Source: Actinospica acidithermotolerans (lineage in GTDB: Bacteria > Actinomycetota > Actinomycetes > Streptomycetales > Catenulisporaceae). Taken from it: a stretch of DNA of 60,391 nt. The stretch covers positions 1 to 60,391 of the forward strand of contig NZ_JAGSOH010000032.1 of assembly GCF_018139625.1 (NCBI RefSeq), in the 5' to 3' direction. The translations under genes and the position numbers were made by a program. The notes under the pieces are model-generated. The model was given only the letters and a program-made list of their open reading frames with translations, did no database searches and was not told where the DNA came from. Below, piece by piece: positions 1 through 60,391 of this stretch (position 1 is its first letter; every line of letters begins with the position of its first letter).

Positions 1-777
1 GCGGTGGCGCTGGGGGCCGCGGTGCTCGCGGCGGTGGCGTTCGCGGTTCGGCGGGGGCGGGCGCTGGCCGACGCTTGGAGGCACGCCCAATCGCTGCCGG
101 GGCACGGCGAGCTCGTGGTGACCGGGGACGCGGCGGCGGACGCGTATGCGGTGCCGGGGTGGCCCGGGCGGATCGTCGTGTCGGAGGGGATGCTCGGCGC
201 GCTCGACGATCGTGGGCGGGCCGCGTTGCTCGCGCACGAACGTGCGCACCTGAAGAACCACCATCACTGGTTCACGGCGGTTGCGCGCCTGTCGGCTGCG
301 GCGAATCCACTGGTCAGGCCCCTTGCGTCGGCAGTTGAGTACGCCGTCGAGCGTTGGGCGGACGAGGCGGCCGCTGCGGAGGTCGGCGATCGGCAGCTCG
401 TGGCGCGAGCGATCGCCAGCGCAGCGATGGCGGCGAAGGCCACCCGCGCCGCATCCGCAATGGGCGGCGCCCTCGGGGCCCTCGGCTCGGGAATCTGCGC
501 GAGGGCGAGCGGGCGTGGGCAGATCGCGCAGTTCAGCGTCGGAGGACGGCGGCCGTTCGCCTGGTTGGCGGGCCGCGATCAGCGGCTCGCCGGCGCTGGG
601 CCGGTTCCCCGGCGAGTGGCGGCATTGCTCGCACCGGCGCCCACGTCGCGCGGCGGTCTGGCCACGCTCGCGGCAAGCCTCCTGTTCCTCGGGGCCGTGA
701 CCGTCTGCGCCCTGGTGGCAGCCGACCACCTGCAGGATCTTCTCTCTTTCGCCCACGCGACCGTAGACCGGGGCTAG
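1..777 (+). CDS. M56 (BlaR1-type) membrane metallopeptidase, 5' end missing
   Basis: Integral-membrane zinc peptidase of the BlaR1/M56 family; the reading frame is already open at base 1, so the N-terminus lies outside the window. Visible are a hydrophobic segment at the start, the zinc motif HERAH (a perfect HExxH) about residue 80, a downstream ERWADEAA helix that supplies the third-ligand region, and a C-terminal membrane segment near residues 220-240. In this family such proteins are usually encoded next to a BlaI/CopY repressor that they cleave or inactivate; that gene would lie just upstream, outside the window. The palindrome at 909-941 may be a repressor site. The family is clear, the signal sensed is unknown. 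Confidence 0.8.
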   Translation, partial: AVALGAAVLAAVAFAVRRGRALADAWRHAQSLPGHGELVVTGDAAADAYAVPGWPGRIVVSEGMLGALDDRGRAALLAHERAHLKNHHHWFTAVARLSAAANPLVRPLASAVEYAVERWADEAAAAEVGDRQLVARAIASAAMAAKATRAASAMGGALGALGSGICARASGRGQIAQFSVGGRRPFAWLAGRDQRLAGAGPVPRRVAALLAPAPTSRGGLATLAASLLFLGAVTVCALVAADHLQDLLSFAHATVDRG

Positions 778-908
778 ACCGGGACTAGACCGAGTTCTGG
801 GCCTGGGCTGGTCCGCGGCCGCGCACGCGGAGGTCGACCCGGGCTGGGGCACACCGTTTCTCTCCAGCTTCTCCCCAGCCGGGCGTCGCCGTTGAAGCAC
901 GCAATCCT

Positions 909-941
909 CTACACTGCTGTAAAAGTTCTACAGCGGCGTAG
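909..941. promoter_or_regulatory. 33-bp imperfect palindrome, candidate BlaI-type operator
   Basis: Thirteen of 16 base pairs are symmetric around base 925. It can also be read as two tandem half-palindromes, CTACACTGCTGTAA and CTACAGCGGCGTAG, 19 bp apart. The TACA...TGTA arms resemble BlaI/MecI operators, although the 4-bp centre is longer than the 2-bp centre of staphylococcal sites. It lies between the M56 gene and dedA, 33 bp before the dedA start, where a bound repressor would control dedA. The symmetry is seen; the regulator is inferred. Confidence 0.5.
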
Positions 942-974
942 ATTTGATCTCGAACCGGCCGGAGGGCCCACTCC

Positions 975-1610
975 ATGCACTATCTGGCGTTCGACCCGCT
1001 CAGCGCGAACGGCTATCTCTCCAGCCTCGGCGCGTTCGGGGTGTTCCTTGTGCTCTTCGCCGAGACGGGGCTGCTTGTCGGGTTCTTCCTGCCGGGGGAT
1101 TCGCTGCTGTTCACGGCCGGATTGCTGTGCACGACGTCGGCGGGCGGGAGCAGTGTGCATCTGAGCCTCGCGGCGGTGATCCCGGCGGCGATCGCGGGGG
1201 CGCTGCTCGGGGCGCAGGTCGGGTATGTGATCGGGAAGCGGGGCGGGCGGCCGTTGCTCGCGCGGAGTGAGAACAAGCATCTGCAGCGCGGGATCGAGCG
1301 AGCCGAGGAGATCCTGGAGCGCTACGGGCAGGGCAAGGCGATTGTGCTGGCTCGCTTCATTCCGGTCGTGCGCACGGTGCTCAACCCGCTCGCGGGCATC
1401 CTCGAGGTGCCCACGCGCACGTTCGTGCTCTGGCAGTCGATCGGCGGCGTGGTCTGGGTCGTCGGCGTCACACTCGCCGGGTACGCGCTCGGCTCCAGCA
1501 TTCCGAACATCGACAAGTATCTGCTGCCGATCATCGCGGTCATCGTCGTCATCTCGCTGATTCCGCTGGCGTTGGAGCTGCGCCGCTCCCGCCGCAGCAG
1601 CGAGGGATAG
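975..1610 (+). CDS. DedA family membrane protein
   Basis: A 211-residue DedA/SNARE-associated (VTT domain) protein, a family of proton-coupled lipid transporters or flippases in the cytoplasmic membrane. The diagnostic FAETGLLVGFFLPGDSLLF motif lies near residues 29-47 and the amphipathic ARFIPVVRTVLNPLAG motif near residues 130-145. Several hydrophobic segments follow, ending in a basic C-terminal tail. ATG 975 is preceded by GGAGGG at about 9 bp. Length is normal for the family. The 33-bp palindrome upstream suggests it is controlled together with the adjacent BlaR1-like system, possibly as an envelope-stress response; that link is inference. Confidence 0.88.
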   Translation: MHYLAFDPLSANGYLSSLGAFGVFLVLFAETGLLVGFFLPGDSLLFTAGLLCTTSAGGSSVHLSLAAVIPAAIAGALLGAQVGYVIGKRGGRPLLARSENKHLQRGIERAEEILERYGQGKAIVLARFIPVVRTVLNPLAGILEVPTRTFVLWQSIGGVVWVVGVTLAGYALGSSIPNIDKYLLPIIAVIVVISLIPLALELRRSRRSSEG

Positions 1611-1669
1611 CCGGCGAGGCGGGCGCGGCGGCGCGGTCAGGCCGGGTCAGGCCGGGTCAGGGGTGCCGC

Positions 1670-2185
1670 TCAGCCGAGGGCGGCGAGGATGTCGGCTACG
1701 ACGTCGTCGGGGGTGGAGTCGGCGGTGATCGGGACGTCCAGCACGTGCTCGTCGGGGTCGGGCGCTTCCAGGTCACGGTACTGACTCGCCAGCAGGTCGG
1801 CTGGGAAGAAGTGGCCTGCGCGCCTGGCCAGCCGGGCGCCGACGAGGTCGGCCGGGGCGTCCAGGAACACGAAGCGGACGTTCGGCCGGCCCGTGCGGAG
1901 CTCGTCGCGGTAGGCGCGCTTGAGTGCGGAGCACGTGACCACCGCGGGGTGCTCTTCGGCGGTCGCCTCGTCGATGAAGGCGCCGATGGCCCTGAGCCAG
2001 GGCTCGCGGTCGGCGTCGGTGAGGGGCAGGCCGGAGGCCATCTTGGCGACGTTGGCGGGCGGGTGGAAGGCGTCGGCCTCGGCGTACACCCAGTCGAGGC
2101 GCTTCGCGAGAAGGGTGCCTATCGTCGTCTTGCCGCTGCCGGACACGCCGCACACGAGCAGCACCGGGACCTGGTTCGCCATCAT
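1670..2185 (-). CDS. gntK: Gluconokinase
   Basis: Phosphorylates D-gluconate to 6-phosphogluconate with ATP, feeding the pentose phosphate route. The 171-residue protein has the shikimate-kinase-like fold of bacterial GntK: P-loop GVSGSGKTT at residues 14-22, the gluconate-binding stretch YAEADAFHPPANVAKM, LTDADREPWL, and CSALKRAYRDELR. Two ATGs lie at the start (2185 and 2182); either would work. The start overlaps the stop of an AraC-family relic by ATGA, so the gene was probably once translationally coupled to a complete regulator. No gluconate permease is adjacent. Confidence 0.92.
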   Translation of the reverse strand: MMANQVPVLLVCGVSGSGKTTIGTLLAKRLDWVYAEADAFHPPANVAKMASGLPLTDADREPWLRAIGAFIDEATAEEHPAVVTCSALKRAYRDELRTGRPNVRFVFLDAPADLVGARLARRAGHFFPADLLASQYRDLEAPDPDEHVLDVPITADSTPDDVVADILAALG

Positions 2186-2319
2186 GATCTGAAAAAATAC
2201 GCCATCGGCGGCTGCCCGGTCTCCCGGCGGAATGCGGCGACGAGGGCGCTGGCCGACTCATACCCGACCCGCCTGGCCACACGGTCGACGGCCGCTCCTG
2301 CCACGGTGCTGACCCGGCT
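2182..2319 (-). pseudogene. C-terminal relic of an AraC-family regulator
   Basis: Translating the minus strand in the frame that ends TGA at 2184-2182 gives 45 codons containing VARRVGYESASALVAAF and then RRETGQPPMAYF. This is the second helix-turn-helix and tail typical of AraC/XylS regulators (VGYES.SAF...FRRE.G..P..Y). A stop codon lies immediately upstream, there is no start codon or first HTH, and no AraC ligand domain is present. The remnant abuts gntK, so it may once have regulated gluconate use. Too short to be functional; I call it decayed. Confidence 0.6.
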
Positions 2320-2417
2320 TCAGATGCTCGGGTTCGCGCAGATCACGGTGGTCCTGGACGAGAAGCTCAAGTTCACCGCCAGGAAGGCGGCCGCGAAGGT
2401 GGCCCCGCGAAATGCGG

Positions 2418-2447
2418 TTGCGGGACGAGGCGCCGAGGATCTAGCCT
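2418..2447 (+). promoter_or_regulatory. Candidate promoter for the T-box/aspS transcript
   Basis: TTGCGG (2418-2423), an 18-bp spacer and TAGCCT (2442-2447) match the TTGnnn/TAGnnT pattern of actinobacterial housekeeping promoters. Transcription would start near 2454, just before the T-box leader at 2461. Inferred from spacing and position only. Confidence 0.4.
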
Positions 2448-2460
2448 CGTCGCAACGCGC

Positions 2461-2743
2461 TGACGGAGACGAGTAGCCGCACCGGTTCAGGCAGTAGGAG
2501 AGAGCCGCCCCCAGGCTGAGAGGGCCCGGCACTGCCTCGGTCGGCGAAGACCCTCCCGAGTGCGGGGAGGAACGGAGCCGCCGTGCCGCGCGGCTCCCCA
2601 TGCCCCGCCGGCCGGCCCCCGTCATCGGGCCGATTTCGAGGCCGCCGCCGTCGTACGGCAGCGGCGGCGAAGGTGCGGTGGTACCGCGAGTCCCCTTCTC
2701 GCCCGCACCCCCAAGGGATCACCACACATGTGAAGGCACTGTG
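2461..2743 (+). ncRNA. T-box leader riboswitch, predicted tRNA-Asp specificity
   Basis: The leader shows the hallmarks of a T-box. The AGTA element is at 2472-2475. A lower Stem I helix forms from GCCG/ACCG (2476-2484) with CGGT/CGGC (2538-2545). The helix GGCAGT (2490-2495)/ACTGCC (2531-2536) is next, then AGAGAGCCG and GGCTGAGAG in the apical part. On the 3' side GAA precedes GAC (2549-2551) and CCGAGT, the usual specifier position, so the specifier reads GAC (Asp). The conserved GGTGGTACCGCG is at 2677-2688, with bulge UGGU (2679-2682) to pair with the uncharged tRNA 3' end. CCTTC (2694-2698) can pair with the GAAGG Shine-Dalgarno (2732-2736) and there is no U-tract, which suggests translational rather than transcriptional control. 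The U in UGGU would prefer A73, whereas tRNA-Asp usually has G73 (a G-U pair remains possible). Confidence 0.85.
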
Positions 2744-4069
2744 ATGATCTCCATCCCATCCACCGGCTCCGCGGAGCGGGTCCTGATCAGCGAACTGCCC
2801 GCGTGCGCGGACCGGCCGGTGTCCGTCGAGGGCTGGCTGCACCGGCGGCGCACGCTGAAGACGGTCACCTTTCTCGTCCTGCGCGACCGGACCGGTCTCG
2901 TCCAGGCCGTGCTGCGCGAGCCGCATGCGAGCGCCCTCGAGCATCTGACCGAGGAGAGCGTGCTGCGGGTCAGCGGGATCGTTAAGGCGAACAGGCAGGC
3001 TCCGGGCGGAATCGAACTGATCGAGCCGCACGTGGCCGTGCTCTCCGGCAGCACCGAGCCGGCCCCGTTCGACCTGTATCGGCCGACCGTTCCCGCGACG
3101 CTGCCGACGATCCTCGACCACTCCCCGGTCACCCTGCGGCATCCGCGACTTCGTGCGCCGCACGTGATCGCGGCCGCCTCCGTGGCCGGCTATCGGGCGG
3201 CGTTGGACGGGCTCGGGTTCACCGAGATCCACACGCCGAAGATCGTCGGGTCATCGACCGAGTCCGGCGCGAACGTCTTCGAGGTCGACTACTTCGGCAC
3301 GCGCGCATACCTGGCGCAGTCCCCGCAGTTCTTCAAGCAGATGATGGTCGGCGTCTTCGAACGCGTCTACGAGACCGGCCCGGTCTTCCGCGCGGAGCCG
3401 AGTGACACGGCGCGTCACCTGGCGCAATACACGTCGCTGGACGCCGAATTGGGGTTCATCGACGACCACCGCGACGTGATGGAGGTGCTGCGCGAGGCCG
3501 TGGACGGCATGCTCTCCGCGGTCCGCGAGCGGGCGCAGGAGGAGTGCGAACTGCTCGGAGCGCGGCTGCCCGAGGTTCCAGCGCGGATCCCGGAGATCCA
3601 TTTCGCGCAGGCGCAGGAGCTGCTGGCCGCGCACACGGCGCAGGACCCGCGCGGCGAGCCCGACCTCGCTCCGGCGCACGAGCGCTGGCTGTGCGAGTGG
3701 GCGGCGCGCGAGCACGGCAGCGAGTTCCTGTTCGTGACCGGCTACCCGATGCGCAAGCGGCCGTTCTACACGCACGCGGAGCCGGGCCGGCCCGAGTACT
3801 CGAACAGCTTCGACCTGCTGTTCCGCGGGCTGGAGATCGTCACCGGCGGGCAGCGGCTGCACAAGTACGAGGACTACGTCGCGGCGCTCGCGGAGCGCGG
3901 CGAGGGCGTCGAGGCGTACGAAGGCTACCTGCAGGCGTTCCGGCGCGGGATGCCGCCGCACGGCGGGTTCGCTATGGGGCTCGAACGCTGGGTGGCTCGG
4001 TTGGTCGGCGCGGAGAACGTTCGGCTCGCGACGCTCTTCCCGCGCGACATCACGCGGCTGAGCCCCTGA
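2744..4069 (+). CDS. aspS: Archaeal-type aspartyl-tRNA synthetase (AspS2-like)
   Basis: Class II synthetase that charges tRNA with aspartate. At 441 residues it has the short archaeal/eukaryotic architecture, without the large insertion of bacterial AspRS. An N-terminal OB anticodon-binding domain (about residues 15-115) precedes the catalytic core. Motif 2 is FRAEPSDTARHL and motif 3 is GFAMGLERW followed by ATLFPRD. ATG 2744 follows GAAGG at 7 bp; the frame is open further upstream, but that part is the T-box RNA. Proteins of this type are often non-discriminating (Asp onto tRNA-Asp and tRNA-Asn). It is probably a second copy beside a housekeeping enzyme elsewhere, which could be a resistance or stress paralogue; that is inference. 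Confidence 0.9.
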   Translation: MISIPSTGSAERVLISELPACADRPVSVEGWLHRRRTLKTVTFLVLRDRTGLVQAVLREPHASALEHLTEESVLRVSGIVKANRQAPGGIELIEPHVAVLSGSTEPAPFDLYRPTVPATLPTILDHSPVTLRHPRLRAPHVIAAASVAGYRAALDGLGFTEIHTPKIVGSSTESGANVFEVDYFGTRAYLAQSPQFFKQMMVGVFERVYETGPVFRAEPSDTARHLAQYTSLDAELGFIDDHRDVMEVLREAVDGMLSAVRERAQEECELLGARLPEVPARIPEIHFAQAQELLAAHTAQDPRGEPDLAPAHERWLCEWAAREHGSEFLFVTGYPMRKRPFYTHAEPGRPEYSNSFDLLFRGLEIVTGGQRLHKYEDYVAALAERGEGVEAYEGYLQAFRRGMPPHGGFAMGLERWVARLVGAENVRLATLFPRDITRLSP

Positions 4070-4093
4070 CGGGGGATGAGCTCGAAGGGGTAA

Positions 4094-4121
4094 GGGAGCT
4101 GCCTCGAACGGGGCGGCTCCC
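4094..4121 (+). terminator. Terminator-like hairpin after aspS
   Basis: GGGAGCTGCC (4094-4103) and GGCGGCTCCC (4112-4121) form a 10-bp stem with one wobble and an 8-nt loop, 24 bp behind the aspS stop codon. There is no clear U-tract, as is common in high-GC actinobacteria. Confidence 0.55.
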
Positions 4122-4173
4122 CCTCGCCGCGTGCCGGATCTGCGTCGGGACCGGCGCGAGGCCGAAGTGGTCG

Positions 4174-4233
4174 GGGTCCGCGGCCGACCAGTTTGCGGCC
4201 GCCCAGTTTGCGGCCGCCGAGTCCGCGGCCGGC
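4174..4233. repeat. Four 15-bp tandem repeats
   Basis: Units start at 4174, 4189, 4204 and 4219. The two central copies are identical (CAGTTTGCGGCCGCC); the outer two share the GCGGCCG core. They lie in the 345-bp gap between aspS and the cyclic-di-GMP gene, which otherwise holds the terminator and a promoter. Function unknown. Confidence 0.7.
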
Positions 4234-4318
4234 GCGCGGCGGCGACCCTGGCCGCCTGGAAGCGGTGGACGCGGAGCGACCAGGCCAAATCGTTACCTCA
4301 CGGACTTCTCATGAATTC

Positions 4319-4346
4319 TGGACACTACATTATGTACTGGTATAGT
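4319..4346 (+). promoter_or_regulatory. Candidate promoter with embedded palindrome
   Basis: TGGACA (4319-4324), a 16-bp spacer and TATAGT (4341-4346) form a good sigma-70-type promoter in an AT-rich island about 70 bp before the next start codon. Inside the spacer, ACTACATTATGTACT (4324-4338) contains the dyad TACAT-T-ATGTA, a likely operator that would block polymerase. Confidence 0.5.
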
Positions 4347-4414
4347 CACTCGGGCCTGACCTCCGGACATAGGGTGAATATCTGAACTCGCTGTGCTTGG
4401 GAGGCTGATCCGCC

Positions 4415-7400
4415 TTGTCCCGCATCGAGGACCGAACGCTGCACCGGATCATCCGGTACGGGATCTGCCTCACAGCGCTCCTGCTCGCAGGGGCGCTCTC
4501 CTCGTCCGCCCGCCTGGCGACCTGGCCGGCCGCGGCGCTCCTCGCGCTGTCCGCGGTCTGCGTGGGCCCGGCGGTGAACCGCTCCGCCCGGCGCCGCGCG
4601 TGGTGGACCACGGCCGTCCTGCTGGCGGTCAACGCCGCGTGGATCATCACCGCGGTCGTCAATCACGGACATTCCGTCTATAACGGATCATTCGCCACCG
4701 GAAAGGTCATCCTGGCCTATCTGGTGACGGGGATCGCGGTGATGCTGACGATCACCGGGCGGATCCGCCGCTCGACCTGGCTCGGCGAGGTGGACCTGCT
4801 GGTCCTGCTCGTCACGCTCACGGCGCTGATCTGGACGCAGCTCGTCCTGCTGCTCACCCATGACTCGGCGAACACCGGCTCGTGGATCGCGATCATGGCC
4901 GCGTACGCGGCGGTCGACGTGATCGTGCTGGCCGCGCTGCGCCGGGAGCTGCGCCGCGAGCTGCCCGCCCCGCTGCGCGTCTGGGCGCTCGTGGCCGGCG
5001 CGCAGATGATGCTGCTGGCGGTGATCGGGTTCCTGATCACGCACCACGGCGGCGTCCACCTGCCGGACTACTGGTCCACGGCGATGCGCCTGATCTGGCT
5101 GACCGGCCTGGGACTGGTCGGCGGCTTCGCGATCATCCCCGCCCCGGCCGCCGCCGAGCCGAGCCGGGACGCGGCGCCCGCGGCGTGGTCCGCGACCTTC
5201 ACCTCGGCCCCGATCGCCCGGCCGACGGCCGCGACCGCGACGCTGCTGTTCGTCGTGCTGCTCGGGCCGCCGCTGGAGATCGCCGAGCCCGACATCGCGG
5301 GCTTCGTGATGCTGCTGCTGATCGTCGTGGTCGCGCTGCTGCTGCGCGACGCGCGGCGCCGCGCGAAGACCGACGAGACGATCCGCGAGATCGCCGTCGC
5401 GCTGGCCGGGGCTCCGGACACGGCGCACGTGCTGGCGTCCACGATGTCGGCCGTCGCGGCGTGCCCGGCGACGCGGCGGCACGGCGGGATCGTGGTGTGC
5501 GCGAACGGCCCCGAGGGTCCGGCCGCCACGGCCACGCTGGCGGCGGACCAGGCGGCCGCCGAACGCGCCACGGACGACGCGCGGCCGGTCGCGCGGATCG
5601 GCCGGGTGCTCGCCGGGCGCCCGCACATCACCGTCGTCCCGCCGGGCCAGCCCTCTGACATGGCCCAGCTGGCGATCGGCGTGGTGGGCGAGGTCTCCGC
5701 GCTCGGTGCCGGCCGCGCGCCGCTGGAGCTGCTCGCCGCGCAGGCGAGCCACGCCCTCGACCGGGTCCGGCTGACCGCCGAGCGCTCCCGCCGGGCCGGC
5801 GAGGCGCAGTTCCAGACGCTGGTGCGCAACGCCGCGGACGTGATCATGATCGTCACCGGCAGCGGGGCGGTGCGCTTCGCCAGCACCTCGGCGCGCGAGC
5901 TATTCGGTGAGTTCGACCCCTCGCGGGCCTGGGCCGAGGACGTGTTCGGCGAGGTCAACGCGCGGGCCGTGCGGCACCGCTTCACACTCCCCTACGACGA
6001 GTCCGACGAGCAGGTCCCCGAGTACTGGACCGTCGAGCGCGGCAAGGACGCACTGGAGCTCGAGGTGCGGTTCGCGGACCTGCGCCAGGATCCGACCGTG
6101 CGCGGCATCGTGCTGACCATAAGGGACGTCACCGAGCAGAAGCGGCTGCAGCGGGAGCTGGAGTACCTCGCGTTCCACGACTCACTCACCGACATCGGCA
6201 ACAGCCACCGCTTCGTCGCGCAGCTCGACGCGGCGCTCGCGCAGCCGCGCTCCTCGGCGCCCGGTTCGGCCCCGGTCGTGGCGATGCTGCAGATCAACAA
6301 CCTCTGGGACATCAACAACCTGCGCGGCCTGGACATACTGAACAAGGTGACGGTCGCGGTGGCCCGGCGGCTCGAGGCGCTGACCGGCGCTCCCGCCCGG
6401 ATCACCGGGGCCGTGTTCGGCGCGCTCGTGGTGCCCGACGAGTGCGGCTGCCACGACGCCGAGTCGCTGGCCAGGCGCCTGCAGATGGAGCTGTCGCGGC
6501 CGATCGAGATGGACGCCGACCTGGTCACGCCCGAGGTGATCGTCGGCACGGTGCCGCTGGTCGCGATCGGCAGCGCGCACGACGCGATCAGCCGGGCCGG
6601 GCTGGCGATGGCCGAGGCGAAGAACGACCTCCGGCGGCCCTGGCGCGCCTATCAGCAGTCGATGTCGGAGCGGGCCGTGAGCCGGTTCGCGCTGCGCAAC
6701 GACCTGTCGACCGCGCTCGCCGGGAACGCGCTGAGCCTGCACTACCAGCCGGTCGTCGACATGAAGACGGGCGGCGTGGTCGCGTTCGAGGCGCTCTCGC
6801 GCTGGCAGCACCCGCTGCAGGGCGCGATCCCGCCGGACTCCTTCGTGCCGCTGGCCGAGGAGACGGGCCTGATCGTGCCGCTCGGACGCTGGGCGCTGCG
6901 GCAGGCGGTCGCCGACTTCGAGCACCTGCGGCAGCTGGCCACGCCGCCGTGCCGCTTGCTGCGGGTCGCGGTGAACGTATCGGCGCTGCAGCTCGCGGAG
7001 CCGGACTTCACGGCTGACGTCGCGGCCGTGCTGGAGTCGAGCGGGATGGCGCCCGCGTCGCTGTGCCTGGAGATCACGGAGAGCTCGGTGATCGACGGCA
7101 CCGGCCGGACGCTGGAGGCGCTGCGCGATCTGAAGTCGATGGGCGTCTCCCTCGCGATCGACGACTTCGGCACCGGGCACTCGGCGCTCAGCTACCTGCC
7201 GGACATGCCGTTCGACGTGCTGAAGGTGGACAAATCGTTCATCGACACGATCAACACGTCCACGGCGCGGGCCGAGATCGTGCGGGGCATCGTCGGCATG
7301 GCGGCCGCCGTGGGCATGCGCGTGGTGGCCGAGGGCATCGAGACGCGCGAGCAGGCGCAACTGCTCAGGGAAGCGTCGTGCCACTACGGCCAGGGCTATC

Positions 7401-7528
7401 TGTACTCGAAGCCGCTGCCGCTGGCGAAGGCCGTCAGCGAGTTCGGTCCGGCGCAGGAGCCCAAGCCGCCGCAAGCGCGCGCGAACAACGGCCACCACGT
7501 GAAGCGGCCGAGCGTCGGCCTCGCGTAG
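4415..7528 (+). CDS. Membrane PAS-GGDEF(degenerate)-EAL protein, predicted c-di-GMP phosphodiesterase
   Basis: A 1037-residue membrane signalling protein. Residues 10-310 contain about eight to nine hydrophobic segments. A linker is followed by a PAS domain (about 465-565, starting FQTLVRNAADVIMIV), a GGDEF-fold domain (about 580-745) and an EAL domain (about 770-1010). The GGDEF signature is replaced by ITGAVFGAL near residue 665, so diguanylate cyclase activity is unlikely. The EAL domain keeps FEALSRW, NVSALQL, ITESSV, DDFGTGHS, KVDKSF and VAEGIE, so cyclic-di-GMP hydrolysis is likely, perhaps tuned by GTP on the dead GGDEF domain. The start is TTG 4415 behind GGGAGG at 10 bp. Cyclic-di-GMP controls development in actinomycetes. 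Monocistronic. Confidence 0.88.
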   Translation: MSRIEDRTLHRIIRYGICLTALLLAGALSSSARLATWPAAALLALSAVCVGPAVNRSARRRAWWTTAVLLAVNAAWIITAVVNHGHSVYNGSFATGKVILAYLVTGIAVMLTITGRIRRSTWLGEVDLLVLLVTLTALIWTQLVLLLTHDSANTGSWIAIMAAYAAVDVIVLAALRRELRRELPAPLRVWALVAGAQMMLLAVIGFLITHHGGVHLPDYWSTAMRLIWLTGLGLVGGFAIIPAPAAAEPSRDAAPAAWSATFTSAPIARPTAATATLLFVVLLGPPLEIAEPDIAGFVMLLLIVVVALLLRDARRRAKTDETIREIAVALAGAPDTAHVLASTMSAVAACPATRRHGGIVVCANGPEGPAATATLAADQAAAERATDDARPVARIGRVLAGRPHITVVPPGQPSDMAQLAIGVVGEVSALGAGRAPLELLAAQASHALDRVRLTAERSRRAGEAQFQTLVRNAADVIMIVTGSGAVRFASTSARELFGEFDPSRAWAEDVFGEVNARAVRHRFTLPYDESDEQVPEYWTVERGKDALELEVRFADLRQDPTVRGIVLTIRDVTEQKRLQRELEYLAFHDSLTDIGNSHRFVAQLDAALAQPRSSAPGSAPVVAMLQINNLWDINNLRGLDILNKVTVAVARRLEALTGAPARITGAVFGALVVPDECGCHDAESLARRLQMELSRPIEMDADLVTPEVIVGTVPLVAIGSAHDAISRAGLAMAEAKNDLRRPWRAYQQSMSERAVSRFALRNDLSTALAGNALSLHYQPVVDMKTGGVVAFEALSRWQHPLQGAIPPDSFVPLAEETGLIVPLGRWALRQAVADFEHLRQLATPPCRLLRVAVNVSALQLAEPDFTADVAAVLESSGMAPASLCLEITESSVIDGTGRTLEALRDLKSMGVSLAIDDFGTGHSALSYLPDMPFDVLKVDKSFIDTINTSTARAEIVRGIVGMAAAVGMRVVAEGIETREQAQLLREASCHYGQGYLYSKPLPLAKAVSEFGPAQEPKPPQARANNGHHVKRPSVGLA

Positions 7529-7618
7529 ACGGTGACCGGCGGACGGTAGACGGGCGGCCGGTAGACGGCTGTCGTCCGATCAGGCGTCGAAGTCGATCCG
7601 CCCGGAGCCCGTGGCCGG

Positions 7619-8851
7619 TCAGTTCACCTTGGCAAGCTGGTCGCTATCACGAGCCTCCGGCAGGAGCACGGACTCGCGTCCGTGCCGGCGCTCGACGAAG
7701 GTGGCGGCGACGGCCAGGCCGAGGCCGATGACGACGAGGATCCCGGCGACGAAGTTGGGCGAGCTGTATCCGTAGCCTGCGGAGATGGCCAGGCCCGCCA
7801 GGTACGCGCCGAGGGAGTTGGCGATGTTGAAGGCCGCCTGGATCGAGGCGGCGGCCAGGTTCGGGGCGCCGCCGGCGAGCGCGATGATGCGGCCCTGCAT
7901 CGTGGGCAGGCCCGCGAGCGACGTGAGCGGGAACAGGAAGATGGCGATGGCCGCCGTGACGCGGTTGTGGTCGGCGCCGAGGAAGGCGAACGCGACGACG
8001 ATCTCCGCCACCAGCGAGAGCAGCAGGGTCCGGGTCGGGAACCGGTCGGCTATTCGGGCGCCGGCCAGGTTGCCGACCGTCATGCCGAGGCCGAACAGGA
8101 CGAGCAGCCAGGTGATGCTGGAGTCCGCGTATCCCGTCACGTTCGTCATCATCGGCGTGATGTAGCTGAAGGTGGCGAACAGCCCGCCGCCGCCGAGCAT
8201 CGCGATGCCGAGGACGAGCCAGACCTCCGCCTTCGCGAAGGCCCGCAGCTCGTGCACGATCGAGACCTCGTGCTCCGGGTCGGCCGGGGCCGCGTCGCCG
8301 GGCACTGCGACGGCGATGGCGGCGACGGCCAGCAGGCCGATCACGCCGACGATCGCGTAGACCGCGCGCCAGCCGGTGTGCTGGCCCAGGATCGTGGTCA
8401 GCGGCACGCCGACGATGTTCGCGACGGTGAGCCCGGCGAACATCACGGCCATCGCGCTGTTCTTGCGATTCTTCTCGACGAGTGACCCGGCGACGACCGC
8501 GCCAGCGCCGAAGAACGCGCCGTGCGGCAGGCCTGAGACGAAGCGGCCGAGCATCACCAGGCCGAAGGTCGGGGCGGCGGCGGAGAGCAGGTTGCCCGCC
8601 GCGAACCAGCTCATCAGCACCAGCAGCACGGTCTTGCGCCGGAAGCGCACCGACGCGGCGGTCAGCAGCGGGGCGCCGACCACCACGCCGAGCGCGTAGA
8701 CCGAGATCAGCTGCCCGGCCCGCGGGATCGAGACGGACAGGTCGGAGGCCACCTGCGGCAGGAGGCCCATCATGACGAATTCGCCGGTGCCGATGGCGAA
8801 TCCGCCGACGGCGAGGGCGAGCAGGGCACGGCGGACGTCGCCGGTGAGCAT
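7619..8851 (-). CDS. MFS transporter, AraJ/Cmx-like drug or arabinose exporter
   Basis: A 12-TM major facilitator protein of the DHA1 type (AraJ, chloramphenicol and purine exporters). The motif GEFVMMGLLPQVASDL in TM1, VYALGVVVGAP in TM2, and GRFVSGLPHGAFFG in TM4 are typical of this group, which usually effluxes small compounds by proton antiport. ATG 8851 is used here; another in-frame ATG lies at 8863 and there is no decisive Shine-Dalgarno. Convergent with the upstream EAL gene. Substrate not predictable. Confidence 0.85.
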   Translation of the reverse strand: MLTGDVRRALLALAVGGFAIGTGEFVMMGLLPQVASDLSVSIPRAGQLISVYALGVVVGAPLLTAASVRFRRKTVLLVLMSWFAAGNLLSAAAPTFGLVMLGRFVSGLPHGAFFGAGAVVAGSLVEKNRKNSAMAVMFAGLTVANIVGVPLTTILGQHTGWRAVYAIVGVIGLLAVAAIAVAVPGDAAPADPEHEVSIVHELRAFAKAEVWLVLGIAMLGGGGLFATFSYITPMMTNVTGYADSSITWLLVLFGLGMTVGNLAGARIADRFPTRTLLLSLVAEIVVAFAFLGADHNRVTAAIAIFLFPLTSLAGLPTMQGRIIALAGGAPNLAAASIQAAFNIANSLGAYLAGLAISAGYGYSSPNFVAGILVVIGLGLAVAATFVERRHGRESVLLPEARDSDQLAKVN

Positions 8852-9000
8852 TGCGCTGGCCAACTTTCCGTGAGGACGGCAGTTTCAGGTGAGAGTCGGC
8901 GACAGCGCTGTCACCCTCCGGAACAGCGCGAACGGCGAGCCCGGCTATTCCCGCTGTGGACTTAACGTCTCTGATTTCAAGCGGCGGCGAAGGCGGCCCT

Positions 9001-9861
9001 CTACGCGGCGTCGAGGCGGCCGAGCTCCTCGGCGCCGAGCGTGAGCGACGCGGCGGCGACCGAGTCGCGGATCGTCTCGGGCCGCGAGGAGCCGGGGATC
9101 GGGACGACGGCCGGCGCCTTGGCCAGCATCCAGGCAAGGCAGACCTGCTGCGGGCTCACCCCGTGCGCGGCTCCGATCTCCGCGTACACGGCGAAACGGT
9201 CGCCGAGGCCGGCGGCGCGGGAGATGCCGCCGAGCGGGCTCCAGGGCAGGAAGGCGAGGCCGAGCTCGTTGCACAGCTCGAGTTCCGGCTCGCTGGAGCG
9301 GAACGCGGGCGAGAACTGGTTCTGCACGCTGACCAGGTCCTCGCCGAGGATCTCGCGCGCCTGCCTGATCTGCGCCGGGTTCGCGTTGGAGATGCCGGCG
9401 CGCACGATCTTGCCCTCGTCGAGCAGTTCGCGCAGCGCGCCGACGGAGTCGGCGAACGGCACGCGCGGGTCGGGCCGGTGGAACTGGTAGAGCCCGATCG
9501 CCTCGACGCCGAGGCGCTTGAGCGAGGCCTCGCAGGCCTGCTTGACGTACGCCGGGTCGCCGTTCTGGGTCCAGGAGCCGTCGCCCGGGCGCAGGTGGCC
9601 GCCCTTGGTGGCGATCAGCACGCCCGAGGTGTCGCCGCCGTAGCTCGCGAGGGCGCCGGCGATCAGGCTCTCGTTGTGCCCGACCTCGTTGGCGTCGCGG
9701 TGGTACGAGTCCGCGGTGTCGATCAGCGTGACGCCCGCGTCGAGCGCCGCGTGGATCGTGGCCACGGACCGCTGCTCGTCCGGCCGCCCCTCGATCGACA
9801 TCGGCATGCCGCCGAGCCCGATCGCGCTGACTTCCCGGTCACCGATCCAGCGAGTCTGCAT
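9001..9861 (-). CDS. Aldo/keto reductase
   Basis: NADPH-dependent (beta/alpha)8 aldo/keto reductase of 286 residues. The tetrad is visible: Asp and Tyr in LIDTADSYHRD, Lys in LIATKGGHL, and His in LYQFHRPDP. The C-terminal IPGSSRPETI is the NADPH-phosphate-binding motif. ATG 9861 (MQTRWIG) follows AGGAG at 10 bp; the frame is open well upstream but that part is antisense to the LysR gene. Divergent from the LysR regulator, which probably controls it through the box at 9925-9937. The physiological carbonyl substrate is unknown. Confidence 0.88.
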   Translation of the reverse strand: MQTRWIGDREVSAIGLGGMPMSIEGRPDEQRSVATIHAALDAGVTLIDTADSYHRDANEVGHNESLIAGALASYGGDTSGVLIATKGGHLRPGDGSWTQNGDPAYVKQACEASLKRLGVEAIGLYQFHRPDPRVPFADSVGALRELLDEGKIVRAGISNANPAQIRQAREILGEDLVSVQNQFSPAFRSSEPELELCNELGLAFLPWSPLGGISRAAGLGDRFAVYAEIGAAHGVSPQQVCLAWMLAKAPAVVPIPGSSRPETIRDSVAAASLTLGAEELGRLDAA

Positions 9862-9924
9862 GATGGGTTGACTCCTCCAAGGTCGTACGAATTCCCTCAT
9901 CAAGACTCGCGGTTCGGGGATTAG

Positions 9925-9937
9925 TCTGTCCAACAGA
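9925..9937. promoter_or_regulatory. LysR box (T-N11-A palindrome)
   Basis: TCTGTCCAACAGA is a perfect 5-3-5 inverted repeat with the T-N11-A form recognised by LysR regulators. It lies in the 121-bp region between the divergent reductase and LysR genes. Confidence 0.6.
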
Positions 9938-9982
9938 AAATAATGATCCCACTGAGCACTCGCACTGATAGGTCCGTGAACC

Positions 9983-10858
9983 GTGGAACTGAGGCAGCTC
10001 GAGCACTTCGTCGCCGTGGCGCAGGAGTGCCACTTCACCCGTGCGGCGCAGCGTCTGCACATCGCCCAATCGGGTCTCTCGGCCTCGATCCGATCGCTCG
10101 AGAAGGAGCTGGGAGCCACGCTGTTCCTGCGCAGCACGCGGCAGGTGCAGCTCACGGCCGCGGGCCAGGCGCTGCTCGTCGAGGCGCTGCGCGCGCTGTC
10201 GGCGAGCAGCGCGGCGAAGGAGGCCGTCGCCGCGGTCCAGGGGCTGCTGCGCGGCTCGCTCTCGATCGGCTCGCTCCAGTGCCTGCACGCCGTCCACCTG
10301 CCGACGCTGCTCACCGGCTTCCTCAGCGACCACCCGGGCCTCGAGATCCGGCTGCGCCAGGGCGGCTCCGAGGAACTGATCGAGCACGTGCGCACCGGAC
10401 GCCTGGACATCGCCTTCGTCTCGCGGCCCGCGCGCGACCCCGAGAACGTGCTCGTCAGCGCCCTCGACAGCGAGAACCTCGTCCTGGCCTGCGCGCCCGG
10501 GCACCCGGCCGCCGCGAAGCCGCGGGCCAAGCTGCAGGACCTGATGGACGAGCAGTTCGTCGACTTCCCGCCCACCTGGGGCACGCGCGACCTCGCGGAC
10601 CGGGTGCTCTCGGCGGCGGGCGTCGAGCGGCGGGTCTCGCTGGAGGTCACGGACGTGCACTCGCTGCTCGACCTCGTCGCCTGCGCCCTCGGCGTCGCAC
10701 TCGTCCCGAGCTCGTTCTCCGTCAAGAACAGCCGGGTGCGCTTCATCCCCCTCGACGGCGAAGTCCCTGCGTGGGAGACGGTCAGCGTCACCGCCGACCC
10801 GCCGAGCCCGGCCGCCGCGGCGCTTCTGGTGCAAGTGCACGCCGCGCAGGTGAAATGA
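9983..10858 (+). CDS. LysR family transcriptional regulator
   Basis: A 291-residue LTTR. The N-terminal winged HTH (residues 1-60) reads MELRQLEHFVAVAQ, FTRAAQRLHIAQSGLSASI and LEKELGATLF. A two-lobed ligand domain follows from about residue 90, with DVHSLLDLVACALGVALVP near the end. GTG 9983 fits the family start exactly. It is divergent from the aldo/keto reductase, the usual target arrangement, and its stop lies 7 bp before the DNA glycosylase start, so read-through into that gene is possible. Effector unknown. Confidence 0.9.
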   Translation: MELRQLEHFVAVAQECHFTRAAQRLHIAQSGLSASIRSLEKELGATLFLRSTRQVQLTAAGQALLVEALRALSASSAAKEAVAAVQGLLRGSLSIGSLQCLHAVHLPTLLTGFLSDHPGLEIRLRQGGSEELIEHVRTGRLDIAFVSRPARDPENVLVSALDSENLVLACAPGHPAAAKPRAKLQDLMDEQFVDFPPTWGTRDLADRVLSAAGVERRVSLEVTDVHSLLDLVACALGVALVPSSFSVKNSRVRFIPLDGEVPAWETVSVTADPPSPAAAALLVQVHAAQVK

Positions 10859-10865
10859 TGGGGAC

Positions 10866-11672
10866 GTGCCCGAGGGAGACACGGTCTATCAGACGGCGGC
10901 GCGCCTCGACGATGCGCTGGCAGGACGCGAACTGACGCGCAGTGACCTGCGGGTGCCGAGGCTCGCGACGGTCGACCTCACCGGCGACGTCGTCGAAACC
11001 GTCCAGTCGCGCGGAAAGCACCTGCTGATGCGGCTGGACAACGGCTGGACCCTGCACTCGCACCTGCGGATGGAGGGCTCCTGGCGCATCTTCGAGGCCG
11101 GCGAGCCGTGGCGCGGCGGGCCCTCCCACCAGATCCGCGCCATCCTCGGCACCGCCGCCCGAACGGCCGTCGGATACCGCCTCCAGGTCCTCGAAATGCT
11201 GCGGACGGCGGAGGAGCACCGCGCCATCGGCCACCTCGGACCCGACCTGCTCGACCCCGCCTGGAGCGGCCCGCTCGCCGACGAGGCGGTCCACCGGCTG
11301 CGGGCGGCCCCGGAGCGCCCGGTCGGCGAGGCGCTGCTCGACCAGCGCAACCTGGCCGGGATAGGGAACGTCTACAAGTCAGAGCTCTGCTTCCTCAGCG
11401 GCGTCACCCCGTGGACCCGGGTCGCCGAGGTCCCCGACTTGGCGCGCCTGGTCGACCGCGCCCACCGCCTCCTCGTCGCCAACCGCGACCGCCCGATGCG
11501 CATCACCACCGGCGAGACCCGCCCCGGCCGCAACCTCTGGGTCTACGGCCGCAAGCGCGGCGAGTGCCTGCGCTGCGGCACCCCCGTCCGCTCCGCCGAC
11601 CAGGGCCCGGCCGGCGAGAAGCGCGTCACGTACTGGTGCCCGCGCTGCCAGCAGGGCCCGGGACCGGCTTAG
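10866..11672 (+). CDS. nei: Fpg/Nei family DNA glycosylase (endonuclease VIII-like)
   Basis: Base-excision repair glycosylase/AP lyase that removes oxidised pyrimidines. The protein (268 residues) begins MPEGDTVYQTA: the PEGDT start, rather than PELPE, indicates the Nei rather than the MutM branch. Pro-1 after Met removal is the catalytic nucleophile and Glu follows. The helix-two-turn-helix QRNLAGIGNVYKSE is near residues 160-173. A C-terminal zinc finger has ECLRCG and YWCPRC pairs. GTG 10866 is fixed by the conserved N-terminus. Actinobacteria commonly have two Nei paralogues; which one this is cannot be decided here. Confidence 0.92.
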   Translation: MPEGDTVYQTAARLDDALAGRELTRSDLRVPRLATVDLTGDVVETVQSRGKHLLMRLDNGWTLHSHLRMEGSWRIFEAGEPWRGGPSHQIRAILGTAARTAVGYRLQVLEMLRTAEEHRAIGHLGPDLLDPAWSGPLADEAVHRLRAAPERPVGEALLDQRNLAGIGNVYKSELCFLSGVTPWTRVAEVPDLARLVDRAHRLLVANRDRPMRITTGETRPGRNLWVYGRKRGECLRCGTPVRSADQGPAGEKRVTYWCPRCQQGPGPA

Positions 11673-11676
11673 CCCG

Positions 11677-11800
11677 CGGCTCCGCGCGTCGTCCGACGGC
11701 GGGTCAGCGGCGTCACGCATCGCCCGACGGCGGGTCCGCGGCGTCACGCATCGCCCGACGGCGGTTCGGCGGCTCCGCGCGTCGTCCGACGGCGGGTCCG
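11677..11800. repeat. Four 31-bp tandem repeats
   Basis: Units start at 11677, 11708, 11739 and 11770; each carries the core TCGyCCGACGGCGGkTC and differs at only a few positions. They fill nearly the whole gap between the convergent glycosylase and DUF6204 genes. The period is not a multiple of three and no gene is seen. Confidence 0.9.
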
Positions 11801-11810
11801 CGGGGCGCGC

Positions 11811-12170
11811 CTACGCCTGCGTCTTGCGGATCTGCTGCTTCTGCCGCTTGCCGAGGGCGGCCTGCGAGAGGTCCTCGGCCTGGGACTTGAGGTTCTTGTA
11901 GGCGTAGCCGTGCTGCTCGAGCCAGGCCTGCGCGGACTGCTCGGCGCGCTCGGCGGCGAGCAGGATGTCGGCCTCGTCCTCGCCGGAGTCCTCGAAGCGG
12001 AAGGTGAAGGCCGGGCGCGCGGCGATGTCGTATGTGAGGTGGCCCTCGCGGGTGTACGTCGCCTCGAGGATGTCGTGGGCCGCGGCGTCGGCGAGAAGCG
12101 CGGCGCGCTGGTCGGCGCCGAGGTCGGCGAAGGTGCCGCGGACGGTGATGCGGAAGGTGCGAGAGGTCAC
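11811..12170 (-). CDS. DUF6204 family protein
   Basis: A 119-residue soluble protein that I recognise as DUF6204 from its opening MTSRTFRITVRGTFADL and the LTYDIAARPAFTFRFE segment, typical of short streptomycete proteins. The C-terminal third is charged and ends in a Lys/Gln-rich tail (GKRQKQQIRKTQA). No catalytic motif or membrane segment is visible and the function is not known. Divergent from the LLM oxidoreductase with 83 bp between the starts. Confidence 0.75.
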   Translation of the reverse strand: MTSRTFRITVRGTFADLGADQRAALLADAAAHDILEATYTREGHLTYDIAARPAFTFRFEDSGEDEADILLAAERAEQSAQAWLEQHGYAYKNLKSQAEDLSQAALGKRQKQQIRKTQA

Positions 12171-12253
12171 CCGGGGATCGTAGCCGCGCGATCCGGATCG
12201 ATCACCGGATTATCGCGGCCGAGGTAGTTGACCATGGAACTAAGCTGGGGGCC

Positions 12254-13240
12254 ATGCGCTTCGGATTGTTCATTCCCCAGGGCTGGCGGCTCGACCTGGC
12301 CGGCATCGCCCCCGCGGACCACTGGTCGACGATGCTGGACGTGGCCCGCTTCGCCGAATCCGGTCCCTACGAGTCGATCTGGGTCTACGACCACTTCCAC
12401 ACCACCCCCACGCCGACGGACGAGGCCACGCACGAGGCGTGGACCCTGATGGCCGCGTTCGGCGCGGCGACCTCGCGGGTGCGGCTCGGCCAGATGTGCA
12501 CGTGCATGGGGTACCGGAACCCGGCTTACCTCGCGAAGGTCGCGGCGACCGTGGACATCGTGTCCGGCGGGCGCGTCGAGATGGGTATCGGCGCGGGCTG
12601 GTACGAGCACGAGTGGCGGGCGTACGGATACGGATTCCCCCGCGCCGGCGAGCGGCTGCAGCAGCTCGACGAGGGCGTGCAGATCATGCGCCAGCTGTGG
12701 ACCGAGGGCGTGGCGACGCTGAACGGCAAGCAGTACCAGGTGGACGGCGCGATCTGTCGTCCGCTGCCGCTGCAGGAGGGCGGCATCCCGCTGTGGATCG
12801 CGGGCGGCGGCGAGCGCAAGACGCTGCGGATCGCGGCGCAGTACGCGTCGTACACGAACTTCGACGGCTCGCCCGAGGGATTCGCGCGGAAGTCGGAGCT
12901 GCTCGCCGAGCACTGCCGCGAGGTGGGCACGGACTACGACGCGATCGTGCGCTCGGCGAACTACAACGTCATCATCGGCGAGACCGAGAAGGACGTGCGG
13001 GACAAGATCGCCTGGTACCGCTCGCACCTCGAGCCGCTGCTGCCCGCGGACGTGCTGGAGAGCCGGTTCCAGGGCTACACCGACGGCCCGCTGGTCGGCA
13101 CGGTGGAGCAGGTCGCGGAGAGGCTCGCCGAGCTGCGGAAGCTCGGCATGTCGTACGCGATTCTCTACTTCCCGGAGATCGCGTACGACCGCTCCGGCGT
13201 CGAACTGTTCAACCGTCAGGTCGCGGCCGAGCTGGCCTAG
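12254..13240 (+). CDS. LLM class F420-dependent oxidoreductase
   Basis: A 328-residue luciferase-like TIM-barrel enzyme. The start MRFGLFIPQGW, the segment GYRNPAYLAKVAATVDIVSGGRVEMGIGAGW and IPLWIAGGGERKTLRIAA are typical of actinobacterial F420-dependent reductases or dehydrogenases; FMN is the alternative cofactor in this superfamily. Length is normal. No partner gene is adjacent that would identify the substrate. The 252 bp behind it, up to the convergent TetR gene, show no further gene. Confidence 0.87.
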   Translation: MRFGLFIPQGWRLDLAGIAPADHWSTMLDVARFAESGPYESIWVYDHFHTTPTPTDEATHEAWTLMAAFGAATSRVRLGQMCTCMGYRNPAYLAKVAATVDIVSGGRVEMGIGAGWYEHEWRAYGYGFPRAGERLQQLDEGVQIMRQLWTEGVATLNGKQYQVDGAICRPLPLQEGGIPLWIAGGGERKTLRIAAQYASYTNFDGSPEGFARKSELLAEHCREVGTDYDAIVRSANYNVIIGETEKDVRDKIAWYRSHLEPLLPADVLESRFQGYTDGPLVGTVEQVAERLAELRKLGMSYAILYFPEIAYDRSGVELFNRQVAAELA

Positions 13241-13492
13241 AACCCTCGAAAGTTCCCAGGGCCGAGCGGCGTGTACTCCCCGTTTTCGTCGGTGCGCGCC
13301 GATAGCTTACTCGGCTGACGAGGCACATCGCGGTTCCTCTCGGACAGGGGACGAGGGGAGCCGGGTTGCCGTCACCGCCACCGTCGTGACGCCGGATCAC
13401 CTGACGCGGAGTCGCTGCGGCGTGGTGGTCAGCGCGGTGATCGGCGGCGTGCTGCGGTGGCGGCGGTCGCTCACCGCGTTGGACGGGAACTG

Positions 13493-14116
13493 TCAGCCTT
13501 CTGCGAGGGCGGCGTCGAGGATGGCGGACCAGCGACGCACTACGCGGGCGCGGCGGGCGGAGTCGTCGGTGAGCAGGTTGGCCAGGCCCAGGCCGCGGGC
13601 CATGTCGAGGGTGGCCTGGACGGCCTCGCGGGTGCCGGAGGCGTGCTCGTCCACACCGAGGAAGGCCACGGCGGTCCGGTGCGCCTCACGGCCGACGCGG
13701 TTCTCCAGGGCTACGACGCGCTCGCGCAGCGGCTCCTCGGTGGCCGCGGCGACCCACAGGTGCAGCGCGGCCTTGAAGGACTGGTCCATGTACATCCGCA
13801 CGAGCAGGTCCACGACGGCCTCGGTGCGGGCCGGGCCGTGGGCGGGCAGGGCCGCCTGCCGGCCGCGCAGGAAGGCGATGCGCTCGTCGGCGACGTGCTC
13901 GATCGCGGCTGTGAACAGGTCCTCCCGGGTCGGGAAGTGGTGCTGGAGCGCTCCTCGGGTCACGCCGGCGCGCTCGGCCACGACGGCGACCGTGCTGCCC
14001 GTCCAGCCGAGTTCGGCGAGGCATTCGATCGCCGCTTCGAGCAGCCGCTGCCGGGTCGCGCGGCTGCGGTCCTGCTGCGGCGCCCGGGTCGGCGCCGCGT
14101 CCACGTTCGTCGTCAT
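13493..14116 (-). CDS. TetR family regulator of the acyl-CoA carboxylase operon
   Basis: A 207-residue TetR repressor. The DNA-binding domain (residues 15-65) reads RQRLLEAAIECLAELGW, TVAVVAERAGVTRGALQHHF and TREDLFTAA. The C-terminal half is a helical ligand domain that probably binds an acyl-CoA. It is the last gene of the minus-strand operon, 37 bp behind the enoyl-CoA hydratase. The CAAGC/GCTTG palindrome before atuA (21581-21592) is the likely target. Regulator and target are inferred from context. Confidence 0.87.
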   Translation of the reverse strand: MTTNVDAAPTRAPQQDRSRATRQRLLEAAIECLAELGWTGSTVAVVAERAGVTRGALQHHFPTREDLFTAAIEHVADERIAFLRGRQAALPAHGPARTEAVVDLLVRMYMDQSFKAALHLWVAAATEEPLRERVVALENRVGREAHRTAVAFLGVDEHASGTREAVQATLDMARGLGLANLLTDDSARRARVVRRWSAILDAALAEG

Positions 14117-14153
14117 CGCTCGCTACTTCTGAACTCGTGCCACTGTGTCGTCA

Positions 14154-14930
14154 CTACTGCGCCCAGGATGGGGGCCGGCGCTCGAGGAACGCGCGCATGC
14201 CCTCCTGCGCCTCGGCGGAGCCGAACAGGCGCGAGGACGTCTCGACCATCGCGTCGCCGTACCGGTCGAAGGCGGCGAGGACGTCGGTGGTGACCAGGCG
14301 CTTGGTCTCGGCGAGTCCCTGCGGCGAGGCCTTGCGCATGCTGTCGAGGTACTCGTCGCAGGCGGCGTCGAGGCTGTCGTCCTCGGCGGCGGCGTAGGTG
14401 ATCAGGCCGATCCGCGCCGCTTCGTGCGCGTCGAAGACGCCGCCGGTCAGGTACCAGGCGGACGCCGCGCGCGGGTCCAGGCGCACAAGCAGCGGCAGCG
14501 AGATGACCGCGGGGGCGAGGCCGAGTTTGACCTCGGTGAACGCGAACGTGGACTTGGGGCCGGAGACCGCGATGTCGCACGCGCCGGCCAGGCCGAGCCC
14601 GCCGGCGCGCACGTGGCCGTTGATCCTCGCGACGACCGGCTTGCCGAGCTCGACGATCGTGCGCATCAGCGCGACCAGGTTGCGGGGCCCGCTGGCCGGG
14701 TCGCTGCCGGTGACCTCCTTGAGGTCCGCTCCCGCGCAGAAGACCGAGCCGGTGTGCGTCAGAACGACCGCTCGCACATCCTTGTCGCCGTCGGCCTGCG
14801 CGAGGCCCTCGGAGAGCTCGGCGACGAGGCGGGTGGACAGGGCGTTGCGATTGGCCGGGGAGTCGAGCGTCAGGGTGACGACGCCGCGGTCCAGGCTCCG
14901 GCGGACCAGCGGTTCCTGCTGTTCGGACAT
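14154..14930 (-). CDS. Enoyl-CoA hydratase/isomerase family protein
   Basis: A 258-residue crotonase-fold protein. The oxyanion-hole regions are visible as VFCAGADLKEV and GHVRAGGLGLAGACDIAV. The catalytic Glu usually found in GxGxE of the second loop is not obvious (the loop reads RAGGLGLAGA), while ICD-like chemistry could use an acid in SGPKSTFAFTEVKLGL. In the operon it follows the dehydrogenase and would hydrate the product of the carboxylase, as isohexenyl-glutaconyl-CoA or 3-methylglutaconyl-CoA hydratases do. It lies 48 bp downstream of the acyl-CoA dehydrogenase. Confidence 0.87.
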   Translation of the reverse strand: MSEQQEPLVRRSLDRGVVTLTLDSPANRNALSTRLVAELSEGLAQADGDKDVRAVVLTHTGSVFCAGADLKEVTGSDPASGPRNLVALMRTIVELGKPVVARINGHVRAGGLGLAGACDIAVSGPKSTFAFTEVKLGLAPAVISLPLLVRLDPRAASAWYLTGGVFDAHEAARIGLITYAAAEDDSLDAACDEYLDSMRKASPQGLAETKRLVTTDVLAAFDRYGDAMVETSSRLFGSAEAQEGMRAFLERRPPSWAQ

Positions 14931-14978
14931 GAGCTCCGTTGCACCTTTCCTTCAGCGCGCTAACGACGCGGCTCGCGT

Positions 14979-16142
14979 CTAGTACGACTTCGGCAGCCCC
15001 AGCGTGTGCTGGGCGACGAAGTTGAGGATCATCTCCCGGCTTACCGGCGCCACTCGCGTGACACGTGCGAAGTTGATCAACGCAGCTAAACCATACTCCT
15101 GCGTGAGGCCGTTGCCGCCGAGCGTCTGCACGGCCTGGTCGACCGCGTGGGTGACCGCCTCGGCGGCCGCGTACTTGGCCATGTTCGCGGCCTCGCCCGC
15201 GCCGAGGTCGTCGCCGGCGTCGTTGAGCAGCGCGGCCTTCTGCGTCATCAGCCGGGCGAGCTCGACCTCGATCTTGGCTTGCGCGAGCGGGTGCGCGATG
15301 CCCTGATGCGAGCCGATCGGGCCGCGGAAGACGGTCCGCTCCCTGGCGTACGCGACCGCCTTGTCCAGCGCGTGCCGGGCGATGCCGTTCGCGAGGGCCG
15401 CGACCATGATCCGCTCCGGGTTGAGGCCGGCGAACACCTGGGCGATTCCCGCGTCCTCGTCGCCGACGAGCGCGTCGGCGGGCAGCCGGACGTCGTCGAG
15501 GTAGAGCTCGAACTGCCGGTCGGGCGAGATCAGCTCCATCGGGATGGCCCGGTACTCGAAGCCCGGCGCCTCGCGCGGGACGATGAAGAGCGCCGGCTTG
15601 AGCTTGCCCGTCCTGGCGTCCTCGGTGCGCGAGACGATCATCGTGGTCGCGCAGTTGTCCACGCCCGAGATGAAGACCTTGCGGCCCTTCAGGATCCAGT
15701 CGGCCCCGTCGCGGCGAGCGGTCGTGGTGATGGCGTGCGAGTTGGAGCCGGCGTCCGGCTCGGTGATCCCGAAGGCCATCCGCTCGGTTCCGTCGGCGAA
15801 GCCGGGCAGGAAGCGCTGCTTCTGCGCCTGCGTGCCGAAGCGCGCGATGATGCTGCCGCAGATCGCCGGGGTGACGACGAGCAGCAGCAGCGGGCAGCCG
15901 GCCGCGCCGAGCTCCTCCTGCACGATGACGAGGTCCGCGATGCCCCCTCCCCCGCCGCCGTACTGCTCCGGCAGGCTGACGCCGAGGTAGCCGAGCTTCC
16001 CGGCCTCCAGCCACAGCTCGTTCGAGTCCTCCCCGGCGCGACCCTTCCCTTGCATGTACGCCGAGCCGTAGCGCTTGCCCAGCGCCGCGACGGCGCTCCG
16101 CAGCGCGCGGCGTTCCTCGCTCTCGAACGGGAACTCGGTCAT
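14979..16142 (-). CDS. Acyl-CoA dehydrogenase
   Basis: FAD-dependent alpha,beta-dehydrogenase of 387 residues. Seen are FGITEPDAGSNSHAITTTA (the flavin/acyl-CoA loop of the family), FISGVDNCATTMI, and QTLGGNGLTQEYGLAALINFARV near the C-terminus. ATG 16142 (MTEFPFESEE) overlaps the stop of the carboxylase alpha gene by ATGA, showing translational coupling. Upstream in-frame sequence is antisense-like and not part of the gene. In this setting it would be a citronellyl-CoA, isovaleryl-CoA or related branched acyl-CoA dehydrogenase. Confidence 0.9.
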   Translation of the reverse strand: MTEFPFESEERRALRSAVAALGKRYGSAYMQGKGRAGEDSNELWLEAGKLGYLGVSLPEQYGGGGGGIADLVIVQEELGAAGCPLLLLVVTPAICGSIIARFGTQAQKQRFLPGFADGTERMAFGITEPDAGSNSHAITTTARRDGADWILKGRKVFISGVDNCATTMIVSRTEDARTGKLKPALFIVPREAPGFEYRAIPMELISPDRQFELYLDDVRLPADALVGDEDAGIAQVFAGLNPERIMVAALANGIARHALDKAVAYARERTVFRGPIGSHQGIAHPLAQAKIEVELARLMTQKAALLNDAGDDLGAGEAANMAKYAAAEAVTHAVDQAVQTLGGNGLTQEYGLAALINFARVTRVAPVSREMILNFVAQHTLGLPKSY

Positions 16143-18070
16143 GACTGCGGGCCCTCCTTGGGTTCCACAACAGCGAGAATCGCGCCGACGGATACCTGCT
16201 GGCCTGCCGTGACGTGCACCTTGGCGAGTACCCCGTCGGTCGGCGCGGCGACGAGGTGCTCCATCTTCATCGCCTCCAGCCACAGCAGCGGCTGGCCGGC
16301 GGATACGACGCCGCCTTCGGCCGCCGCGACGCGCGCGACGGTGCCGGGCATGGGAGCGAGCAACGACCCGGGGCCGGGCTTGGCCGACGTATCCGGGAAG
16401 CGGGACACGGGGCTGAGCGCGACGCTCATGCCGGGTGCGTCGATGTGGATGGAGGCGTCGTCGTACGTTGCGACGCGGAACGTACGGCGGATGCCGCGCT
16501 CGTCGAGGACGACGCTGTCCGGCGCGCTGGAGATGAGGTGGACGTCGGCGAGCCCGTCGGCGCGCAGACCGTCGCGGGTCAGCCGGTAGCGGACCTCGTG
16601 CTCGGTTCCGTCGCCGTCGAGATAGCGTTTCACCTGCGGTTGCGCGGCGAGATTGCGCCAGCCGGCCGGGACTGCGACCGGCTGCGGGCCGGTGTACGAC
16701 GCGGCTTCGGCAAGGGCTGCGGCGAGCGGTGCCAGCGGGCTGACGGTGCTCGCGGCGAACAGGTCGACGGCGTGGTCGGCGAGGAAGGCGGTGTGCACTT
16801 CGCCCGCGAGGAACGCGGGGTGGGTGAGGGCTCTGGCGAGCAGGTCCCGGTTCGTCGTGAGGCCGTGGATGCGCGCGGCGGCGAGCGAGTGCGCGAGCAG
16901 GCGCGCGGCCTCGTCGCGGGTCTCCGCCCACGCGATGACCTTGGCGAGCATCGGGTCGTACTCGACACCGACGACGGTCCCGGCCTCGACCCCGCTGTCC
17001 ACGCGGATTCCAGGCGCAGAAGGGATCTCGAAGCGGCGCACGGTCCCGGTACAGGGCCGCCAGTCGCGGGCGGGGTCCTCGGCGTAGAGGCGGGCTTCGA
17101 TCGCGTGGCCTCGGGGCGTCGGCGGCTCGGGCGGCAGGGCGCGGCCCTCGGCGATGCGCAGCTGCCAGGCGACGAGGTCGAGGCCGGTCACGAACTCCGT
17201 CACCGCGTGCTCGACCTGGAGGCGCGTGTTCATCTCGAGGAAGTAGAACCGGCCGTCGGGGGCGAGCAGGAACTCCGCCGTGCCGGCTCCGACGTAGCCG
17301 ATCGCCTTCGCCCCGGACGAGGCCGCGTCAGCCAGGGCGCGACGTGTCTCGTCGGTCAGGCCCGGTGCCGGAGCCTCCTCGATGACCTTCTGGTGGCGGC
17401 GTTGGAGCGAGCAGTCGCGCTCGCCGAGCGTCCAGACGGTGCCGTGGGTGTCCGCGAGGATCTGGAGTTCGACGTGCCGGCCGCGCTCGACGTACGGCTC
17501 GCAGAACACTTCATCGGAGCCGAACGACGCCGCCGCTTCGGCTCGGGCTCCGGCCAGCGCCTCCGGCACGGCGCCGAGGTCGCGGACGATCCGCATTCCG
17601 CGTCCGCCGCCGCCGGACGCCGCCTTGATCAGCAACGGAAGGTCGGCGGACGTGGCCGACTCGGGTGCCACGGCCGAGAGAATCGGGACTCCGGCGGCGG
17701 CCATCAGCTTCTTGGCGCGCGTCTTCGAGCCCATGTCCGCGATGACCGCCGGCGGCGGGCCGATCCAGGCGAGGCCCGCGTCGAGGACCGCCTGCGCGAA
17801 GCCGGCGTTCTCGGAGAGAAAGCCGTAGCCGGGGTGGACTGCGTCGGCGCCGGCGTCGAGCGCGGCGCGGACGATCAGGTCGCCGCGAAGGTACGTCTCG
17901 GACGAGGCTTTGCCTGGCAGCCGGACCGCGAGGTCGGCCTCGCGGACGTGCGGCGCGTGCGCATCTGCGTCTGAGTACACGGCGACCGTCGCGATGCCGA
18001 GTTCACGGCACGTGCGAAAGATCCGGCGCGCGATCTCACCGCGGTTGGCGACCAGGAGCGACGTGATCAC
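16139..18070 (-). CDS. Acyl-CoA carboxylase alpha subunit (biotin carboxylase + BCCP)
   Basis: Carboxylates biotin with ATP and bicarbonate and passes the CO2 to the beta subunit. The 643-residue protein starts VITSLLVANRGEIARRIFRT (GTG 18070, after GAGGTGAGG). It has the ATP-grasp loop KAASGGGGRGMRIV, catalytic FLEMNTRLQVEHAVTE, a middle linker domain, and the biotin site EAMKMEH with Lys about residue 602. The layout is that of 3-methylcrotonyl-, geranyl- or propionyl-type carboxylases. The frame extends upstream without a stop but the BC start motif fixes the N-terminus. A 71-bp gap separates it from the beta gene. Confidence 0.93.
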   Translation of the reverse strand: MITSLLVANRGEIARRIFRTCRELGIATVAVYSDADAHAPHVREADLAVRLPGKASSETYLRGDLIVRAALDAGADAVHPGYGFLSENAGFAQAVLDAGLAWIGPPPAVIADMGSKTRAKKLMAAAGVPILSAVAPESATSADLPLLIKAASGGGGRGMRIVRDLGAVPEALAGARAEAAASFGSDEVFCEPYVERGRHVELQILADTHGTVWTLGERDCSLQRRHQKVIEEAPAPGLTDETRRALADAASSGAKAIGYVGAGTAEFLLAPDGRFYFLEMNTRLQVEHAVTEFVTGLDLVAWQLRIAEGRALPPEPPTPRGHAIEARLYAEDPARDWRPCTGTVRRFEIPSAPGIRVDSGVEAGTVVGVEYDPMLAKVIAWAETRDEAARLLAHSLAAARIHGLTTNRDLLARALTHPAFLAGEVHTAFLADHAVDLFAASTVSPLAPLAAALAEAASYTGPQPVAVPAGWRNLAAQPQVKRYLDGDGTEHEVRYRLTRDGLRADGLADVHLISSAPDSVVLDERGIRRTFRVATYDDASIHIDAPGMSVALSPVSRFPDTSAKPGPGSLLAPMPGTVARVAAAEGGVVSAGQPLLWLEAMKMEHLVAAPTDGVLAKVHVTAGQQVSVGAILAVVEPKEGPQS

Positions 18071-18141
18071 CGCAGCCTCACCTCTTTTGGAAGACGCAGC
18101 CGTATCCGATCGTGGACGGCGACGTGATGCAGCGACATGGC

Positions 18142-19746
18142 TCACATCCGGAAGACGCCGTAGCCGCGGGCGCCTTCGATCGGGGCGTTGTGCGCCGCGG
18201 ACAGGCACAGGCCGAGGACGGTCCGCGTGTCGCGCGGGTCGATGACGCCGTCGTCGTACAGGCGGCCGGAGAGGAACGCGGGCAGCGACTCGGACTCGAT
18301 CTGCTGCTCGACCAGCGCGCGCATCGCGGCGTCGCCCTCCTCGTCGAACGGGCGCCCGCTCGCCGCCGCCGATTGCCGCGAGACGATCGAGAGCACCCCG
18401 GCGAGCTGCTGCGGGCCCATGACGGCGCACTTGGCGCTGGGCCAGGCGAACAGGAATCTGGGTTCGAACGCGCGGCCGCACATCCCGTAGTGGCCCGCTC
18501 CGTAGGACGCGCCGATCAGGACGGAGATGTGCGGAACCCTGCTGTTCGAGACCGCGTTGATCATCGCGGAGCCGTGCTTGATCATGCCGCCCTGCTCGTA
18601 TTCGCGGCCTACCATGTAGCCGGTCGTGTTGTGCAGGAAGAGCAGCGGGATGTCGCGCTGGTTCGCGAGCTGGATGAACTGCGCGGACTTCTGCGACTCC
18701 TCGCTGAACAGCACGCCGCGCGCGTTGGCGAGGATGCCGACGGGGTAGCCGTGGACGGTGGCCCAGCCCGTTGCGAGGCTCGGGCCGTAGAGCGGCTTGA
18801 ACTCGTCGAAGTCCGATCCGTCGACGGTCCGGGCGATCACCTCGCGCGGATCGAACGGGGCCTTCAGGTCGCCGGGGACGATGCCGAGCAGCTCGTCCTC
18901 GTCGTGCTCGGGAGCGGGGGCGCTCCCCGACGCGAGGGGACCCGGACCGGACTTCGTCCAGTTCAGCCGGCTGACGATGCGGCGAGCGGCCCGGATCGCG
19001 TCGAGCTCGTCGACCGCGAAGTAGTCGGCTAGCCCGGAGACGCGCGCGTGCATCTCGGCGCCGCCCAGCGACTCGTCGTCGGACTCCTCCCCCGTGGCCA
19101 TCTTGACCAGCGGCGGTCCGCCGAGGAACACCTTCGAGCGCTCCTTGACCATGACCACGTGGTCTGACATGCCCGGGATGTAGGCGCCGCCCGCGGTGGA
19201 GTTGCCGAAGACCACGGCCACGGTCGGGATCCCGGCGGCCGAGAGCCTGGTCAGGTCGCGGAAGACCGCGCCGCCGGGGATGAAGACCTCTTTCTGGCTG
19301 GGCAGGTCGGCCCCGGCCGACTCGACGAGGTTGACCAGCGGCAGGCGGTTGACGCGCGCGATCTCGTTGGCGCGCAAGGCCTTCCGCAACGTCCACGGAT
19401 TGCTGGCGCCGCCGCGCACGGTCGGGTCGCTGGCCGTGATGACGCACTCGACGCCTTCGACGACGCCGATGCCGCTGACGAGCGCCGCGCCGACCGGGTA
19501 CTCGGTGCCCCACGCCGCCAGCGGCGAGAGTTCGAGGAACGCGCTGTCAGGGTCGATCAGCAGCTCGATCCGCTCTCGCGCCAGGAGCTTGCCGCGCTTG
19601 CGGTGCCGCTCGACGTATTTCGGTCCGCCGCCGTCGAGCGCCTTGCCGTGCTCGGCGTCGAGGGCCTCGAGCTTGGCGAGCATGTCGAGGCGATTCGCCT
19701 GGTACGACTCGCTCGAAGGGTCCAGCCGCGTGGCGAGGATCGTCAT
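18142..19746 (-). CDS. Acyl-CoA carboxylase beta subunit (carboxyltransferase)
   Basis: Transfers the carboxyl group from biotin to an acyl-CoA. The 534-residue protein has two crotonase-like halves, with oxyanion-hole glycines in VFGNSTAGGAYIPGMSDHVV and IGASYGAGHYGMCGR, and the family stretches RERIELLIDPDSAFLELSPL and FLHNTTGYMVG. This pattern is closest to methylcrotonyl/geranyl-CoA carboxylase beta subunits. ATG 19746 overlaps the atuA stop by ATGA. Which acyl-CoA is used cannot be read from sequence alone; the AtuA neighbour favours the acyclic terpene route, although similar operons serve leucine breakdown. Confidence 0.92.
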   Translation of the reverse strand: MTILATRLDPSSESYQANRLDMLAKLEALDAEHGKALDGGGPKYVERHRKRGKLLARERIELLIDPDSAFLELSPLAAWGTEYPVGAALVSGIGVVEGVECVITASDPTVRGGASNPWTLRKALRANEIARVNRLPLVNLVESAGADLPSQKEVFIPGGAVFRDLTRLSAAGIPTVAVVFGNSTAGGAYIPGMSDHVVMVKERSKVFLGGPPLVKMATGEESDDESLGGAEMHARVSGLADYFAVDELDAIRAARRIVSRLNWTKSGPGPLASGSAPAPEHDEDELLGIVPGDLKAPFDPREVIARTVDGSDFDEFKPLYGPSLATGWATVHGYPVGILANARGVLFSEESQKSAQFIQLANQRDIPLLFLHNTTGYMVGREYEQGGMIKHGSAMINAVSNSRVPHISVLIGASYGAGHYGMCGRAFEPRFLFAWPSAKCAVMGPQQLAGVLSIVSRQSAAASGRPFDEEGDAAMRALVEQQIESESLPAFLSGRLYDDGVIDPRDTRTVLGLCLSAAHNAPIEGARGYGVFRM

Positions 19747-21515
19747 CGCGCACGTCCCAGCAGTGCGACGGGGATGTCGAGGTGCCGAGAACGCAGCCAC
19801 TCCCCCACAGCCTTGGCCTGGGGATCGAAGCGCACCTGCGCGCCCACGCCCTCGCCGAGCAGCCCCTGGACGACGAAGTTCACGGCCCGCAGATTCGGCA
19901 GCACATGCCGCGTGACCGGCAGACGGGCGACCTCCGGCAGCAGTTCGCGCAGCATGCCGACGGTGAGCGTGTGCGCCAGCCACGGCCACGCGTCCGCCGA
20001 CCGCGCCCACAGGCCGATGTTGGCGTCGCCGCCCTTGTCGCCGCTGCGTGCCCCCGCGACCAGACCCAGGGGCGCGTGCCGCGTTGGGCCTGTTATCTTG
20101 CCGAAGGGTACCCCGGGCTCCGCGACCGGCTCCAGCTCCCGGGTGACCACCGGCGGCCGCACCGGCAGGCGCCGTCCATCCGGCAGCACGACGGCGTGGT
20201 CGACCTCTGCCGCACTGACGAATTCGGCCTCGAAGACACCGTACGGCGACGCATCGGCAGGCGGCGCCGTCACGTGGAAGCCCGGGTACCCGGCAAGCGC
20301 CAACTCGACCGCCGCGCTGCTCACGGCGCGCCCGACGAGGCGCGCGTCCGCGTCCCGGACCACGAGTCGCAGCACCGCGCTGGCCTGCTCCTCGCTCGGC
20401 GCGTCCGGCCGATCGGTGTGCACAAGCGTCCAGCGGACCTCGGCCGGCCGGCGATCGGTGAACGCGGCCTCCATCTGCTCGCGGACGAGTCCGGCCTTCG
20501 CCTCGATCTCCAGCCCGGTCAGCACGAACTCGACCTGGTTGCGGAAGCCGCCGACGCGGTTGAGCCCGACCTTGAGCGTCGGCGGCGGCGCCTCGCCCTT
20601 CACCCCCGTGATCTCGACCCGGTTCGGGCCGGCCTCGCGCAGCCGAAGCGTGTCCAGCCGCGTGGTCACGTCAGGGCCCGCATACCGCGCGCCCGACGTC
20701 TCGTAGAGCAGCTGCGCGGTGACGGTCTCGACGGTCACCGCGCCGCCGGTGCCGGGATGCTTCGTGATCACACTGCTGCCGTCGGACCGCAGCTCGGCGA
20801 TCGGGAAGCCGGGATGGCGCGCGTCGATCTCGGCGAAGAAGGAGAAGTTGCCGCCGGTCGCCTGCGTGCCGCACTCCAGGACGTGGCCGGCGACGGTGGC
20901 GCCAGCCAGCGCGTCGAGGTCGTCACTCGTCCAGCCGAATCGTGCGATCGCCGGCCCGACGACGAGCGAGGCGTCCGTGACCCGGCCGGCGACGACCACG
21001 TTCGCGCCCGCCCGCAGCGCCTCGGCGATCCCGAACGCGCCGAGGTACGCGTTCGCCGCGAGCAGCCCGGGACGCTCGGCGAATCCCAGCTCGGCCGCGC
21101 GCGGGAACAGGTCGTCGCCCTGCACGTGCGCGATCTGCACCTCGACGCCGAGCCGGGCGGCGAGCTTGCGCAGCTCGTCGGCGAGGCCGGCCGGGTTGAG
21201 GCCGCCGGCGTTGGTGACGAGCGTGACGCCGCGGGCCGCGGCGATGCCGAGGCAGTCGCCCATCTGGCGCAGGAACGTCTTCGCGTAGCCGAGCGCCGGG
21301 TCCTTGCGCCGGTCCGCGGCGAGGATCGCCATGGTCAGCTCGGCGAGGTAGTCGCCGGTCAGCACGTCGAGCGGGCCGCCTTCCAGCTGCTCGCGGACGG
21401 CCGCGAGCCGGTCGCCGTAGAAGCCGGAGGCGTTGCCGATCCGCAGCGGGCCGGCAGCACCCGCGTGCGCGGCGCCGGAAGCTCCGACCGCGTGCCCAGC
21501 ATCCTGATCCGCCAT
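19743..21515 (-). CDS. AtuA-like protein (DUF1446), acyclic terpene utilization family
   Basis: A 590-residue protein of the AtuA/DUF1446 family, found beside acyl-CoA carboxylases in terpene (citronellol/geraniol) and related degradative operons; its biochemical role is not established. The family signature is visible: IGNASGFYGDRLAA, DVLTGDYLAELTM, TNAGGLNPAGLADEL, VVVAGRVTDASLVVGPA, HVLECGTQATGGNF and a C-terminal ARSGDKGGDANIGLWA. The last 110 residues form the small domain often annotated separately. First gene of the six-gene minus-strand operon; its promoter region carries a TetR-like palindrome. Confidence 0.85.
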   Translation of the reverse strand: MADQDAGHAVGASGAAHAGAAGPLRIGNASGFYGDRLAAVREQLEGGPLDVLTGDYLAELTMAILAADRRKDPALGYAKTFLRQMGDCLGIAAARGVTLVTNAGGLNPAGLADELRKLAARLGVEVQIAHVQGDDLFPRAAELGFAERPGLLAANAYLGAFGIAEALRAGANVVVAGRVTDASLVVGPAIARFGWTSDDLDALAGATVAGHVLECGTQATGGNFSFFAEIDARHPGFPIAELRSDGSSVITKHPGTGGAVTVETVTAQLLYETSGARYAGPDVTTRLDTLRLREAGPNRVEITGVKGEAPPPTLKVGLNRVGGFRNQVEFVLTGLEIEAKAGLVREQMEAAFTDRRPAEVRWTLVHTDRPDAPSEEQASAVLRLVVRDADARLVGRAVSSAAVELALAGYPGFHVTAPPADASPYGVFEAEFVSAAEVDHAVVLPDGRRLPVRPPVVTRELEPVAEPGVPFGKITGPTRHAPLGLVAGARSGDKGGDANIGLWARSADAWPWLAHTLTVGMLRELLPEVARLPVTRHVLPNLRAVNFVVQGLLGEGVGAQVRFDPQAKAVGEWLRSRHLDIPVALLGRAR

Positions 21516-21573
21516 CAGACCCGTCTCCTCGCTCCGCGGACCCCGCCCGTGCCCACGCTTCCACCGGTCCGAG

Positions 21574-21601
21574 AAAAAATCAAGCGTGCTTGCTTGTTTT
21601 T
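21574..21601. promoter_or_regulatory. TetR-type operator before the acyl-CoA carboxylase operon
   Basis: CAAGCGTGCTTG (21581-21592) is a dyad with 5-bp arms, flanked by an A-tract on the left and a T-tract on the right, extending the symmetry to about 28 bp. It lies 66 bp before the atuA start and 91 bp before the divergent reductase gene. AAGC-type palindromes are common for actinobacterial TetR regulators of acyl-CoA metabolism. Confidence 0.55.
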
Positions 21602-21682
21602 CGCCCGGCGGCCGCGTGGTCCGCCCGCGTCTTCCCGGCGGTTGTCGGGAGGCGCCGCTACGCTGGGCGGCGAGGTGATGAC

Positions 21683-22324
21683 ATGTCCCGGGTCAGGGTG
21701 CACAATCTCGCGGTATCGCTCGACGGCTTCGCCACCGGCGAAGGCCAGAGCCTGGAGGATCCGTTCGGGCACGCGGGCCAGCGGCTCATGCAGTGGTTCT
21801 TGGCCACGAACAGCTTCCAGAGCATGCACGGCGCCGGAAGCGGACGTACCGGGATCGACGACGCGATCGCGAGCCAGTGGGCTCCGGGCATCGGCGCCGA
21901 GATCATGGGCCGCAACAAGTTCGGCCCGCAGCGCGGCCCGTGGCAGGACCACGAGTGGAAGGGCTGGTGGGGTGACGAGCCGCCGTTCCACACGCCGGTC
22001 TTCGTGCTCACCCACCACCCCCGGCCGTCACTGGAGATGGCGGGCGGCACGACGTTCCACTTCATCGACGCCGCGCCCGAGGAGGCGCTGCGCCAGGCGC
22101 GCGAGGCCGCGAACGGCCTGGACGTGCGCATCGGCGGCGGCCCGCGCACGGTCCGGCAGTTCCTCGCCGCGGACCTGGTCGACCACCTGCACGTGGTCGT
22201 CGTGCCCATCGTGCTCGGCCGCGGAGAGCGGCTGTGGGACGGCCTCGAGGGCCTCGAGGAGCGCTTCGAGATCGAGTCGACGACCACGCCCAGCGGCGTC
22301 ACGCACCTCGTCTTCAGCCGGTGA
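21683..22324 (+). CDS. Dihydrofolate reductase/RibD C-terminal domain family protein
   Basis: A 213-residue NADPH-binding reductase of the RibD_C/DHFR-fold family. Typical features are VHNLAVSLDGFATG at the N-terminus, GAEIMGRNKFGPQRG, PVFVLTHHPR, VRIGGGPRTVRQFLAADLVDHLHVVVVPIVLGRGERLW and a short C-terminal strand ending THLVFSR. ATG 21683 follows GAGG at 7 bp. Members act on pterin- or pyrimidine-like substrates but most are uncharacterised. Divergent from the acyl-CoA carboxylase operon. Confidence 0.85.
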   Translation: MSRVRVHNLAVSLDGFATGEGQSLEDPFGHAGQRLMQWFLATNSFQSMHGAGSGRTGIDDAIASQWAPGIGAEIMGRNKFGPQRGPWQDHEWKGWWGDEPPFHTPVFVLTHHPRPSLEMAGGTTFHFIDAAPEEALRQAREAANGLDVRIGGGPRTVRQFLAADLVDHLHVVVVPIVLGRGERLWDGLEGLEERFEIESTTTPSGVTHLVFSR

Positions 22325-22550
22325 GGTCTGGTCTGCGGCCGGTGAGGTCTGGTCTTCAGCCGGTGAGGACTGGTCTTCGGCCGGCGAGGTCGTCGGCTGG
22401 CGAGGTCCTCGGCCGGTTAGGGCTGGTCTTCAGCCGGTTAGGTCTGGTCTTCCGCCGGTGAGGCCTGCTCCTCGGCCGGCGAGGTCCTCGGCTGGTGAGG
22501 CCTTCGGCTGGCGAGGTTTCCGGCCGGTGAGGTCTGCGGCCGACCGGTGA
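22319..22550. repeat. Degenerate tandem repeats of about 21 bp
   Basis: Ten or more diverged copies of a unit like CCGGTGAGGTCTGGTCTTCAG run head to tail directly behind the reductase stop. They fill most of the 360-bp space up to the convergent lectin gene; the rest (22551-22684) has short GTCCGCCG runs and no gene. Confidence 0.8.
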
Positions 22551-22684
22551 CGACGTCGGTCGGTACACCGTCCGCCGGACGGGTTGGCGTTGCCGGCTGG
22601 CGACGTGTCGGCGGACCGCCGGTCCGCCGGTCCGCCGGTGACGGGTCGCCTAGCCGGTGACGAATGGCCTGCCCGGCCGGCGGC

Positions 22685-24232
22685 TCAGTCCCAGAGCTGG
22701 GTCCCGTCGCTGCCGCAGTTCTGCAGCTGGACGTCCGCGCCCTGCGCCGCGGTGCCGCCGGCGACGTCGACGCACAGGCCCGAGTTCTTGCTGACGATCA
22801 TGCCGTTGGACTGCACGGTCCACTCCTGGTTGGTGCCGCCGTTGCACGTCCAGACGTCCACCTCGGTGCCCGCGGTGGTGCCGAAGCCGTAGTCGTCGAG
22901 GCAGTCGGCGCCGTTGTTGATGGTGATCTGGCCGCCGCTGGTCAGCGTCCACTCCTGGGTGGGATCGGCGGTGCACGAGTCGGTCTGGACCTGGGCGCCG
23001 TCGCTGAACGAGCCGTCGCTGCTGGTGAGGCAGAGCCCTGACGACTGGCCCACCACCTCGCCGGGCACTCCTATCCCGATGGTCTGCGTGGCCGACGCGG
23101 AGGCCGAGGCGGACGCGGTGGCGCTCGCCGAGGTGGTGCCGGCGGTCGTCGGAATGCTGATCGTGTTCGAGGACGCCGACGCGCCCGCGGAGGCCGACGA
23201 CGAGGCGTCGGCAGACCCCTGCGCCGAGGCGGTACCCGCGCTCGCGGCGTTCGCCGAGCCGCCGCTGTTCCCGCCGAGCGAGAGCAGCACGCCGACCACC
23301 AGCGCCGCGACCACGGCCGCCGCGCCGAGACCGAGCTCAGCGGGGTGCTCGCGCACGAACGCCGGCAGCCGCGAGTCCCCGCCGCCCGACCCGCCGCCGG
23401 GGCCGCCGCGGCGCGGGCCTTCGTAGGGGTCGTATTCGTCGGGAGACGGGTACTGGGCCTGGGGTTGGTTTGCGGAGGGGAAGTACTGTGTGGGGGCTGG
23501 TGAGCCGGGAACGTCGCGCGGGCCGGAGACGGGCTGCATGACGGAGGTCGGCTCATAGCCCCGGCCGGGTGTACCCCAGTTCGACGCGGGAGAAGGAGCC
23601 TGTGGCGGGATGTACTGCGTGGGCTGCTGCTGGAGCTGCTGCTGCGGCACGGCCGGCGGCACCACCTGCGTCGGCTGCTGCTGGCCGATCAGCTGCGTGG
23701 GCTGCTGCTGACCGATGGACTGCGTCGGCTGCTGCTGACCGATCAGTTGTGTGGGCTGCTGCTGGCCGATCAGTTGTGTGGGCTGCTGCTGACCGATCAG
23801 CTGCGTCGGCTGCTGCAGGAACGGCTGCTGCGGGACGACGGGCGGCACCAGCTGGGTGGGCTGCTGGCCGGGCTGTGGGAAGCTGCCGAGATACTGGGTC
23901 GGCTGCTGGACGCCGGGGAGGTACTGCGTCGGCTGGTTCGGCGCGGCGGCCTGCGCGGGCGCCACGGACGGTCCCGAAGCCCCGGACGGCCCCGACGCTG
24001 CGGACGGTCCCGACGCTCCGGGGTGTCCCGGCACACCTGGCTGGGCTGGGACTCCGGACTGTCCCGGAGCTCCGGACGCACCCGGCGCGCCGGGCCAACC
24101 GGGCTGCTGGAAGCTGCCGAGGTACTGGGTCGGCTGCTGGACGTCACCCCCGGGGTACTCGGTCGGCTGCTGAACGATCCACGCGTCGCTGTCGTCGGAC
24201 CCGGTTCCGGGTCGCCAGGGGTCGCCGCTCAC
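22685..24232 (-). CDS. Membrane-anchored RICIN lectin with N-terminal QPTQ repeats
   Basis: A 515-residue protein in three parts. Residues 1-285 are Pro/Gln-rich and low complexity, with about a dozen QPTQ (or QPTE) motifs, five of them near-identical QQQPTQLIG nonapeptides in tandem. A single membrane helix follows (about 301-321, LGLGAAAVVAALVVGVL), then an Ala/Ser/Thr-rich linker. The C-terminal ricin B-type lectin domain (about 388-515) has GLCLTSSDGSFSDGAQVQ, QEWTLTSGGQI and GLCVDVAGGTAAQGADVQL. The likely topology is repeats in the cytoplasm, lectin outside on cell-wall or polysaccharide glycan. GTG 24232 is the only sensible start. The cytoplasmic Thr-containing repeats could be kinase targets (speculative). 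Confidence 0.82.
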   Translation of the reverse strand: MSGDPWRPGTGSDDSDAWIVQQPTEYPGGDVQQPTQYLGSFQQPGWPGAPGASGAPGQSGVPAQPGVPGHPGASGPSAASGPSGASGPSVAPAQAAAPNQPTQYLPGVQQPTQYLGSFPQPGQQPTQLVPPVVPQQPFLQQPTQLIGQQQPTQLIGQQQPTQLIGQQQPTQSIGQQQPTQLIGQQQPTQVVPPAVPQQQLQQQPTQYIPPQAPSPASNWGTPGRGYEPTSVMQPVSGPRDVPGSPAPTQYFPSANQPQAQYPSPDEYDPYEGPRRGGPGGGSGGGDSRLPAFVREHPAELGLGAAAVVAALVVGVLLSLGGNSGGSANAASAGTASAQGSADASSSASAGASASSNTISIPTTAGTTSASATASASASASATQTIGIGVPGEVVGQSSGLCLTSSDGSFSDGAQVQTDSCTADPTQEWTLTSGGQITINNGADCLDDYGFGTTAGTEVDVWTCNGGTNQEWTVQSNGMIVSKNSGLCVDVAGGTAAQGADVQLQNCGSDGTQLWD

Positions 24233-24384
24233 GAGCCGTCCGTCCTTCGTCCTCGTCCACGGACACCGCTTATCAGTGTCCGAGGCATTCTAAGGACTGT
24301 CTGAGGGCGTCGAGACCAGCCCGCCGTCGCCCGGTGACGGAAAATCCCGATTTCCATTAGATTGACCCCAAGGAGGCGCGACCT

Positions 24385-25863
24385 ATGAACGAACTCCAGG
24401 CGCAGGACACCGATACGTGGGACGTGATCGTCATCGGCGCCGGTCCGGTCGGGGAGAACGCGGCGCAGTACGCCATCCAGGGCAGCGGCCGGACCGCCGT
24501 GCTGATCGAGGCCGAGCTGGTCGGCGGCGAGTGCTCGTACTGGGCGTGCATGCCGAGCAAGGCGCTCCTGCGGCCCATCGAGGTCCTCTCCGCCGCGCAC
24601 GCCCTCCCGGGCGTGCTGGGCACCCGCCTGGATCCCGCGGGCATCCTGAAACGCCGGGACGCGGTCATCGGCAACCGCGACGACTCGGGCCAGGTCGAGT
24701 GGGCGAACGGCGCCGGGATCGACGTGATCCGCGGCCGCGGCAGGCTCGCCGGCGTGCGCACCGTGGAGGTGACGGAGCCCGACGGCACCGTGCGCGTCAT
24801 TGAGGCCCGCCAGGCGGTCGTGCTGGCCACCGGCACCACGGCGGCGATCCCGAACGTCCCGGGGCTCGCCGCGGCCCGTCCGTGGATCTCCCGGGACGCC
24901 ACGAACCTCGCCGAGGTGCCGCGCCGCGTGGCGGTCATCGGCGGCGGCGTGGTCGGCTGCGAGGCGGCCACTTGGCTGAGCTCGCTGGGGTCGAGCGTGA
25001 CCGTCCTGCAGCAGGCGCCGCGCCTGCTGCCGCGCACCGAGGCCTTCGCGCACGAACTCGTCGCCAAGCGCCTCGAGGAGGCCGGAGTGCGCATCCGGAC
25101 CAATGCGAAGGTCGAGCGGGTCGAGCGGCCCTCGGTGAACGAGGCGGGCGTCGGGCGGATCCACGGCGGTCCGGTGACGGTCACCGTCGACGGCGAGGAG
25201 CTCGCGGTCGACGAGGTGCTGGTCGCCGCCGGGCGCGTATTCGGGACGGGCGATATCGGCCTGGAGAACGTCGGCCTCGGCAAGCTCGCCGAGAACCACG
25301 CGCCGATCCCGGTGGACGAGCAGCTGACCGTGCGCGACGTGCCGGGCGACTGGCTCTACGCCGTCGGCGATGTCAATGGCCTGGCTCTGCTCACGCATAT
25401 GGGCAAGTACCAGGCGCGGGTGTGCGGCGACGTGATCGCGGCGCGGGCCGAGGGCCGCCCGATGGACAGCGTCCGCTACCGCGACCTCGCCGACTCGCGC
25501 GCCGTGCCGCAGGTCATCTTCACCGACCCGCAGGTCGCCGCCGTCGGCATGAGCGAGCGGGAGGCCCTGGCCGCGGGCGTGGACGTGGAGACCGTCGAGT
25601 ACGACCTCGGAGCCATCGCCGCGACCTCGATCCAGCGCCAGGACTACCGCGGCCGGGCGAAGCTGGTCATCGACCGCGAGGCGGACACGCTCGTCGGCGC
25701 GACGTTCGTCGGCCCCGAGGTCGCCGAACTGGTGCACGCGGCGACGGTCGCGGTCATCGGCCAGGTGCCGCTGGAACTGCTACGGCACGCCGTGCCCTCG
25801 TACCCGACCGTGTCAGAGATCTGGCTCCGCCTGCTGGAGAGCCGGGAGCCGCGCGTCTCTTAA
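24385..25863 (+). CDS. Pyridine nucleotide-disulfide oxidoreductase (FAD)
   Basis: A 492-residue two-dinucleotide-binding flavoprotein. FAD motif VIVIGAGPVGENAAQYA, redox disulfide GGECSYWACMPSKALLRP (CX4C), NAD(P) motif VAVIGGGVVGCEAATWL, second FAD motif WLYAVGDVNG and a C-terminal dimerisation domain are present. The catalytic His of lipoamide dehydrogenase/glutathione reductase (HPT) is Tyr here (HAVPSYPTVSEIW), so it is not an ordinary Lpd. The clade is annotated only as oxidoreductase, sometimes mercuric-reductase-like, but the C-terminal vicinal Cys pair of MerA is missing. ATG 24385 follows AAGGAGG. Divergent from the lectin gene. Confidence 0.87.
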   Translation: MNELQAQDTDTWDVIVIGAGPVGENAAQYAIQGSGRTAVLIEAELVGGECSYWACMPSKALLRPIEVLSAAHALPGVLGTRLDPAGILKRRDAVIGNRDDSGQVEWANGAGIDVIRGRGRLAGVRTVEVTEPDGTVRVIEARQAVVLATGTTAAIPNVPGLAAARPWISRDATNLAEVPRRVAVIGGGVVGCEAATWLSSLGSSVTVLQQAPRLLPRTEAFAHELVAKRLEEAGVRIRTNAKVERVERPSVNEAGVGRIHGGPVTVTVDGEELAVDEVLVAAGRVFGTGDIGLENVGLGKLAENHAPIPVDEQLTVRDVPGDWLYAVGDVNGLALLTHMGKYQARVCGDVIAARAEGRPMDSVRYRDLADSRAVPQVIFTDPQVAAVGMSEREALAAGVDVETVEYDLGAIAATSIQRQDYRGRAKLVIDREADTLVGATFVGPEVAELVHAATVAVIGQVPLELLRHAVPSYPTVSEIWLRLLESREPRVS

Positions 25864-25900
25864 GGCGCGGCAGCCCCCGCGTACCGGGCCTCGGCAGCCC

Positions 25901-26235
25901 CGCGTCCCGGGCCACGGAAGGCCCGGAAGCGCGGGGAGGCGCGAAGCCCGGCAGGCCTGTAGCGCGGAAGGTCTGAAGCGCGGAAGCGGCCCGGGTCCCG
26001 GGCCGCGGAAGGCTCGGAAGCGCGGGAGGCGTGAAGCCCGGCAGGCCTGAAGCGCGGCAGGCCTGAAGCGCGGAAGCGGCCCGCGTCCCGGGCCGCGGAA
26101 GGTCTGGAAGCGCGGGATGCGCGAAGCCCGGCAGGCCTGAAGCGCGGGAGGCCTGAAGTGCGGTAGCGGCCCGGGTCCCGGGCCGCGGAAGGCCTCAAGC
26201 GCACGGCGCCCGAAGCCCGGCAGGCCTGGGCGGTC
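25901..26235. repeat. 90-bp tandem repeats, nearly four copies
   Basis: GTCCCGGGCC anchors copies at 25904, 25995, 26085 and 26175, so the period is 90-91 bp; the last copy is truncated. Each unit itself contains shorter internal repeats of AGGCCTGAAGCGCGG. The stretch lies between the flavoprotein stop and the 3' end of the convergent Gfo/Idh gene. Confidence 0.9.
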
Positions 26236-26297
26236 AGAGGTGCCGTCGCTCCCCCCAGAGGTGCCGGCGCTCCCCTCAGAGGTGCCGTCACTCCCCC
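26235..26297. repeat. Three 21-bp tandem repeats overlapping a gene end
   Basis: Copies start at 26235, 26256 and 26277 with the pattern CAGAGGTGCCGkCrCTCCCC. The third copy runs into the stop codon and last codons of the Gfo/Idh gene, showing that the array grew from that 3' end. Confidence 0.8.
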
Positions 26298-27277
26298 GGG
26301 TACGCGAGGCCGATCCGCTCGCGTACCCGGTCGAGCGTGCGCATGATCGTCAGCGTCTCGTCGAGCGTCATCACCGGGCTCTCCGACTCGCCGGCGCGCA
26401 GCCGCAGGCCGACCTCGGCCGCCTGGTGTCGCAGGCCGCTGCCCTCGTGCGGAGCCACGGTCGTGTACGCGGAGCCGTCGTTGCGGATCACCTCGACGGG
26501 GCAGATCCTCCCCCACGGCTCGCTCAGCACGATGCGGCCCTCGCTGCCGGTGATCACGGCCCGGTTCCCGCTGCGGGCGTCGAGCGAGGTGGAGATGATC
26601 GTCTGCGCGCCGTCGTCGTACGAGAAGACCATCGAGGTCTGCGCGTCCACCCCGGTCTGCGTCATCCGGCCCACGGCCTCGACGTGCTCCGGCGCGCGGC
26701 CGCCGACGGCGAAGGAGTTGAAGGAGACCGGGTAGATCCCGAGGTCGAGCAGCGCGCCGCCGGCCAGCAGCGGGTTGTTGATGCGGTGCAGCGGGTCGGT
26801 GCTCAGGATCTCGCCGCGGTCCGCGATGACCTGGCGCACCTGCCCGATCGCGCCCTCCGCGAGCAGCGAGCCGACCTGCTGGAAGTGCGGCAGCCAGCGC
26901 ACCCACATGGCCTCCATCAGGAACGTCCCGGCCGCCCGCGCGGCGTCGATCATCCGCTCGGCCTCGGCCGCGTTCACCGAGAACGGCTTCTCCACGAGCA
27001 CGGCCTTGCCCCCGGCGATCCCGGCGAGCGCCGCCTCACAGTGCCCTGAGTGCGGTACCGCGACGTAGATCGCATCCACCTCGTCGTCCGCGGCCAGCGC
27101 CTCGTAGCCGACGTGCCGGTTGCGAATGCCGTACCGGTCGCCGAAGACGTCCGCCGACGCCTGACTCCGCGAGCCGACCGCGACCACCTCGGCATCCGGC
27201 AGCAAGCCCAGATCCTCGGCGAAACGCGCGGCGATCCCGCCGGTCCCGGCGATGCCCCAACGGATTCGGTCGCCCAC
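26288..27277 (-). CDS. Gfo/Idh/MocA family oxidoreductase
   Basis: A 329-residue NAD(P)-dependent sugar or cyclitol dehydrogenase. The N-terminal Rossmann fold begins RWGIAGTGGIAARFAEDL. The catalytic-Lys motif VLVEKPFSVN is near residues 93-102, followed by AMWVRWLPH and the C-terminal sheet domain with GGALLDLGIYPV, the helix carrying the catalytic Asp/His-type residues. Length is normal. No sugar operon is linked, so the substrate is open. Confidence 0.9.
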   Translation of the reverse strand: MGDRIRWGIAGTGGIAARFAEDLGLLPDAEVVAVGSRSQASADVFGDRYGIRNRHVGYEALAADDEVDAIYVAVPHSGHCEAALAGIAGGKAVLVEKPFSVNAAEAERMIDAARAAGTFLMEAMWVRWLPHFQQVGSLLAEGAIGQVRQVIADRGEILSTDPLHRINNPLLAGGALLDLGIYPVSFNSFAVGGRAPEHVEAVGRMTQTGVDAQTSMVFSYDDGAQTIISTSLDARSGNRAVITGSEGRIVLSEPWGRICPVEVIRNDGSAYTTVAPHEGSGLRHQAAEVGLRLRAGESESPVMTLDETLTIMRTLDRVRERIGLAYPGE

Positions 27278-27472
27278 GGCACAGCTCCTCGTTCGCTCGA
27301 TGCGGGCCCGCTCGGCCCGGAGAGACCGGTCTTCCCGGTCAGCCCATCCGACTCAGGTAAGCCGAGATCGGCCCGCCGGAAGGTTACCCCCGCGGCGGCA
27401 CGCGCGGGAACTCCTGCCGGCCGACCGCGAGAAGCGGCCGTGTCACGGGGCGACGCTGCCGAACGGCCGTCC

Positions 27473-28156
27473 TCACACCGTGGCGCGGCGAATGGTGGCC
27501 TGGCCGCCCACGACCAGCAAACCTGCAAGGGCGGCGATGACTCCGGTCAGACCCACGGTGGTCAGGCCGGCGAAGGTGGGGCTTCCGATGGACCAGAAGC
27601 GCCAGTGCTCGAAGGAGGCGAGCAGAACCCCGGCGACGATCACAAGCGTCTGCGCCGCGATGAACGTCAGGGTGCCGAGCAGGCCCCACCGGCTGTGGAC
27701 GATTCCGTACCAGATCCCGTAGACGAACAGCGTGAACAGGACCACCGCGGAGGTCAGCCACGTGTCGTACCACGGGCCGTCGAGCAGGTAAGGCACGCGG
27801 AAGAAGCGCATCGACATCCCCCATCCGCCGGTGGCGCGCTCGGTCGATTGCAGCGCGGCCAGCATCAGACCCGACAGCATGGCGAGTACCGCTCCGAGCA
27901 GCGCCGTCCCGGAATAGAAGGACCGGCGGCTCGCGCCGAGCGTGAGGGCGAACGGCAGCGAACGGCCGACGGCTTGCAGGCCGAGGGTGAAGAAGTAGAT
28001 GAAGTAGCTGGCCAGGTACGCGGCCCCGTTGCGGCCGGGCTGACGGCCGACCGTGACCACGGCGATGGCGAAGCAGAACGGGAGTATCCAGGGCAGAACG
28101 AGATAGTTCTCCCGCCGCTGCAGGTTGTAGCGGGCCATCTTCACCCAGGTGCTCAT
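27473..28156 (-). CDS. ABC transporter permease (GntR-ABC module)
   Basis: A 227-residue membrane protein with about six hydrophobic segments, starting MSTWVKMARYNLQRRENYLV. ATG 28156 overlaps the ATPase stop by ATGA; the longer open frame upstream is antisense to the ATPase. It has no recognisable family signature beyond ABC-2-type permease character, but the GntR-ATPase-permease order matches the YtrA-type envelope-stress or drug-export modules of Gram-positives. Confidence 0.75.
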   Translation of the reverse strand: MSTWVKMARYNLQRRENYLVLPWILPFCFAIAVVTVGRQPGRNGAAYLASYFIYFFTLGLQAVGRSLPFALTLGASRRSFYSGTALLGAVLAMLSGLMLAALQSTERATGGWGMSMRFFRVPYLLDGPWYDTWLTSAVVLFTLFVYGIWYGIVHSRWGLLGTLTFIAAQTLVIVAGVLLASFEHWRFWSIGSPTFAGLTTVGLTGVIAALAGLLVVGGQATIRRATV

Positions 28157-29079
28157 GCGCACGTCCTTTCGGTCGCGAAGCCGCTCTCGAGGCCGATCCG
28201 GGGCGCGGAGCCGAACGCACCCGCGGCCGCCTGCACCGCGATCTGCTGCAGGGACAACGGGGTCAGATCGACACCGGACAGGCGCGCCTGCTCGCGGTCG
28301 CCCGGAGCGATCGGGCCGGCCAGCACGACAGAAGCCTGCGACCCGAGCCGCCGCCGCTCCCATACCGCCCGCCCCTCGGCGAGCGCGTCCACGGCGAGAC
28401 AGGGACCGCTCACCCTGGTGACCGCACCGCGCAACTCGTCGACCGCCGCATTCAGGACGACCCGGCCCCGGTCGATGACGACGACGTTCTCGAAGAGCGC
28501 GGCAGCCTCATCGATCAGATGTGTGGACAGCAGCACTGTGCGCGGGAACGCGGCGAAATCCGCGAGCAGCCGGTCGTAGAACAGTTGCCGCGCCACCGCG
28601 TCCAGGCCCGCGTACGGCTCGTCGAACAACGTCACCTCGGCACGGGCGGCCAGCCCGATCGCGATCCCGAGCGCCGAGCGCTGCCCGCGCGAGAGCCTCT
28701 TGACCGGCTTGTTCGTCTGCAGGCCGAAGTCCTCCAGGAGCGAGGACGCGAACTCGCCGTCCCAGTTCGGACAGCACCAGGACGCGGCACGCAGCGCCTG
28801 CCCGATTTTGATGTCCGGGTAGACCTGGTCCTCGCGAACGAACACGAGACGGCGAAGCACCTGCTCGTCCTCGGCCGGCGCCGCCCCGTGGATCCGCGCG
28901 GTTCCCGACGACGGGAACTCCTGGCCGGCCAGAATGCGCAGCAACGTCGTCTTGCCGGCGCCGTTCCGCCCGAGCAGGCCGGTGATCGTCCCCGGTTCGA
29001 TCACGATGTCGACCTCGTCGAGCGCGGCGTGCCCGCGATACCTCCTCGTCAGACCGCTGACCGAGATCGCCGGCGTCAC
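28153..29079 (-). CDS. ABC transporter ATP-binding protein
   Basis: A 308-residue ABC-2-type ATPase. Walker A GRNGAGKTT is near residues 38-46; the usual signature LSGGQ reads LSRGQRSALGIAIGLA; Walker B VTLFDEPYAGLD and the switch His in LLSTHLIDEA are intact. A C-terminal 80-residue extension may contact the permease. It overlaps the GntR gene upstream (29076-29079) and the permease downstream by ATGA, forming a three-gene operon. Confidence 0.9.
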   Translation of the reverse strand: MTPAISVSGLTRRYRGHAALDEVDIVIEPGTITGLLGRNGAGKTTLLRILAGQEFPSSGTARIHGAAPAEDEQVLRRLVFVREDQVYPDIKIGQALRAASWCCPNWDGEFASSLLEDFGLQTNKPVKRLSRGQRSALGIAIGLAARAEVTLFDEPYAGLDAVARQLFYDRLLADFAAFPRTVLLSTHLIDEAAALFENVVVIDRGRVVLNAAVDELRGAVTRVSGPCLAVDALAEGRAVWERRRLGSQASVVLAGPIAPGDREQARLSGVDLTPLSLQQIAVQAAAGAFGSAPRIGLESGFATERTCA

Positions 29080-29483
29080 AGCGACGCGCCTTCCCGCTCA
29101 CGGTCGGCCTCTTTGACCAGCGCGATCAACTCGTCGCTGCCGATCCCGAGGCGGACCGCCTCGGCCACCAGCGGACTGACATACCGCTGCGCGAACTCCG
29201 CCCGGCGCCGGGCCAGCAGCCGCCCCCTCGCCCCGGCCGCGACGAACATCCCGATGCCCCGCCGCTTCTCCAGGAGCCCGTCATCGGCCAGCAGGTTGAT
29301 CCCCTTGGCCGCGGTCGCCGGGTTGATCCGGTAGAACGCGGCGAGCTCGTTCGTCGAAGGCACCCGCTCGCCCTCCCCCACACCGCCGTCCGCGATCTCC
29401 CCCGCAAGCCTGTCGGCAACCTGGACGAACAGCGGAGCCCCGTCGCCCAGCCCAGCCATCTCCGGCATCGTCGCCACCCTCAC
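29076..29483 (-). CDS. GntR family regulator, YtrA subfamily
   Basis: A 135-residue repressor with winged HTH (VQVADRLAGEIADGGV, VPSTNELAAFYRINPATAAKGINLLADDGLLEKRRGIGMFV) and only a short helical tail, as in the YtrA group that autoregulates ABC operons. The frame starts at GTG 29483; ATG 29468 is an equally good start with GAGGG upstream. The palindrome at 29501-29514 is the likely autoregulatory site. Confidence 0.88.
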   Translation of the reverse strand: MRVATMPEMAGLGDGAPLFVQVADRLAGEIADGGVGEGERVPSTNELAAFYRINPATAAKGINLLADDGLLEKRRGIGMFVAAGARGRLLARRRAEFAQRYVSPLVAEAVRLGIGSDELIALVKEADREREGASL

Positions 29484-29847
29484 CCTTACCTCATCGGTTA
29501 GTTACTCAAGTAACGTACCGCTGAACCGATGCACCGGTCAAGCGGCCGAGAGCGGCTCCGCCGACCACGGGGCGGCAGGGCGCGGGCTGCGGACCGCGCG
29601 AATCAACACCCGGGTAAGGCCCCAATCGGCAACGCTCTGATTACGGGCGCTCCCTGGGCGGCGTGCGGGCCGGACCGGGCCGAACCGGGCATTTCCGTTA
29701 TTCGACCGAGACCGCTGCCGTATTGCGACGGCTCGTGCGGAGAACGAAACTCGCCTCATCCGGGCAGGAACGGAACGGAAACCGCACTCGCGGGGCCGTC
29801 CCACGCGGACCCGGTGCCCGCTCGCGAGGAAGGGAGCGTCGCTCGGC
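29484..29847. other. 364-bp intergenic region between divergent regulators
   Basis: Apart from the GntR palindrome, this gap holds the promoter side of the DeoR gene. The direct repeat GGAACGGAACGGAA (about 29765-29785) and GAACGAAAC (about 29740) may be DeoR contacts. No gene is seen. Confidence 0.4.
29501..29514. promoter_or_regulatory. GntR/YtrA-type operator
   Basis: GTTACTCAAGTAAC has perfect 6-bp arms around a CA centre, 18 bp before the GntR start, in the position for autorepression of the GntR-ABC operon. Confidence 0.6.
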
Positions 29848-30609
29848 ATGTACGTGATCGAACGTCGTCAGATGCTGCTGGAGAACGCGCGGCGGACCGG
29901 GCGGGTGGACGTCGCGCAGACCTCCAAGGAGCTCGGGCTGGCCCCCGAGACCATCCGGCGGGATCTGAAGGACCTGGAGCGGCAGGGGCTGCTGCGGCGG
30001 GTCTACGGCGGCGCGGTGGCCGTGGAGCGGCTGAGCTTCGAGAGCGCGCTCTCGGTGCGCTCGACCCGGCATCAGGCGCAGAAGAACCGGATCGCGGCGG
30101 CCGCGGTGACGTATGTGAAGTCCGCGGAATCCGTGTACATCGACGAGGGCTTCCTGCCCTCGCTGATCGGCGAGCATCTGCCGCCGGATCGGCCGCTTAC
30201 GGTGGTGACGCCGTCGCTGGCCACCGCCAAGGCGCTGGTCGAGCGGCCGGAGCTGACGGTTCTGGTCGTCGGAGGGCGGGTTCGGGCGAAGACCCTCGGT
30301 GCCGTCGACCACTGGGCGGTCTCGATGCTGGAGACGCTGGTGCTGGATCTCGCGTTCATCGGCGGCAACGGGATCAGCCTGGATCGCGGGGTGACGGTGC
30401 CGGAGAGCGCGGTCGCCGCGGTCAAGTCGACCGCGATGCGCGTCTCCCGCCGCAGGATCCTGATCGCGGACAGCTCCAAGTACGGCGTGGACTCGTTCGT
30501 CCAGTTCGCGCGCCTGCAGGACTTCGAACGCTTCATCACCGACGACGGCCTGCCCGCCGAGCAGGCCGTGCACCTGCACGACCACGGCATCGACGTCACC
30601 AGAGCCTGA
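29848..30609 (+). CDS. DeoR/GlpR family regulator of the polyol operon
   Basis: A 253-residue sugar-phosphate-responsive repressor. The N-terminal HTH reads MYVIERRQMLLENARRTGRVDVAQ and LGLAPETIRRDLKDLERQGLLRRVYGGAV. The C-terminal DeoRC domain has YIDEGFLPSLIGEHL, VVGGRVRAKTLGAV, LDLAFIGGNGIS and ADSSKYG. ATG 29848 lies behind GGAAGGGAG. It is co-oriented with and 151 bp upstream of the binding-protein gene and probably represses it until a polyol or fructose phosphate is present. Confidence 0.9.
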   Translation: MYVIERRQMLLENARRTGRVDVAQTSKELGLAPETIRRDLKDLERQGLLRRVYGGAVAVERLSFESALSVRSTRHQAQKNRIAAAAVTYVKSAESVYIDEGFLPSLIGEHLPPDRPLTVVTPSLATAKALVERPELTVLVVGGRVRAKTLGAVDHWAVSMLETLVLDLAFIGGNGISLDRGVTVPESAVAAVKSTAMRVSRRRILIADSSKYGVDSFVQFARLQDFERFITDDGLPAEQAVHLHDHGIDVTRA

Positions 30610-30760
30610 CGGAGGAACCGGGGGCGGCCCGACCCTGGCCGGCCGGCCGCCCCGATCCGCGCGAACGCAGTCCCGGCAAAGAGCCTGCGCGAGCGCCCTC
30701 CCGATCGCGGCACGCCCCGAATCACGCAGCGCGGTACCTACAGCAGGAGGAATACAGGTC

Positions 30761-32146
30761 ATGAGTCTAACAAGCACGACGCGTCACCGTCGCGGTCTGC
30801 CGGCGGCGGCAGCCGCCGCGGCGCTGCTGGCCGCCACGGCGAGTGCGTGCTCGAACCCCAATGCGTCGTCATCCGGTTCGAGCAGCGGGGCGCAGACCAT
30901 CACGGTCGCCGTCACCGCGAACCCTTTGATGACCACGATCGAGAACCTGACCGCGAGCGGCTTCGAGGCCGGCCACCCGAACATCAAGGTCAAGTTCGTG
31001 ACCTACGACGAGAACACCGAGCGCGCCGACGTGGAGAAGGACGTCGCGGCGCACGGCGGCCAGTACGACGTGGTGATGATCGGCCCGAACGACATCGCGA
31101 GCTGGGCGTCCAACGGCTGGATCGACTCGCTGGACTCCGAGGTCGCCGCGGACACCTCGTACGACGTCGGCGACCTGCTTCCGCCGATCAAGGACGCGCT
31201 GAGCTCGAAGGGCCACCTGTACGCGCTTCCGTTCTACGGCGAGTCCTCGTTCATCATGTACAACAAGAAGATCTTCGCGGCGGACGGGCTGACGATGCCG
31301 GCCGCTCCGACCTGGGCGCAGATCGAGCAGCTCGCGGCGAAGGCGGACGACACGTCGAAGAACGTGGCCGGGATCTGCCTGCGCGGGCTGACCGGCTGGG
31401 GCGACAACCTCGCCAGCCTGGACACGGTCATCAACACGATGGGCGGCGCCTGGTTCGACAAGAACTGGAACGCGGAGCTGACCTCGCCGGCCACCGAGGC
31501 CGCGGTGAACTTCTACGTGAACCTGGTCAAGAAGTACGGCGAGCCGGGCGCGGGCAACGACAGCTTCAACCAGTGCCTGAACATCTTCGAGCAGGGCCAG
31601 GCCGCCATGTGGTACGACGCGACGGTCGGCGCCTCGACGGTGGACGCCAGCGGCAGCCCGATCGCGGGTGACGTCGGCTTCGCACCGGCGCCGGTCGACA
31701 AGACGAAGTCCTCGGGCTGGCTGTGGACCTGGGCGCTGGCGCTGGAGAGCTCGTCGAAGCACCAGTCGGCGGCCGAGCAGTTCATGAACTGGGCCACGTC
31801 GAAGCAGTACATCGCGTACGACGCGTCGAAGAACGGCTGGGCCGCGGTCCCGCCCGGCACGCGCACCTCGACGTACCAGAACCCGGAGTACCAGAAGGCG
31901 GCCGGGGCGTTCGCGAACCTGACGCTGCAGGAGATCGACTCGGTGAACATCAACCAGCCGGGCGTGGCCCCGCAGCCGGTGCCCGGCGTGCAGTACGTCG
32001 GCATCCCCGAGTTCGAGGACTTCGGGCAGCAGGTCTCGGCGCAGATCACCGCCGCGATCGACGGGCAGGAGTCGGTGTCGCAGGCACTGACGACGAGTCA
32101 GCAGATCGCGCAGCAGGCCGTGATCAACGCGGGCTACAAGAGCTGA
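30761..32146 (+). CDS. Polyol/sugar ABC transporter substrate-binding lipoprotein
   Basis: A 461-residue extracellular solute-binding protein (family 1). The lipoprotein signal ends TASACSNPN with Cys about 30, followed by a Ser/Gly linker. Then come VAVTANPLMTTIENLTASGFEAGHPNIKVKF and IYALPFYGE-type sequence (LYALPFYGESSFIMYNKKIF), characteristic of sorbitol/mannitol-binding proteins (SmoE-like). Start ATG 30761 follows AGCAGGAGG. First structural gene of the operon with two permeases, dehydrogenase and kinase, which supports a polyol ligand. Confidence 0.88.
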   Translation: MSLTSTTRHRRGLPAAAAAAALLAATASACSNPNASSSGSSSGAQTITVAVTANPLMTTIENLTASGFEAGHPNIKVKFVTYDENTERADVEKDVAAHGGQYDVVMIGPNDIASWASNGWIDSLDSEVAADTSYDVGDLLPPIKDALSSKGHLYALPFYGESSFIMYNKKIFAADGLTMPAAPTWAQIEQLAAKADDTSKNVAGICLRGLTGWGDNLASLDTVINTMGGAWFDKNWNAELTSPATEAAVNFYVNLVKKYGEPGAGNDSFNQCLNIFEQGQAAMWYDATVGASTVDASGSPIAGDVGFAPAPVDKTKSSGWLWTWALALESSSKHQSAAEQFMNWATSKQYIAYDASKNGWAAVPPGTRTSTYQNPEYQKAAGAFANLTLQEIDSVNINQPGVAPQPVPGVQYVGIPEFEDFGQQVSAQITAAIDGQESVSQALTTSQQIAQQAVINAGYKS

Positions 32147-32227
32147 CCCGAGCGGCGCCGGGCGGGTCCGCACTGCCCGCCCGGCGCTCGCGGCCCGGTC
32201 CCCTTCCTCGACGAAAGGCCCGCTGAC

Positions 32228-33172
32228 GTGACTGCCCTGACCACCGCGCCGCGCGAGTTCGCGCTGGCGCCACCCCGGACCCGACGGCGCGGCGCCGCAT
32301 GGCTCAAGCGGCTGCCGCTGATGCCGGCGATGGTCTTCACCGTCGTCGTCACCCAGATCCCGTTCCTGCTCACGCTCTGGTACAGCTTCCAGAAGTACAA
32401 CCTCAACTACCCGAACCGAGCCCGGCAGTTCCCGACCGTCGCGAACTACCGGGCCGTGTTCGCCGACCCGATCTTCCGCACCGCCGCACTGAACACGCTG
32501 GAGTTCACGGCGGTCCCGGTGATCTGCTCGATCCTGCTCGGGCTCGGCATCGCGATCCTGCTCAACCGCCGCGTGTTCGGCCGCGGCCTGCTGCGCACGC
32601 TGATCATCAGCCCGTTCCTGGTGATGTCCGCGGCGGCGGCGCTGATCTGGAAGTACTCGATCCTGGACACGACGTTCGGCGTGCTGAACTACGTGCTGCG
32701 GCCGTTCGGCGTGCACGACGTGAACTGGATCGGCGTGCACTCGCAGCTGACGATCATGACCTTCCTGACCTGGCAGTGGACGCCGTTCATGGTGCTGCTC
32801 ATCCTGGCCGGACTGCAGAGCCAGAACGAGGAGATCCTCGAGGCGGCGCGGGTGGACGGAGCGGGGCCGTGGCGGATCTTCCGCGCGCTCACGCTGCCGC
32901 ACCTGCGGATGTACCTCGAACTCGGCGTGCTGCTCGGCTCGATCTACATCGTGCAGGCCTTCGACTCGATCTACCTGATCACGCAGGGCGGGCCGGCGAC
33001 GGACACGACGAACCTGCCGTACTACATCTACCAGGTCGCGTTCCAGGCCTACGACATCGGCCGCGCCTCGGCGATGTCGGTGGTCGTGGTCGTCGCCACG
33101 ATCCTGATCGCCACCCTGGCGCTGCGCACGATCTCCTCCATCTTCAGCGACGAGACCCTGAGCCGAGGCTGA
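32228..33172 (+). CDS. Polyol ABC transporter permease (MalF/SmoF type)
   Basis: A 314-residue inner-membrane permease with six predicted helices. The EAA loop that contacts the ATPase is EEILEAARVDGAGPWRIFRAL near residues 200-220. GTG 32228 follows GAAAGG. No ATPase is encoded in the operon; in streptomycetes one shared ATPase (MsiK) serves many sugar importers, and the same is assumed here. One base separates its stop from the next permease start. Confidence 0.9.
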   Translation: MTALTTAPREFALAPPRTRRRGAAWLKRLPLMPAMVFTVVVTQIPFLLTLWYSFQKYNLNYPNRARQFPTVANYRAVFADPIFRTAALNTLEFTAVPVICSILLGLGIAILLNRRVFGRGLLRTLIISPFLVMSAAAALIWKYSILDTTFGVLNYVLRPFGVHDVNWIGVHSQLTIMTFLTWQWTPFMVLLILAGLQSQNEEILEAARVDGAGPWRIFRALTLPHLRMYLELGVLLGSIYIVQAFDSIYLITQGGPATDTTNLPYYIYQVAFQAYDIGRASAMSVVVVVATILIATLALRTISSIFSDETLSRG

Positions 33173-33173
33173 C

Positions 33174-34034
33174 GTGAAGACTCCGCTGACCCTCGCCGAG
33201 CGCCGCACGCCGCTCTCCGTGAAGCTCGGGCTCGGCCTGCTGACCTGGTTCATCGTCCTGGTGTTCTTCTTCCCGGTGCTCTGGATGGCGTTGACCGGGT
33301 TCAAGTCCGAGACCGCCGCGAACACCCCGACCCCGAAGTTCGTCTTCTCCCCCACGCTCTACGAGTACCAGTCGGTCTGGTACGGCACGGCGGGCACCGC
33401 CGGCCTGCGCGGCTACCTCGAGCACTCCATCGCGATCTCGGCCGGCTCCACGGTCATCGTCATCGCGCTGGCGCTGCCCGCGGCCTACGCCCTCGCCATC
33501 CGGCCGATCCGCAAGTGGCGGGACGTGCTGTTCTTCTTCATCTCGACGAAGATGCTGCCGATCGTCGGCGCGATCATCCCGCTGTTCATCATCGCCCGCG
33601 ACCTGAACATCCTGGACACCCAGCGGCTGCTGATCCTGCTTTACACGGCGATGAACCTGCCGATCGCGGTCTGGATGCTGCGCTCGTTCCTGCTCGAAGT
33701 CCCGCTCTCGGTCATCGAGGCGGCGCAGGTGGACGGCGCGCGGCTGCCGCGGCAGCTGCGGTCCGTCGTCATCCCGCTGATCATGCCGGGACTGGCCGCG
33801 GCCGCGCTGCTGTGCTTCATCTTCAGCTGGAACGAGTTCTTCCTCGCGGTGAACCTGACCACGACGAACGGCGCGACCGTGCCGATCTACCTCGTCGGCT
33901 TCGTCGCCCCCGAAGGCGAGTTCCTCGCCCACCTCTCGGCCGCCGCTACGGTGGCCTGCCTACCCGTGCTCATCGCCGGCTGGGCCGCGCAGGACAAGCT
34001 CGTGCGCGGGCTGTCCATGGGCGCCGTGAAGTAG
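33174..34034 (+). CDS. Polyol ABC transporter permease (MalG/SmoG type)
   Basis: A 286-residue permease with six helices. The EAA loop reads LSVIEAAQVDGARLPRQLRSVVIPLIMPG. The segment FFISTKMLPIVGAIIPLFII is typical of SmoG/MtlG polyol permeases. GTG 33174 starts one base after the preceding gene, so the two are translationally coupled. It forms the membrane heterodimer with its neighbour. Confidence 0.9.
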   Translation: MKTPLTLAERRTPLSVKLGLGLLTWFIVLVFFFPVLWMALTGFKSETAANTPTPKFVFSPTLYEYQSVWYGTAGTAGLRGYLEHSIAISAGSTVIVIALALPAAYALAIRPIRKWRDVLFFFISTKMLPIVGAIIPLFIIARDLNILDTQRLLILLYTAMNLPIAVWMLRSFLLEVPLSVIEAAQVDGARLPRQLRSVVIPLIMPGLAAAALLCFIFSWNEFFLAVNLTTTNGATVPIYLVGFVAPEGEFLAHLSAAATVACLPVLIAGWAAQDKLVRGLSMGAVK

Positions 34035-34099
34035 GCGGGTCCGGCGAGTCCCCGAAAGACATCTTCTTCTCAACCCTCGAACCACAGGGAGATTTCGGC

Positions 34100-35557
34100 A
34101 TGCCCTCGTACCCGACCTACGACCGGTCCGCCGTGAGCGTCGGCATCGTCCACTTCGGCGTCGGCGGGTTCCACCGCGCGCACCAGGCCGCGTACATCGA
34201 CTCGCTCATGGCACAGGGTACGGCCATGGACTGGGGGATCTGCGGCGTGGGCGTCAAGCCGGCCGACGAGGCGATGGCCCGGGCGCTGGTACCGCAGCAG
34301 TGCCGGTACACGCTCGTCACCAAGCATCCGGACGGCAAGCTCGAGCCGCGCGTGATCGGGTCGATCGTCGAGTACCTCTACGCGCCGGACGATCCCGAGC
34401 GGGTGCTCAGGGTCCTCACCCGGGAGCAGACACGGATCGTCTCGCTCACGATCACCGAGGGCGGATACAACTTCAACCAGGTCACGCGGGAGTTCATCGC
34501 CGACGAGCCCGAGGTCGCGGCCGACCTGGTGCGGGGGGCCACGCCGTCGACCGTGTTCGGGTACGTCGTCGAGGCGCTCGATCGCCGCCGGCGCGGCGGG
34601 ATCGCGCCGTTCACGGTGATGTCCTGCGACAACATCCAGTCCAACGGGCACGTCGCGCGCGAGATGTTCACCGCGTTCGCCGCGTTGCGCGATCCGGAGC
34701 TGGCGCGGTGGATCACAGAGCACGTGCACTTCCCCGATTCGATGGTCGACAGGATCACGCCGGCGACCACGGACGACGACCGCGAGCAGGTGCGTGAAGA
34801 GCTCGGCGTCGTCGACAATTGGCCGGTGATCTGTGAGCCGTTCACCCAGTGGGTGCTGGAGGACGATTTCAGCCTCGGCAGGCCGCCGCTGGAGCTCGTC
34901 GGCGTGCAACTGGTCGACGACGTCGCGCCGTACGAGCTGATGAAGCTGCGGCTGCTCAACGCGAGCCACCAGGCGATCGCGTACTTCGGGCACCTGCTCG
35001 GGCATCGGTACGCGCACGAGGCGGCCACCGACCCGCGGCTCAAGGAGTTCACGCGCGTCTACATGGACGCGGAGGCGACGCCGACGCTGCTTCCGGTGCC
35101 GGGGGTCGACCTGGAGGCGTACAAGGCCGAACTGCTGGAGCGCTTCGCAAACCCGGGTATCCGGGACACCGTCGCCCGGCTGTGCGCCGAGAGCTCGGAC
35201 CGGATCCCGAAGTGGGTGCTCCCGGTGATCCGGCAGAACCTCGCGACCGGCGGGCCGATCTCGCACGCGACCGCGATCGTGGCGAGCTGGGCGCGGTACG
35301 CGGAGGGCGTGGACGAGCAGGGGCGGACGATCGAGGTCGTGGACCGGCTGGCCGACGAGGTCGGTGCGGCGGCGCGGCGGTACCCGGAGGATCCGCTCGC
35401 GTTCGTCCGGATGACGCAGCTGTTCGGGGATCTCGCGCAGGACGAGCGGTTCGCCCGGGAGTACCTGCGCCTCGCCGCGAGTATTCACGAGGTCGGCGTT
35501 GCCGAGACGCTCGCGGGGCTGGCCACCTCCGTGGACGCATCGGCGGCGGAGAGATGA
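34100..35557 (+). CDS. Mannitol 2-dehydrogenase-type polyol dehydrogenase
   Basis: Oxidises mannitol (or arabitol/sorbitol) to the ketose with NAD. The 485-residue protein is a long-chain, zinc-independent polyol dehydrogenase: GIVHFGVGGFHRAHQA nucleotide motif at the N-terminus, TITEGGYNFN, CDNIQSNGHVAR, and the catalytic K-x4-N-x2-H triad in KLRLLNASHQAIAYFGHL. ATG 34100 follows CAGGGAGA at 8 bp. Its stop overlaps the PfkB start by ATGA, pairing ketose formation with phosphorylation. Confidence 0.9.
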   Translation: MPSYPTYDRSAVSVGIVHFGVGGFHRAHQAAYIDSLMAQGTAMDWGICGVGVKPADEAMARALVPQQCRYTLVTKHPDGKLEPRVIGSIVEYLYAPDDPERVLRVLTREQTRIVSLTITEGGYNFNQVTREFIADEPEVAADLVRGATPSTVFGYVVEALDRRRRGGIAPFTVMSCDNIQSNGHVAREMFTAFAALRDPELARWITEHVHFPDSMVDRITPATTDDDREQVREELGVVDNWPVICEPFTQWVLEDDFSLGRPPLELVGVQLVDDVAPYELMKLRLLNASHQAIAYFGHLLGHRYAHEAATDPRLKEFTRVYMDAEATPTLLPVPGVDLEAYKAELLERFANPGIRDTVARLCAESSDRIPKWVLPVIRQNLATGGPISHATAIVASWARYAEGVDEQGRTIEVVDRLADEVGAAARRYPEDPLAFVRMTQLFGDLAQDERFAREYLRLAASIHEVGVAETLAGLATSVDASAAER

Positions 35558-36465
35558 TCGTCGTCTCCGGGGAGAACGTGGCCGACCTCCTTCCGGCCGA
35601 GGCCGGGCTGCTGCGCGCCGCGCTCGGCGGCGGGCCGGCGAACACCGCAGTGGCCGCCGCCATGCTCGGCGCCGAGGTGAGTTTCGCGGCTCGCTTCGGG
35701 TCCGACGCGTTCGGGCAGGCGTTCCGCGGCCGGCTCAGCGCGGCCGGGGTCGACCTGAGCCACGCCGCCGATCTCGATGCGCCCTCGGCGCTCGCCCTGA
35801 CGAGCATCGACGCGAGCGGCTCGGCCGATTACGACTTCTGGCTCACCGGGGCGGCCGACTTCGCCGCGACGGCGCTGCCGGACGTCGGCCCGCGCGACAT
35901 CCGGCACATCGGCTCGCTGGGCGCTTATTGGCCGCCGGGGGCCGACGTGGCGGAGCGCTGGGTGGAGAAGAGCCCGGGGCCGGTGACCCTCGACGTCAAC
36001 CTGCGGCCGATCGTGCTCGAGCACCAGCCCGACGCCGTCACCCGGCTCGAACGGCTCGTGCAGCGGGCCGACGTCGTGAAGGCCAGCGACGAGGACCTGC
36101 GCATGGCCCATCCGGACGTCGCGCCGGAAGACACCGCACGCAGGTGGCTGACCGGCGGCTCGCTCGGCGCCCCGGCGCTGGTCGTGATCACGCTCGGGGC
36201 CGACGGGGCGGTCGGGATCGCCCGCGACGGACGCCGCGTGCACGTCCCGGCTCCGAAGGTCGAGGTCGTCGACACCATCGGAGCCGGCGACGCGGCGATG
36301 GGCGCGTTGCTGGCACGGCTCGCCGCGACGGGCCTCGACGCGGTGTGCGAGCACCTCGAGGAGGCGCTGAGCTTCGCCGTCGCCGTCGCGGCGATCGCGT
36401 GCACGAGGGCCGGTGCCTGCGCTCCGTCCACGGACGAGGTCGAGGCTTTTCTCGCGGCGGCGTGA
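35554..36465 (+). CDS. PfkB family carbohydrate kinase (probable fructokinase)
   Basis: A 303-residue ribokinase-fold kinase. LGGGPANTAVAAAMLGAEVSF is the N-terminal signature; DTIGAGDAAMGALLARL is the C-terminal PfkB motif with the catalytic Asp. ATG 35554 overlaps the dehydrogenase stop. It most likely phosphorylates the fructose released by the preceding dehydrogenase, completing import, oxidation and activation of mannitol. Another ketose remains possible if the polyol differs. Confidence 0.88.
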   Translation: MIVVSGENVADLLPAEAGLLRAALGGGPANTAVAAAMLGAEVSFAARFGSDAFGQAFRGRLSAAGVDLSHAADLDAPSALALTSIDASGSADYDFWLTGAADFAATALPDVGPRDIRHIGSLGAYWPPGADVAERWVEKSPGPVTLDVNLRPIVLEHQPDAVTRLERLVQRADVVKASDEDLRMAHPDVAPEDTARRWLTGGSLGAPALVVITLGADGAVGIARDGRRVHVPAPKVEVVDTIGAGDAAMGALLARLAATGLDAVCEHLEEALSFAVAVAAIACTRAGACAPSTDEVEAFLAAA

Positions 36466-36476
36466 ACGCGGCTCGT

Positions 36477-36671
36477 CTAGGTGAACACCGTGCTGAGCAG
36501 GTGGTTCGCCGCCGAGAACAGGGCGTTGACCTCGCCGGAGATCCCGGTCTTCGAGACCTGGGCGCCGAGGAGCAGTGCGATGAACAGGTGACTGACCCGG
36601 AGGCCGTCGCTGCGCAGGAAGAAGTACAGCAGACCGCCGAGTACGCCGAGAACGGGTAGTGAGAGCACCAC
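36477..36671 (-). CDS. Small two-helix membrane protein
   Basis: A 64-residue protein from GTG 36671, with GAGG just upstream inside the end of the preceding gene. Two hydrophobic segments are seen, SLPVLGVLGGLLYFFLRS and VSHLFIALLLGAQVS, separated by DGLR. This pattern resembles small membrane proteins of unknown function that recur in streptomycetes. It starts 11 bp behind the 121-residue gene, so the two are an operon. Convergent with the PfkB gene. Confidence 0.6.
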   Translation of the reverse strand: MVLSLPVLGVLGGLLYFFLRSDGLRVSHLFIALLLGAQVSKTGISGEVNALFSAANHLLSTVFT

Positions 36672-36682
36672 GGTGAATCGCC

Positions 36683-37048
36683 TCAGTGAGTTCGTGGAAC
36701 CTGCGGAAGCTGGCAGAGCTCGCTCTTCGCGCCGGTCGACAGGTCGGTGAGCCACAGCGCACCGCCGCCGCCTTCGCCCTCCAGCATGGCGACGACGTCG
36801 TGCCCGAACTCGACCGTTCCGCCCTTGCCGGCGACCAGCACGCGGTCGCCGGCCGGGCCGGGCCGGGAGAGTACGAGCGCGTAGTCGCCCGGGGTGGCCC
36901 GCTGCTCCTCGCCGACGGTGAGCGCACCGTCGACGTGCAGCTCCGCGGTGCGGCGCAGCGGGCTGACGCGGAAGCCGTCCCAGGTGCCCGAGGCGGTGGC
37001 CGCGCCGAGCGCGACCGTCCAGTAGCCGGTGGTCGTCTCGTCGTTCAT
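36683..37048 (-). CDS. Hypothetical protein, actinobacterial
   Basis: A 121-residue soluble protein from ATG 37048 (MNDETTTGYWTVALG) after GAAGG. The composition is regular for a coding gene; short beta-strand-like stretches (TAELHVDGALTVGEEQ, DRVLVAGKGGTVEFGHDVV) are visible. No known motif is recognised. It probably forms a unit with the small membrane protein behind it, and is divergent from the cholesterol-oxidase-like gene across the palindrome at 37165-37190. Confidence 0.65.
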   Translation of the reverse strand: MNDETTTGYWTVALGAATASGTWDGFRVSPLRRTAELHVDGALTVGEEQRATPGDYALVLSRPGPAGDRVLVAGKGGTVEFGHDVVAMLEGEGGGGALWLTDLSTGAKSELCQLPQVPRTH

Positions 37049-37164
37049 CCGTCCGCCTTCGCGCCTGGGATCGAGCTGCGCTCGGGGGATCCCGGGCGCC
37101 ACCACCATCATTCGGCCGCCGCCGGACGGGTGCCAACCGCTGCGAACCCGAATGGACGCGCCGC

Positions 37165-37190
37165 CGATCGGGTGAAAATTCATCCGATCG
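37165..37190. promoter_or_regulatory. 26-bp palindromic operator candidate
   Basis: CGATCGGGTGAAA and ATTCATCCGATCG are complementary at 11 of 13 positions. It lies in the 199-bp region between divergent genes. The binding protein is unknown; a TetR- or MarR-type repressor would fit. Confidence 0.5.
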
Positions 37191-37247
37191 TGTGAGGAAA
37201 CTCCGAAACAGGGATGAGCCGGGAGCCGGGCCGCGACCCTGGAATGC

Positions 37248-38978
37248 ATGCTGCCCTCATCGCAGAACCCTCACATCATGGGCCAGATGCCGCGCCGCAC
37301 GGTGCTGCGCGCCGCCGCCGTATCGGGTCTGGCCGCGCTCGGCTGGGAGAGCGCCTTCCGGACACCGGCCGCCGCCGATGCCGCCGTGCCGCCGGATGTG
37401 GACTGCTATACCCAGGCGTACCGCAACTGGTCGGGAGAGATCAAGGCGGACGACGTGCCGACCTGCTCGCCCCGGACGGTCGAGCAGGTCGTCTCGGTGG
37501 TCAACTGGGCGCATGCCAGAGGCCTGCGGGTGCGGCCGGCGGGAATGCGGCACGGCTGGGCGCCGCTGACGATCACCGACGGCGGCGGGGACTGCATCCT
37601 GATCGACCTGACCGGGCATCTGACCTCGGTGTCGATCTCCGCGGACGAGCACGGTCCGCTCGTGACCGCGCAGACCGGCGTGACGATGACCGCGCTGCTC
37701 ACCGAGCTCGAGGAGCACGGCTACGGCTTCGCGTCGTGCCCCGCTCCCGGCGATCTGTCGCTCGGCGGCGTGCTGGCGATCGACGGCCACGGTACGGCCG
37801 TGGCGGTGGACGGCGCGGCGAAGACGCCCGGGCAGACCTTCGGCACCGTCAGCAACCTGATCGTCTCGCTCACGGCGGTCGTCTGGGATGAGTCGCAGCA
37901 GGCGTACGTGGCTCGCACCTATCTGCGTTCGGACTCCGAGATGCGGGCGCTGCTCGTGCATCTCGGCCGCGCGCTGATCGTGCAGGCCACGCTGCGGGTC
38001 GCGCCGAACCAGCGCCTCCGCTGCGTGAGCCGCACTGATCTCGCCGCGCAGAGGCTGTTCGCGCCGCCGGCCGAGGCGGGCGAGGAGAGCTTCGCGGCGC
38101 TCCTCGAAGGCTGCGGCCGGATCGAGACGATCTGGTTCCCCTACACGCAATCGCCCTGGCTCAAGCTGTGGAGCGTCGCCCCGGAGAAGCCGCCGGCGTC
38201 GCGGGAGACCGTCACCCCGTTCAACTACCCGTTCTCCGACGAGATCCCGCAGGCGGCGTCGGACCTGCTGAAGCTGGTCATCCAGGGCGACACGTGGGTC
38301 ACGCCGCTCTACGCGCAGGTCGTCTCGGCGTCCGTCCCGACCGGCCTGGCCGCGACGGACAGCGCGGACCTGTGGGGCTGGGCGAAGAACACGCAGCTCT
38401 ACGTCCGTCCGACGACCCTGCGCGTGACGGCGAACGGGTACGCGGTGCTGACGAAGCGGGAGAACATCCAGGAGGTCGTGTCCAAGACGTACGCCTTCCT
38501 GACCCGCACCCTCGAGGAGTACCAGTCCGAGGGCAACTTCCCGATGAACGGCCCCTGGGAGGTCCGGGTGACAGGGCTCGACGACGCGGCCGACTGCCTG
38601 GTCGCGGGAGCGCGCGAGGGCATCCTCTCCGCGGTCCGCCCACGTCCGGATCGCGGCTACGACACGGCTGTCTGGCTGGACGTCCTCACGCTGCCCGGCA
38701 CACCGTCGTCGATAGCGTTCTACCGGGACTTCGAGCAGTTCCTGCTGCAGGAGTTCGACAATGCTGTGGCAACCGCGCATCCGGAGTGGTCGAAGGGCTG
38801 GGCGTACGGCGCGAACGGCGCGTGGACCAGCACGACGTTCCTGCACGACACGATCCCGGCGGCGGTGCAGGGCGGTCACGCGTCAGACGACGGCTGGAAC
38901 GCCGCGCTCGCCGCGTACGACGCGCTCGATCCGCATGGCGTGTACGGCAATCCGTTCCTCGACGTGCTGATGGGCTGA
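37248..38978 (+). CDS. Tat-exported FAD-binding oxidase, cholesterol-oxidase-like (VAO fold)
   Basis: A 576-residue flavoprotein with a Tat signal near the N-terminus (PRRTVLRAAAVSGLAALG). The VAO/PCMH FAD-binding domain follows (about 55-240: CSPRTVEQVVSVVNWAHARG, RPAGMRHGWAPL, GDLSLGGVLAIDGHG). The C-terminal substrate-binding domain with IWFPYTQSPWLKLWSV and the ending LDPHGVYGNPFLDVL is typical of type II (covalent FAD) cholesterol oxidases; His in MRHGW is the candidate FAD-linking residue. It would oxidise a 3-hydroxysteroid or other secondary alcohol outside the cell, producing peroxide. The start is uncertain between ATG 37248 and later ATGs; no clear ribosome site. Confidence 0.8.
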   Translation: MLPSSQNPHIMGQMPRRTVLRAAAVSGLAALGWESAFRTPAAADAAVPPDVDCYTQAYRNWSGEIKADDVPTCSPRTVEQVVSVVNWAHARGLRVRPAGMRHGWAPLTITDGGGDCILIDLTGHLTSVSISADEHGPLVTAQTGVTMTALLTELEEHGYGFASCPAPGDLSLGGVLAIDGHGTAVAVDGAAKTPGQTFGTVSNLIVSLTAVVWDESQQAYVARTYLRSDSEMRALLVHLGRALIVQATLRVAPNQRLRCVSRTDLAAQRLFAPPAEAGEESFAALLEGCGRIETIWFPYTQSPWLKLWSVAPEKPPASRETVTPFNYPFSDEIPQAASDLLKLVIQGDTWVTPLYAQVVSASVPTGLAATDSADLWGWAKNTQLYVRPTTLRVTANGYAVLTKRENIQEVVSKTYAFLTRTLEEYQSEGNFPMNGPWEVRVTGLDDAADCLVAGAREGILSAVRPRPDRGYDTAVWLDVLTLPGTPSSIAFYRDFEQFLLQEFDNAVATAHPEWSKGWAYGANGAWTSTTFLHDTIPAAVQGGHASDDGWNAALAAYDALDPHGVYGNPFLDVLMG

Positions 38979-39027
38979 CCTTCTGATGGGCTGACCTTCT
39001 GGTGGGCCGACCCCCAGCGGATCCGGG

Positions 39028-40257
39028 CTAGGCTCCGAGCTCCTCCAGCGGCGTGTTCGGATCTGCGAGCCTGGCCGGGTCGATGCGCTGTCCGGAGCGC
39101 ACGAGCCGCTGGATCTGGTCGTTCACGCCCCAGATGTTGACGTTCATACCGGCGCGCACGCGGCCGTCGGCGAGCCAGAACGAGATGAACTTCCGGCTCG
39201 CCAGCTCGCCGCGCACCACGACGCTGTCGTAACCGCCGGGCTCGACGTATCCGGCGTACTCCATGCCGAGATCGAACTGGTCGGTGAAGAAGTAGGGAAC
39301 GCGGTCGTCGGCGACCTGCTCGCCGAGCATCGCGCGGGCGGCGGCCTTCGGCTGCCTGCGGGCGTTGTCCCAGTGCTCGACGCGGATGTGCTTGCCGACC
39401 AGCGGGTTGAAGGCGTTGGCCACATCCCCGGCCGCGTAGATGTTCGGGTCCGACGTGCGCAGCGAGGCGTCGACGAGAACGCCGTTGGCGACGTCGAGGC
39501 CCGCCTCGAGGGCCAGCTCCGTGTTGGGCGCGGCCCCGATCGCGACGATCACCGCGTCGGCGTCCACGCGGGCGCCGTCCGCGAGCTGCACTCCGGTGGC
39601 CCGCCGGCCGTCGGTGAGGATTCCGGCGACGCGGGCGCCGGTGCGCAGGTCGACGCCGTGGTCGCGGTGCAGGTCGGCGAACACGCCGGCCACCTCGGGA
39701 CCGAGCACGCGGAGCAGCGGCAGCGACTCCATCTCCACGATCGTCGCCGCGACCCCGGCTTCGCGGGCCGCGGCGGCCACCTCGAGGCCGATCCAGCCGC
39801 CGCCGACGAACGCCAGGCGCGACGCCGAGCCGAACAGGCTCTTGATCCGCTCGCTGTCCGAGACCTTCCGCAGCGACAGGACGCCGTCCACGTCCGCGCC
39901 GGGCACGGGAAGGTGGCGCGGGCCGGCGCCGGTGGTCAGCAGGAGCGCGTCGTAGGCGACGGTGTGCCCGTCCGCGCGCGCGACCGTGCGCCGGTCCCGG
40001 TCGATCCCGGTGACCGCGACACCGAGCAGGAGGTCGATGTTCTGGTCCGCATACCAGCCGGGCGGGTGCACGAAGATCTTCCCGCGCTCCTCCTTGCCCT
40101 GGAGGTAGCCCTTCGAGAGCGGGGGGCGTTCGTAGGGCAGCTCGTGCTCGTCCCCGATGAGCGTGAGGCGGCCCTCGAAGCCCGCTTCGCGCAGCCCCTC
40201 GGCGGCCTTCGCCCCCGCGAGGCTCGCCCCGATGATCACGATCGACGACGGTGCCAT
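39028..40257 (-). CDS. NAD(P)H-ferredoxin/rhodocoxin reductase-type FAD protein
   Basis: A 409-residue FAD/NAD(P)-binding protein of the ThcD/putidaredoxin reductase family. SSIVIIGASLAGAKAAEGL is the FAD motif, ELPYERPPLSKGYL the family signature, RLAFVGGGWIGLEVAAAA the NAD motif, and NIYAAGDVANAFNP the second FAD motif; a C-terminal reductase domain follows. It passes electrons from NAD(P)H to a small ferredoxin for a P450 or dioxygenase; none of these is adjacent. ATG 40257 is fixed by the FAD motif. Confidence 0.9.
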   Translation of the reverse strand: MAPSSIVIIGASLAGAKAAEGLREAGFEGRLTLIGDEHELPYERPPLSKGYLQGKEERGKIFVHPPGWYADQNIDLLLGVAVTGIDRDRRTVARADGHTVAYDALLLTTGAGPRHLPVPGADVDGVLSLRKVSDSERIKSLFGSASRLAFVGGGWIGLEVAAAAREAGVAATIVEMESLPLLRVLGPEVAGVFADLHRDHGVDLRTGARVAGILTDGRRATGVQLADGARVDADAVIVAIGAAPNTELALEAGLDVANGVLVDASLRTSDPNIYAAGDVANAFNPLVGKHIRVEHWDNARRQPKAAARAMLGEQVADDRVPYFFTDQFDLGMEYAGYVEPGGYDSVVVRGELASRKFISFWLADGRVRAGMNVNIWGVNDQIQRLVRSGQRIDPARLADPNTPLEELGA

Positions 40258-40409
40258 CCTGCTCACTTCCCCTGCGCGCGCTTCCCGGCCCGTTTCCCTC
40301 CAGCCAAGCCCGCACCGGGCGGTCTGGCAACCGTGGCGGGTCCCGCGTGCGGCATGAACCGTGAGCGCGGCGGGTAACGGACAACAGATCGAAAGGACGT
40401 GTACGACCG

Positions 40410-41309
40410 GTGAACGCACAGCACCCGGCGCCCGCGACGACGGCCCGCGAACCGGCGCCGGAGGCTCCCGGTCCCGACGGCGGCGCCCTGGTCGCGCTCT
40501 TCGAGCATCCGGATCTCCCGCACCGGCCGCTGCCCGCCAAGCTGGAGGCGCTCTACGGCGGTGACCTCGACGTTCCCGATCCATGCCTGTACGCGAACTT
40601 CGTGTCCTCCATCGACGGCGTCGTCGCGCTCGGGCCGCAGTTCCCCTCCTCCGGGTCCGCGATCAGCGGCCAGGCCGCCGCGGACCGCTTCGTCATGGGA
40701 CTGCTGCGCGCCTGCGCGCATGCCGTGGTCGTCGGCGCGGGCGCGCTGCGCTCGGCTACGAACGGGCAGCGCTGGCTGCCCGAGAGCGTCTTCCCCGCCG
40801 CGGCCGACGACTTCGCCGAGCTGCGCCGCTCCCGCGAGCTGGCCGCGGAGCCCACGCTCGTCGTGGTCACCGCGAGCGGCGCGCTGCCGGTCGAGCATCC
40901 GGCGCTGCGCGCGGGCGGGGTCATCGCGACGACCGCCGCCGGAGCCGCGCGGCTGAACGGACTCGTCCCGCCGACGTGCACGGTGCTCTCGCTCGGCGAC
41001 GGCCTGACCGTCCGGGCCGGCGCGCTGATCGACGCCCTGCACGCGCGGGGGCTCACCACGATCCTCTCGGAGGCGGGACCCCGGCTGGCCGGGCAGTTCG
41101 CCGACGAGGGCGTGCTCGACGAGCTGTTCCTGACCGTCTCCCCGGTGCTCGCCGGCCGGGACCACGAGGCGCGCTACGGCCTGGTCGCCGGCGTGGAGCT
41201 GCTGCCCGACCGCCGCGAGATCGGCGGCCTGCTCAGCGCACGGCAGCAGGCTTCGTACCTCTTCCTGCGGTACCGGCTCCGGTCCGGCGGCGCGGCACCA
41301 GCTGGATGA
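40410..41309 (+). CDS. Pyrimidine reductase family protein (RibD C-terminal domain)
   Basis: A 299-residue protein with a RibD_C/DHFR-like fold: LYANFVSSIDGVVALG, DRFVMGLLRACAHAVVVGAGALRS, RGLTTILSEAGPRLAGQFADEGVLDELFLTVSPVLAG. It lacks the deaminase half of RibD. Such stand-alone proteins reduce a pyrimidine-like or flavin precursor and are common in actinobacteria. GTG 40410 follows GAAAGG. Its last 77 bp overlap the 3' end of the opposite-strand membrane protein gene. Confidence 0.85.
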   Translation: MNAQHPAPATTAREPAPEAPGPDGGALVALFEHPDLPHRPLPAKLEALYGGDLDVPDPCLYANFVSSIDGVVALGPQFPSSGSAISGQAAADRFVMGLLRACAHAVVVGAGALRSATNGQRWLPESVFPAAADDFAELRRSRELAAEPTLVVVTASGALPVEHPALRAGGVIATTAAGAARLNGLVPPTCTVLSLGDGLTVRAGALIDALHARGLTTILSEAGPRLAGQFADEGVLDELFLTVSPVLAGRDHEARYGLVAGVELLPDRREIGGLLSARQQASYLFLRYRLRSGGAAPAG

Positions 41310-41688
41310 CCAGCAGGGCGGCGCCGGCCGCGGCGGCGACGGCCTCCGCGATCGCGCTCACGGTCTTCTCCGTGTACCAGATCGGCTCGTACATGTTCGG
41401 CAGCGGCCCGAGCGCGCCGACATCGACGTACCGGTAGAGCAGCACGGCGCCGAGCGCGCTTGCGGCGATGAGCAGGGCGAACGCGGCGGCCAGGCGCTTG
41501 CCGCGGACCAGGACGAGCAGCGCGGCGAGCGCGGCCAGTCCCGCCTGCACGCGGAAGAGCGTCCCCTGGGTCACGTGCGTACCGTTGCCGTCGAACTGTC
41601 CGGCCAGGTCGGCGTGCACGTAGGCATCCACGGCGAGGCCCGCGGCGGCTATGACACGTAAAGGAAGGTATTTCATAATCCATGACAC
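41233..41688 (-). CDS. Four-helix integral membrane protein, unknown function
   Basis: A 151-residue protein with hydrophobic segments near residues 10-24, 45-62, 67-85 and 112-130, and a polar, basic C-terminus. The stretch DAYVHADLAGQFD between the first two helices recurs in actinobacterial membrane proteins encoded beside cupredoxins. ATG 41688 or ATG 41676 may start it. It is divergent from the cupredoxin lipoprotein with about 135 bp between them and may share its promoter region. No function can be assigned. Confidence 0.7.
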   Translation of the reverse strand: MSWIMKYLPLRVIAAAGLAVDAYVHADLAGQFDGNGTHVTQGTLFRVQAGLAALAALLVLVRGKRLAAAFALLIAASALGAVLLYRYVDVGALGPLPNMYEPIWYTEKTVSAIAEAVAAAAGAALLVIQLVPRRRTGAGTAGRGTKPAAVR

Positions 41689-41823
41689 GCGCGGGGTGGC
41701 GGCCCGGCTCAGTGACTCGGCCGATCAGGTGAAAGTTCGCCGCGGGTGAGCGTGCCGCGCGCGGGTCGATCGCGGCGGTGCCCAAGGTCGGAGTCGACAC
41801 GGCCCACGCCCCCGGAGGTCCCG

Positions 41824-42195
41824 ATGCGCCGCCTGACCGCAACCCTAGCCGCGCCCCTGGCCGCCTCGGCCCTGCTGCTCGCCGGCTGCTCATCGTCGAC
41901 GAATAGCACCACGTCGACCGGCACGACGTCGGCCGCGGCGGCCGACACGATCGTCATCAAGAATTTCGCCTTCAGCCCCGCGACGCTGACCGTGGCGCCG
42001 GGCACGAAGGTGACGGTCATGAACGAGGACTCGGTCACGCACACCCTGACCTCGACCGCGTCGCCGCACGCCTTCGACACCGGCGACATCGCCGCGGGGG
42101 CCACCATGACCTTCACCGCGCCGGGCAAGGCGGGTTCGTACCCTTACATCTGCACGATCCACACCTACATGCACGGGACTCTCACCGTGAGCTAG
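41824..42195 (+). CDS. Cupredoxin (plastocyanin/azurin-like) lipoprotein
   Basis: A 123-residue copper protein. The lipoprotein signal LAASALLLAGC puts the lipidated Cys at 22, followed by a Ser/Thr linker. The cupredoxin barrel begins IVIKNFAFSPATLTVAPG; type 1 copper ligands are His in VTHTL and Cys/His/Met in YICTIHTYMHG. ATG 41824 follows CGGAGG. A surface electron carrier; the redox partner is not evident here. Confidence 0.9.
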   Translation: MRRLTATLAAPLAASALLLAGCSSSTNSTTSTGTTSAAAADTIVIKNFAFSPATLTVAPGTKVTVMNEDSVTHTLTSTASPHAFDTGDIAAGATMTFTAPGKAGSYPYICTIHTYMHGTLTVS

Positions 42196-42245
42196 GCCGG
42201 TGTGTCGGCGGTACGCTCGACATATCAGGGAACGGAGGATCGCCG

Positions 42246-42986
42246 ATGATCCGTTGGGTCTACGCCTTCGTCGACCGGCCGAAGGAGCTCTTCGAGCAGG
42301 CGGCGGCGTTCTGGACGGCGGTCACCGGCACCACGCTGTCCGCCCGGCGCGGCGCGGAGGGCGCGTTCGCCACGCTGCTCCCACCCGCGGCGTCCGGCCG
42401 CGACGCCTGCGTCAAGATCCAGGGTGTCGCCGCGGCGCCCGCCGGCGCGCATCTCGACCTCGCGGTCGCCGACGTCCGGGGCCTCGCCAAGCGCGCGACC
42501 GACCTCGGCGCGCGCGTCCTGCTCGACCGGGGCGGCCTCGTCGTGCTGGAATCCCCGGCCGGGCACCACTTCTGCGCCGTGCGCTGGGCCGGTGAGTCGC
42601 GGCGCCCGGAGCCCTACGCGGGCACGCGGCTCGACCAGGTCTGCCTCGACATCGCGCCGGACGAGTACGAGGCGGCCGTCGCCTTCTGGGCGCAGCTGAC
42701 CGACTGGCCGGTGGTCTCCGGCCGCCGTCCCGAGTTCCGCGCCGTGAAGCCGCCGTCGCACGAGCTCCCGGTCCGCATACTGCTCCAGCGGCTCGACGCG
42801 CCGGGCCTGCCGTCCGCCGCGCACCTGGACTTCGCGTGCGCGGACCGCGCCGCCGCGCGCGCCGCCCACGAGCGGCTCGGCGCCGCGTTCGTCGCCGACC
42901 ACCCGTACTGGACCGTGATGCGCGATCCGACCGGCGGCCTGTACTGCCTCACGGCCCGCGACCCGGAGACCGGCTCGCTGCACTGA
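42246..42986 (+). CDS. VOC family (glyoxalase-like) protein, two domains
   Basis: A 246-residue protein made of two VOC modules (about 1-118 and 125-240), each ending in a strand with DPTGGLYCL or SPAGHHFCAV. The repeated pattern FWTAVTG/FWAQLTD is typical of the actinobacterial glyoxalase-like clade. Metal ligands are not clearly conserved, so it may bind rather than transform a small molecule. Its end meets the end of the convergent dioxygenase gene (8 bp apart). Confidence 0.8.
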   Translation: MIRWVYAFVDRPKELFEQAAAFWTAVTGTTLSARRGAEGAFATLLPPAASGRDACVKIQGVAAAPAGAHLDLAVADVRGLAKRATDLGARVLLDRGGLVVLESPAGHHFCAVRWAGESRRPEPYAGTRLDQVCLDIAPDEYEAAVAFWAQLTDWPVVSGRRPEFRAVKPPSHELPVRILLQRLDAPGLPSAAHLDFACADRAAARAAHERLGAAFVADHPYWTVMRDPTGGLYCLTARDPETGSLH

Positions 42987-42993
42987 GCGCGGG

Positions 42994-43950
42994 CTACGGC
43001 TCGATCGGCGGTGTGCCGTGGGTGTGGAAGGACTCGATGGTCTTCAGGCCCCAGGCCTGGCCCTTGGCGCGCTCGATCTCGGTCCAGGTCACGGTCTGCC
43101 AGTCGGGCGCGAGCAGCAGCCGGGAGACGGGGTTGCACAGCTCGATCCGGTTGCCGCCGGGCTCGTAGACGTACAGGAAGAACGTCTGCTGGATGGCGTG
43201 CTTGTGCGGGCCGGTCTCGATGAACACCCCGGCGTCGAGGAATAGGTCCGCCGCCCGCAGGATCTCCTCGCGGGTGTCGGTGGCGAAGGCGATGTGGTGC
43301 AGCCGGCCCTGGCTGCCGGTCCAGTCCTCGGTGTAGACCAGGTCGTAGGACTTGTTGCCGAAGTGGTGCCACTGCGCGGCGATCCGCCCGTCGTCGAGCC
43401 GGATCTGCTCGCTGGTGCGGGCACCGAGCGCGTCGCGCAGGAAATCGCCGTTCGGCTCCACGCTGGAGGCGAGGAAGTTGACGTGGTCCAGCCGGCGCAC
43501 CCCGACGCCGTGGGCGGGCTTGGCCTCGGCCTGGTTCTTCAGCGCGGGCCGAGAGGCCTCGGGCGCGGTGTAGTGCTCGGAGTCCCAGTAGAGCTCGAAC
43601 TCGTGCCCGTCCGGGTCGCGGAACGCGTAGGACTGGCCGATGCCGAAATTGCCGTCCCGCCACCCGATGCCCAGCCCGGCTTCCTCGATCGCCGCCACCC
43701 GCCGCTTGAGCGCCTCGGCGCTCCAGGTGCGCAGGGCGGTGGTGCGTATGCCGGAGGTCGAGTGCCCGGTCAGGATCAGGCTGTGGTGCTCGTAGTCGTC
43801 GTAGGTGCGCAGGTAGACCGAGTCGCCCTCGCGGGCGCACTCCCGCAGGCCCATCACCTCGGTGAAGAACCGAAGGCTGGCCTCGGGTTCCGGGGTGAGC
43901 AGTTCGACGTGGCCGAGGTGCGCGACCTCGTGGAAAGCGGACGGAGTCAT
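42994..43950 (-). CDS. Type I (VOC) extradiol dioxygenase, candidate gallate ring-cleavage enzyme
   Basis: A 318-residue two-domain extradiol dioxygenase resembling homoprotocatechuate/catechol 2,3-dioxygenases. The metal triad is intact: His156 (RRLDHVNF), His219 (RLHHIAF) and Glu270 (GNRIELCN); Tyr260 (FFLYVYEP) matches the second-shell Tyr. The position of the usual acid-base His appears to be Tyr202 (GNKSYDLVYT). It is the last gene of the gntR-galB-galC-galD operon, 26 bp behind galD. Because GalB, GalC and GalD process 4-oxalomesaconate, the direct product of gallate 4,5-cleavage, and a tannase is linked, I infer gallate or a close trihydroxybenzoate as substrate. Known gallate dioxygenases are LigAB-type and unrelated. 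A protocatechuate- or catechol-type substrate is the alternative. Confidence 0.85.
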   Translation of the reverse strand: MTPSAFHEVAHLGHVELLTPEPEASLRFFTEVMGLRECAREGDSVYLRTYDDYEHHSLILTGHSTSGIRTTALRTWSAEALKRRVAAIEEAGLGIGWRDGNFGIGQSYAFRDPDGHEFELYWDSEHYTAPEASRPALKNQAEAKPAHGVGVRRLDHVNFLASSVEPNGDFLRDALGARTSEQIRLDDGRIAAQWHHFGNKSYDLVYTEDWTGSQGRLHHIAFATDTREEILRAADLFLDAGVFIETGPHKHAIQQTFFLYVYEPGGNRIELCNPVSRLLLAPDWQTVTWTEIERAKGQAWGLKTIESFHTHGTPPIEP

Positions 43951-43976
43951 GGGCCTGGTTCCTGTTCTTCGTTCGA

Positions 43977-45020
43977 TTACGCGGCGGGGCGGGGAAAGAC
44001 GGTGCCCTCGAAGAGTTTGCGTGCGGTGCGCACGAGCCCGGCGTTGCGGGTGCGCGGCCGCTCGGGCGGGGCGTCGGGGTCGAGCTCGACCGAGACGTCC
44101 ACGGAGCCGGTCGGATGCTCGATGCGCAGCGGACCGTCCTGCGGAAGATCCGCCAGCTCCGCGCCTACCGCGCCCGGGAGCAGCAGCGCGGTGGCCACGC
44201 TCACGGCCCCGAGCACGCCGATGGCCTCGTGCACCCGCACCGGGATGAAAGTGCGCGTACTGACAGTGCCGCCCTCGCGCGGCGGTGCGAGCAGCGAGAT
44301 CTTCGGCAGCGACGGGGCGTCACCGAGCCCCATCAGCGCCAAGGCCTTCTCGCGGATGACGGCGATGCGCTTGGTCAGCGCCTCGTCTGCCTCGAGCTCG
44401 GCGGGGGATTCGTAGCCGGTGACGCCGAGGTCGGATGCGCGCAGGACGACGCTCGGCATGCCGTTGTCGACGCAGGTCGCTTCGAGGCCGTCGAGCACGT
44501 CGACGACGTTGCCGGTCGGCAGCAGCGGCTTGCCCTCCGGGGAGGCGAACGCGAGCAGGATGGGATCGGCGTACTCGACGCGTCCGCCGGCCGTGGTGAA
44601 GGTGGCGGTGGCGGACTCGCCGGTGTTGACCAGGTGGATGCGCACGCTGGTGCGCTCCCCCGCCGCCCGGACCAGCCCTCGCTCCACGGCGAACGGGCCG
44701 ACCCCGGCGAGCAGGTTTCCGCAGTTCTGCCTGTCGGTGACGAACGCCTCGGCGACACCCACCTGCAGGAAGAGGTAGTCGACGTCCGCATCGGCGCGCG
44801 CGGACGGGGAGACGACGGCCACCTTGCTGGTCAGCGGGTGCGCGCCGCCGATGCCGTTGATCTGCCGCGGATCAGGCGTGCCCATCACGCGCATGATCAC
44901 GTCGTCGCGCTCGCCGGGGTCGGACGGCAGGTCGGAGGCCAGGAAGTACGGGCCCTTCGACGTGCCGCCGCGCATCAGGATGCACGGGATGCCCTCGTCG
45001 GCGTGAGAGTCCTCATTCAT
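43977..45020 (-). CDS. galD: 4-oxalomesaconate tautomerase (PrpF family)
   Basis: A 347-residue PrpF/diaminopimelate-epimerase-fold protein that would convert the keto and enol forms of 4-oxalomesaconate. Family signatures are IPCILMRGGTSKGPYFL at the N-terminus, QINGIGGAHPLTSKVAVV, DRQNCGNLLAGVGPFAVERGLV with the catalytic Cys, and FIPVRVHEAIGVLGAVSVA. The AcnD-linked PrpF of the methylcitrate cycle is the alternative, but the galB/galC neighbours decide for GalD. The start overlaps galC by 8 bp. Confidence 0.87.
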   Translation of the reverse strand: MNEDSHADEGIPCILMRGGTSKGPYFLASDLPSDPGERDDVIMRVMGTPDPRQINGIGGAHPLTSKVAVVSPSARADADVDYLFLQVGVAEAFVTDRQNCGNLLAGVGPFAVERGLVRAAGERTSVRIHLVNTGESATATFTTAGGRVEYADPILLAFASPEGKPLLPTGNVVDVLDGLEATCVDNGMPSVVLRASDLGVTGYESPAELEADEALTKRIAVIREKALALMGLGDAPSLPKISLLAPPREGGTVSTRTFIPVRVHEAIGVLGAVSVATALLLPGAVGAELADLPQDGPLRIEHPTGSVDVSVELDPDAPPERPRTRNAGLVRTARKLFEGTVFPRPAA

Positions 45021-45717
45021 GGTGTTCCTCGTAGGGCACGTACTCGACGCCGAGTTCCTTGAGCAGCGGGCGCAGGTTGTACCGGTCCAGGCCCAGCTGC
45101 CCGCCGGCCAGCGCCTCGCGGGTGGCCTGCTCCTTCGCCTCGCGCGCCTTCGAGGCCTCGATCGCGCGCGGCAGATCCGCCGCCTCGATGCTCATCACCC
45201 CGTCGTCGTCGGCCAGGATCACCGAGCCCGGACGGACCACCTGCCCGCCCACGACCACCGGCACGTTCACCGCGCCCGCCGTGGCCTTGACCGTGCCCTG
45301 CGCGCTCACGTGCCGCGACCACACCGGGAAACCCATCTCCCGCAGCTCAGCGGTATCGCGCACGCCCGCGTCGATCACCAGGCCGCGTACCGACCGCGAG
45401 GCCAGCGAGGTAGCCAGCAGCTCCCCGAAGTACCCGTCCGTGCACGGCGAGCTAGGCGCCACCACGAGGATGTCCCCGGGCGCGCACTGCTCGACCGCCG
45501 CGTGGATCATCAGGTTGTCGCCCGGCCACACCAGCGCCGTGACCACGCTGCCCGCCACCCGCACACCCTGCTGGATCGGGCGCAGCTCAGGACCGAGATA
45601 CCCGATCCGGCCCAGTGCCTCGTGCGCCGTCGCCACCCCGAACCCGGCCAGCTCGTCGAGCTGCGCGAGCGGCGGGCGCGGCACGCCGGTCACCACCACC
45701 TTCGTCTTCGCGGTCAC
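45013..45717 (-). CDS. galC: 4-carboxy-4-hydroxy-2-oxoadipate aldolase/oxaloacetate decarboxylase (RraA-like)
   Basis: Class II aldolase of the HMG/CHA family that splits 4-carboxy-4-hydroxy-2-oxoadipate into pyruvate and oxaloacetate. The 234-residue protein has the RraA-like fold: ATAHEALGRIGYLGPELRPIQ, GDNLMIHAAVEQCAPGDILVV, and GYFGELLATSLASRSVRGLVIDAGVRD with the Arg-Asp pair that binds pyruvate and metal. GTG 45717 overlaps the galB stop (GTGA). A C-terminal extension (about 200-234) matches the LigK/GalC type rather than RraA. Confidence 0.9.
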   Translation of the reverse strand: MTAKTKVVVTGVPRPPLAQLDELAGFGVATAHEALGRIGYLGPELRPIQQGVRVAGSVVTALVWPGDNLMIHAAVEQCAPGDILVVAPSSPCTDGYFGELLATSLASRSVRGLVIDAGVRDTAELREMGFPVWSRHVSAQGTVKATAGAVNVPVVVGGQVVRPGSVILADDDGVMSIEAADLPRAIEASKAREAKEQATREALAGGQLGLDRYNLRPLLKELGVEYVPYEEHHE

Positions 45718-46463
45718 GACAGCTCCCCGGTGGTCTGCGGGAAGTGGCGGAAGAAGGCCTCCGCGCGAGTGTCGACGGCCAGGCCCAGGTTCGGGCCCGC
45801 GTTGCGCTTGAGCTGCACCCCGCGCCGCTTGGCCAGGTCCGTGTAGTAGTCCCACATGTGCTGCTGCGCCGGCAGGCACTTCATCGCCGCCTGCTTCGCC
45901 TCCCACACCGCCGTGATGTCCAACAGCAGGTTCGGCTTGAAGTCGCACTGCTCCGACTGATGCGGCTCGAACGAGAACACCGGCGGCGCGCCCAACGGCT
46001 CGCCCGGAGCCTCGTACCCGATCGCCTGCGCCAGGATCCGCGCCTGCAGCGCCATCCGCGCCGCCGCCGGATGATCCCCGTTGTAGGGGTCCACCAGCGT
46101 GTGCGTGAGCACCACCGCGGGCTGCAGCTCGCGGTAGACCAGCACGAGGCGGTCGACGGTCTCGTGGCTCTCCGGCAGGGGGTAGTCGCCGATGTCGAAG
46201 AACTCGATCTCCGCACCCAGCGCCGCCGCGGCCGCCTCCGCCTCGGCGCGGCGGATCTCCTTGATCTCCTCCAGCTTCTTGCCCGCCAGCCACGCCTTCG
46301 CGGACTCCCCGCGCTCGCCGTAGGACAGGCACACCACCTTCGCCCGCTGCCCGCGCGAGGCGGCCAGCGCGATCGCGCCGCCTGATCGCCACACGAAGTC
46401 GCCCGCGTGCGCGCTCACCACCAGCAGCGCACCCTGGTCAGCCGTCGTAGCAGCCTCAGTCAT
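45714..46463 (-). CDS. galB: 4-oxalomesaconate hydratase (GalB, PIG-L family)
   Basis: Zinc-dependent hydratase converting 4-oxalomesaconate to 4-carboxy-4-hydroxy-2-oxoadipate. The 249-residue protein belongs to the PIG-L/LmbE fold and closely follows the Pseudomonas GalB pattern: VVSAHAGDFVWRSGGAIAL, VVCLSYGERGESAKAW, EFFDIGDYPL, DPYNGDHPAAARMALQARI, and PPVFSFEPHQSEQC. The His-Asp zinc motif is AHAGD (canonical AHxDD, with Gly in place of the first Asp, as GalB has another residue there). It lies 10 bp behind the GntR gene. Confidence 0.92.
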   Translation of the reverse strand: MTEAATTADQGALLVVSAHAGDFVWRSGGAIALAASRGQRAKVVCLSYGERGESAKAWLAGKKLEEIKEIRRAEAEAAAAALGAEIEFFDIGDYPLPESHETVDRLVLVYRELQPAVVLTHTLVDPYNGDHPAAARMALQARILAQAIGYEAPGEPLGAPPVFSFEPHQSEQCDFKPNLLLDITAVWEAKQAAMKCLPAQQHMWDYYTDLAKRRGVQLKRNAGPNLGLAVDTRAEAFFRHFPQTTGELS

Positions 46464-46473
46464 CTTCGCTATC

Positions 46474-47130
46474 TCATTTCTCTTCGGTGCTTCGGCGCAG
46501 CGCCTCGGCGACGCTCGCCAGGTGTTCCCGCGCGGCCCGCTCGGCGGCCGGGGCGTCGCCCGAGCACACCGCCTCGATCAGCGCGAGGTGCTCGGGCAGC
46601 GAGGTCTGCGGCCGTCCGGGCCGCAGGCTCAGCCGGAACTGGTGCCGGACGATCTGCGCGTTGAGCCGCTCCAGCAGGCCGGCCGCGACCTTCTGGCCGG
46701 ACAGCCGCAGGATGTGCGCGTGCAGCTGCTGGTTGAGCTTCGAGTACGACATGACGTCGCCCGAGCCCACCGCCTCGCGCATGCCCGCGCCGATCGCGCG
46801 CAGCAGCTCGCGGTCCGCGTCCTGGACGTGCTCCGCGGCCCTCGCCGCGCACAGGCCCTCGAGCGCGGCCCGGCACTCGACGATCTGCACGGCCTCCTCC
46901 AGCGGGATCACCCGGACCCGCGCGCCGCGATTGGCGATCCGCTCGACCAGGCCTTCGCCGGTCAGGTCGAGCAGCGCGCCGCGCACCGCGGCCCGGGTGA
47001 CCCCGTACCGATCGGCGAGGTCGAATTCGACGAGCCGGTGGCCGGGAGCCATCTCGCCCGCTCTGATCGCCTCGCGCAGTATCTTCGCCACGTGGTCCGT
47101 GGCTTCCTGACCACTCGTCGGATTCCCCAT
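46474..47130 (-). CDS. GntR (FadR/VanR-type) regulator of the gallate operon
   Basis: A 218-residue regulator with N-terminal winged HTH (ILREAIRAGEMAPGHRLVEFDLADRYGVTRAAVRGALLDLTGEGLV) and an all-helical FCD effector domain, with metal-binding candidates in ECRAALEG, LNQQLHAHIL and EHLALIEA. First gene of gntR-galB-galC-galD-dioxygenase and driven from the promoter at 47137-47166. The effector is probably gallate or 4-oxalomesaconate (inferred). Confidence 0.9.
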   Translation of the reverse strand: MGNPTSGQEATDHVAKILREAIRAGEMAPGHRLVEFDLADRYGVTRAAVRGALLDLTGEGLVERIANRGARVRVIPLEEAVQIVECRAALEGLCAARAAEHVQDADRELLRAIGAGMREAVGSGDVMSYSKLNQQLHAHILRLSGQKVAAGLLERLNAQIVRHQFRLSLRPGRPQTSLPEHLALIEAVCSGDAPAAERAAREHLASVAEALRRSTEEK

Positions 47131-47136
47131 GATCGA

Positions 47137-47166
47137 ACGCTAGGTCCCTGGCGAAGAAAGTGTCAA
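47137..47166 (-). promoter_or_regulatory. Promoter of the gntR-gal operon
   Basis: On the minus strand TTGACA (47166-47161), an 18-bp spacer and TAGCGT (47142-47137) fit the actinobacterial vegetative consensus well, leaving almost no untranslated leader before the GntR start at 47130. Confidence 0.55.
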
Positions 47167-47238
47167 CAATCCTGAGAGCAGGATGGGCGATACGAGTCGC
47201 CGCCAGGGACGTGCGCTGCATGGGGACCGATCACCGCC

Positions 47239-49017
47239 TCAGTTCTGCCCGGAGCCCAGGTTCGCCGGCCGGGTGACCCACTGGCCGTCGACCCAGCCGC
47301 TGACCTGCTCGTAGCCGGAGCCGAACGAGCCCAGCCAGGAGATGTTCAGGTTCTGCTCGGCCCGGGAGACCTGCGGGGTGTAGCTGGCGGCCGAGGTGGC
47401 CGGGCCGCCGGTCGTGTCCACCGCGATGTCCGGGTAGGAGTAGATCGGCAGGCTGGCGGTCACCGTGCCGCTGCTGTCGGTCGAGGTGGCGAGCAGGCTG
47501 GTCGGCGCGGTGCCCTCGGTCACCCACGCGGTGATCGCGGTCAGCGCGTCGAATTTGTTCGGGCCCTGGCCGCCGCCGCAGTGCGCGACGCCGGGGAGCA
47601 GGTAGAGCTTCGCGAACCGCTCGGTCGCGGCCAGACCGCCCATGGCCTTGGTCACGGCCTGGTAGTAGGAGATCGTGCCGACCGGGTTGATCGCCGGGTC
47701 GGCGTAGCCGGCCCACAGGATCAGCTTGCCGCCGGCCTTCTCGAACGCCGACAGGTTCGGGTCGGTCGCGTCCAGCTCCCCGTCGTTCTCCTTGGTGACC
47801 TTCTCGAAGTTCGCCTTGGTGAACTGCACGTCCATGTAGTTCGCGGCGCCGTCGAACGTGCCGGTCGGGGTGATCCAGTCCTGCCACGCGGTGGTCGCGA
47901 TGTTCGCGTCGATCGCGCCGGACTCCGCATTGCCGCTCGGCACGATCCAGCCGGCCCAGTTCAGCTCGGAGCCGCGCACCTCGTAGCCCGGGTAGAGCCG
48001 CTCGCCCTGTGCGTCGGTCGGTCCGGCGTAGAGCTTGTCGACGGTCTCGACCTGGGCCGCCGTCAGGCAGAAGTCGCTCGAGGTCGAGGTCTGGCCCGGC
48101 TTGCACGCGATGCTCGCCGGGTTCCAGGTGCACGCCAGCGGGTCGGCGAGGTAGCCGAGCGAGACGGCGCTCGCGCCGCCGCAGGCCTGCAGGACCGCGG
48201 TGTGCAGCGGGGCGAGGTCGGCGGAGGTCAGGATCGGGGTGCCGTTCGCGCCCGTGTTGGCCTGCGCGTTCCAGGCCTCCTCGAAGGCGTTGAGCTCGCT
48301 CTGGATCGAGGCGGGCGAGCCGGCGATGATCCCGTTGAAGTCGGTCGGGTAGCGCTGCGCCTCGGTTAGCGCCTCACGGCCGCCGTCCGAGCAGCCGTCG
48401 AAGTAGGACTGCGCGGGGGCGCTGCCGTAGAAGCCCTTGATGATCGCCTTCGAGACCAGCGCGAGCTGGTGCTCGGACTCGTAGCCGAACACGGCCTTGA
48501 GCTCGGGGTCCTGGAAGGCCATGACGCTGAAGCCGCCGCCCTCGTGGCCCTCGTCGTCCGCGGCCACGGCGAAGTCACCGTCGGTGGCCTGGGTGCAGCC
48601 GGCGGCAGCCGTCGGGTAGCCGGTGTTGATGCTGCCGCAGCCGCCGCCGCAGCCCTCCTGCAGGTACTCGCCCGCGTAGGTCGTGGTGGGCAGGTAGAGG
48701 GTGAAGTGCGTCTCCGGGGCGATGATGCCCTGCACCTCGCACGCGGCCCACGAGCCCGCAGGGTTCGCCGAGGCGGCGACGGCCGACGCGGAGGTAATCG
48801 AGGTCTGCGCTCCCTCGAGGGTCAGCAGATCGAGGCTCGCCAGCGCGGAGCAGCTGGTCGTGGGGGCGACGGCGGAGGCGGCCGCGGACGAGCCGCTCGC
48901 GGCGGCGGAGCCGCTCGCCCACAGGCCGGCGGCCAGCATCACCGTCGCGGTGAGGGCCGCGAGCGTGGGCCATCGGCGCGCGCTCCTCGGGTGGTCAAAC
49001 GCAGGTAAAGTACTCAC
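47239..49017 (-). CDS. Secreted tannase/feruloyl esterase family protein
   Basis: A 592-residue extracellular esterase that would release gallic acid from gallotannins. After an N-terminal signal (TLAALTATVMLAAGLWASGSAAAS) the tannase-family alpha/beta hydrolase follows: CEVQGIIAPETHFTLYLP, YLQEGCGGGCGSI, the nucleophile loop YFDGCSDGGREALTEAQRYP (Cys-Ser pair near residue 206), and GVAHCGGGQGP (His-Cys pair near 478). These form the CS-D-HC motif of fungal and bacterial tannases. GTG 49017 is chosen because AAGGAG precedes it; longer in-frame starts run through a terminator hairpin. Upstream of the gal operon on the same strand. A feruloyl esterase activity is the alternative. Confidence 0.88.
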   Translation of the reverse strand: MSTLPAFDHPRSARRWPTLAALTATVMLAAGLWASGSAAASGSSAAASAVAPTTSCSALASLDLLTLEGAQTSITSASAVAASANPAGSWAACEVQGIIAPETHFTLYLPTTTYAGEYLQEGCGGGCGSINTGYPTAAAGCTQATDGDFAVAADDEGHEGGGFSVMAFQDPELKAVFGYESEHQLALVSKAIIKGFYGSAPAQSYFDGCSDGGREALTEAQRYPTDFNGIIAGSPASIQSELNAFEEAWNAQANTGANGTPILTSADLAPLHTAVLQACGGASAVSLGYLADPLACTWNPASIACKPGQTSTSSDFCLTAAQVETVDKLYAGPTDAQGERLYPGYEVRGSELNWAGWIVPSGNAESGAIDANIATTAWQDWITPTGTFDGAANYMDVQFTKANFEKVTKENDGELDATDPNLSAFEKAGGKLILWAGYADPAINPVGTISYYQAVTKAMGGLAATERFAKLYLLPGVAHCGGGQGPNKFDALTAITAWVTEGTAPTSLLATSTDSSGTVTASLPIYSYPDIAVDTTGGPATSAASYTPQVSRAEQNLNISWLGSFGSGYEQVSGWVDGQWVTRPANLGSGQN

Positions 49018-49053
49018 GGTTCTCCTTGATCGCAGCATTGAGAAGGAGGACAC

Positions 49054-49083
49054 CTCCCAGGCCCGGGGCAACGGGCCTGGGAG
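49054..49083 (-). terminator. Perfect 12-bp hairpin between MFS and tannase genes
   Basis: CTCCCAGGCCCG and CGGGCCTGGGAG pair perfectly around a 6-nt loop, 26 bp behind the MFS stop and 37 bp before the tannase start. There is no long U-tract. It may terminate or only attenuate MFS transcripts, and it may stabilise the tannase 5' leader. Confidence 0.65.
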
Positions 49084-49108
49084 ACTCGGCATCAGGGGTG
49101 GAACGGGG

Positions 49109-50689
49109 TTACGCGGCGGCGGGGGCGGTGGCCGCGTCGAACTCCTCCGCGACCTCCTCCGCGGATCCCCGCAGCAGCGTCACGGCGACGACCGCGCAGA
49201 CCAGCGCGGCGATGCCGGCCACGGTGAACCCGAGGCCGTAGGCGGTGCCGAGCGAGGAGTGCGCGATGCCCGCGACGGTGGTGTTGCTGTCCGCGTGCAG
49301 CACCGCGATGGGGCCGCCGCCGGACAGGATGCCGTGCGCCTTGCCGGAGTCGGCCGCGCTGAGGTTCGCGCCCGCCAGGCCGGAGGTGAGCAGGTTGGTC
49401 GCCTTCGCGGTCGCGATGGCGCCGATCACGGCCGGGCCGAGCGTGAAGCCGAAGTCGCGCAGCATGCTCGTCGTGGCCGAGGCCATGCCGGCCAGGCTGT
49501 GCGGGACGGTCTCGACGACGGTCGCGGTCACGGCGGAGACGGCGAAGGCGAAACCGATGCCGACCAGGCCCATCGGGACGATGATCGAGGTGAGCGTGGC
49601 GTCGTCGATCGGCAGCTGGCCGGCCCAGATGTCGCCGGCGGCCATCAGCAGGAAGCCGAGGCCGAGCACCCAGCGCGGGGCGAGGGTGGCCATCAGCTTG
49701 TGGGTGACCGGCAGCAGCGGGAGCGCGATGCCGGACAGCAGCAGGAACGCCACCGCGGTGCGGATCGAGGACTGGCCCTGGATCGGGCCCATCCGGATGC
49801 TGATCGCGTAGGCGGTGCCGAGGAAGGCGAACATGCCCACGACGGTGACCCCGGCGGCCAGCGCGAAGTTGCGGTTCTTGAACAGGTCGACGCGCAGCAG
49901 CGGGTTCGGCACCCGCAGCTCGATGATCACGAACGCGACGAGCATGACCGCGGAGACGATGAACGCGGCGACGACCATCGTGTTGCCCCAGCCGTCCCCG
50001 GTGCCCTGGATCACGCCGAACAGCAGCGCGAACAGGCCGAGGCCGATGGTGGTCTGGCCGGCCGGGTCGAGCGAGCGGCCCTGCGGCGAGCGCGAGTCCT
50101 GCGCGGCGAAGCCGGTGACGACCATGTCGCCCAGCGCCAGGATCAGCACGACGAAGAACGCGTCGCGCCAGCTGAAGTACGTGGCGGTGATGCCGCTCAG
50201 CAGCGGGGCGAGGAAGTTGCCGGTGGACAGGATGGCGGCCCACACGGCGATCATCTTGGCGCGCTTGGCGTGCGAGCGCTCGCCGCCGACCAGCATCGCG
50301 AGGGTGGTCGGGAACAGCGCCGCGCAGCCGAGGCCCGCGATGATCTGGCCGACCCAGAGCACGTGCACGTTGGAGGCGGGGGCTATACCGGAGACCAGCT
50401 CGCCGACAGCGAGCAGGAACGCGCCGCCCATCAGCAGTCTCTTGCGGCCGAACAGGTCGCCGAGCACGCCGAAGGTCAGTTCCATCACGGTGATGGGCAG
50501 CAGCGAGCAGTCGGAGATCCACGTCAGCTCGGAGCCGGACGGGTTGAAGACCGACTGGAATGTTCCGTTCAGCGTGGCGGGCATGGCCAGGCCGATCTGC
50601 GCGAGGCAGACGGCGAACAGGGCGGCAGCGATCGTGCCCGCGCGAAGCGCGCCGCCGTCGGTGCCGGAGGCACGGGTTTGCGTCGTCAT
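49109..50689 (-). CDS. 14-TM MFS transporter (DHA2/EmrB type)
   Basis: A 526-residue major facilitator with about 14 membrane segments: NPSGSELTWISDCSLLPITV in TM2, LGDLFGRKRLLMGG as motif A, and GQIIAGLGCAALFPTTLAM in TM4. DHA2 transporters mostly expel drugs by proton antiport, but members near aromatic operons move aromatic acids. Here it lies directly upstream of the tannase and may handle gallate or protect the cell from phenolics; direction of transport is open. ATG 50689 follows GAAGGA. A strong promoter sits at 50743-50770. Confidence 0.85.
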   Translation of the reverse strand: MTTQTRASGTDGGALRAGTIAAALFAVCLAQIGLAMPATLNGTFQSVFNPSGSELTWISDCSLLPITVMELTFGVLGDLFGRKRLLMGGAFLLAVGELVSGIAPASNVHVLWVGQIIAGLGCAALFPTTLAMLVGGERSHAKRAKMIAVWAAILSTGNFLAPLLSGITATYFSWRDAFFVVLILALGDMVVTGFAAQDSRSPQGRSLDPAGQTTIGLGLFALLFGVIQGTGDGWGNTMVVAAFIVSAVMLVAFVIIELRVPNPLLRVDLFKNRNFALAAGVTVVGMFAFLGTAYAISIRMGPIQGQSSIRTAVAFLLLSGIALPLLPVTHKLMATLAPRWVLGLGFLLMAAGDIWAGQLPIDDATLTSIIVPMGLVGIGFAFAVSAVTATVVETVPHSLAGMASATTSMLRDFGFTLGPAVIGAIATAKATNLLTSGLAGANLSAADSGKAHGILSGGGPIAVLHADSNTTVAGIAHSSLGTAYGLGFTVAGIAALVCAVVAVTLLRGSAEEVAEEFDAATAPAAA

Positions 50690-50742
50690 GGCGTCCTTCA
50701 CGTCGTTGTGATCCCGGCGCGGTCAGCCGCCGGTCCCACAGA

Positions 50743-50770
50743 GTATTAGCGCGGCAGCTATTTATTTCAA
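50743..50770 (-). promoter_or_regulatory. Promoter of the MFS gene
   Basis: Minus strand TTGAAA (50770-50765), 16-bp spacer, TAATAC (50748-50743). This is a close sigma-70 match in an AT-rich island, unusual in this GC background, about 50 bp before the MFS start. Confidence 0.55.
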
Positions 50771-50872
50771 CGGTCGGAAAATTACGTTTAGGTAACACGC
50801 GCTGGGCGGGCCGCCAACGGGCCGGGCCCGCCCGGCGAGCAGCGGCGGTCGGGCAGGTCTATATTCTTCAGG

Positions 50873-52198
50873 GTGAGAAATATTGTGATCGCCCCCGGCG
50901 CGCCCTCGGGGACGCCGGGATCGGCCACAATCGGGCCTGTGACCAGTCCGACCGGCCCCGCCGACGTCCGCCGCCGCAACCTCTCGCTGGTGCTGCGGCA
51001 CATCGCCGCCCACGGCCCGTGCGCCCGCACTGAGGTCGCCGACGCGACCGGCCTCGTCCACGGCTCGATCACCGCGCTCACCGCCGAACTGATCGGCAGC
51101 GGCCTGGTGCACGAGGTCGGCCTGGCCTCCTCGGGGGCGCGCGGCAGGCCGCGGCGGCTGCTGGAGCTCGCCCCAGGCCGGGTGCTCACGATCGCGATCC
51201 AGGTCAAGAAGTCCCAGCTGCTCTGCGCGGCGACCGACCTCGGCGGCGCGATCCTGTGGCGGGACGAGCGCCCGCACCACGCGGAGTACGGCGATCCGCG
51301 GCCGGTCGTGCGCGCGATCACGGAGATCGTGGACGACGCGTGGAACGCGATCCGCCGCTCGCAGGCGCGCGAGCGCGGGCACCTGGCGCGCGTCGTCGTC
51401 GCCGTGCCCGGGGCGGTCGTCGAGGACGAGGTGGTGGCGGACTCGATCCTGCTCGGCTGGCGCCGCGTCGACCTGCGCGGCCTGCTGCGGGCCCAGGACC
51501 CGACCGTCACCTGCCCGATCAGCGTCGTCAACGAGGCCAACATGGCCGCGTTCGCCGAGTACGGCGCGCTGGTCGACCGCACCGGCGAGGTCCCGAAGGT
51601 CTTCGCCTACCTCCGGGTGCTGCGGACCGGGATCGGCGGCGGTCTCGTCGTGGACGGCGCCGTGCAGACCGGCGGCCACGGGATGGCCGGCGAGTTCGGC
51701 CACATCCCGGTCTCCTTCGACGGCCCGGCGTGCAAGTGCGGCGACCACGGCTGCCTGGTCACCTACCTCGGCGTCCCGGCGCTGCTCGTCGCCGCCGGGA
51801 TGGATCCGGACGACTACGATCCGGACCTCCAGGACGGCCACGCCGAGTTCGACCGGCGGCTTCGCGGCGGCGACCCCGCGACGATCCGCGCCCTGGAGAC
51901 CGGGGCCCGCGCGCTCGCCACCGCGCTGACCGCCGTCTCCCGCGTCGCCGACCCGGAGAAGGTCGTGCTCGGCGGCCATCTCGCGGCCTGGTCCGGCCAC
52001 CTCGTTCCCAACGTCCTGCGCCACCTCGCCGGACGGCGCGCCGTCACCCCCACCGACGAGCCGGAGATCAGCACCGACCTGCTCGGCGAGGACGCGACGC
52101 TGCTGGGCGCGCTGCGCTACGGCTGCGAGACCGTCTTCGACGACCCGACGAGCGTGCCGCAGGTCGAATCGGTCGAACGCCCGGCTGTGCTTCCATAA
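50873..52198 (+). CDS. ROK family transcriptional regulator
   Basis: A 441-residue ROK repressor. The N-terminal winged HTH reads LSLVLRHIAAHGPCARTEVADATGLVHGSITALTAELI; the sugar-kinase-like domain has VVVAVPGAVVEDE, GIGGGLVVDGAVQTGGHGMAGEFGHIPV and zinc motif CKCGDHGCL. GTG 50873 lies 7 bp behind TATATT (50860-50865), so transcription may start at the start codon (leaderless). GTG 50939 is an alternative. Divergent from the MFS/tannase block; it may sense a sugar released from tannins, but this is speculation. Confidence 0.88.
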   Translation: MRNIVIAPGAPSGTPGSATIGPVTSPTGPADVRRRNLSLVLRHIAAHGPCARTEVADATGLVHGSITALTAELIGSGLVHEVGLASSGARGRPRRLLELAPGRVLTIAIQVKKSQLLCAATDLGGAILWRDERPHHAEYGDPRPVVRAITEIVDDAWNAIRRSQARERGHLARVVVAVPGAVVEDEVVADSILLGWRRVDLRGLLRAQDPTVTCPISVVNEANMAAFAEYGALVDRTGEVPKVFAYLRVLRTGIGGGLVVDGAVQTGGHGMAGEFGHIPVSFDGPACKCGDHGCLVTYLGVPALLVAAGMDPDDYDPDLQDGHAEFDRRLRGGDPATIRALETGARALATALTAVSRVADPEKVVLGGHLAAWSGHLVPNVLRHLAGRRAVTPTDEPEISTDLLGEDATLLGALRYGCETVFDDPTSVPQVESVERPAVLP

Positions 52199-52210
52199 CA
52201 GAGGCGAATC

Positions 52211-52222
52211 CGTAACGTTACG
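52211..52222. promoter_or_regulatory. Perfect 12-bp palindrome before the four-helix gene
   Basis: CGTAACGTTACG is fully self-complementary and lies in the 64 bp between the ROK gene and the next start. Possible operator; the binding protein is unknown. Confidence 0.4.
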
Positions 52223-52262
52223 ACTCTCGTCGGCGACCTGTTGTTTACGGCACAGTAACCGC

Positions 52263-52931
52263 ATGGTGGTGCTGATTCTCGCTCTCGCGATACCGCTCTG
52301 GGTCTCGACGGTGCGCGACCGGGCGCTGGGCTGGAAGGTCGCCGGCGTTCTGCTGGGCCTGCTCCTGGCGGAGGCGGCCGTGGCCGCGCATTGGGTCTTC
52401 CCCGGAGCGCGGGTGACGCTGCTCGTCCTGCTGGCTCTCGCGTCGGCGGCGACGCTGGCGATCGGCGTGCGCTCCAACGCCGCCCGGCCGGCCAGACGCC
52501 GGAGACGCGGCGACGGCCGGCGGGGGGTCGCCGGAGTCGTGCTGTGCTGGGCGTACTGCGTCGTCGTCACGCTGGGCGCGCTCGGCGTCGCGGGTCCCTA
52601 CGGGTTCAACGGGCTGCCCCCCGCGACACCGGACGCGTCGGAGATGCTTCCGCTGCCGTCCGGCCTGACCGTCACCGCCGATATGAACGACGGCTGCAGC
52701 GGCGGCGCCACCGAGCTGTGCGTCCGGGAGATCGACGTCGCCGGCACCGACGGACAGGACCAGGCGGCGGTCATCTCGCAACTCGAAGCGCTCGCCGTCG
52801 CGCGCGGCTGGCCGAGCGGTTCGAGCTGCCGGACCGTCGGTGTGATGCTGGACCGGCACTCGGAGTGTGTGCAGGTCGGCCTCACCCGCGGTGTGCTGAG
52901 CGTGCAGCTGCAGGATTCGAGCGGATGGTGA
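52263..52931 (+). CDS. Hypothetical membrane protein with extracytoplasmic Cys domain
   Basis: A 222-residue protein with four hydrophobic segments (about 2-15, 24-45, 50-68 and 88-108), an Arg-rich loop (RPARRRRRGDGRR) between the third and fourth, and a C-terminal domain of about 110 residues. That domain has four Cys (GCSGGATELC, SSCRTV, SECVQV), probably two disulfides outside the membrane. I do not recognise a family. Its end overlaps the opposite ferredoxin gene by 50 bp. Confidence 0.6.
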   Translation: MVVLILALAIPLWVSTVRDRALGWKVAGVLLGLLLAEAAVAAHWVFPGARVTLLVLLALASAATLAIGVRSNAARPARRRRRGDGRRGVAGVVLCWAYCVVVTLGALGVAGPYGFNGLPPATPDASEMLPLPSGLTVTADMNDGCSGGATELCVREIDVAGTDGQDQAAVISQLEALAVARGWPSGSSCRTVGVMLDRHSECVQVGLTRGVLSVQLQDSSGW

Positions 52932-53148
52932 CCTGCTGCTCCGCCGCCCTCAGTTTGAGCGCGAGCGCCGGGCAGTCGGCGACCGCGCGGCGGGCGCGCT
53001 TGGCGGCGGCCGGGGAGAGCGGGCCGGAGACGATCGGGTAGCCCCAGTCGTCGAGTGTGATGTGGTCGGGGAGCAGTTCGGCGCACAGGCCGTGGCCCTG
53101 GCAGGCGGCCCAGTCCACGGACAGGTCCCGCGGAGCGTTGTCTCGCAT
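52882..53148 (-). CDS. Small ferredoxin ([3Fe-4S]-type)
   Basis: An 88-residue single-cluster ferredoxin from ATG 53148. Cluster ligands are in ACQGHGLC (Cys-x5-Cys, with His at the usual second Cys position, as in P450-type 3Fe-4S ferredoxins) and DCPALAL near the C-terminus. The tail extends by about 25 basic residues. It is the last gene of the ApbE/cytochrome/NuoF-like operon, 13 bp behind the NuoF-like gene, and is its probable electron partner. Confidence 0.88.
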   Translation of the reverse strand: MRDNAPRDLSVDWAACQGHGLCAELLPDHITLDDWGYPIVSGPLSPAAAKRARRAVADCPALALKLRAAEQQVTIRSNPAAARSAHRG

Positions 53149-53161
53149 CGTGGTCTCCCTC

Positions 53162-54472
53162 TCAGTGGACGAGTTCGCGGGCCGGTGCGGGCAGCAGCGG
53201 ACGGCGGTCGCCGCCGGTGCACTGGCCCGCATGATGGGCCGCGATCTCGGTGCGGAAGGTCATCAGGGCGCTACGGACGAGCCGTACGCTGCCGTCCGGG
53301 TGGTGGCACAGGCCGCGGCCCTCGACCATGCCGCACCAGCGCTCGATCCGCTCGAGGAGCCCGCGGTCGCGAGCGGCCTGGTGGGGGTCCGCGAGCTGCT
53401 CCAGCGCGGCGGCGATGCGCGGCAGGCCGTTGAGGCACGGTCCGCACTGGCCGGCGGATTCGAGGGCCAGGTAGCGGACGATGTGCGCGGTCTCGGCGAG
53501 GCCGCAGCGGTCGGCGGGCAGCGCGGCGATCAGGCCGGCGCCCAGCGGAGCGCCGAGGTCGGCCTCGGTGAGCCGGGCGTGCCGGGCCAGCGGCGCGGGG
53601 ATCCACGAACCGTGGTACCCGCCGACGAGGACCGCGTCGATCGGCCCGGCGTCGGCGATCAGCGGCGCGAGCGCGGCGCCCGCGGCGCTGTGCACGACGC
53701 GCGGACGCTGCCGGCCGGAGTAGACCGTGAACAGCTGCGGTCCGGGCTCGGCCGCGGTGCCGTAGTCGCGAAACCAGTCGGGGCCGTACCGGGCGATCAG
53801 CGCCACCTGGGCGACCGTCTCGACGTTCTGAACCAGCGTCGGGGCTCCGCCGACGCCGCTCTCGCGGACCGACAGCTCGCTGTAGGGCGGCAGGCCCGGT
53901 CCGCCGTCGAGTGTCGAGACGAGCGCGGCCGACTCGCCCGCGATGAAGCGCCCGGGTACCTCGGCGAGCTCGATGCGCACGCCGTCCTGGCGCACGTCGC
54001 GCTCGTTCAGCGCCTCGCGCAGCCGTCGCACGAGGTCTCCGCGGCCGTTCGGCGCTCCGGCCTCGACGGCGAGCACGGCGCGCGTCGCCCGCAGTTCGCG
54101 GCCGAGCAGCACCAGGCCGTCGAGCACGAGGTGCGGGGCGAGCCAGAGCAGGTGCTTGTCCTTGTGGCTGGCCGGTTCGCCCTCGCAGCCGTTCGCGACG
54201 ATCGCGGGCGCGATCCGGCGGGCCCGCGCCGCGCCGGAGACCGACACCAGCTTCCGGTACAGGGGGAACCCGGCGCCGCCGCGGCCGCGCACCCCGGCGT
54301 GGCCGATCATCGAGGCCAGCTCGCCCAGCGGCAGCCGGTCCGGGGCGGGCAGCACGCCGTAGTACGCGCGGTGCTCGGCGTGGTTGAGCGGCCGGGAGGG
54401 CAGGACCCCGTTGCCCTGGGCCTGCTGCGGCTCGATCACGAGGGTCTCGGTTCGGTTGTCGGTGGCTGTCAT
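53162..54472 (-). CDS. NuoF-like (51-kDa) flavin/Fe-S electron-transfer protein
   Basis: A 436-residue protein with the complex I 51-kDa/SLBB architecture. The FMN/NADH region is RGRGGAGFPLYRKL near residue 60 with ANGCEGEPASHKDKHL; the SLBB-like middle part contains VQNVETVAQVALI; the C-terminal Fe-S domain has SAGQCGPCLNG near residue 338 and GLCHHP. The first Cys of the usual SCGxCxPC set is Ala, so only three Cys are evident. It probably moves electrons between NAD(P)H, the ferredoxin and the membrane cytochrome. ATG 54472 overlaps the preceding stop by ATGA. Confidence 0.85.
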   Translation of the reverse strand: MTATDNRTETLVIEPQQAQGNGVLPSRPLNHAEHRAYYGVLPAPDRLPLGELASMIGHAGVRGRGGAGFPLYRKLVSVSGAARARRIAPAIVANGCEGEPASHKDKHLLWLAPHLVLDGLVLLGRELRATRAVLAVEAGAPNGRGDLVRRLREALNERDVRQDGVRIELAEVPGRFIAGESAALVSTLDGGPGLPPYSELSVRESGVGGAPTLVQNVETVAQVALIARYGPDWFRDYGTAAEPGPQLFTVYSGRQRPRVVHSAAGAALAPLIADAGPIDAVLVGGYHGSWIPAPLARHARLTEADLGAPLGAGLIAALPADRCGLAETAHIVRYLALESAGQCGPCLNGLPRIAAALEQLADPHQAARDRGLLERIERWCGMVEGRGLCHHPDGSVRLVRSALMTFRTEIAAHHAGQCTGGDRRPLLPAPARELVH

Positions 54473-55062
54473 GCGCGGACTTGGCTCCTCGTCGTGTGCA
54501 GAACCTGGGCGGGGGTGCGGCGGGACCGGGCGCGCTCGACCGAGATCCGCCAGGCGAGCGCGCCGAGCACGGCGAGCACGCAGGCGATGGTCAGCCAGAG
54601 CTGCCAGCCGTTCATCAGCTCGCCGCGGCCGGAGCCGAGGCCGATGGAGTGCGCGATCGCGATCGGCCAGAAGGCGTAGGCGAGCCAGTGCACGGCGCGC
54701 CAGAGCCTCGGGCCGATCCGGTCGCGCAGCAGGCTGGTGACGATGAGCGCGATCGTCAGGTCGACCGCCACGGCGCCGAGCCCGATCAAGAGGGGCTCGT
54801 AGGCGGAGGCGAAGGGGACGAACGCGGAGAGCACCGAGATGTCGACGTAGCCGTCCAGGATCGCGGTGCCGATGTGCAGGGCGAGGAACACCAGCGACAG
54901 CAGCGAGATCGAGCGGTGGAGGGCCACGACGCCGAAGCGCGGTAGGCCGGGCAGCCGTCCCCGGCCCACCACGGCAATGCCGAGCAGCATCACCGCCGTG
55001 TAGAGGACCAGGCTGACGACGCCGGTGCCCTGGGACAGGTACCAGAGCGCTGTCGAGTTCAT
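54469..55062 (-). CDS. Ferric reductase-like transmembrane cytochrome
   Basis: A 197-residue membrane protein with about six helices and paired histidines for two b-type hemes: VALHRSISLLSLVFLALHIG and WRAVHWLAYAFWPIAIAHSIG, each His pair about 13-14 apart on one helix, typical of FRE/NOX and YedZ-type domains. ATG 55062 overlaps the apbE stop by ATGA. It would carry electrons across the membrane, but the operon has no recognisable FMN-binding partner on the outside. Confidence 0.85.
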   Translation of the reverse strand: MNSTALWYLSQGTGVVSLVLYTAVMLLGIAVVGRGRLPGLPRFGVVALHRSISLLSLVFLALHIGTAILDGYVDISVLSAFVPFASAYEPLLIGLGAVAVDLTIALIVTSLLRDRIGPRLWRAVHWLAYAFWPIAIAHSIGLGSGRGELMNGWQLWLTIACVLAVLGALAWRISVERARSRRTPAQVLHTTRSQVRA

Positions 55063-56102
55063 CTGGCACTCTCCGCCGGAAGCGTGGAGACCTCGGCCTC
55101 GGCCGGCCAGCCCGGCGTGTAGACGATCGGGCCGCCGTCCTCGGGGACCAGCCGCGCCGGCAGGCCGTGCAGGGTCAGCCAGGCCGGGGCCTTCGCGCCG
55201 AGCAGCATCGCGGCGGTGGACGCGGTGTTGGCGTCGAGGCAGTTGCCCGCGGCGACGCTGACGGTGCGCCAGGGGGTCGCCGCCGGCAGCCCGGTGCGCG
55301 GATCGAGGATGTGGTGCAGCAGATCGCCGCCGCGCAGCCAGCGCCGGGACGAGGTGCCGGAGGTGGCCAGGCCGCCGTCGGTGATGCTGATCTCGGCCTC
55401 CGGGCCCAGGTCGGCGGGCGACTCGGGGATCGGGGCCGCGCCCACCGCGGCGCGCACGTCGGTGCGGTCGCGGACGGTGATCCGCCAGCAGCGCTCGCCG
55501 TCCTCGCGCAGCGGGGGCTGCCCGGCGACGGCGATGTCCCCGCCGAGCGCGACGAGCACGCCGCAGTCGGCGACCTTGGCCAGCTCGGTGGCGGCGCTGT
55601 CGGCGGCCCACGCCTTGGCGGTGGCGCCGAGGTCGAGCGTGATCCCCTCGCGCAGCCGCAGGACGCAGGGTCCGGAGACGCCGTCGCCGGGCCGTTCGAG
55701 GTCGATCAGCTGCCAGCCGGGAACCGGCCGCAGCGTCACGCGGATCGGCGCGCCGTCCGCCTCCATCAGCTCGAAGTCGCGGTCGTAGCCGACGGCCGCC
55801 ATCGCGGCGCCGACGGTCGGGTCGACGAGCCCGTCGGTCAGCCGCGCCGCCCGGAGCGCCGCGTCCAGCGCGTCGGCGAGCAGCGGGCTGATCTCGGCAG
55901 GCCCGGTCTTCCGGCAGACCTCGGAGAGCTCCGAGTCGGGCCGGAAGCGGCTGCACGCGCCGTCCACGGCGTCGAGCCAGGCGGCCAGCCGGGTGCGGCA
56001 CAGCTCGAGCCTGGCCGGATCGGCGACCACGAGGCGGACGGAGCAGCCGAGCGCGCGCCAATCCGCGGCGGCCGGGGCGAGGTGGTCGGTCTGAACGGTC
56101 AT
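55059..56102 (-). CDS. apbE: FAD:protein FMN transferase
   Basis: Covalently attaches FMN from FAD to Thr/Ser of target flavoproteins. The 347-residue protein has CSRFRPDSELSEVCR, DLGATAKAWAADSAATEL (family DLGG.AKG.A.D), VALGGDIAV, and DANTASTAAMLLG, the Mg-binding site. Its N-terminus lacks a signal peptide, so it is cytoplasmic unless exported otherwise. ATG 56102 overlaps the stop of the Ser-rich gene. No FMN_bind-domain substrate is encoded next to it. Confidence 0.9.
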   Translation of the reverse strand: MTVQTDHLAPAAADWRALGCSVRLVVADPARLELCRTRLAAWLDAVDGACSRFRPDSELSEVCRKTGPAEISPLLADALDAALRAARLTDGLVDPTVGAAMAAVGYDRDFELMEADGAPIRVTLRPVPGWQLIDLERPGDGVSGPCVLRLREGITLDLGATAKAWAADSAATELAKVADCGVLVALGGDIAVAGQPPLREDGERCWRITVRDRTDVRAAVGAAPIPESPADLGPEAEISITDGGLATSGTSSRRWLRGGDLLHHILDPRTGLPAATPWRTVSVAAGNCLDANTASTAAMLLGAKAPAWLTLHGLPARLVPEDGGPIVYTPGWPAEAEVSTLPAESAR

Positions 56103-56449
56103 CAGGAGCTCCCGGAGTTCGCGTCGCTGTTGCCGGAGGAGGAGTTGGAGCCGGACGAGGAGCCCGAGCCGCCGCTCGATCCGCTCGATCCGCTCGACGA
56201 GCCGGAGTTCGAGCTCGTGCCGCTGCTGGCCGTCGGCGTGGAGGAGGCGGTGCTGAGCGTGCTCGTCGAGCTCGAGCCCGACGACGAGCTCGAACTCGAG
56301 CTCGACGTGCTGCTCGTGTGCGTCGCGCGGGGCACGGTCGCGGCCACGGCCAGCGAACCCGCGATTCCCGTCGCGGCCACGATCGCCGTGATCGTCGCGG
56401 CCCGTGCCCTGCCGTGCCGCACCGAGCGGTCGGCGCCTTCTGCGTCCAT
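56102..56449 (-). CDS. Ser-rich single-helix membrane protein, first gene of the redox operon
   Basis: A 115-residue protein: basic N-terminus, one membrane helix (TITAIVAATGIAGSLAVAATV, about 19-39), then a tail of 75 residues that is mostly Ser with Gly, Thr and Asn. Low complexity gives no family. Its stop overlaps the apbE start (TGATG). Position and translational coupling suggest a part in the electron-transfer chain, perhaps a short surface-exposed acceptor or anchor; that is inference. Confidence 0.65.
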   Translation of the reverse strand: MDAEGADRSVRHGRARAATITAIVAATGIAGSLAVAATVPRATHTSSTSSSSSSSSSGSSSTSTLSTASSTPTASSGTSSNSGSSSGSSGSSGGSGSSSGSNSSSGNSDANSGSS

Positions 56450-56607
56450 GGGTCAACTCCGTCAAGGGAAGTTATCGTTCCGTGACCCCTAAGCTGCCGG
56501 AGCGGGATGAGAAGATCATGAACACAGCCTGGGCCCTGGCTTTCTTCCGGATTCTGGGCGTTCTCTCAGGTCAGCGCCGCGCGTCGGCGAACGCCGGGCG
56601 AAAAGGA

Positions 56608-56656
56608 GATCCCCACCGGCGGCTCCGCGTGGCGGGCGGAGCTGCCGGTGGGGATC
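56608..56656 (-). terminator. Long hairpin terminator behind the ABC operon
   Basis: A 21-bp inverted repeat with a single mismatch (56608-56628 with 56636-56656) around a 7-nt loop; on the minus strand it is followed by a short T-run (TCCTTTTCG). It ends the minus-strand ABC operon whose last stop codon is at 56687. Confidence 0.8.
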
Positions 56657-56686
56657 GTCGACGGGGGCCGATCAGCTAAGGGACGG

Positions 56687-57778
56687 TCAGCTGGCGGGCT
56701 CCGGGGTGGTCGTGGTCGTGAAGCCCTCGAGCTTGTTCGCGGCCTCGGCGAAGGTGTTGGTGAAGGTCTGGCTCAGCTGCACGGCCGAGGTGTCGACGCC
56801 GATGGTCTTCTCGGTGGCGAGCACGGTCTCGGGGCCGCCCTTGGGCATGATGCCGTCGGGCAGGAACTGGGCCTTGTCCTGGGTCAGCGCGGTGATGTAC
56901 TCGGCCTTGGTGAAGCCGTTGCTCGACGTGTACGACGCGGGCAGCTCGTTGGCGATGTCGGCCGCGGTGTGCGTGGCGATCCAGTGCATCGTCGCGACCA
57001 GGGCGTCGGCCACGTCCTGGGCCTCCTTCTGGTGCGCGGCGACCCAGTCGTTGCGGGCCAGCACGCCGGCGGCCGGCCAGGTGCCGCCGAGGGCGGCGGT
57101 GGCACCGGAGGAGGTGGCCAGGTCGACGGCCGAGTAGCCGAGGTTCTGCTGCTCGATCTGCAGCACGGTCGGCTGCGTGGTCATCAGGCACTGCACCTTG
57201 CCGGTCTTGAGCGCGGCGATCGCGGTCGCGCCGGAGCTGACGCCGACCCGGCTGTACTGCTTCGTCGTCAGGCCGGACTTCGCGGCCAGCAGCTGGGTGA
57301 GCTCGTCGGTGCCGGAGCCGAGGTCGGTCACGCCGAGGGTCTTGCCGCTCCACTGCGCGGCCGAGTGGACGCCGCTGCCGGTGGCGCACATCTCCCGCTC
57401 GCCCGGAGCGCCGGAGAGCTGGACGATGTCCTCGACCTGCTTGCCCTTGGTCTGGAAGTCGATGGTGTGGATGTACCACGCACCGGCCATGTCGACCTGG
57501 CCGGAGGCCATCGCGTCCTCGGCGCCGATTCCGCCCTGCGTCTCGGTGCTGAGCACCATGTTGACGCCGTACTTCTTGTAGTAGCCGAGCTGCTGGGCGA
57601 GCTCATACGGCAGGTAGATCTGCTTGTCGATGCCGCCGACCATCATGGTCACCGTGGGCAGCGAGCTTGAACCGGAGCCGGATGCGTTGCTGCCGCTGCC
57701 GGAGCTCGAGCAGGCGGTGAGCCCGCCGGCGAGCATGAGGGAGGCCGCGACGGCGCCGACGGCTGTCTTCTTGATCAT
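56687..57778 (-). CDS. NMT1/SsuA-type ABC transporter substrate-binding lipoprotein
   Basis: A 363-residue lipoprotein (signal ends GGLTACSSS, Cys 23) with a periplasmic-binding type II fold of the nitrate/sulfonate/taurine/THI5 group: GGIDKQIYLPYELAQQLGYYKKYGVNM, GKTLGVTDLGSGTDELTQLLA, VGVSSGATAIAALKTGKVQCLMTTQPTVLQIE. Last gene of the three-gene operon. The ligand is not evident; the divergent DcuS/CitA-like sensor hints at an organic acid. Confidence 0.88.
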   Translation of the reverse strand: MIKKTAVGAVAASLMLAGGLTACSSSGSGSNASGSGSSSLPTVTMMVGGIDKQIYLPYELAQQLGYYKKYGVNMVLSTETQGGIGAEDAMASGQVDMAGAWYIHTIDFQTKGKQVEDIVQLSGAPGEREMCATGSGVHSAAQWSGKTLGVTDLGSGTDELTQLLAAKSGLTTKQYSRVGVSSGATAIAALKTGKVQCLMTTQPTVLQIEQQNLGYSAVDLATSSGATAALGGTWPAAGVLARNDWVAAHQKEAQDVADALVATMHWIATHTAADIANELPASYTSSNGFTKAEYITALTQDKAQFLPDGIMPKGGPETVLATEKTIGVDTSAVQLSQTFTNTFAEAANKLEGFTTTTTPEPAS

Positions 57779-57833
57779 GACTGGACCTTTCCGTGTCTTC
57801 GTTGACGAACGGGTGGAGCTGGAGACCGCCGGC

Positions 57834-58715
57834 TCAGATCGCCGCGGCCTCGGTCGGGGACGGCGGACGCCAGGACAGCAGGCGCCGCTCGAGGCGGGTC
57901 AGCAGGAACTCGACGACGAGGGTGATCGCGGCGATGACGAACATCGAGGCGAACACGCCGTCCGGGTTGAACTGGTTCTGCGCGGTCGTGATCACCAGGC
58001 CGAGGCCGGACTGCGCGCCGAGCATCTCGCCGACGATCGCGCCGATGATGGCGAAGCCGAAGGCCGTGTGCAGGCTCGCGATGATCCAGGTGAGCGCGGA
58101 GGGCAGGGTCACGTCCTTGACGATGCGCAGCTTCGAGGCGCCGAGCACCCGGGCGTTGTTCAGCACGTTGCGGTCGACCTCGCGCACCCCCTGGAAGGCG
58201 TTGAAGAAGACCACGAAGAACACCAGCACGCTGGAGAGCAGGATCTTCGGGGTCTGGCCGAGACCGAAGGCGACCAGGAAGATCGAGCCGAGCACGATGC
58301 GCGGGATGGCGTTGAAGATCTTGATGTACGGGCCGATCACCTTGGCCATGAACGGGCTCACGCCCAGGCCGACGCCGACCACGATGCCGCCGACGGTGCC
58401 GCAGACGAAGCCGAACACGGCCTCGCGCAGCGTCGTGAAAATCTGCGACCAGTAGGAGCCGAACTCCGTCGCCTGGTCGCCCTGGGTGAAGTAGTCCTTC
58501 AGCTGCTTGACGATCCCACTGGGCTGGCCGTAGAAGAACGGGTCGAGAACCTTCCACGTCGTCAGCAGCTGCCAGGAGCCGATGATCAGCACGGCGAGCA
58601 AGAGCTGCGCGGCGAGCACCTTGGCGCGGCGGACGCGGGCGATGCGGCGGCCCGGGTTGGCGGACGACTTCTGCTCGGTGGCGGGGATGGCGTACGCCCC
58701 GACGTTCTGGGTCAT
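57834..58715 (-). CDS. ABC transporter permease (SsuC/TauC type)
   Basis: A 293-residue permease with six to seven helices. The ATPase-contact loop is FNAFQGVREVDRNVLNNARVLGASKLRIVKDVTLPSALTWI, the TauC/SsuC pattern. ATG 58715 overlaps the ATPase stop by ATGA; the long open frame upstream belongs to the antisense of the ATPase. The binding protein gene starts 55 bp behind it. Confidence 0.9.
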   Translation of the reverse strand: MTQNVGAYAIPATEQKSSANPGRRIARVRRAKVLAAQLLLAVLIIGSWQLLTTWKVLDPFFYGQPSGIVKQLKDYFTQGDQATEFGSYWSQIFTTLREAVFGFVCGTVGGIVVGVGLGVSPFMAKVIGPYIKIFNAIPRIVLGSIFLVAFGLGQTPKILLSSVLVFFVVFFNAFQGVREVDRNVLNNARVLGASKLRIVKDVTLPSALTWIIASLHTAFGFAIIGAIVGEMLGAQSGLGLVITTAQNQFNPDGVFASMFVIAAITLVVEFLLTRLERRLLSWRPPSPTEAAAI

Positions 58716-59545
58716 GCTGCAACTCCTGCGGTGCGGGCGTAGGTGCGTTCGACTTCCTCGCGCAGCGACTCCCAGATCTGCCGGTGCAGCTCGAGGAACT
58801 CCGGCTGGAAGCGGATGTCCTGGATGGCGCCGCGCGGCCGGGGCAGGTCGATGTCGAACACGGCCTTGACCGAGCCCGGACCCGAGGTCATCACGACGAC
58901 GCGGTCCGCGAGGGCGATCGCCTCCTCGAGGTCGTGCGTGATGAACAGCACGGAGGGGCGAAGCTGCTCCCACAGGCCGATCAGCTCGTTCTGCATGATC
59001 GCCTTGGTCTGCACGTCCAGGGCGCCGAACGGCTCGTCCATCAGCAGGATGCGCGGCTCGTTGATCAGCGCCGCGGCCATCCCGACGCGCTTGCGCATGC
59101 CGCCGGAGAGCTGGTGCGGGTGCCGGTCCTCGAAGCCGGCCAGGCCGACCCGGCGCAGCCAGTCGCGGGCCGCGGTCTCGGCCTCCTTCCTGCGCACGCC
59201 GCGGAAGCTGGGGCCGAGCGCGACGTTGCCGAGCACGGTCTTCCAGGGCAGCAGCGCGTCGGCCTGGAACATGTAGCTGACGCCCTCGGCGATGCCGTCG
59301 ACCGGCCGGCCCGCGACGCGCACCTCGCCCTCGCTGGGCCGGTCGAGCCCGGACACCAGGCTGAGCGTGGTGGACTTGCCGCAGCCGGTCGGTCCGACGA
59401 CGGCGCAGAACTGGCCGGGCTCGACCTCGAAGTCGACGTCCTTGATCGCGGTGAACACCTCGCCGCTCGGGGTGAGGAACCGTTTCGTCACCCCGGAAAT
59501 CTCGATCCGGGCGCCGGGTACGCCGGTCACGGGCTGCGTTGCCAT
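58712..59545 (-). CDS. ABC transporter ATP-binding protein (SsuB/TauB type)
   Basis: A 277-residue ATPase with Walker A VGPTGCGKSTT, Q-loop YMFQADALLPWKTVLGNV, signature LSGGMRKRVGMAAAL, Walker B ILLMDEPFGALD and switch His FITHDLEEA. The Q-loop and LPWKTV are typical of nitrate/sulfonate importers. ATG 59545 follows AGGAGG at 8 bp. First gene of its operon. Confidence 0.92.
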   Translation of the reverse strand: MATQPVTGVPGARIEISGVTKRFLTPSGEVFTAIKDVDFEVEPGQFCAVVGPTGCGKSTTLSLVSGLDRPSEGEVRVAGRPVDGIAEGVSYMFQADALLPWKTVLGNVALGPSFRGVRRKEAETAARDWLRRVGLAGFEDRHPHQLSGGMRKRVGMAAALINEPRILLMDEPFGALDVQTKAIMQNELIGLWEQLRPSVLFITHDLEEAIALADRVVVMTSGPGSVKAVFDIDLPRPRGAIQDIRFQPEFLELHRQIWESLREEVERTYARTAGVAA

Positions 59546-59754
59546 CGCGGATCGCCTCCTTCTCTCCGTTGATCTGGGGAGGCTCACGCTAGGCAGCGCG
59601 GTCCGCGGCGGTCTCGCTTTCGGCGGTAACCCGCGTTTTTCGCGTTCCGCAAGGTTTTGTGCATTGAGTTCACGAGGGGAACCGGATAACGTCTTGAGAC
59701 TTTTTCCCCGGCAATCCTTGCCCCGGCGGGCGCGCATCTCGCAGAATCCGGAAT

Positions 59755-60391
59755 ATGCGAAGAGGCATACGCCGGCTCTCCAGCCAGATCTTCATCGGCC
59801 AGGTGCTGATCCTGGTGGCGACGATGCTGGTCGGCTTCGGGCTGTTCGCGAAGGAGCAGCGGGCGCAGCTGGACGTGCAGTACGAGGACCGGGCGCTGAC
59901 CGTCGCCCAGGCCGCGGCGGCCGACACCGAGATCCGCGAATGCCTCTCCCCCGGCTCGGACCCCTGCGGGAACCTGGTGCAGGAGATCGCCTCGGAGATG
60001 CAGCGCAACACCGGCGCGACGTACATCGTGGTCATCGACATGAACCGGGTGCGGCACTCGCATCCGAACCCCGCGGAGATCGGCCAGAGGATCGCCGAGC
60101 CGATCGCGACGCTGGACGGGCGCCCGCACGTGGACGTCGACGCGGGCAGCCTTGGCCGTTCGGCGAACGGCAAGGCGCCGCTGTACGCGATGGACGGCAC
60201 GACGATGATCGGCGAGGTCTCGGCCGGCATCCTGGAGAGCTCGGTCACCTCCGCGCTGTGGTCAGTGCTCCCGGTCTACGCCGAGTGGTTCGCCGTCGCG
60301 CTGCTGATCGGCGCCGCCGCGTCCTGGCTGCTCGCGCACCGGCTCAAGAAGCGCACGTTCGGCCTGGAGCTGGACGAGATCGCGAAGCTCC
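59755..60391 (+). CDS. DcuS/CitA-type sensor histidine kinase, cut by the window end
   Basis: The frame from ATG 59755 stays open to the last base, 212 residues. It reads MRRGIRRLSSQIFIGQVLIL (first membrane helix), then an extracytoplasmic PAS-like domain with ECLSPGSDPCGNLVQEIASE and ATYIVVIDMNRVRHSHPNP, a second helix (WFAVALLIGAAASWLLAHRL), then KKRTFGLELDEIAKL, the juncture before the cytoplasmic PAS of CitA/DcuS kinases. The RxSHP motif is the citrate/C4-dicarboxylate-binding signature. Divergent from the ABC operon, so it probably senses and controls uptake of a carboxylate. The kinase domain and response regulator lie outside the window. Confidence 0.88.
   Translation, partial: MRRGIRRLSSQIFIGQVLILVATMLVGFGLFAKEQRAQLDVQYEDRALTVAQAAAADTEIRECLSPGSDPCGNLVQEIASEMQRNTGATYIVVIDMNRVRHSHPNPAEIGQRIAEPIATLDGRPHVDVDAGSLGRSANGKAPLYAMDGTTMIGEVSAGILESSVTSALWSVLPVYAEWFAVALLIGAAASWLLAHRLKKRTFGLELDEIAKL

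Follow-up and report, generated by a model that had tools for sequence, protein, structure and literature searches.

Stem II and Stem IIA/B elements with an F-box are found in many T-boxes, though not in every one, and among the Firmicutes, Clostridium acetobutylicum reportedly places two-codon T-box control on its tRNA-dependent Asn pathway. In Actinobacteria, the T-boxes on record in the available text of the relevant papers are those of ileS (PMC1262725, PMC7583486) and of his genes (PMC9413887); the ileS elements are predicted or described there as acting on translation, and that of the Corynebacterium glutamicum his operon is described as transcriptional. Antibiotic producers, in turn, are portrayed in the accessible part of PMC9437257 as carrying protective second synthetases, the recorded pairs being SerRS/albomycin, TrpRS/indolmycin and IleRS/mupirocin.

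The stretch of DNA analyzed here (60,391 nucleotides, referred to as the window) contains, at 2461–2743, what our comparisons confirm to be a complete T-box leader with a long Stem I, a Stem II with an F-box, a Stem III and an antisequestrator bearing UGGU. We think it very probable that this leader is a tRNA-Asp-sensing T-box, most likely controlling the translation of a spare archaeal-type, non-discriminating aspartyl-tRNA synthetase (AspRS), here termed AspS2. The motifs that a first-pass annotation of the locus had listed (AGTA, AGAGAG, GGCTGAGAG, GAC, GGTGGTACCGCG and the AspS2 ATG at 2744) are all found in the window sequence, and the features of the locus are as follows.

2461–2743, plus strand: whole T-box leader, about 283 nt, directly 5' of the AspS2 ORF
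2461–2560, plus strand: long Stem I, from an Rfam fragment and from the consensus structure and covariation of 22 leaders
2465–2468/2553–2556, plus strand: base of Stem I, GGAG/CUCC
2472–2475, plus strand: AGUA (AGTA) element in Stem I, read in the sequence
2499–2504, plus strand: AGAGAG apical motif, read in the sequence
2514–2522, plus strand: distal-loop motif GGCTGAGAG, read in the sequence
within 2461–2560, plus strand: K-turn-like UGA/GA in Stem I, assigned by eye
2549–2551, plus strand: specifier GAC (Asp), in the specifier bulge, 2–4 nt short of its 3' end
2562–2608, plus strand: Stem II, GCGGGG...CCCCGC, read from the sequence without statistics
2610–2632, plus strand: Stem IIA/B region, read from the sequence
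2619–2624, plus strand: F-box CCGUCA, by sequence match to the motif given in the available text of PMC7583486
2638–2671, plus strand: Stem III with purine flanks GAGG ... GAA, from the Rfam alignment of 2638–2706
2673–2708, plus strand: antisequestrator, 99.0% of cells paired, 80.9 bits with model R1, of whose 21 sequences it is itself one
2673–2678/2703–2708, plus strand: helix A1, GTGCGG/CCGCAC, with covariation
2677–2688, plus strand: T-box sequence GGTGGTACCGCG, read in the sequence
2679–2685, plus strand: T-box bulge UGGUACC, 7 nt between A1 and A2, in which UGGN is UGGU, from the sequence
2686–2690/2698–2702, plus strand: helix A2, GCGAG/CTCGC, with covariation
2691–2697, plus strand: A2 loop TCCCCTT
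2713–2718, plus strand: AAGGGA element, with complementarity both to the start-codon region and to the A2 loop, the latter a candidate pseudoknot
2715–2752, plus strand: hairpin GGGATCACCACA / TGTGATGATCTCC of the MFE fold, which spans the start codon and is a candidate sequestrator
2732–2736, plus strand: Shine-Dalgarno-like GAAGG, from the sequence
2744–4069, plus strand: aspS2, archaeal-type AspRS of 441 aa, NF003483 score 540 bits (cut-off 353)

A covariance search with the Rfam T-box model, proposed along with those motifs, gave a divided answer. At gathering score, which for RF00230 is 93 bits, nothing was reported in a scan of the window or in a scan of 13 related loci. At a low threshold, the T-box model matched a Stem I half (2457–2561, 15.5 bits) and a half comprising Stem III and the T-box (2638–2706, 21.7 bits); the two fragments lie in the correct order and on the correct strand, but their scores are far under 93 bits, and in the same low-threshold scan of the window a chance family, sR53, reached 17.8 bits, above the Stem I fragment. 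The low score says little about the window, because the RF00230 gathering score is reached in none of 148 actinobacterial genomes, ileS leaders included. Folding of the leader as a single sequence does not set it apart from shuffled versions (z = -0.77). With sub-threshold Rfam scores and an unremarkable fold, the case for a T-box therefore rests on the relatives of the leader.

These relatives were gathered by the AspS2 protein rather than by RNA, from 14 of 147 genomes (host included) and as the best 80 of 276 relatives; 94 leaders were read, and since seven of the 80 are duplicate loci of the 14 (identical over 350 nt), they represent 87 loci. A T-box core with GAC is present in 94 of the 94 leaders so assembled, and strict UGGNACC in 76 of the best 80 of 276 relatives, the other four having UGGCACA. 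GAC lies in a long Stem I in 87 of the 94 and in a presumed ultrashort Stem I in the remaining seven, a weaker assignment that hinges on a conserved GGAGTGACGCC string; the hairpin search for ultrashort Stem I is not discriminating alone, in that at several loci, including L159, another GAC hairpin came first or the expected one was unlisted. A by-eye reading finds a Stem II-like element in many relatives, with Actinoplanes-type relatives seemingly lacking Stem II. The leader of G001, from the same genus as the host, is identical to the one in the A. durhamensis record (L102), in keeping with a host that is probably an Actinospica.

The Stem I alignment started from the 58 leaders, out of 94, that fit a script pattern; a similarity limit of <0.90 reduced these to 23, and removal of L127, which has an insertion, to 22. 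Most Actinoplanes-type leaders lie outside this alignment. The RNAalifold consensus of the 22 contains four helices (one basal, two mid and one distal) and a specifier bulge, with double changes at 14 of 21 pairs and 94.1% of cells paired; the four pairs of the basal helix are invariant. Among 45 distinct antisequestrator sequences, double changes occur at five of the 11 A1/A2 pairs and 99.0% of cells are paired. Shuffles, which ignore relatedness, never reached the observed Stem I value on any of five measures (0/500), and for A1/A2 were never as high on four measures (0/500), while 62 of 500 were as high on the fifth, the count of pair types; slid controls also fall far short. Together with the core and GAC shared by all leaders read, the covariation of Stem I and A1/A2 establishes on comparative grounds that the leader is a T-box.

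The gene behind the leader encodes an OB-fold and a class II core and falls in the tRNA(Asn) family NF003483, with TIGR00458 narrowly under its cut-off (356.4 against 368.4). The nearest solved chain, 1n9w/3kfu (E 1e-111), is named a non-discriminating, archaeal-type AspRS 2 and presumably comes from Thermus thermophilus. In an alignment, a His (in GWLH) and a Pro (in APGG) are common to AspS2 and 1n9w, and Trp and Lys occupy these positions in 3nel and 1b8a, which we take to be T. kodakarensis chains. We assume the His and Pro positions to be determinants of non-discrimination, and AspS2 is probably an archaeal-type, non-discriminating AspRS. Of 14 family genomes, 13, the host among them, have a bacterial-type AspRS (TIGR00459) above cut-off, and none has an AsnRS above its cut-off; the lineage thus seems to make Asn-tRNA indirectly. 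With an ordinary AspRS in the host and no AsnRS that passes, AspS2 looks like a spare second AspRS. A second T-box in the host (L001, G000:C35 8976–9233, minus strand), with a Ser (UCC) specifier, lies 5' of a second SerRS; two host SerRS proteins score over cut-off, the T-box-bearing second copy at 358 bits and the other at 428 bits. Both host T-boxes found by R1, an antisequestrator model of 21 sequences that include the host aspS2 and serS2 leaders and the leader of genome G028, therefore sit on second copies, which fits an inducible spare enzyme. A 25.1-bit match to the antisequestrator model elsewhere in the window (43800–43853) is without UGGNACC and was judged a false positive.

Across 393 genomes of the class, R1 matches at E <= 0.001 occur in 31 and AspS2-like proteins in 38; comparison of the two tables places a match just 5' of the AspS2-like gene in 22 of the 38, a count that includes the host and G028, both of which helped build R1. 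Within the same 393 genomes, all 21 close AspS2 orthologues (at least 60% identity, host included) have a T-box. The AspS2-like gene of G028, at 39% identity, also has one upstream. For 16 AspS2-like genes, all of family f33 and at 38–41% identity, no R1 match was found upstream under the stricter filters of this large search, and the T-box core is absent over 530 nt in the eight of these f33 loci inspected (e.g. L230–L237). A T-box in G028 at 39% identity, as against f33 genes without one at 38–41%, suggests a separate gain or a loss.

Two further arrangements were seen in this survey. At G153:C895 201–4739, in one of the 22 genomes with an R1 match just 5' of the gene, a T-box precedes an ORF for the AspS2 N-terminus, the C-terminal part following about 3.5 kb on, which represents either an interrupted gene or a misassembly. 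In two genomes of about 3.2 Mb, G249 (L202) and G400 (L199), an aspS-type ORF follows a related T-box whose Stem I may be ultrashort; a scan of one of these two ORFs, that of L199, scores it as a bacterial-type AspRS.

Among 30 Rfam T-box loci fetched from actinobacterial genomes, 27 are ileS-type and three are AspS2 leaders, the ileS-type call meaning AUC plus UGGU by script pattern, with ten of the 27 downstream ORFs scanned and all ten being ileS. The earlier remark that actinobacterial T-boxes are mostly on ileS thus agrees with these loci. Its companion, that an Asp T-box on AspS2 is unusual, stands insofar as ileS dominates the fetched loci; the T-box at every close orthologue shows, however, that the window is no one-genome oddity.

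The leader likely controls translation. The first-pass annotation had based translational control on a CCTTC/GAAGG pairing, and CCTTC at 2694–2698 is indeed complementary to GAAGG at 2732–2736 in the window; the pairing is not conserved, however, with at least five pairs in 15 of 87 leaders against 9.0 expected, and was rejected as the sequestrator of the family since this is little above chance. By contrast, 49 of 87 leaders have an A1 3' strand plus linker that is complementary to the Shine-Dalgarno (SD) region, where shuffling of the SD windows would lead one to expect 9.1; the loci are related and so not independent. As read from these strands, complementarity between the A1 3' strand and the SD is across the family the classical mutually exclusive arrangement; this anti-SD of the A1 3' strand and linker is absent in the window leader. 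Folding gives the window leader a start-codon occlusion of 0.60 (0.54 shuffled), an SD occlusion of 0.49 (0.54 shuffled) and a paired fraction for the downstream GGG of 0.87 (0.65 shuffled), so that the predicted occlusion of the start region is weak and barely off shuffled.

Transcription attenuation, through a rho-dependent or weak terminator, is the strongest competitor of translational control, and we regard it as unlikely. Long Stem I domains with elbow-binding motifs, as here, are typical of transcriptional T-boxes in the available text of PMC7583486, and the C. glutamicum his-operon T-box (PMC9413887, in its accessible part) sets an actinobacterial precedent. Against this, the ileS T-boxes of the phylum are translational in the portions at hand of PMC1262725 and PMC7583486, and SD complementarity recurs in the family. 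No terminator-like site was found in 2200–2800, which is weak evidence because shuffles give only 0.2.

A further candidate pairing involves the A2 loop, whose CCC faces a downstream GGG in 94 of 94 leaders. The flanks covary, being paired at position +1 in 14 of 15 classes and at +2 in 9 of 15, values matched by 7 and 1 of 10000 shuffles, respectively. Position -1 shows no covariation across the 15 classes, and a duplex-energy swap of loop and downstream strands did not favor the true partners, 1924 of 2000 permutations being as good or better. Because the 15 classes are not phylogenetically independent, the CCC/GGG pseudoknot is a lead only, and the two strands may pair as a pseudoknot or in an alternative OFF helix, or may not pair at all. 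The basal A2 pair is G-C in 86 of 87 AspS2 leaders and G-U in all 27 ileS-type leaders; the G-U is presented, in the available text of PMC7583486, as the primary steric sensor of 3'-aminoacyl-tRNA. With G-C at this position, the AspS2 leaders are not filed under the ileS/glyQS-type discriminator sub-type.

Turning to the tRNA that the leader would sense, the 3' strand of the consensus bulge reads GAA-GAC-(C/A), followed by CUCC, and a specifier placed 2–4 nt from the bulge end corresponds to the default frame of the TBDB paper (PMC7778990, available text). The serS2 T-box of the same genome reads GAA-UCC-A, with UCC in the GAC register, and the serS leader of G033, another genome of the same order, likewise has UCC in the GAC position. 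GAC is therefore the specifier codon. Since UCC stands on serS, AUC on 27 of 27 ileS-type T-boxes (script pattern) and GAC on AspS2, the triplet follows the gene, and the codon in the Stem I specifier bulge of the window agrees with its downstream AspRS. Together with covariation and conservation in other Actinobacteria, the register of the Ser(UCC) paralogue bears out the original proposal of an Asp (GAC) T-box on an archaeal-type AspRS.

A non-discriminating AspRS supplies tRNA-Asn as well, so the leader could in principle be a two-codon or Asn-directed T-box that reads an overlapping second codon (GAA for Glu, AAG, AGA, or ACC/ACA) or responds to tRNA-Asn. In the 58 long Stem I leaders that the script pattern matched, GAC has GAA immediately before it, and AspS2 belongs to the tRNA(Asn) family NF003483, both of which would suit such a switch. 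GAA is, however, retained where the codon becomes UCC on serS and is hence part of the loop motif; moreover, the seven presumed ultrashort Stem I leaders have GAC without GAA in their conserved string, the base 3' of GAC varies (C in 33 and A in 25 of the 58) and the bulge holds no Asn codon. The retention of GAA with UCC and the bulge without an Asn codon led us to judge Glu- or Asn-directed sensing unlikely, and the two-codon or Asn-directed reading as a whole appears very improbable.

At the site for the acceptor end, the N of UGGN is restricted to C (59 of 87 AspS2 loci) and U (the other 28), and by our own reading the host family has G73 at 11 tRNA-Asn loci and at 10 ordinary tRNA-Asp loci, a count from which the odd GUC-anticodon genes L028 and L044 were left out. 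The restriction to C or U fits the G73 of the family tRNA-Asp. In the window, UGGU offers G73 only a G-U wobble, with G73 taken from the family tRNA-Asp as the host gene was not found in the draft; the available text of PMC7778990 permits such a wobble between UGGN and the discriminator. Among the tRNA genes read in the host draft (G000), there is none for tRNA-Asp, tRNA-Asn or tRNA-Phe; this is probably an assembly gap, since in relatives the tRNA-Asp and tRNA-Phe genes cluster with those for Glu and Lys. The odd GUC-anticodon genes are extra tRNA genes located at L044 1489–1562 (G001) and L028 1474–1542 (G009), the former adjoining a tRNA-Ser(GCU)-like gene and an unassigned tRNA-like gene.

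That the leader is a decayed, non-functional T-box retained by chance, as its weak Rfam score, the U opposite G73 and the want of a strong OFF structure in the window might suggest, is scarcely credible given GAC in 94 of 94 leaders and compensatory changes that keep most tested helices, the basal Stem I helix being the invariant exception.

In the tRNA-Asp-sensing switch that we favor, uncharged tRNA-Asp would make two contacts. Its GUC anticodon would pair with the GAC of the specifier bulge in Stem I, and its 3' GCCA with UGGU in the bulge between A1 and A2 (with a G73-U wobble), thereby stabilizing the antisequestrator. So stabilized, the antisequestrator would stop the downstream element (AAGGGAUCAC) from closing over the SD and start codon, and AspS2 would be made. 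Charged tRNA-Asp, by comparison, would be unable to stabilize the antisequestrator, and the start region would remain closed.

The T-box mechanism itself is of a known kind, and the leader resembles the actinobacterial ileS T-box, as depicted in the available text of PMC1262725 and PMC7583486, in its specifier bulge, Stem II/IIA-B, Stem III, A1/A2 UGGN bulge and an SD and start codon lying immediately 3'. The AspS2 leaders differ from ileS T-boxes in reading GAC instead of AUC, in carrying UGGC or UGGU where ileS-type leaders have UGGU in 27 of 27, in the basal A2 pair, in the A2-loop CCC with its downstream GGG, and in their target, a second, archaeal-type AspRS rather than ileS. The C. acetobutylicum system, to which PMC4206432 refers, is likewise said to place a T-box on an extra AspRS tied to indirect Asn-tRNA formation; it is reportedly two-codon, whereas the AspS2 leaders hold a single conserved Asp codon, apparently in two Stem I architectures. 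As with the spare synthetases of producers, a divergent second enzyme stands beside the housekeeping one, and the second SerRS of the host also has a T-box; producer self-protection involves an inhibitor and resistance (PMC9437257, accessible part), whereas for AspS2 a link to an inhibitor, a producer cluster or resistance is conjectural.

A published description of an actinobacterial Asp T-box group was not found in a search of mostly freely available papers, and one may be in print. The terms aspS and aspart are absent from the main texts of PMC3766115 and PMC9413887, the T-box tables of PMC3766115 being supplements. According to the available text of PMC7778990, TBDB applied a model of its own to actinobacterial genomes, and its entries may already include Asp leaders of this kind.

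For the host, AspS2 may serve as an inducible back-up when the housekeeping AspRS fails on tRNA-Asp, be it through Asp shortage or an AspRS inhibitor. The occurrence of the same switch before close relatives of aspS2 in other actinobacteria suggests a back-up enzyme that is turned on when Asp-tRNA charging fails. As an inhibitor of AspRS, microcin C increases the level of uncharged tRNA-Asp (PMC7136475, available text), and AspS2 could by analogy have a role in resistance. More tentatively, and with considerable doubt on our part, the Asp (and Ser) T-boxes of Actinobacteria might form a distinct discriminator sub-class, with a basal A2 G-C in place of G-U and a CCC/GGG pseudoknot, in which binding of the acceptor end would directly free the start codon from the sequestering strand. 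Such a sub-class would serve solely spare synthetases that tolerate inhibitors and are induced upon poisoning of the housekeeping enzyme. The leaders described here add to the actinobacterial T-boxes an Asp-reading group that the Rfam cut-off leaves unreported. The change of the basal pair from G-U to G-C raises the question of how such T-boxes separate charged from uncharged tRNA, and the link between T-boxes and spare synthetases (AspS2 and SerS2) could point to unknown AspRS inhibitors.
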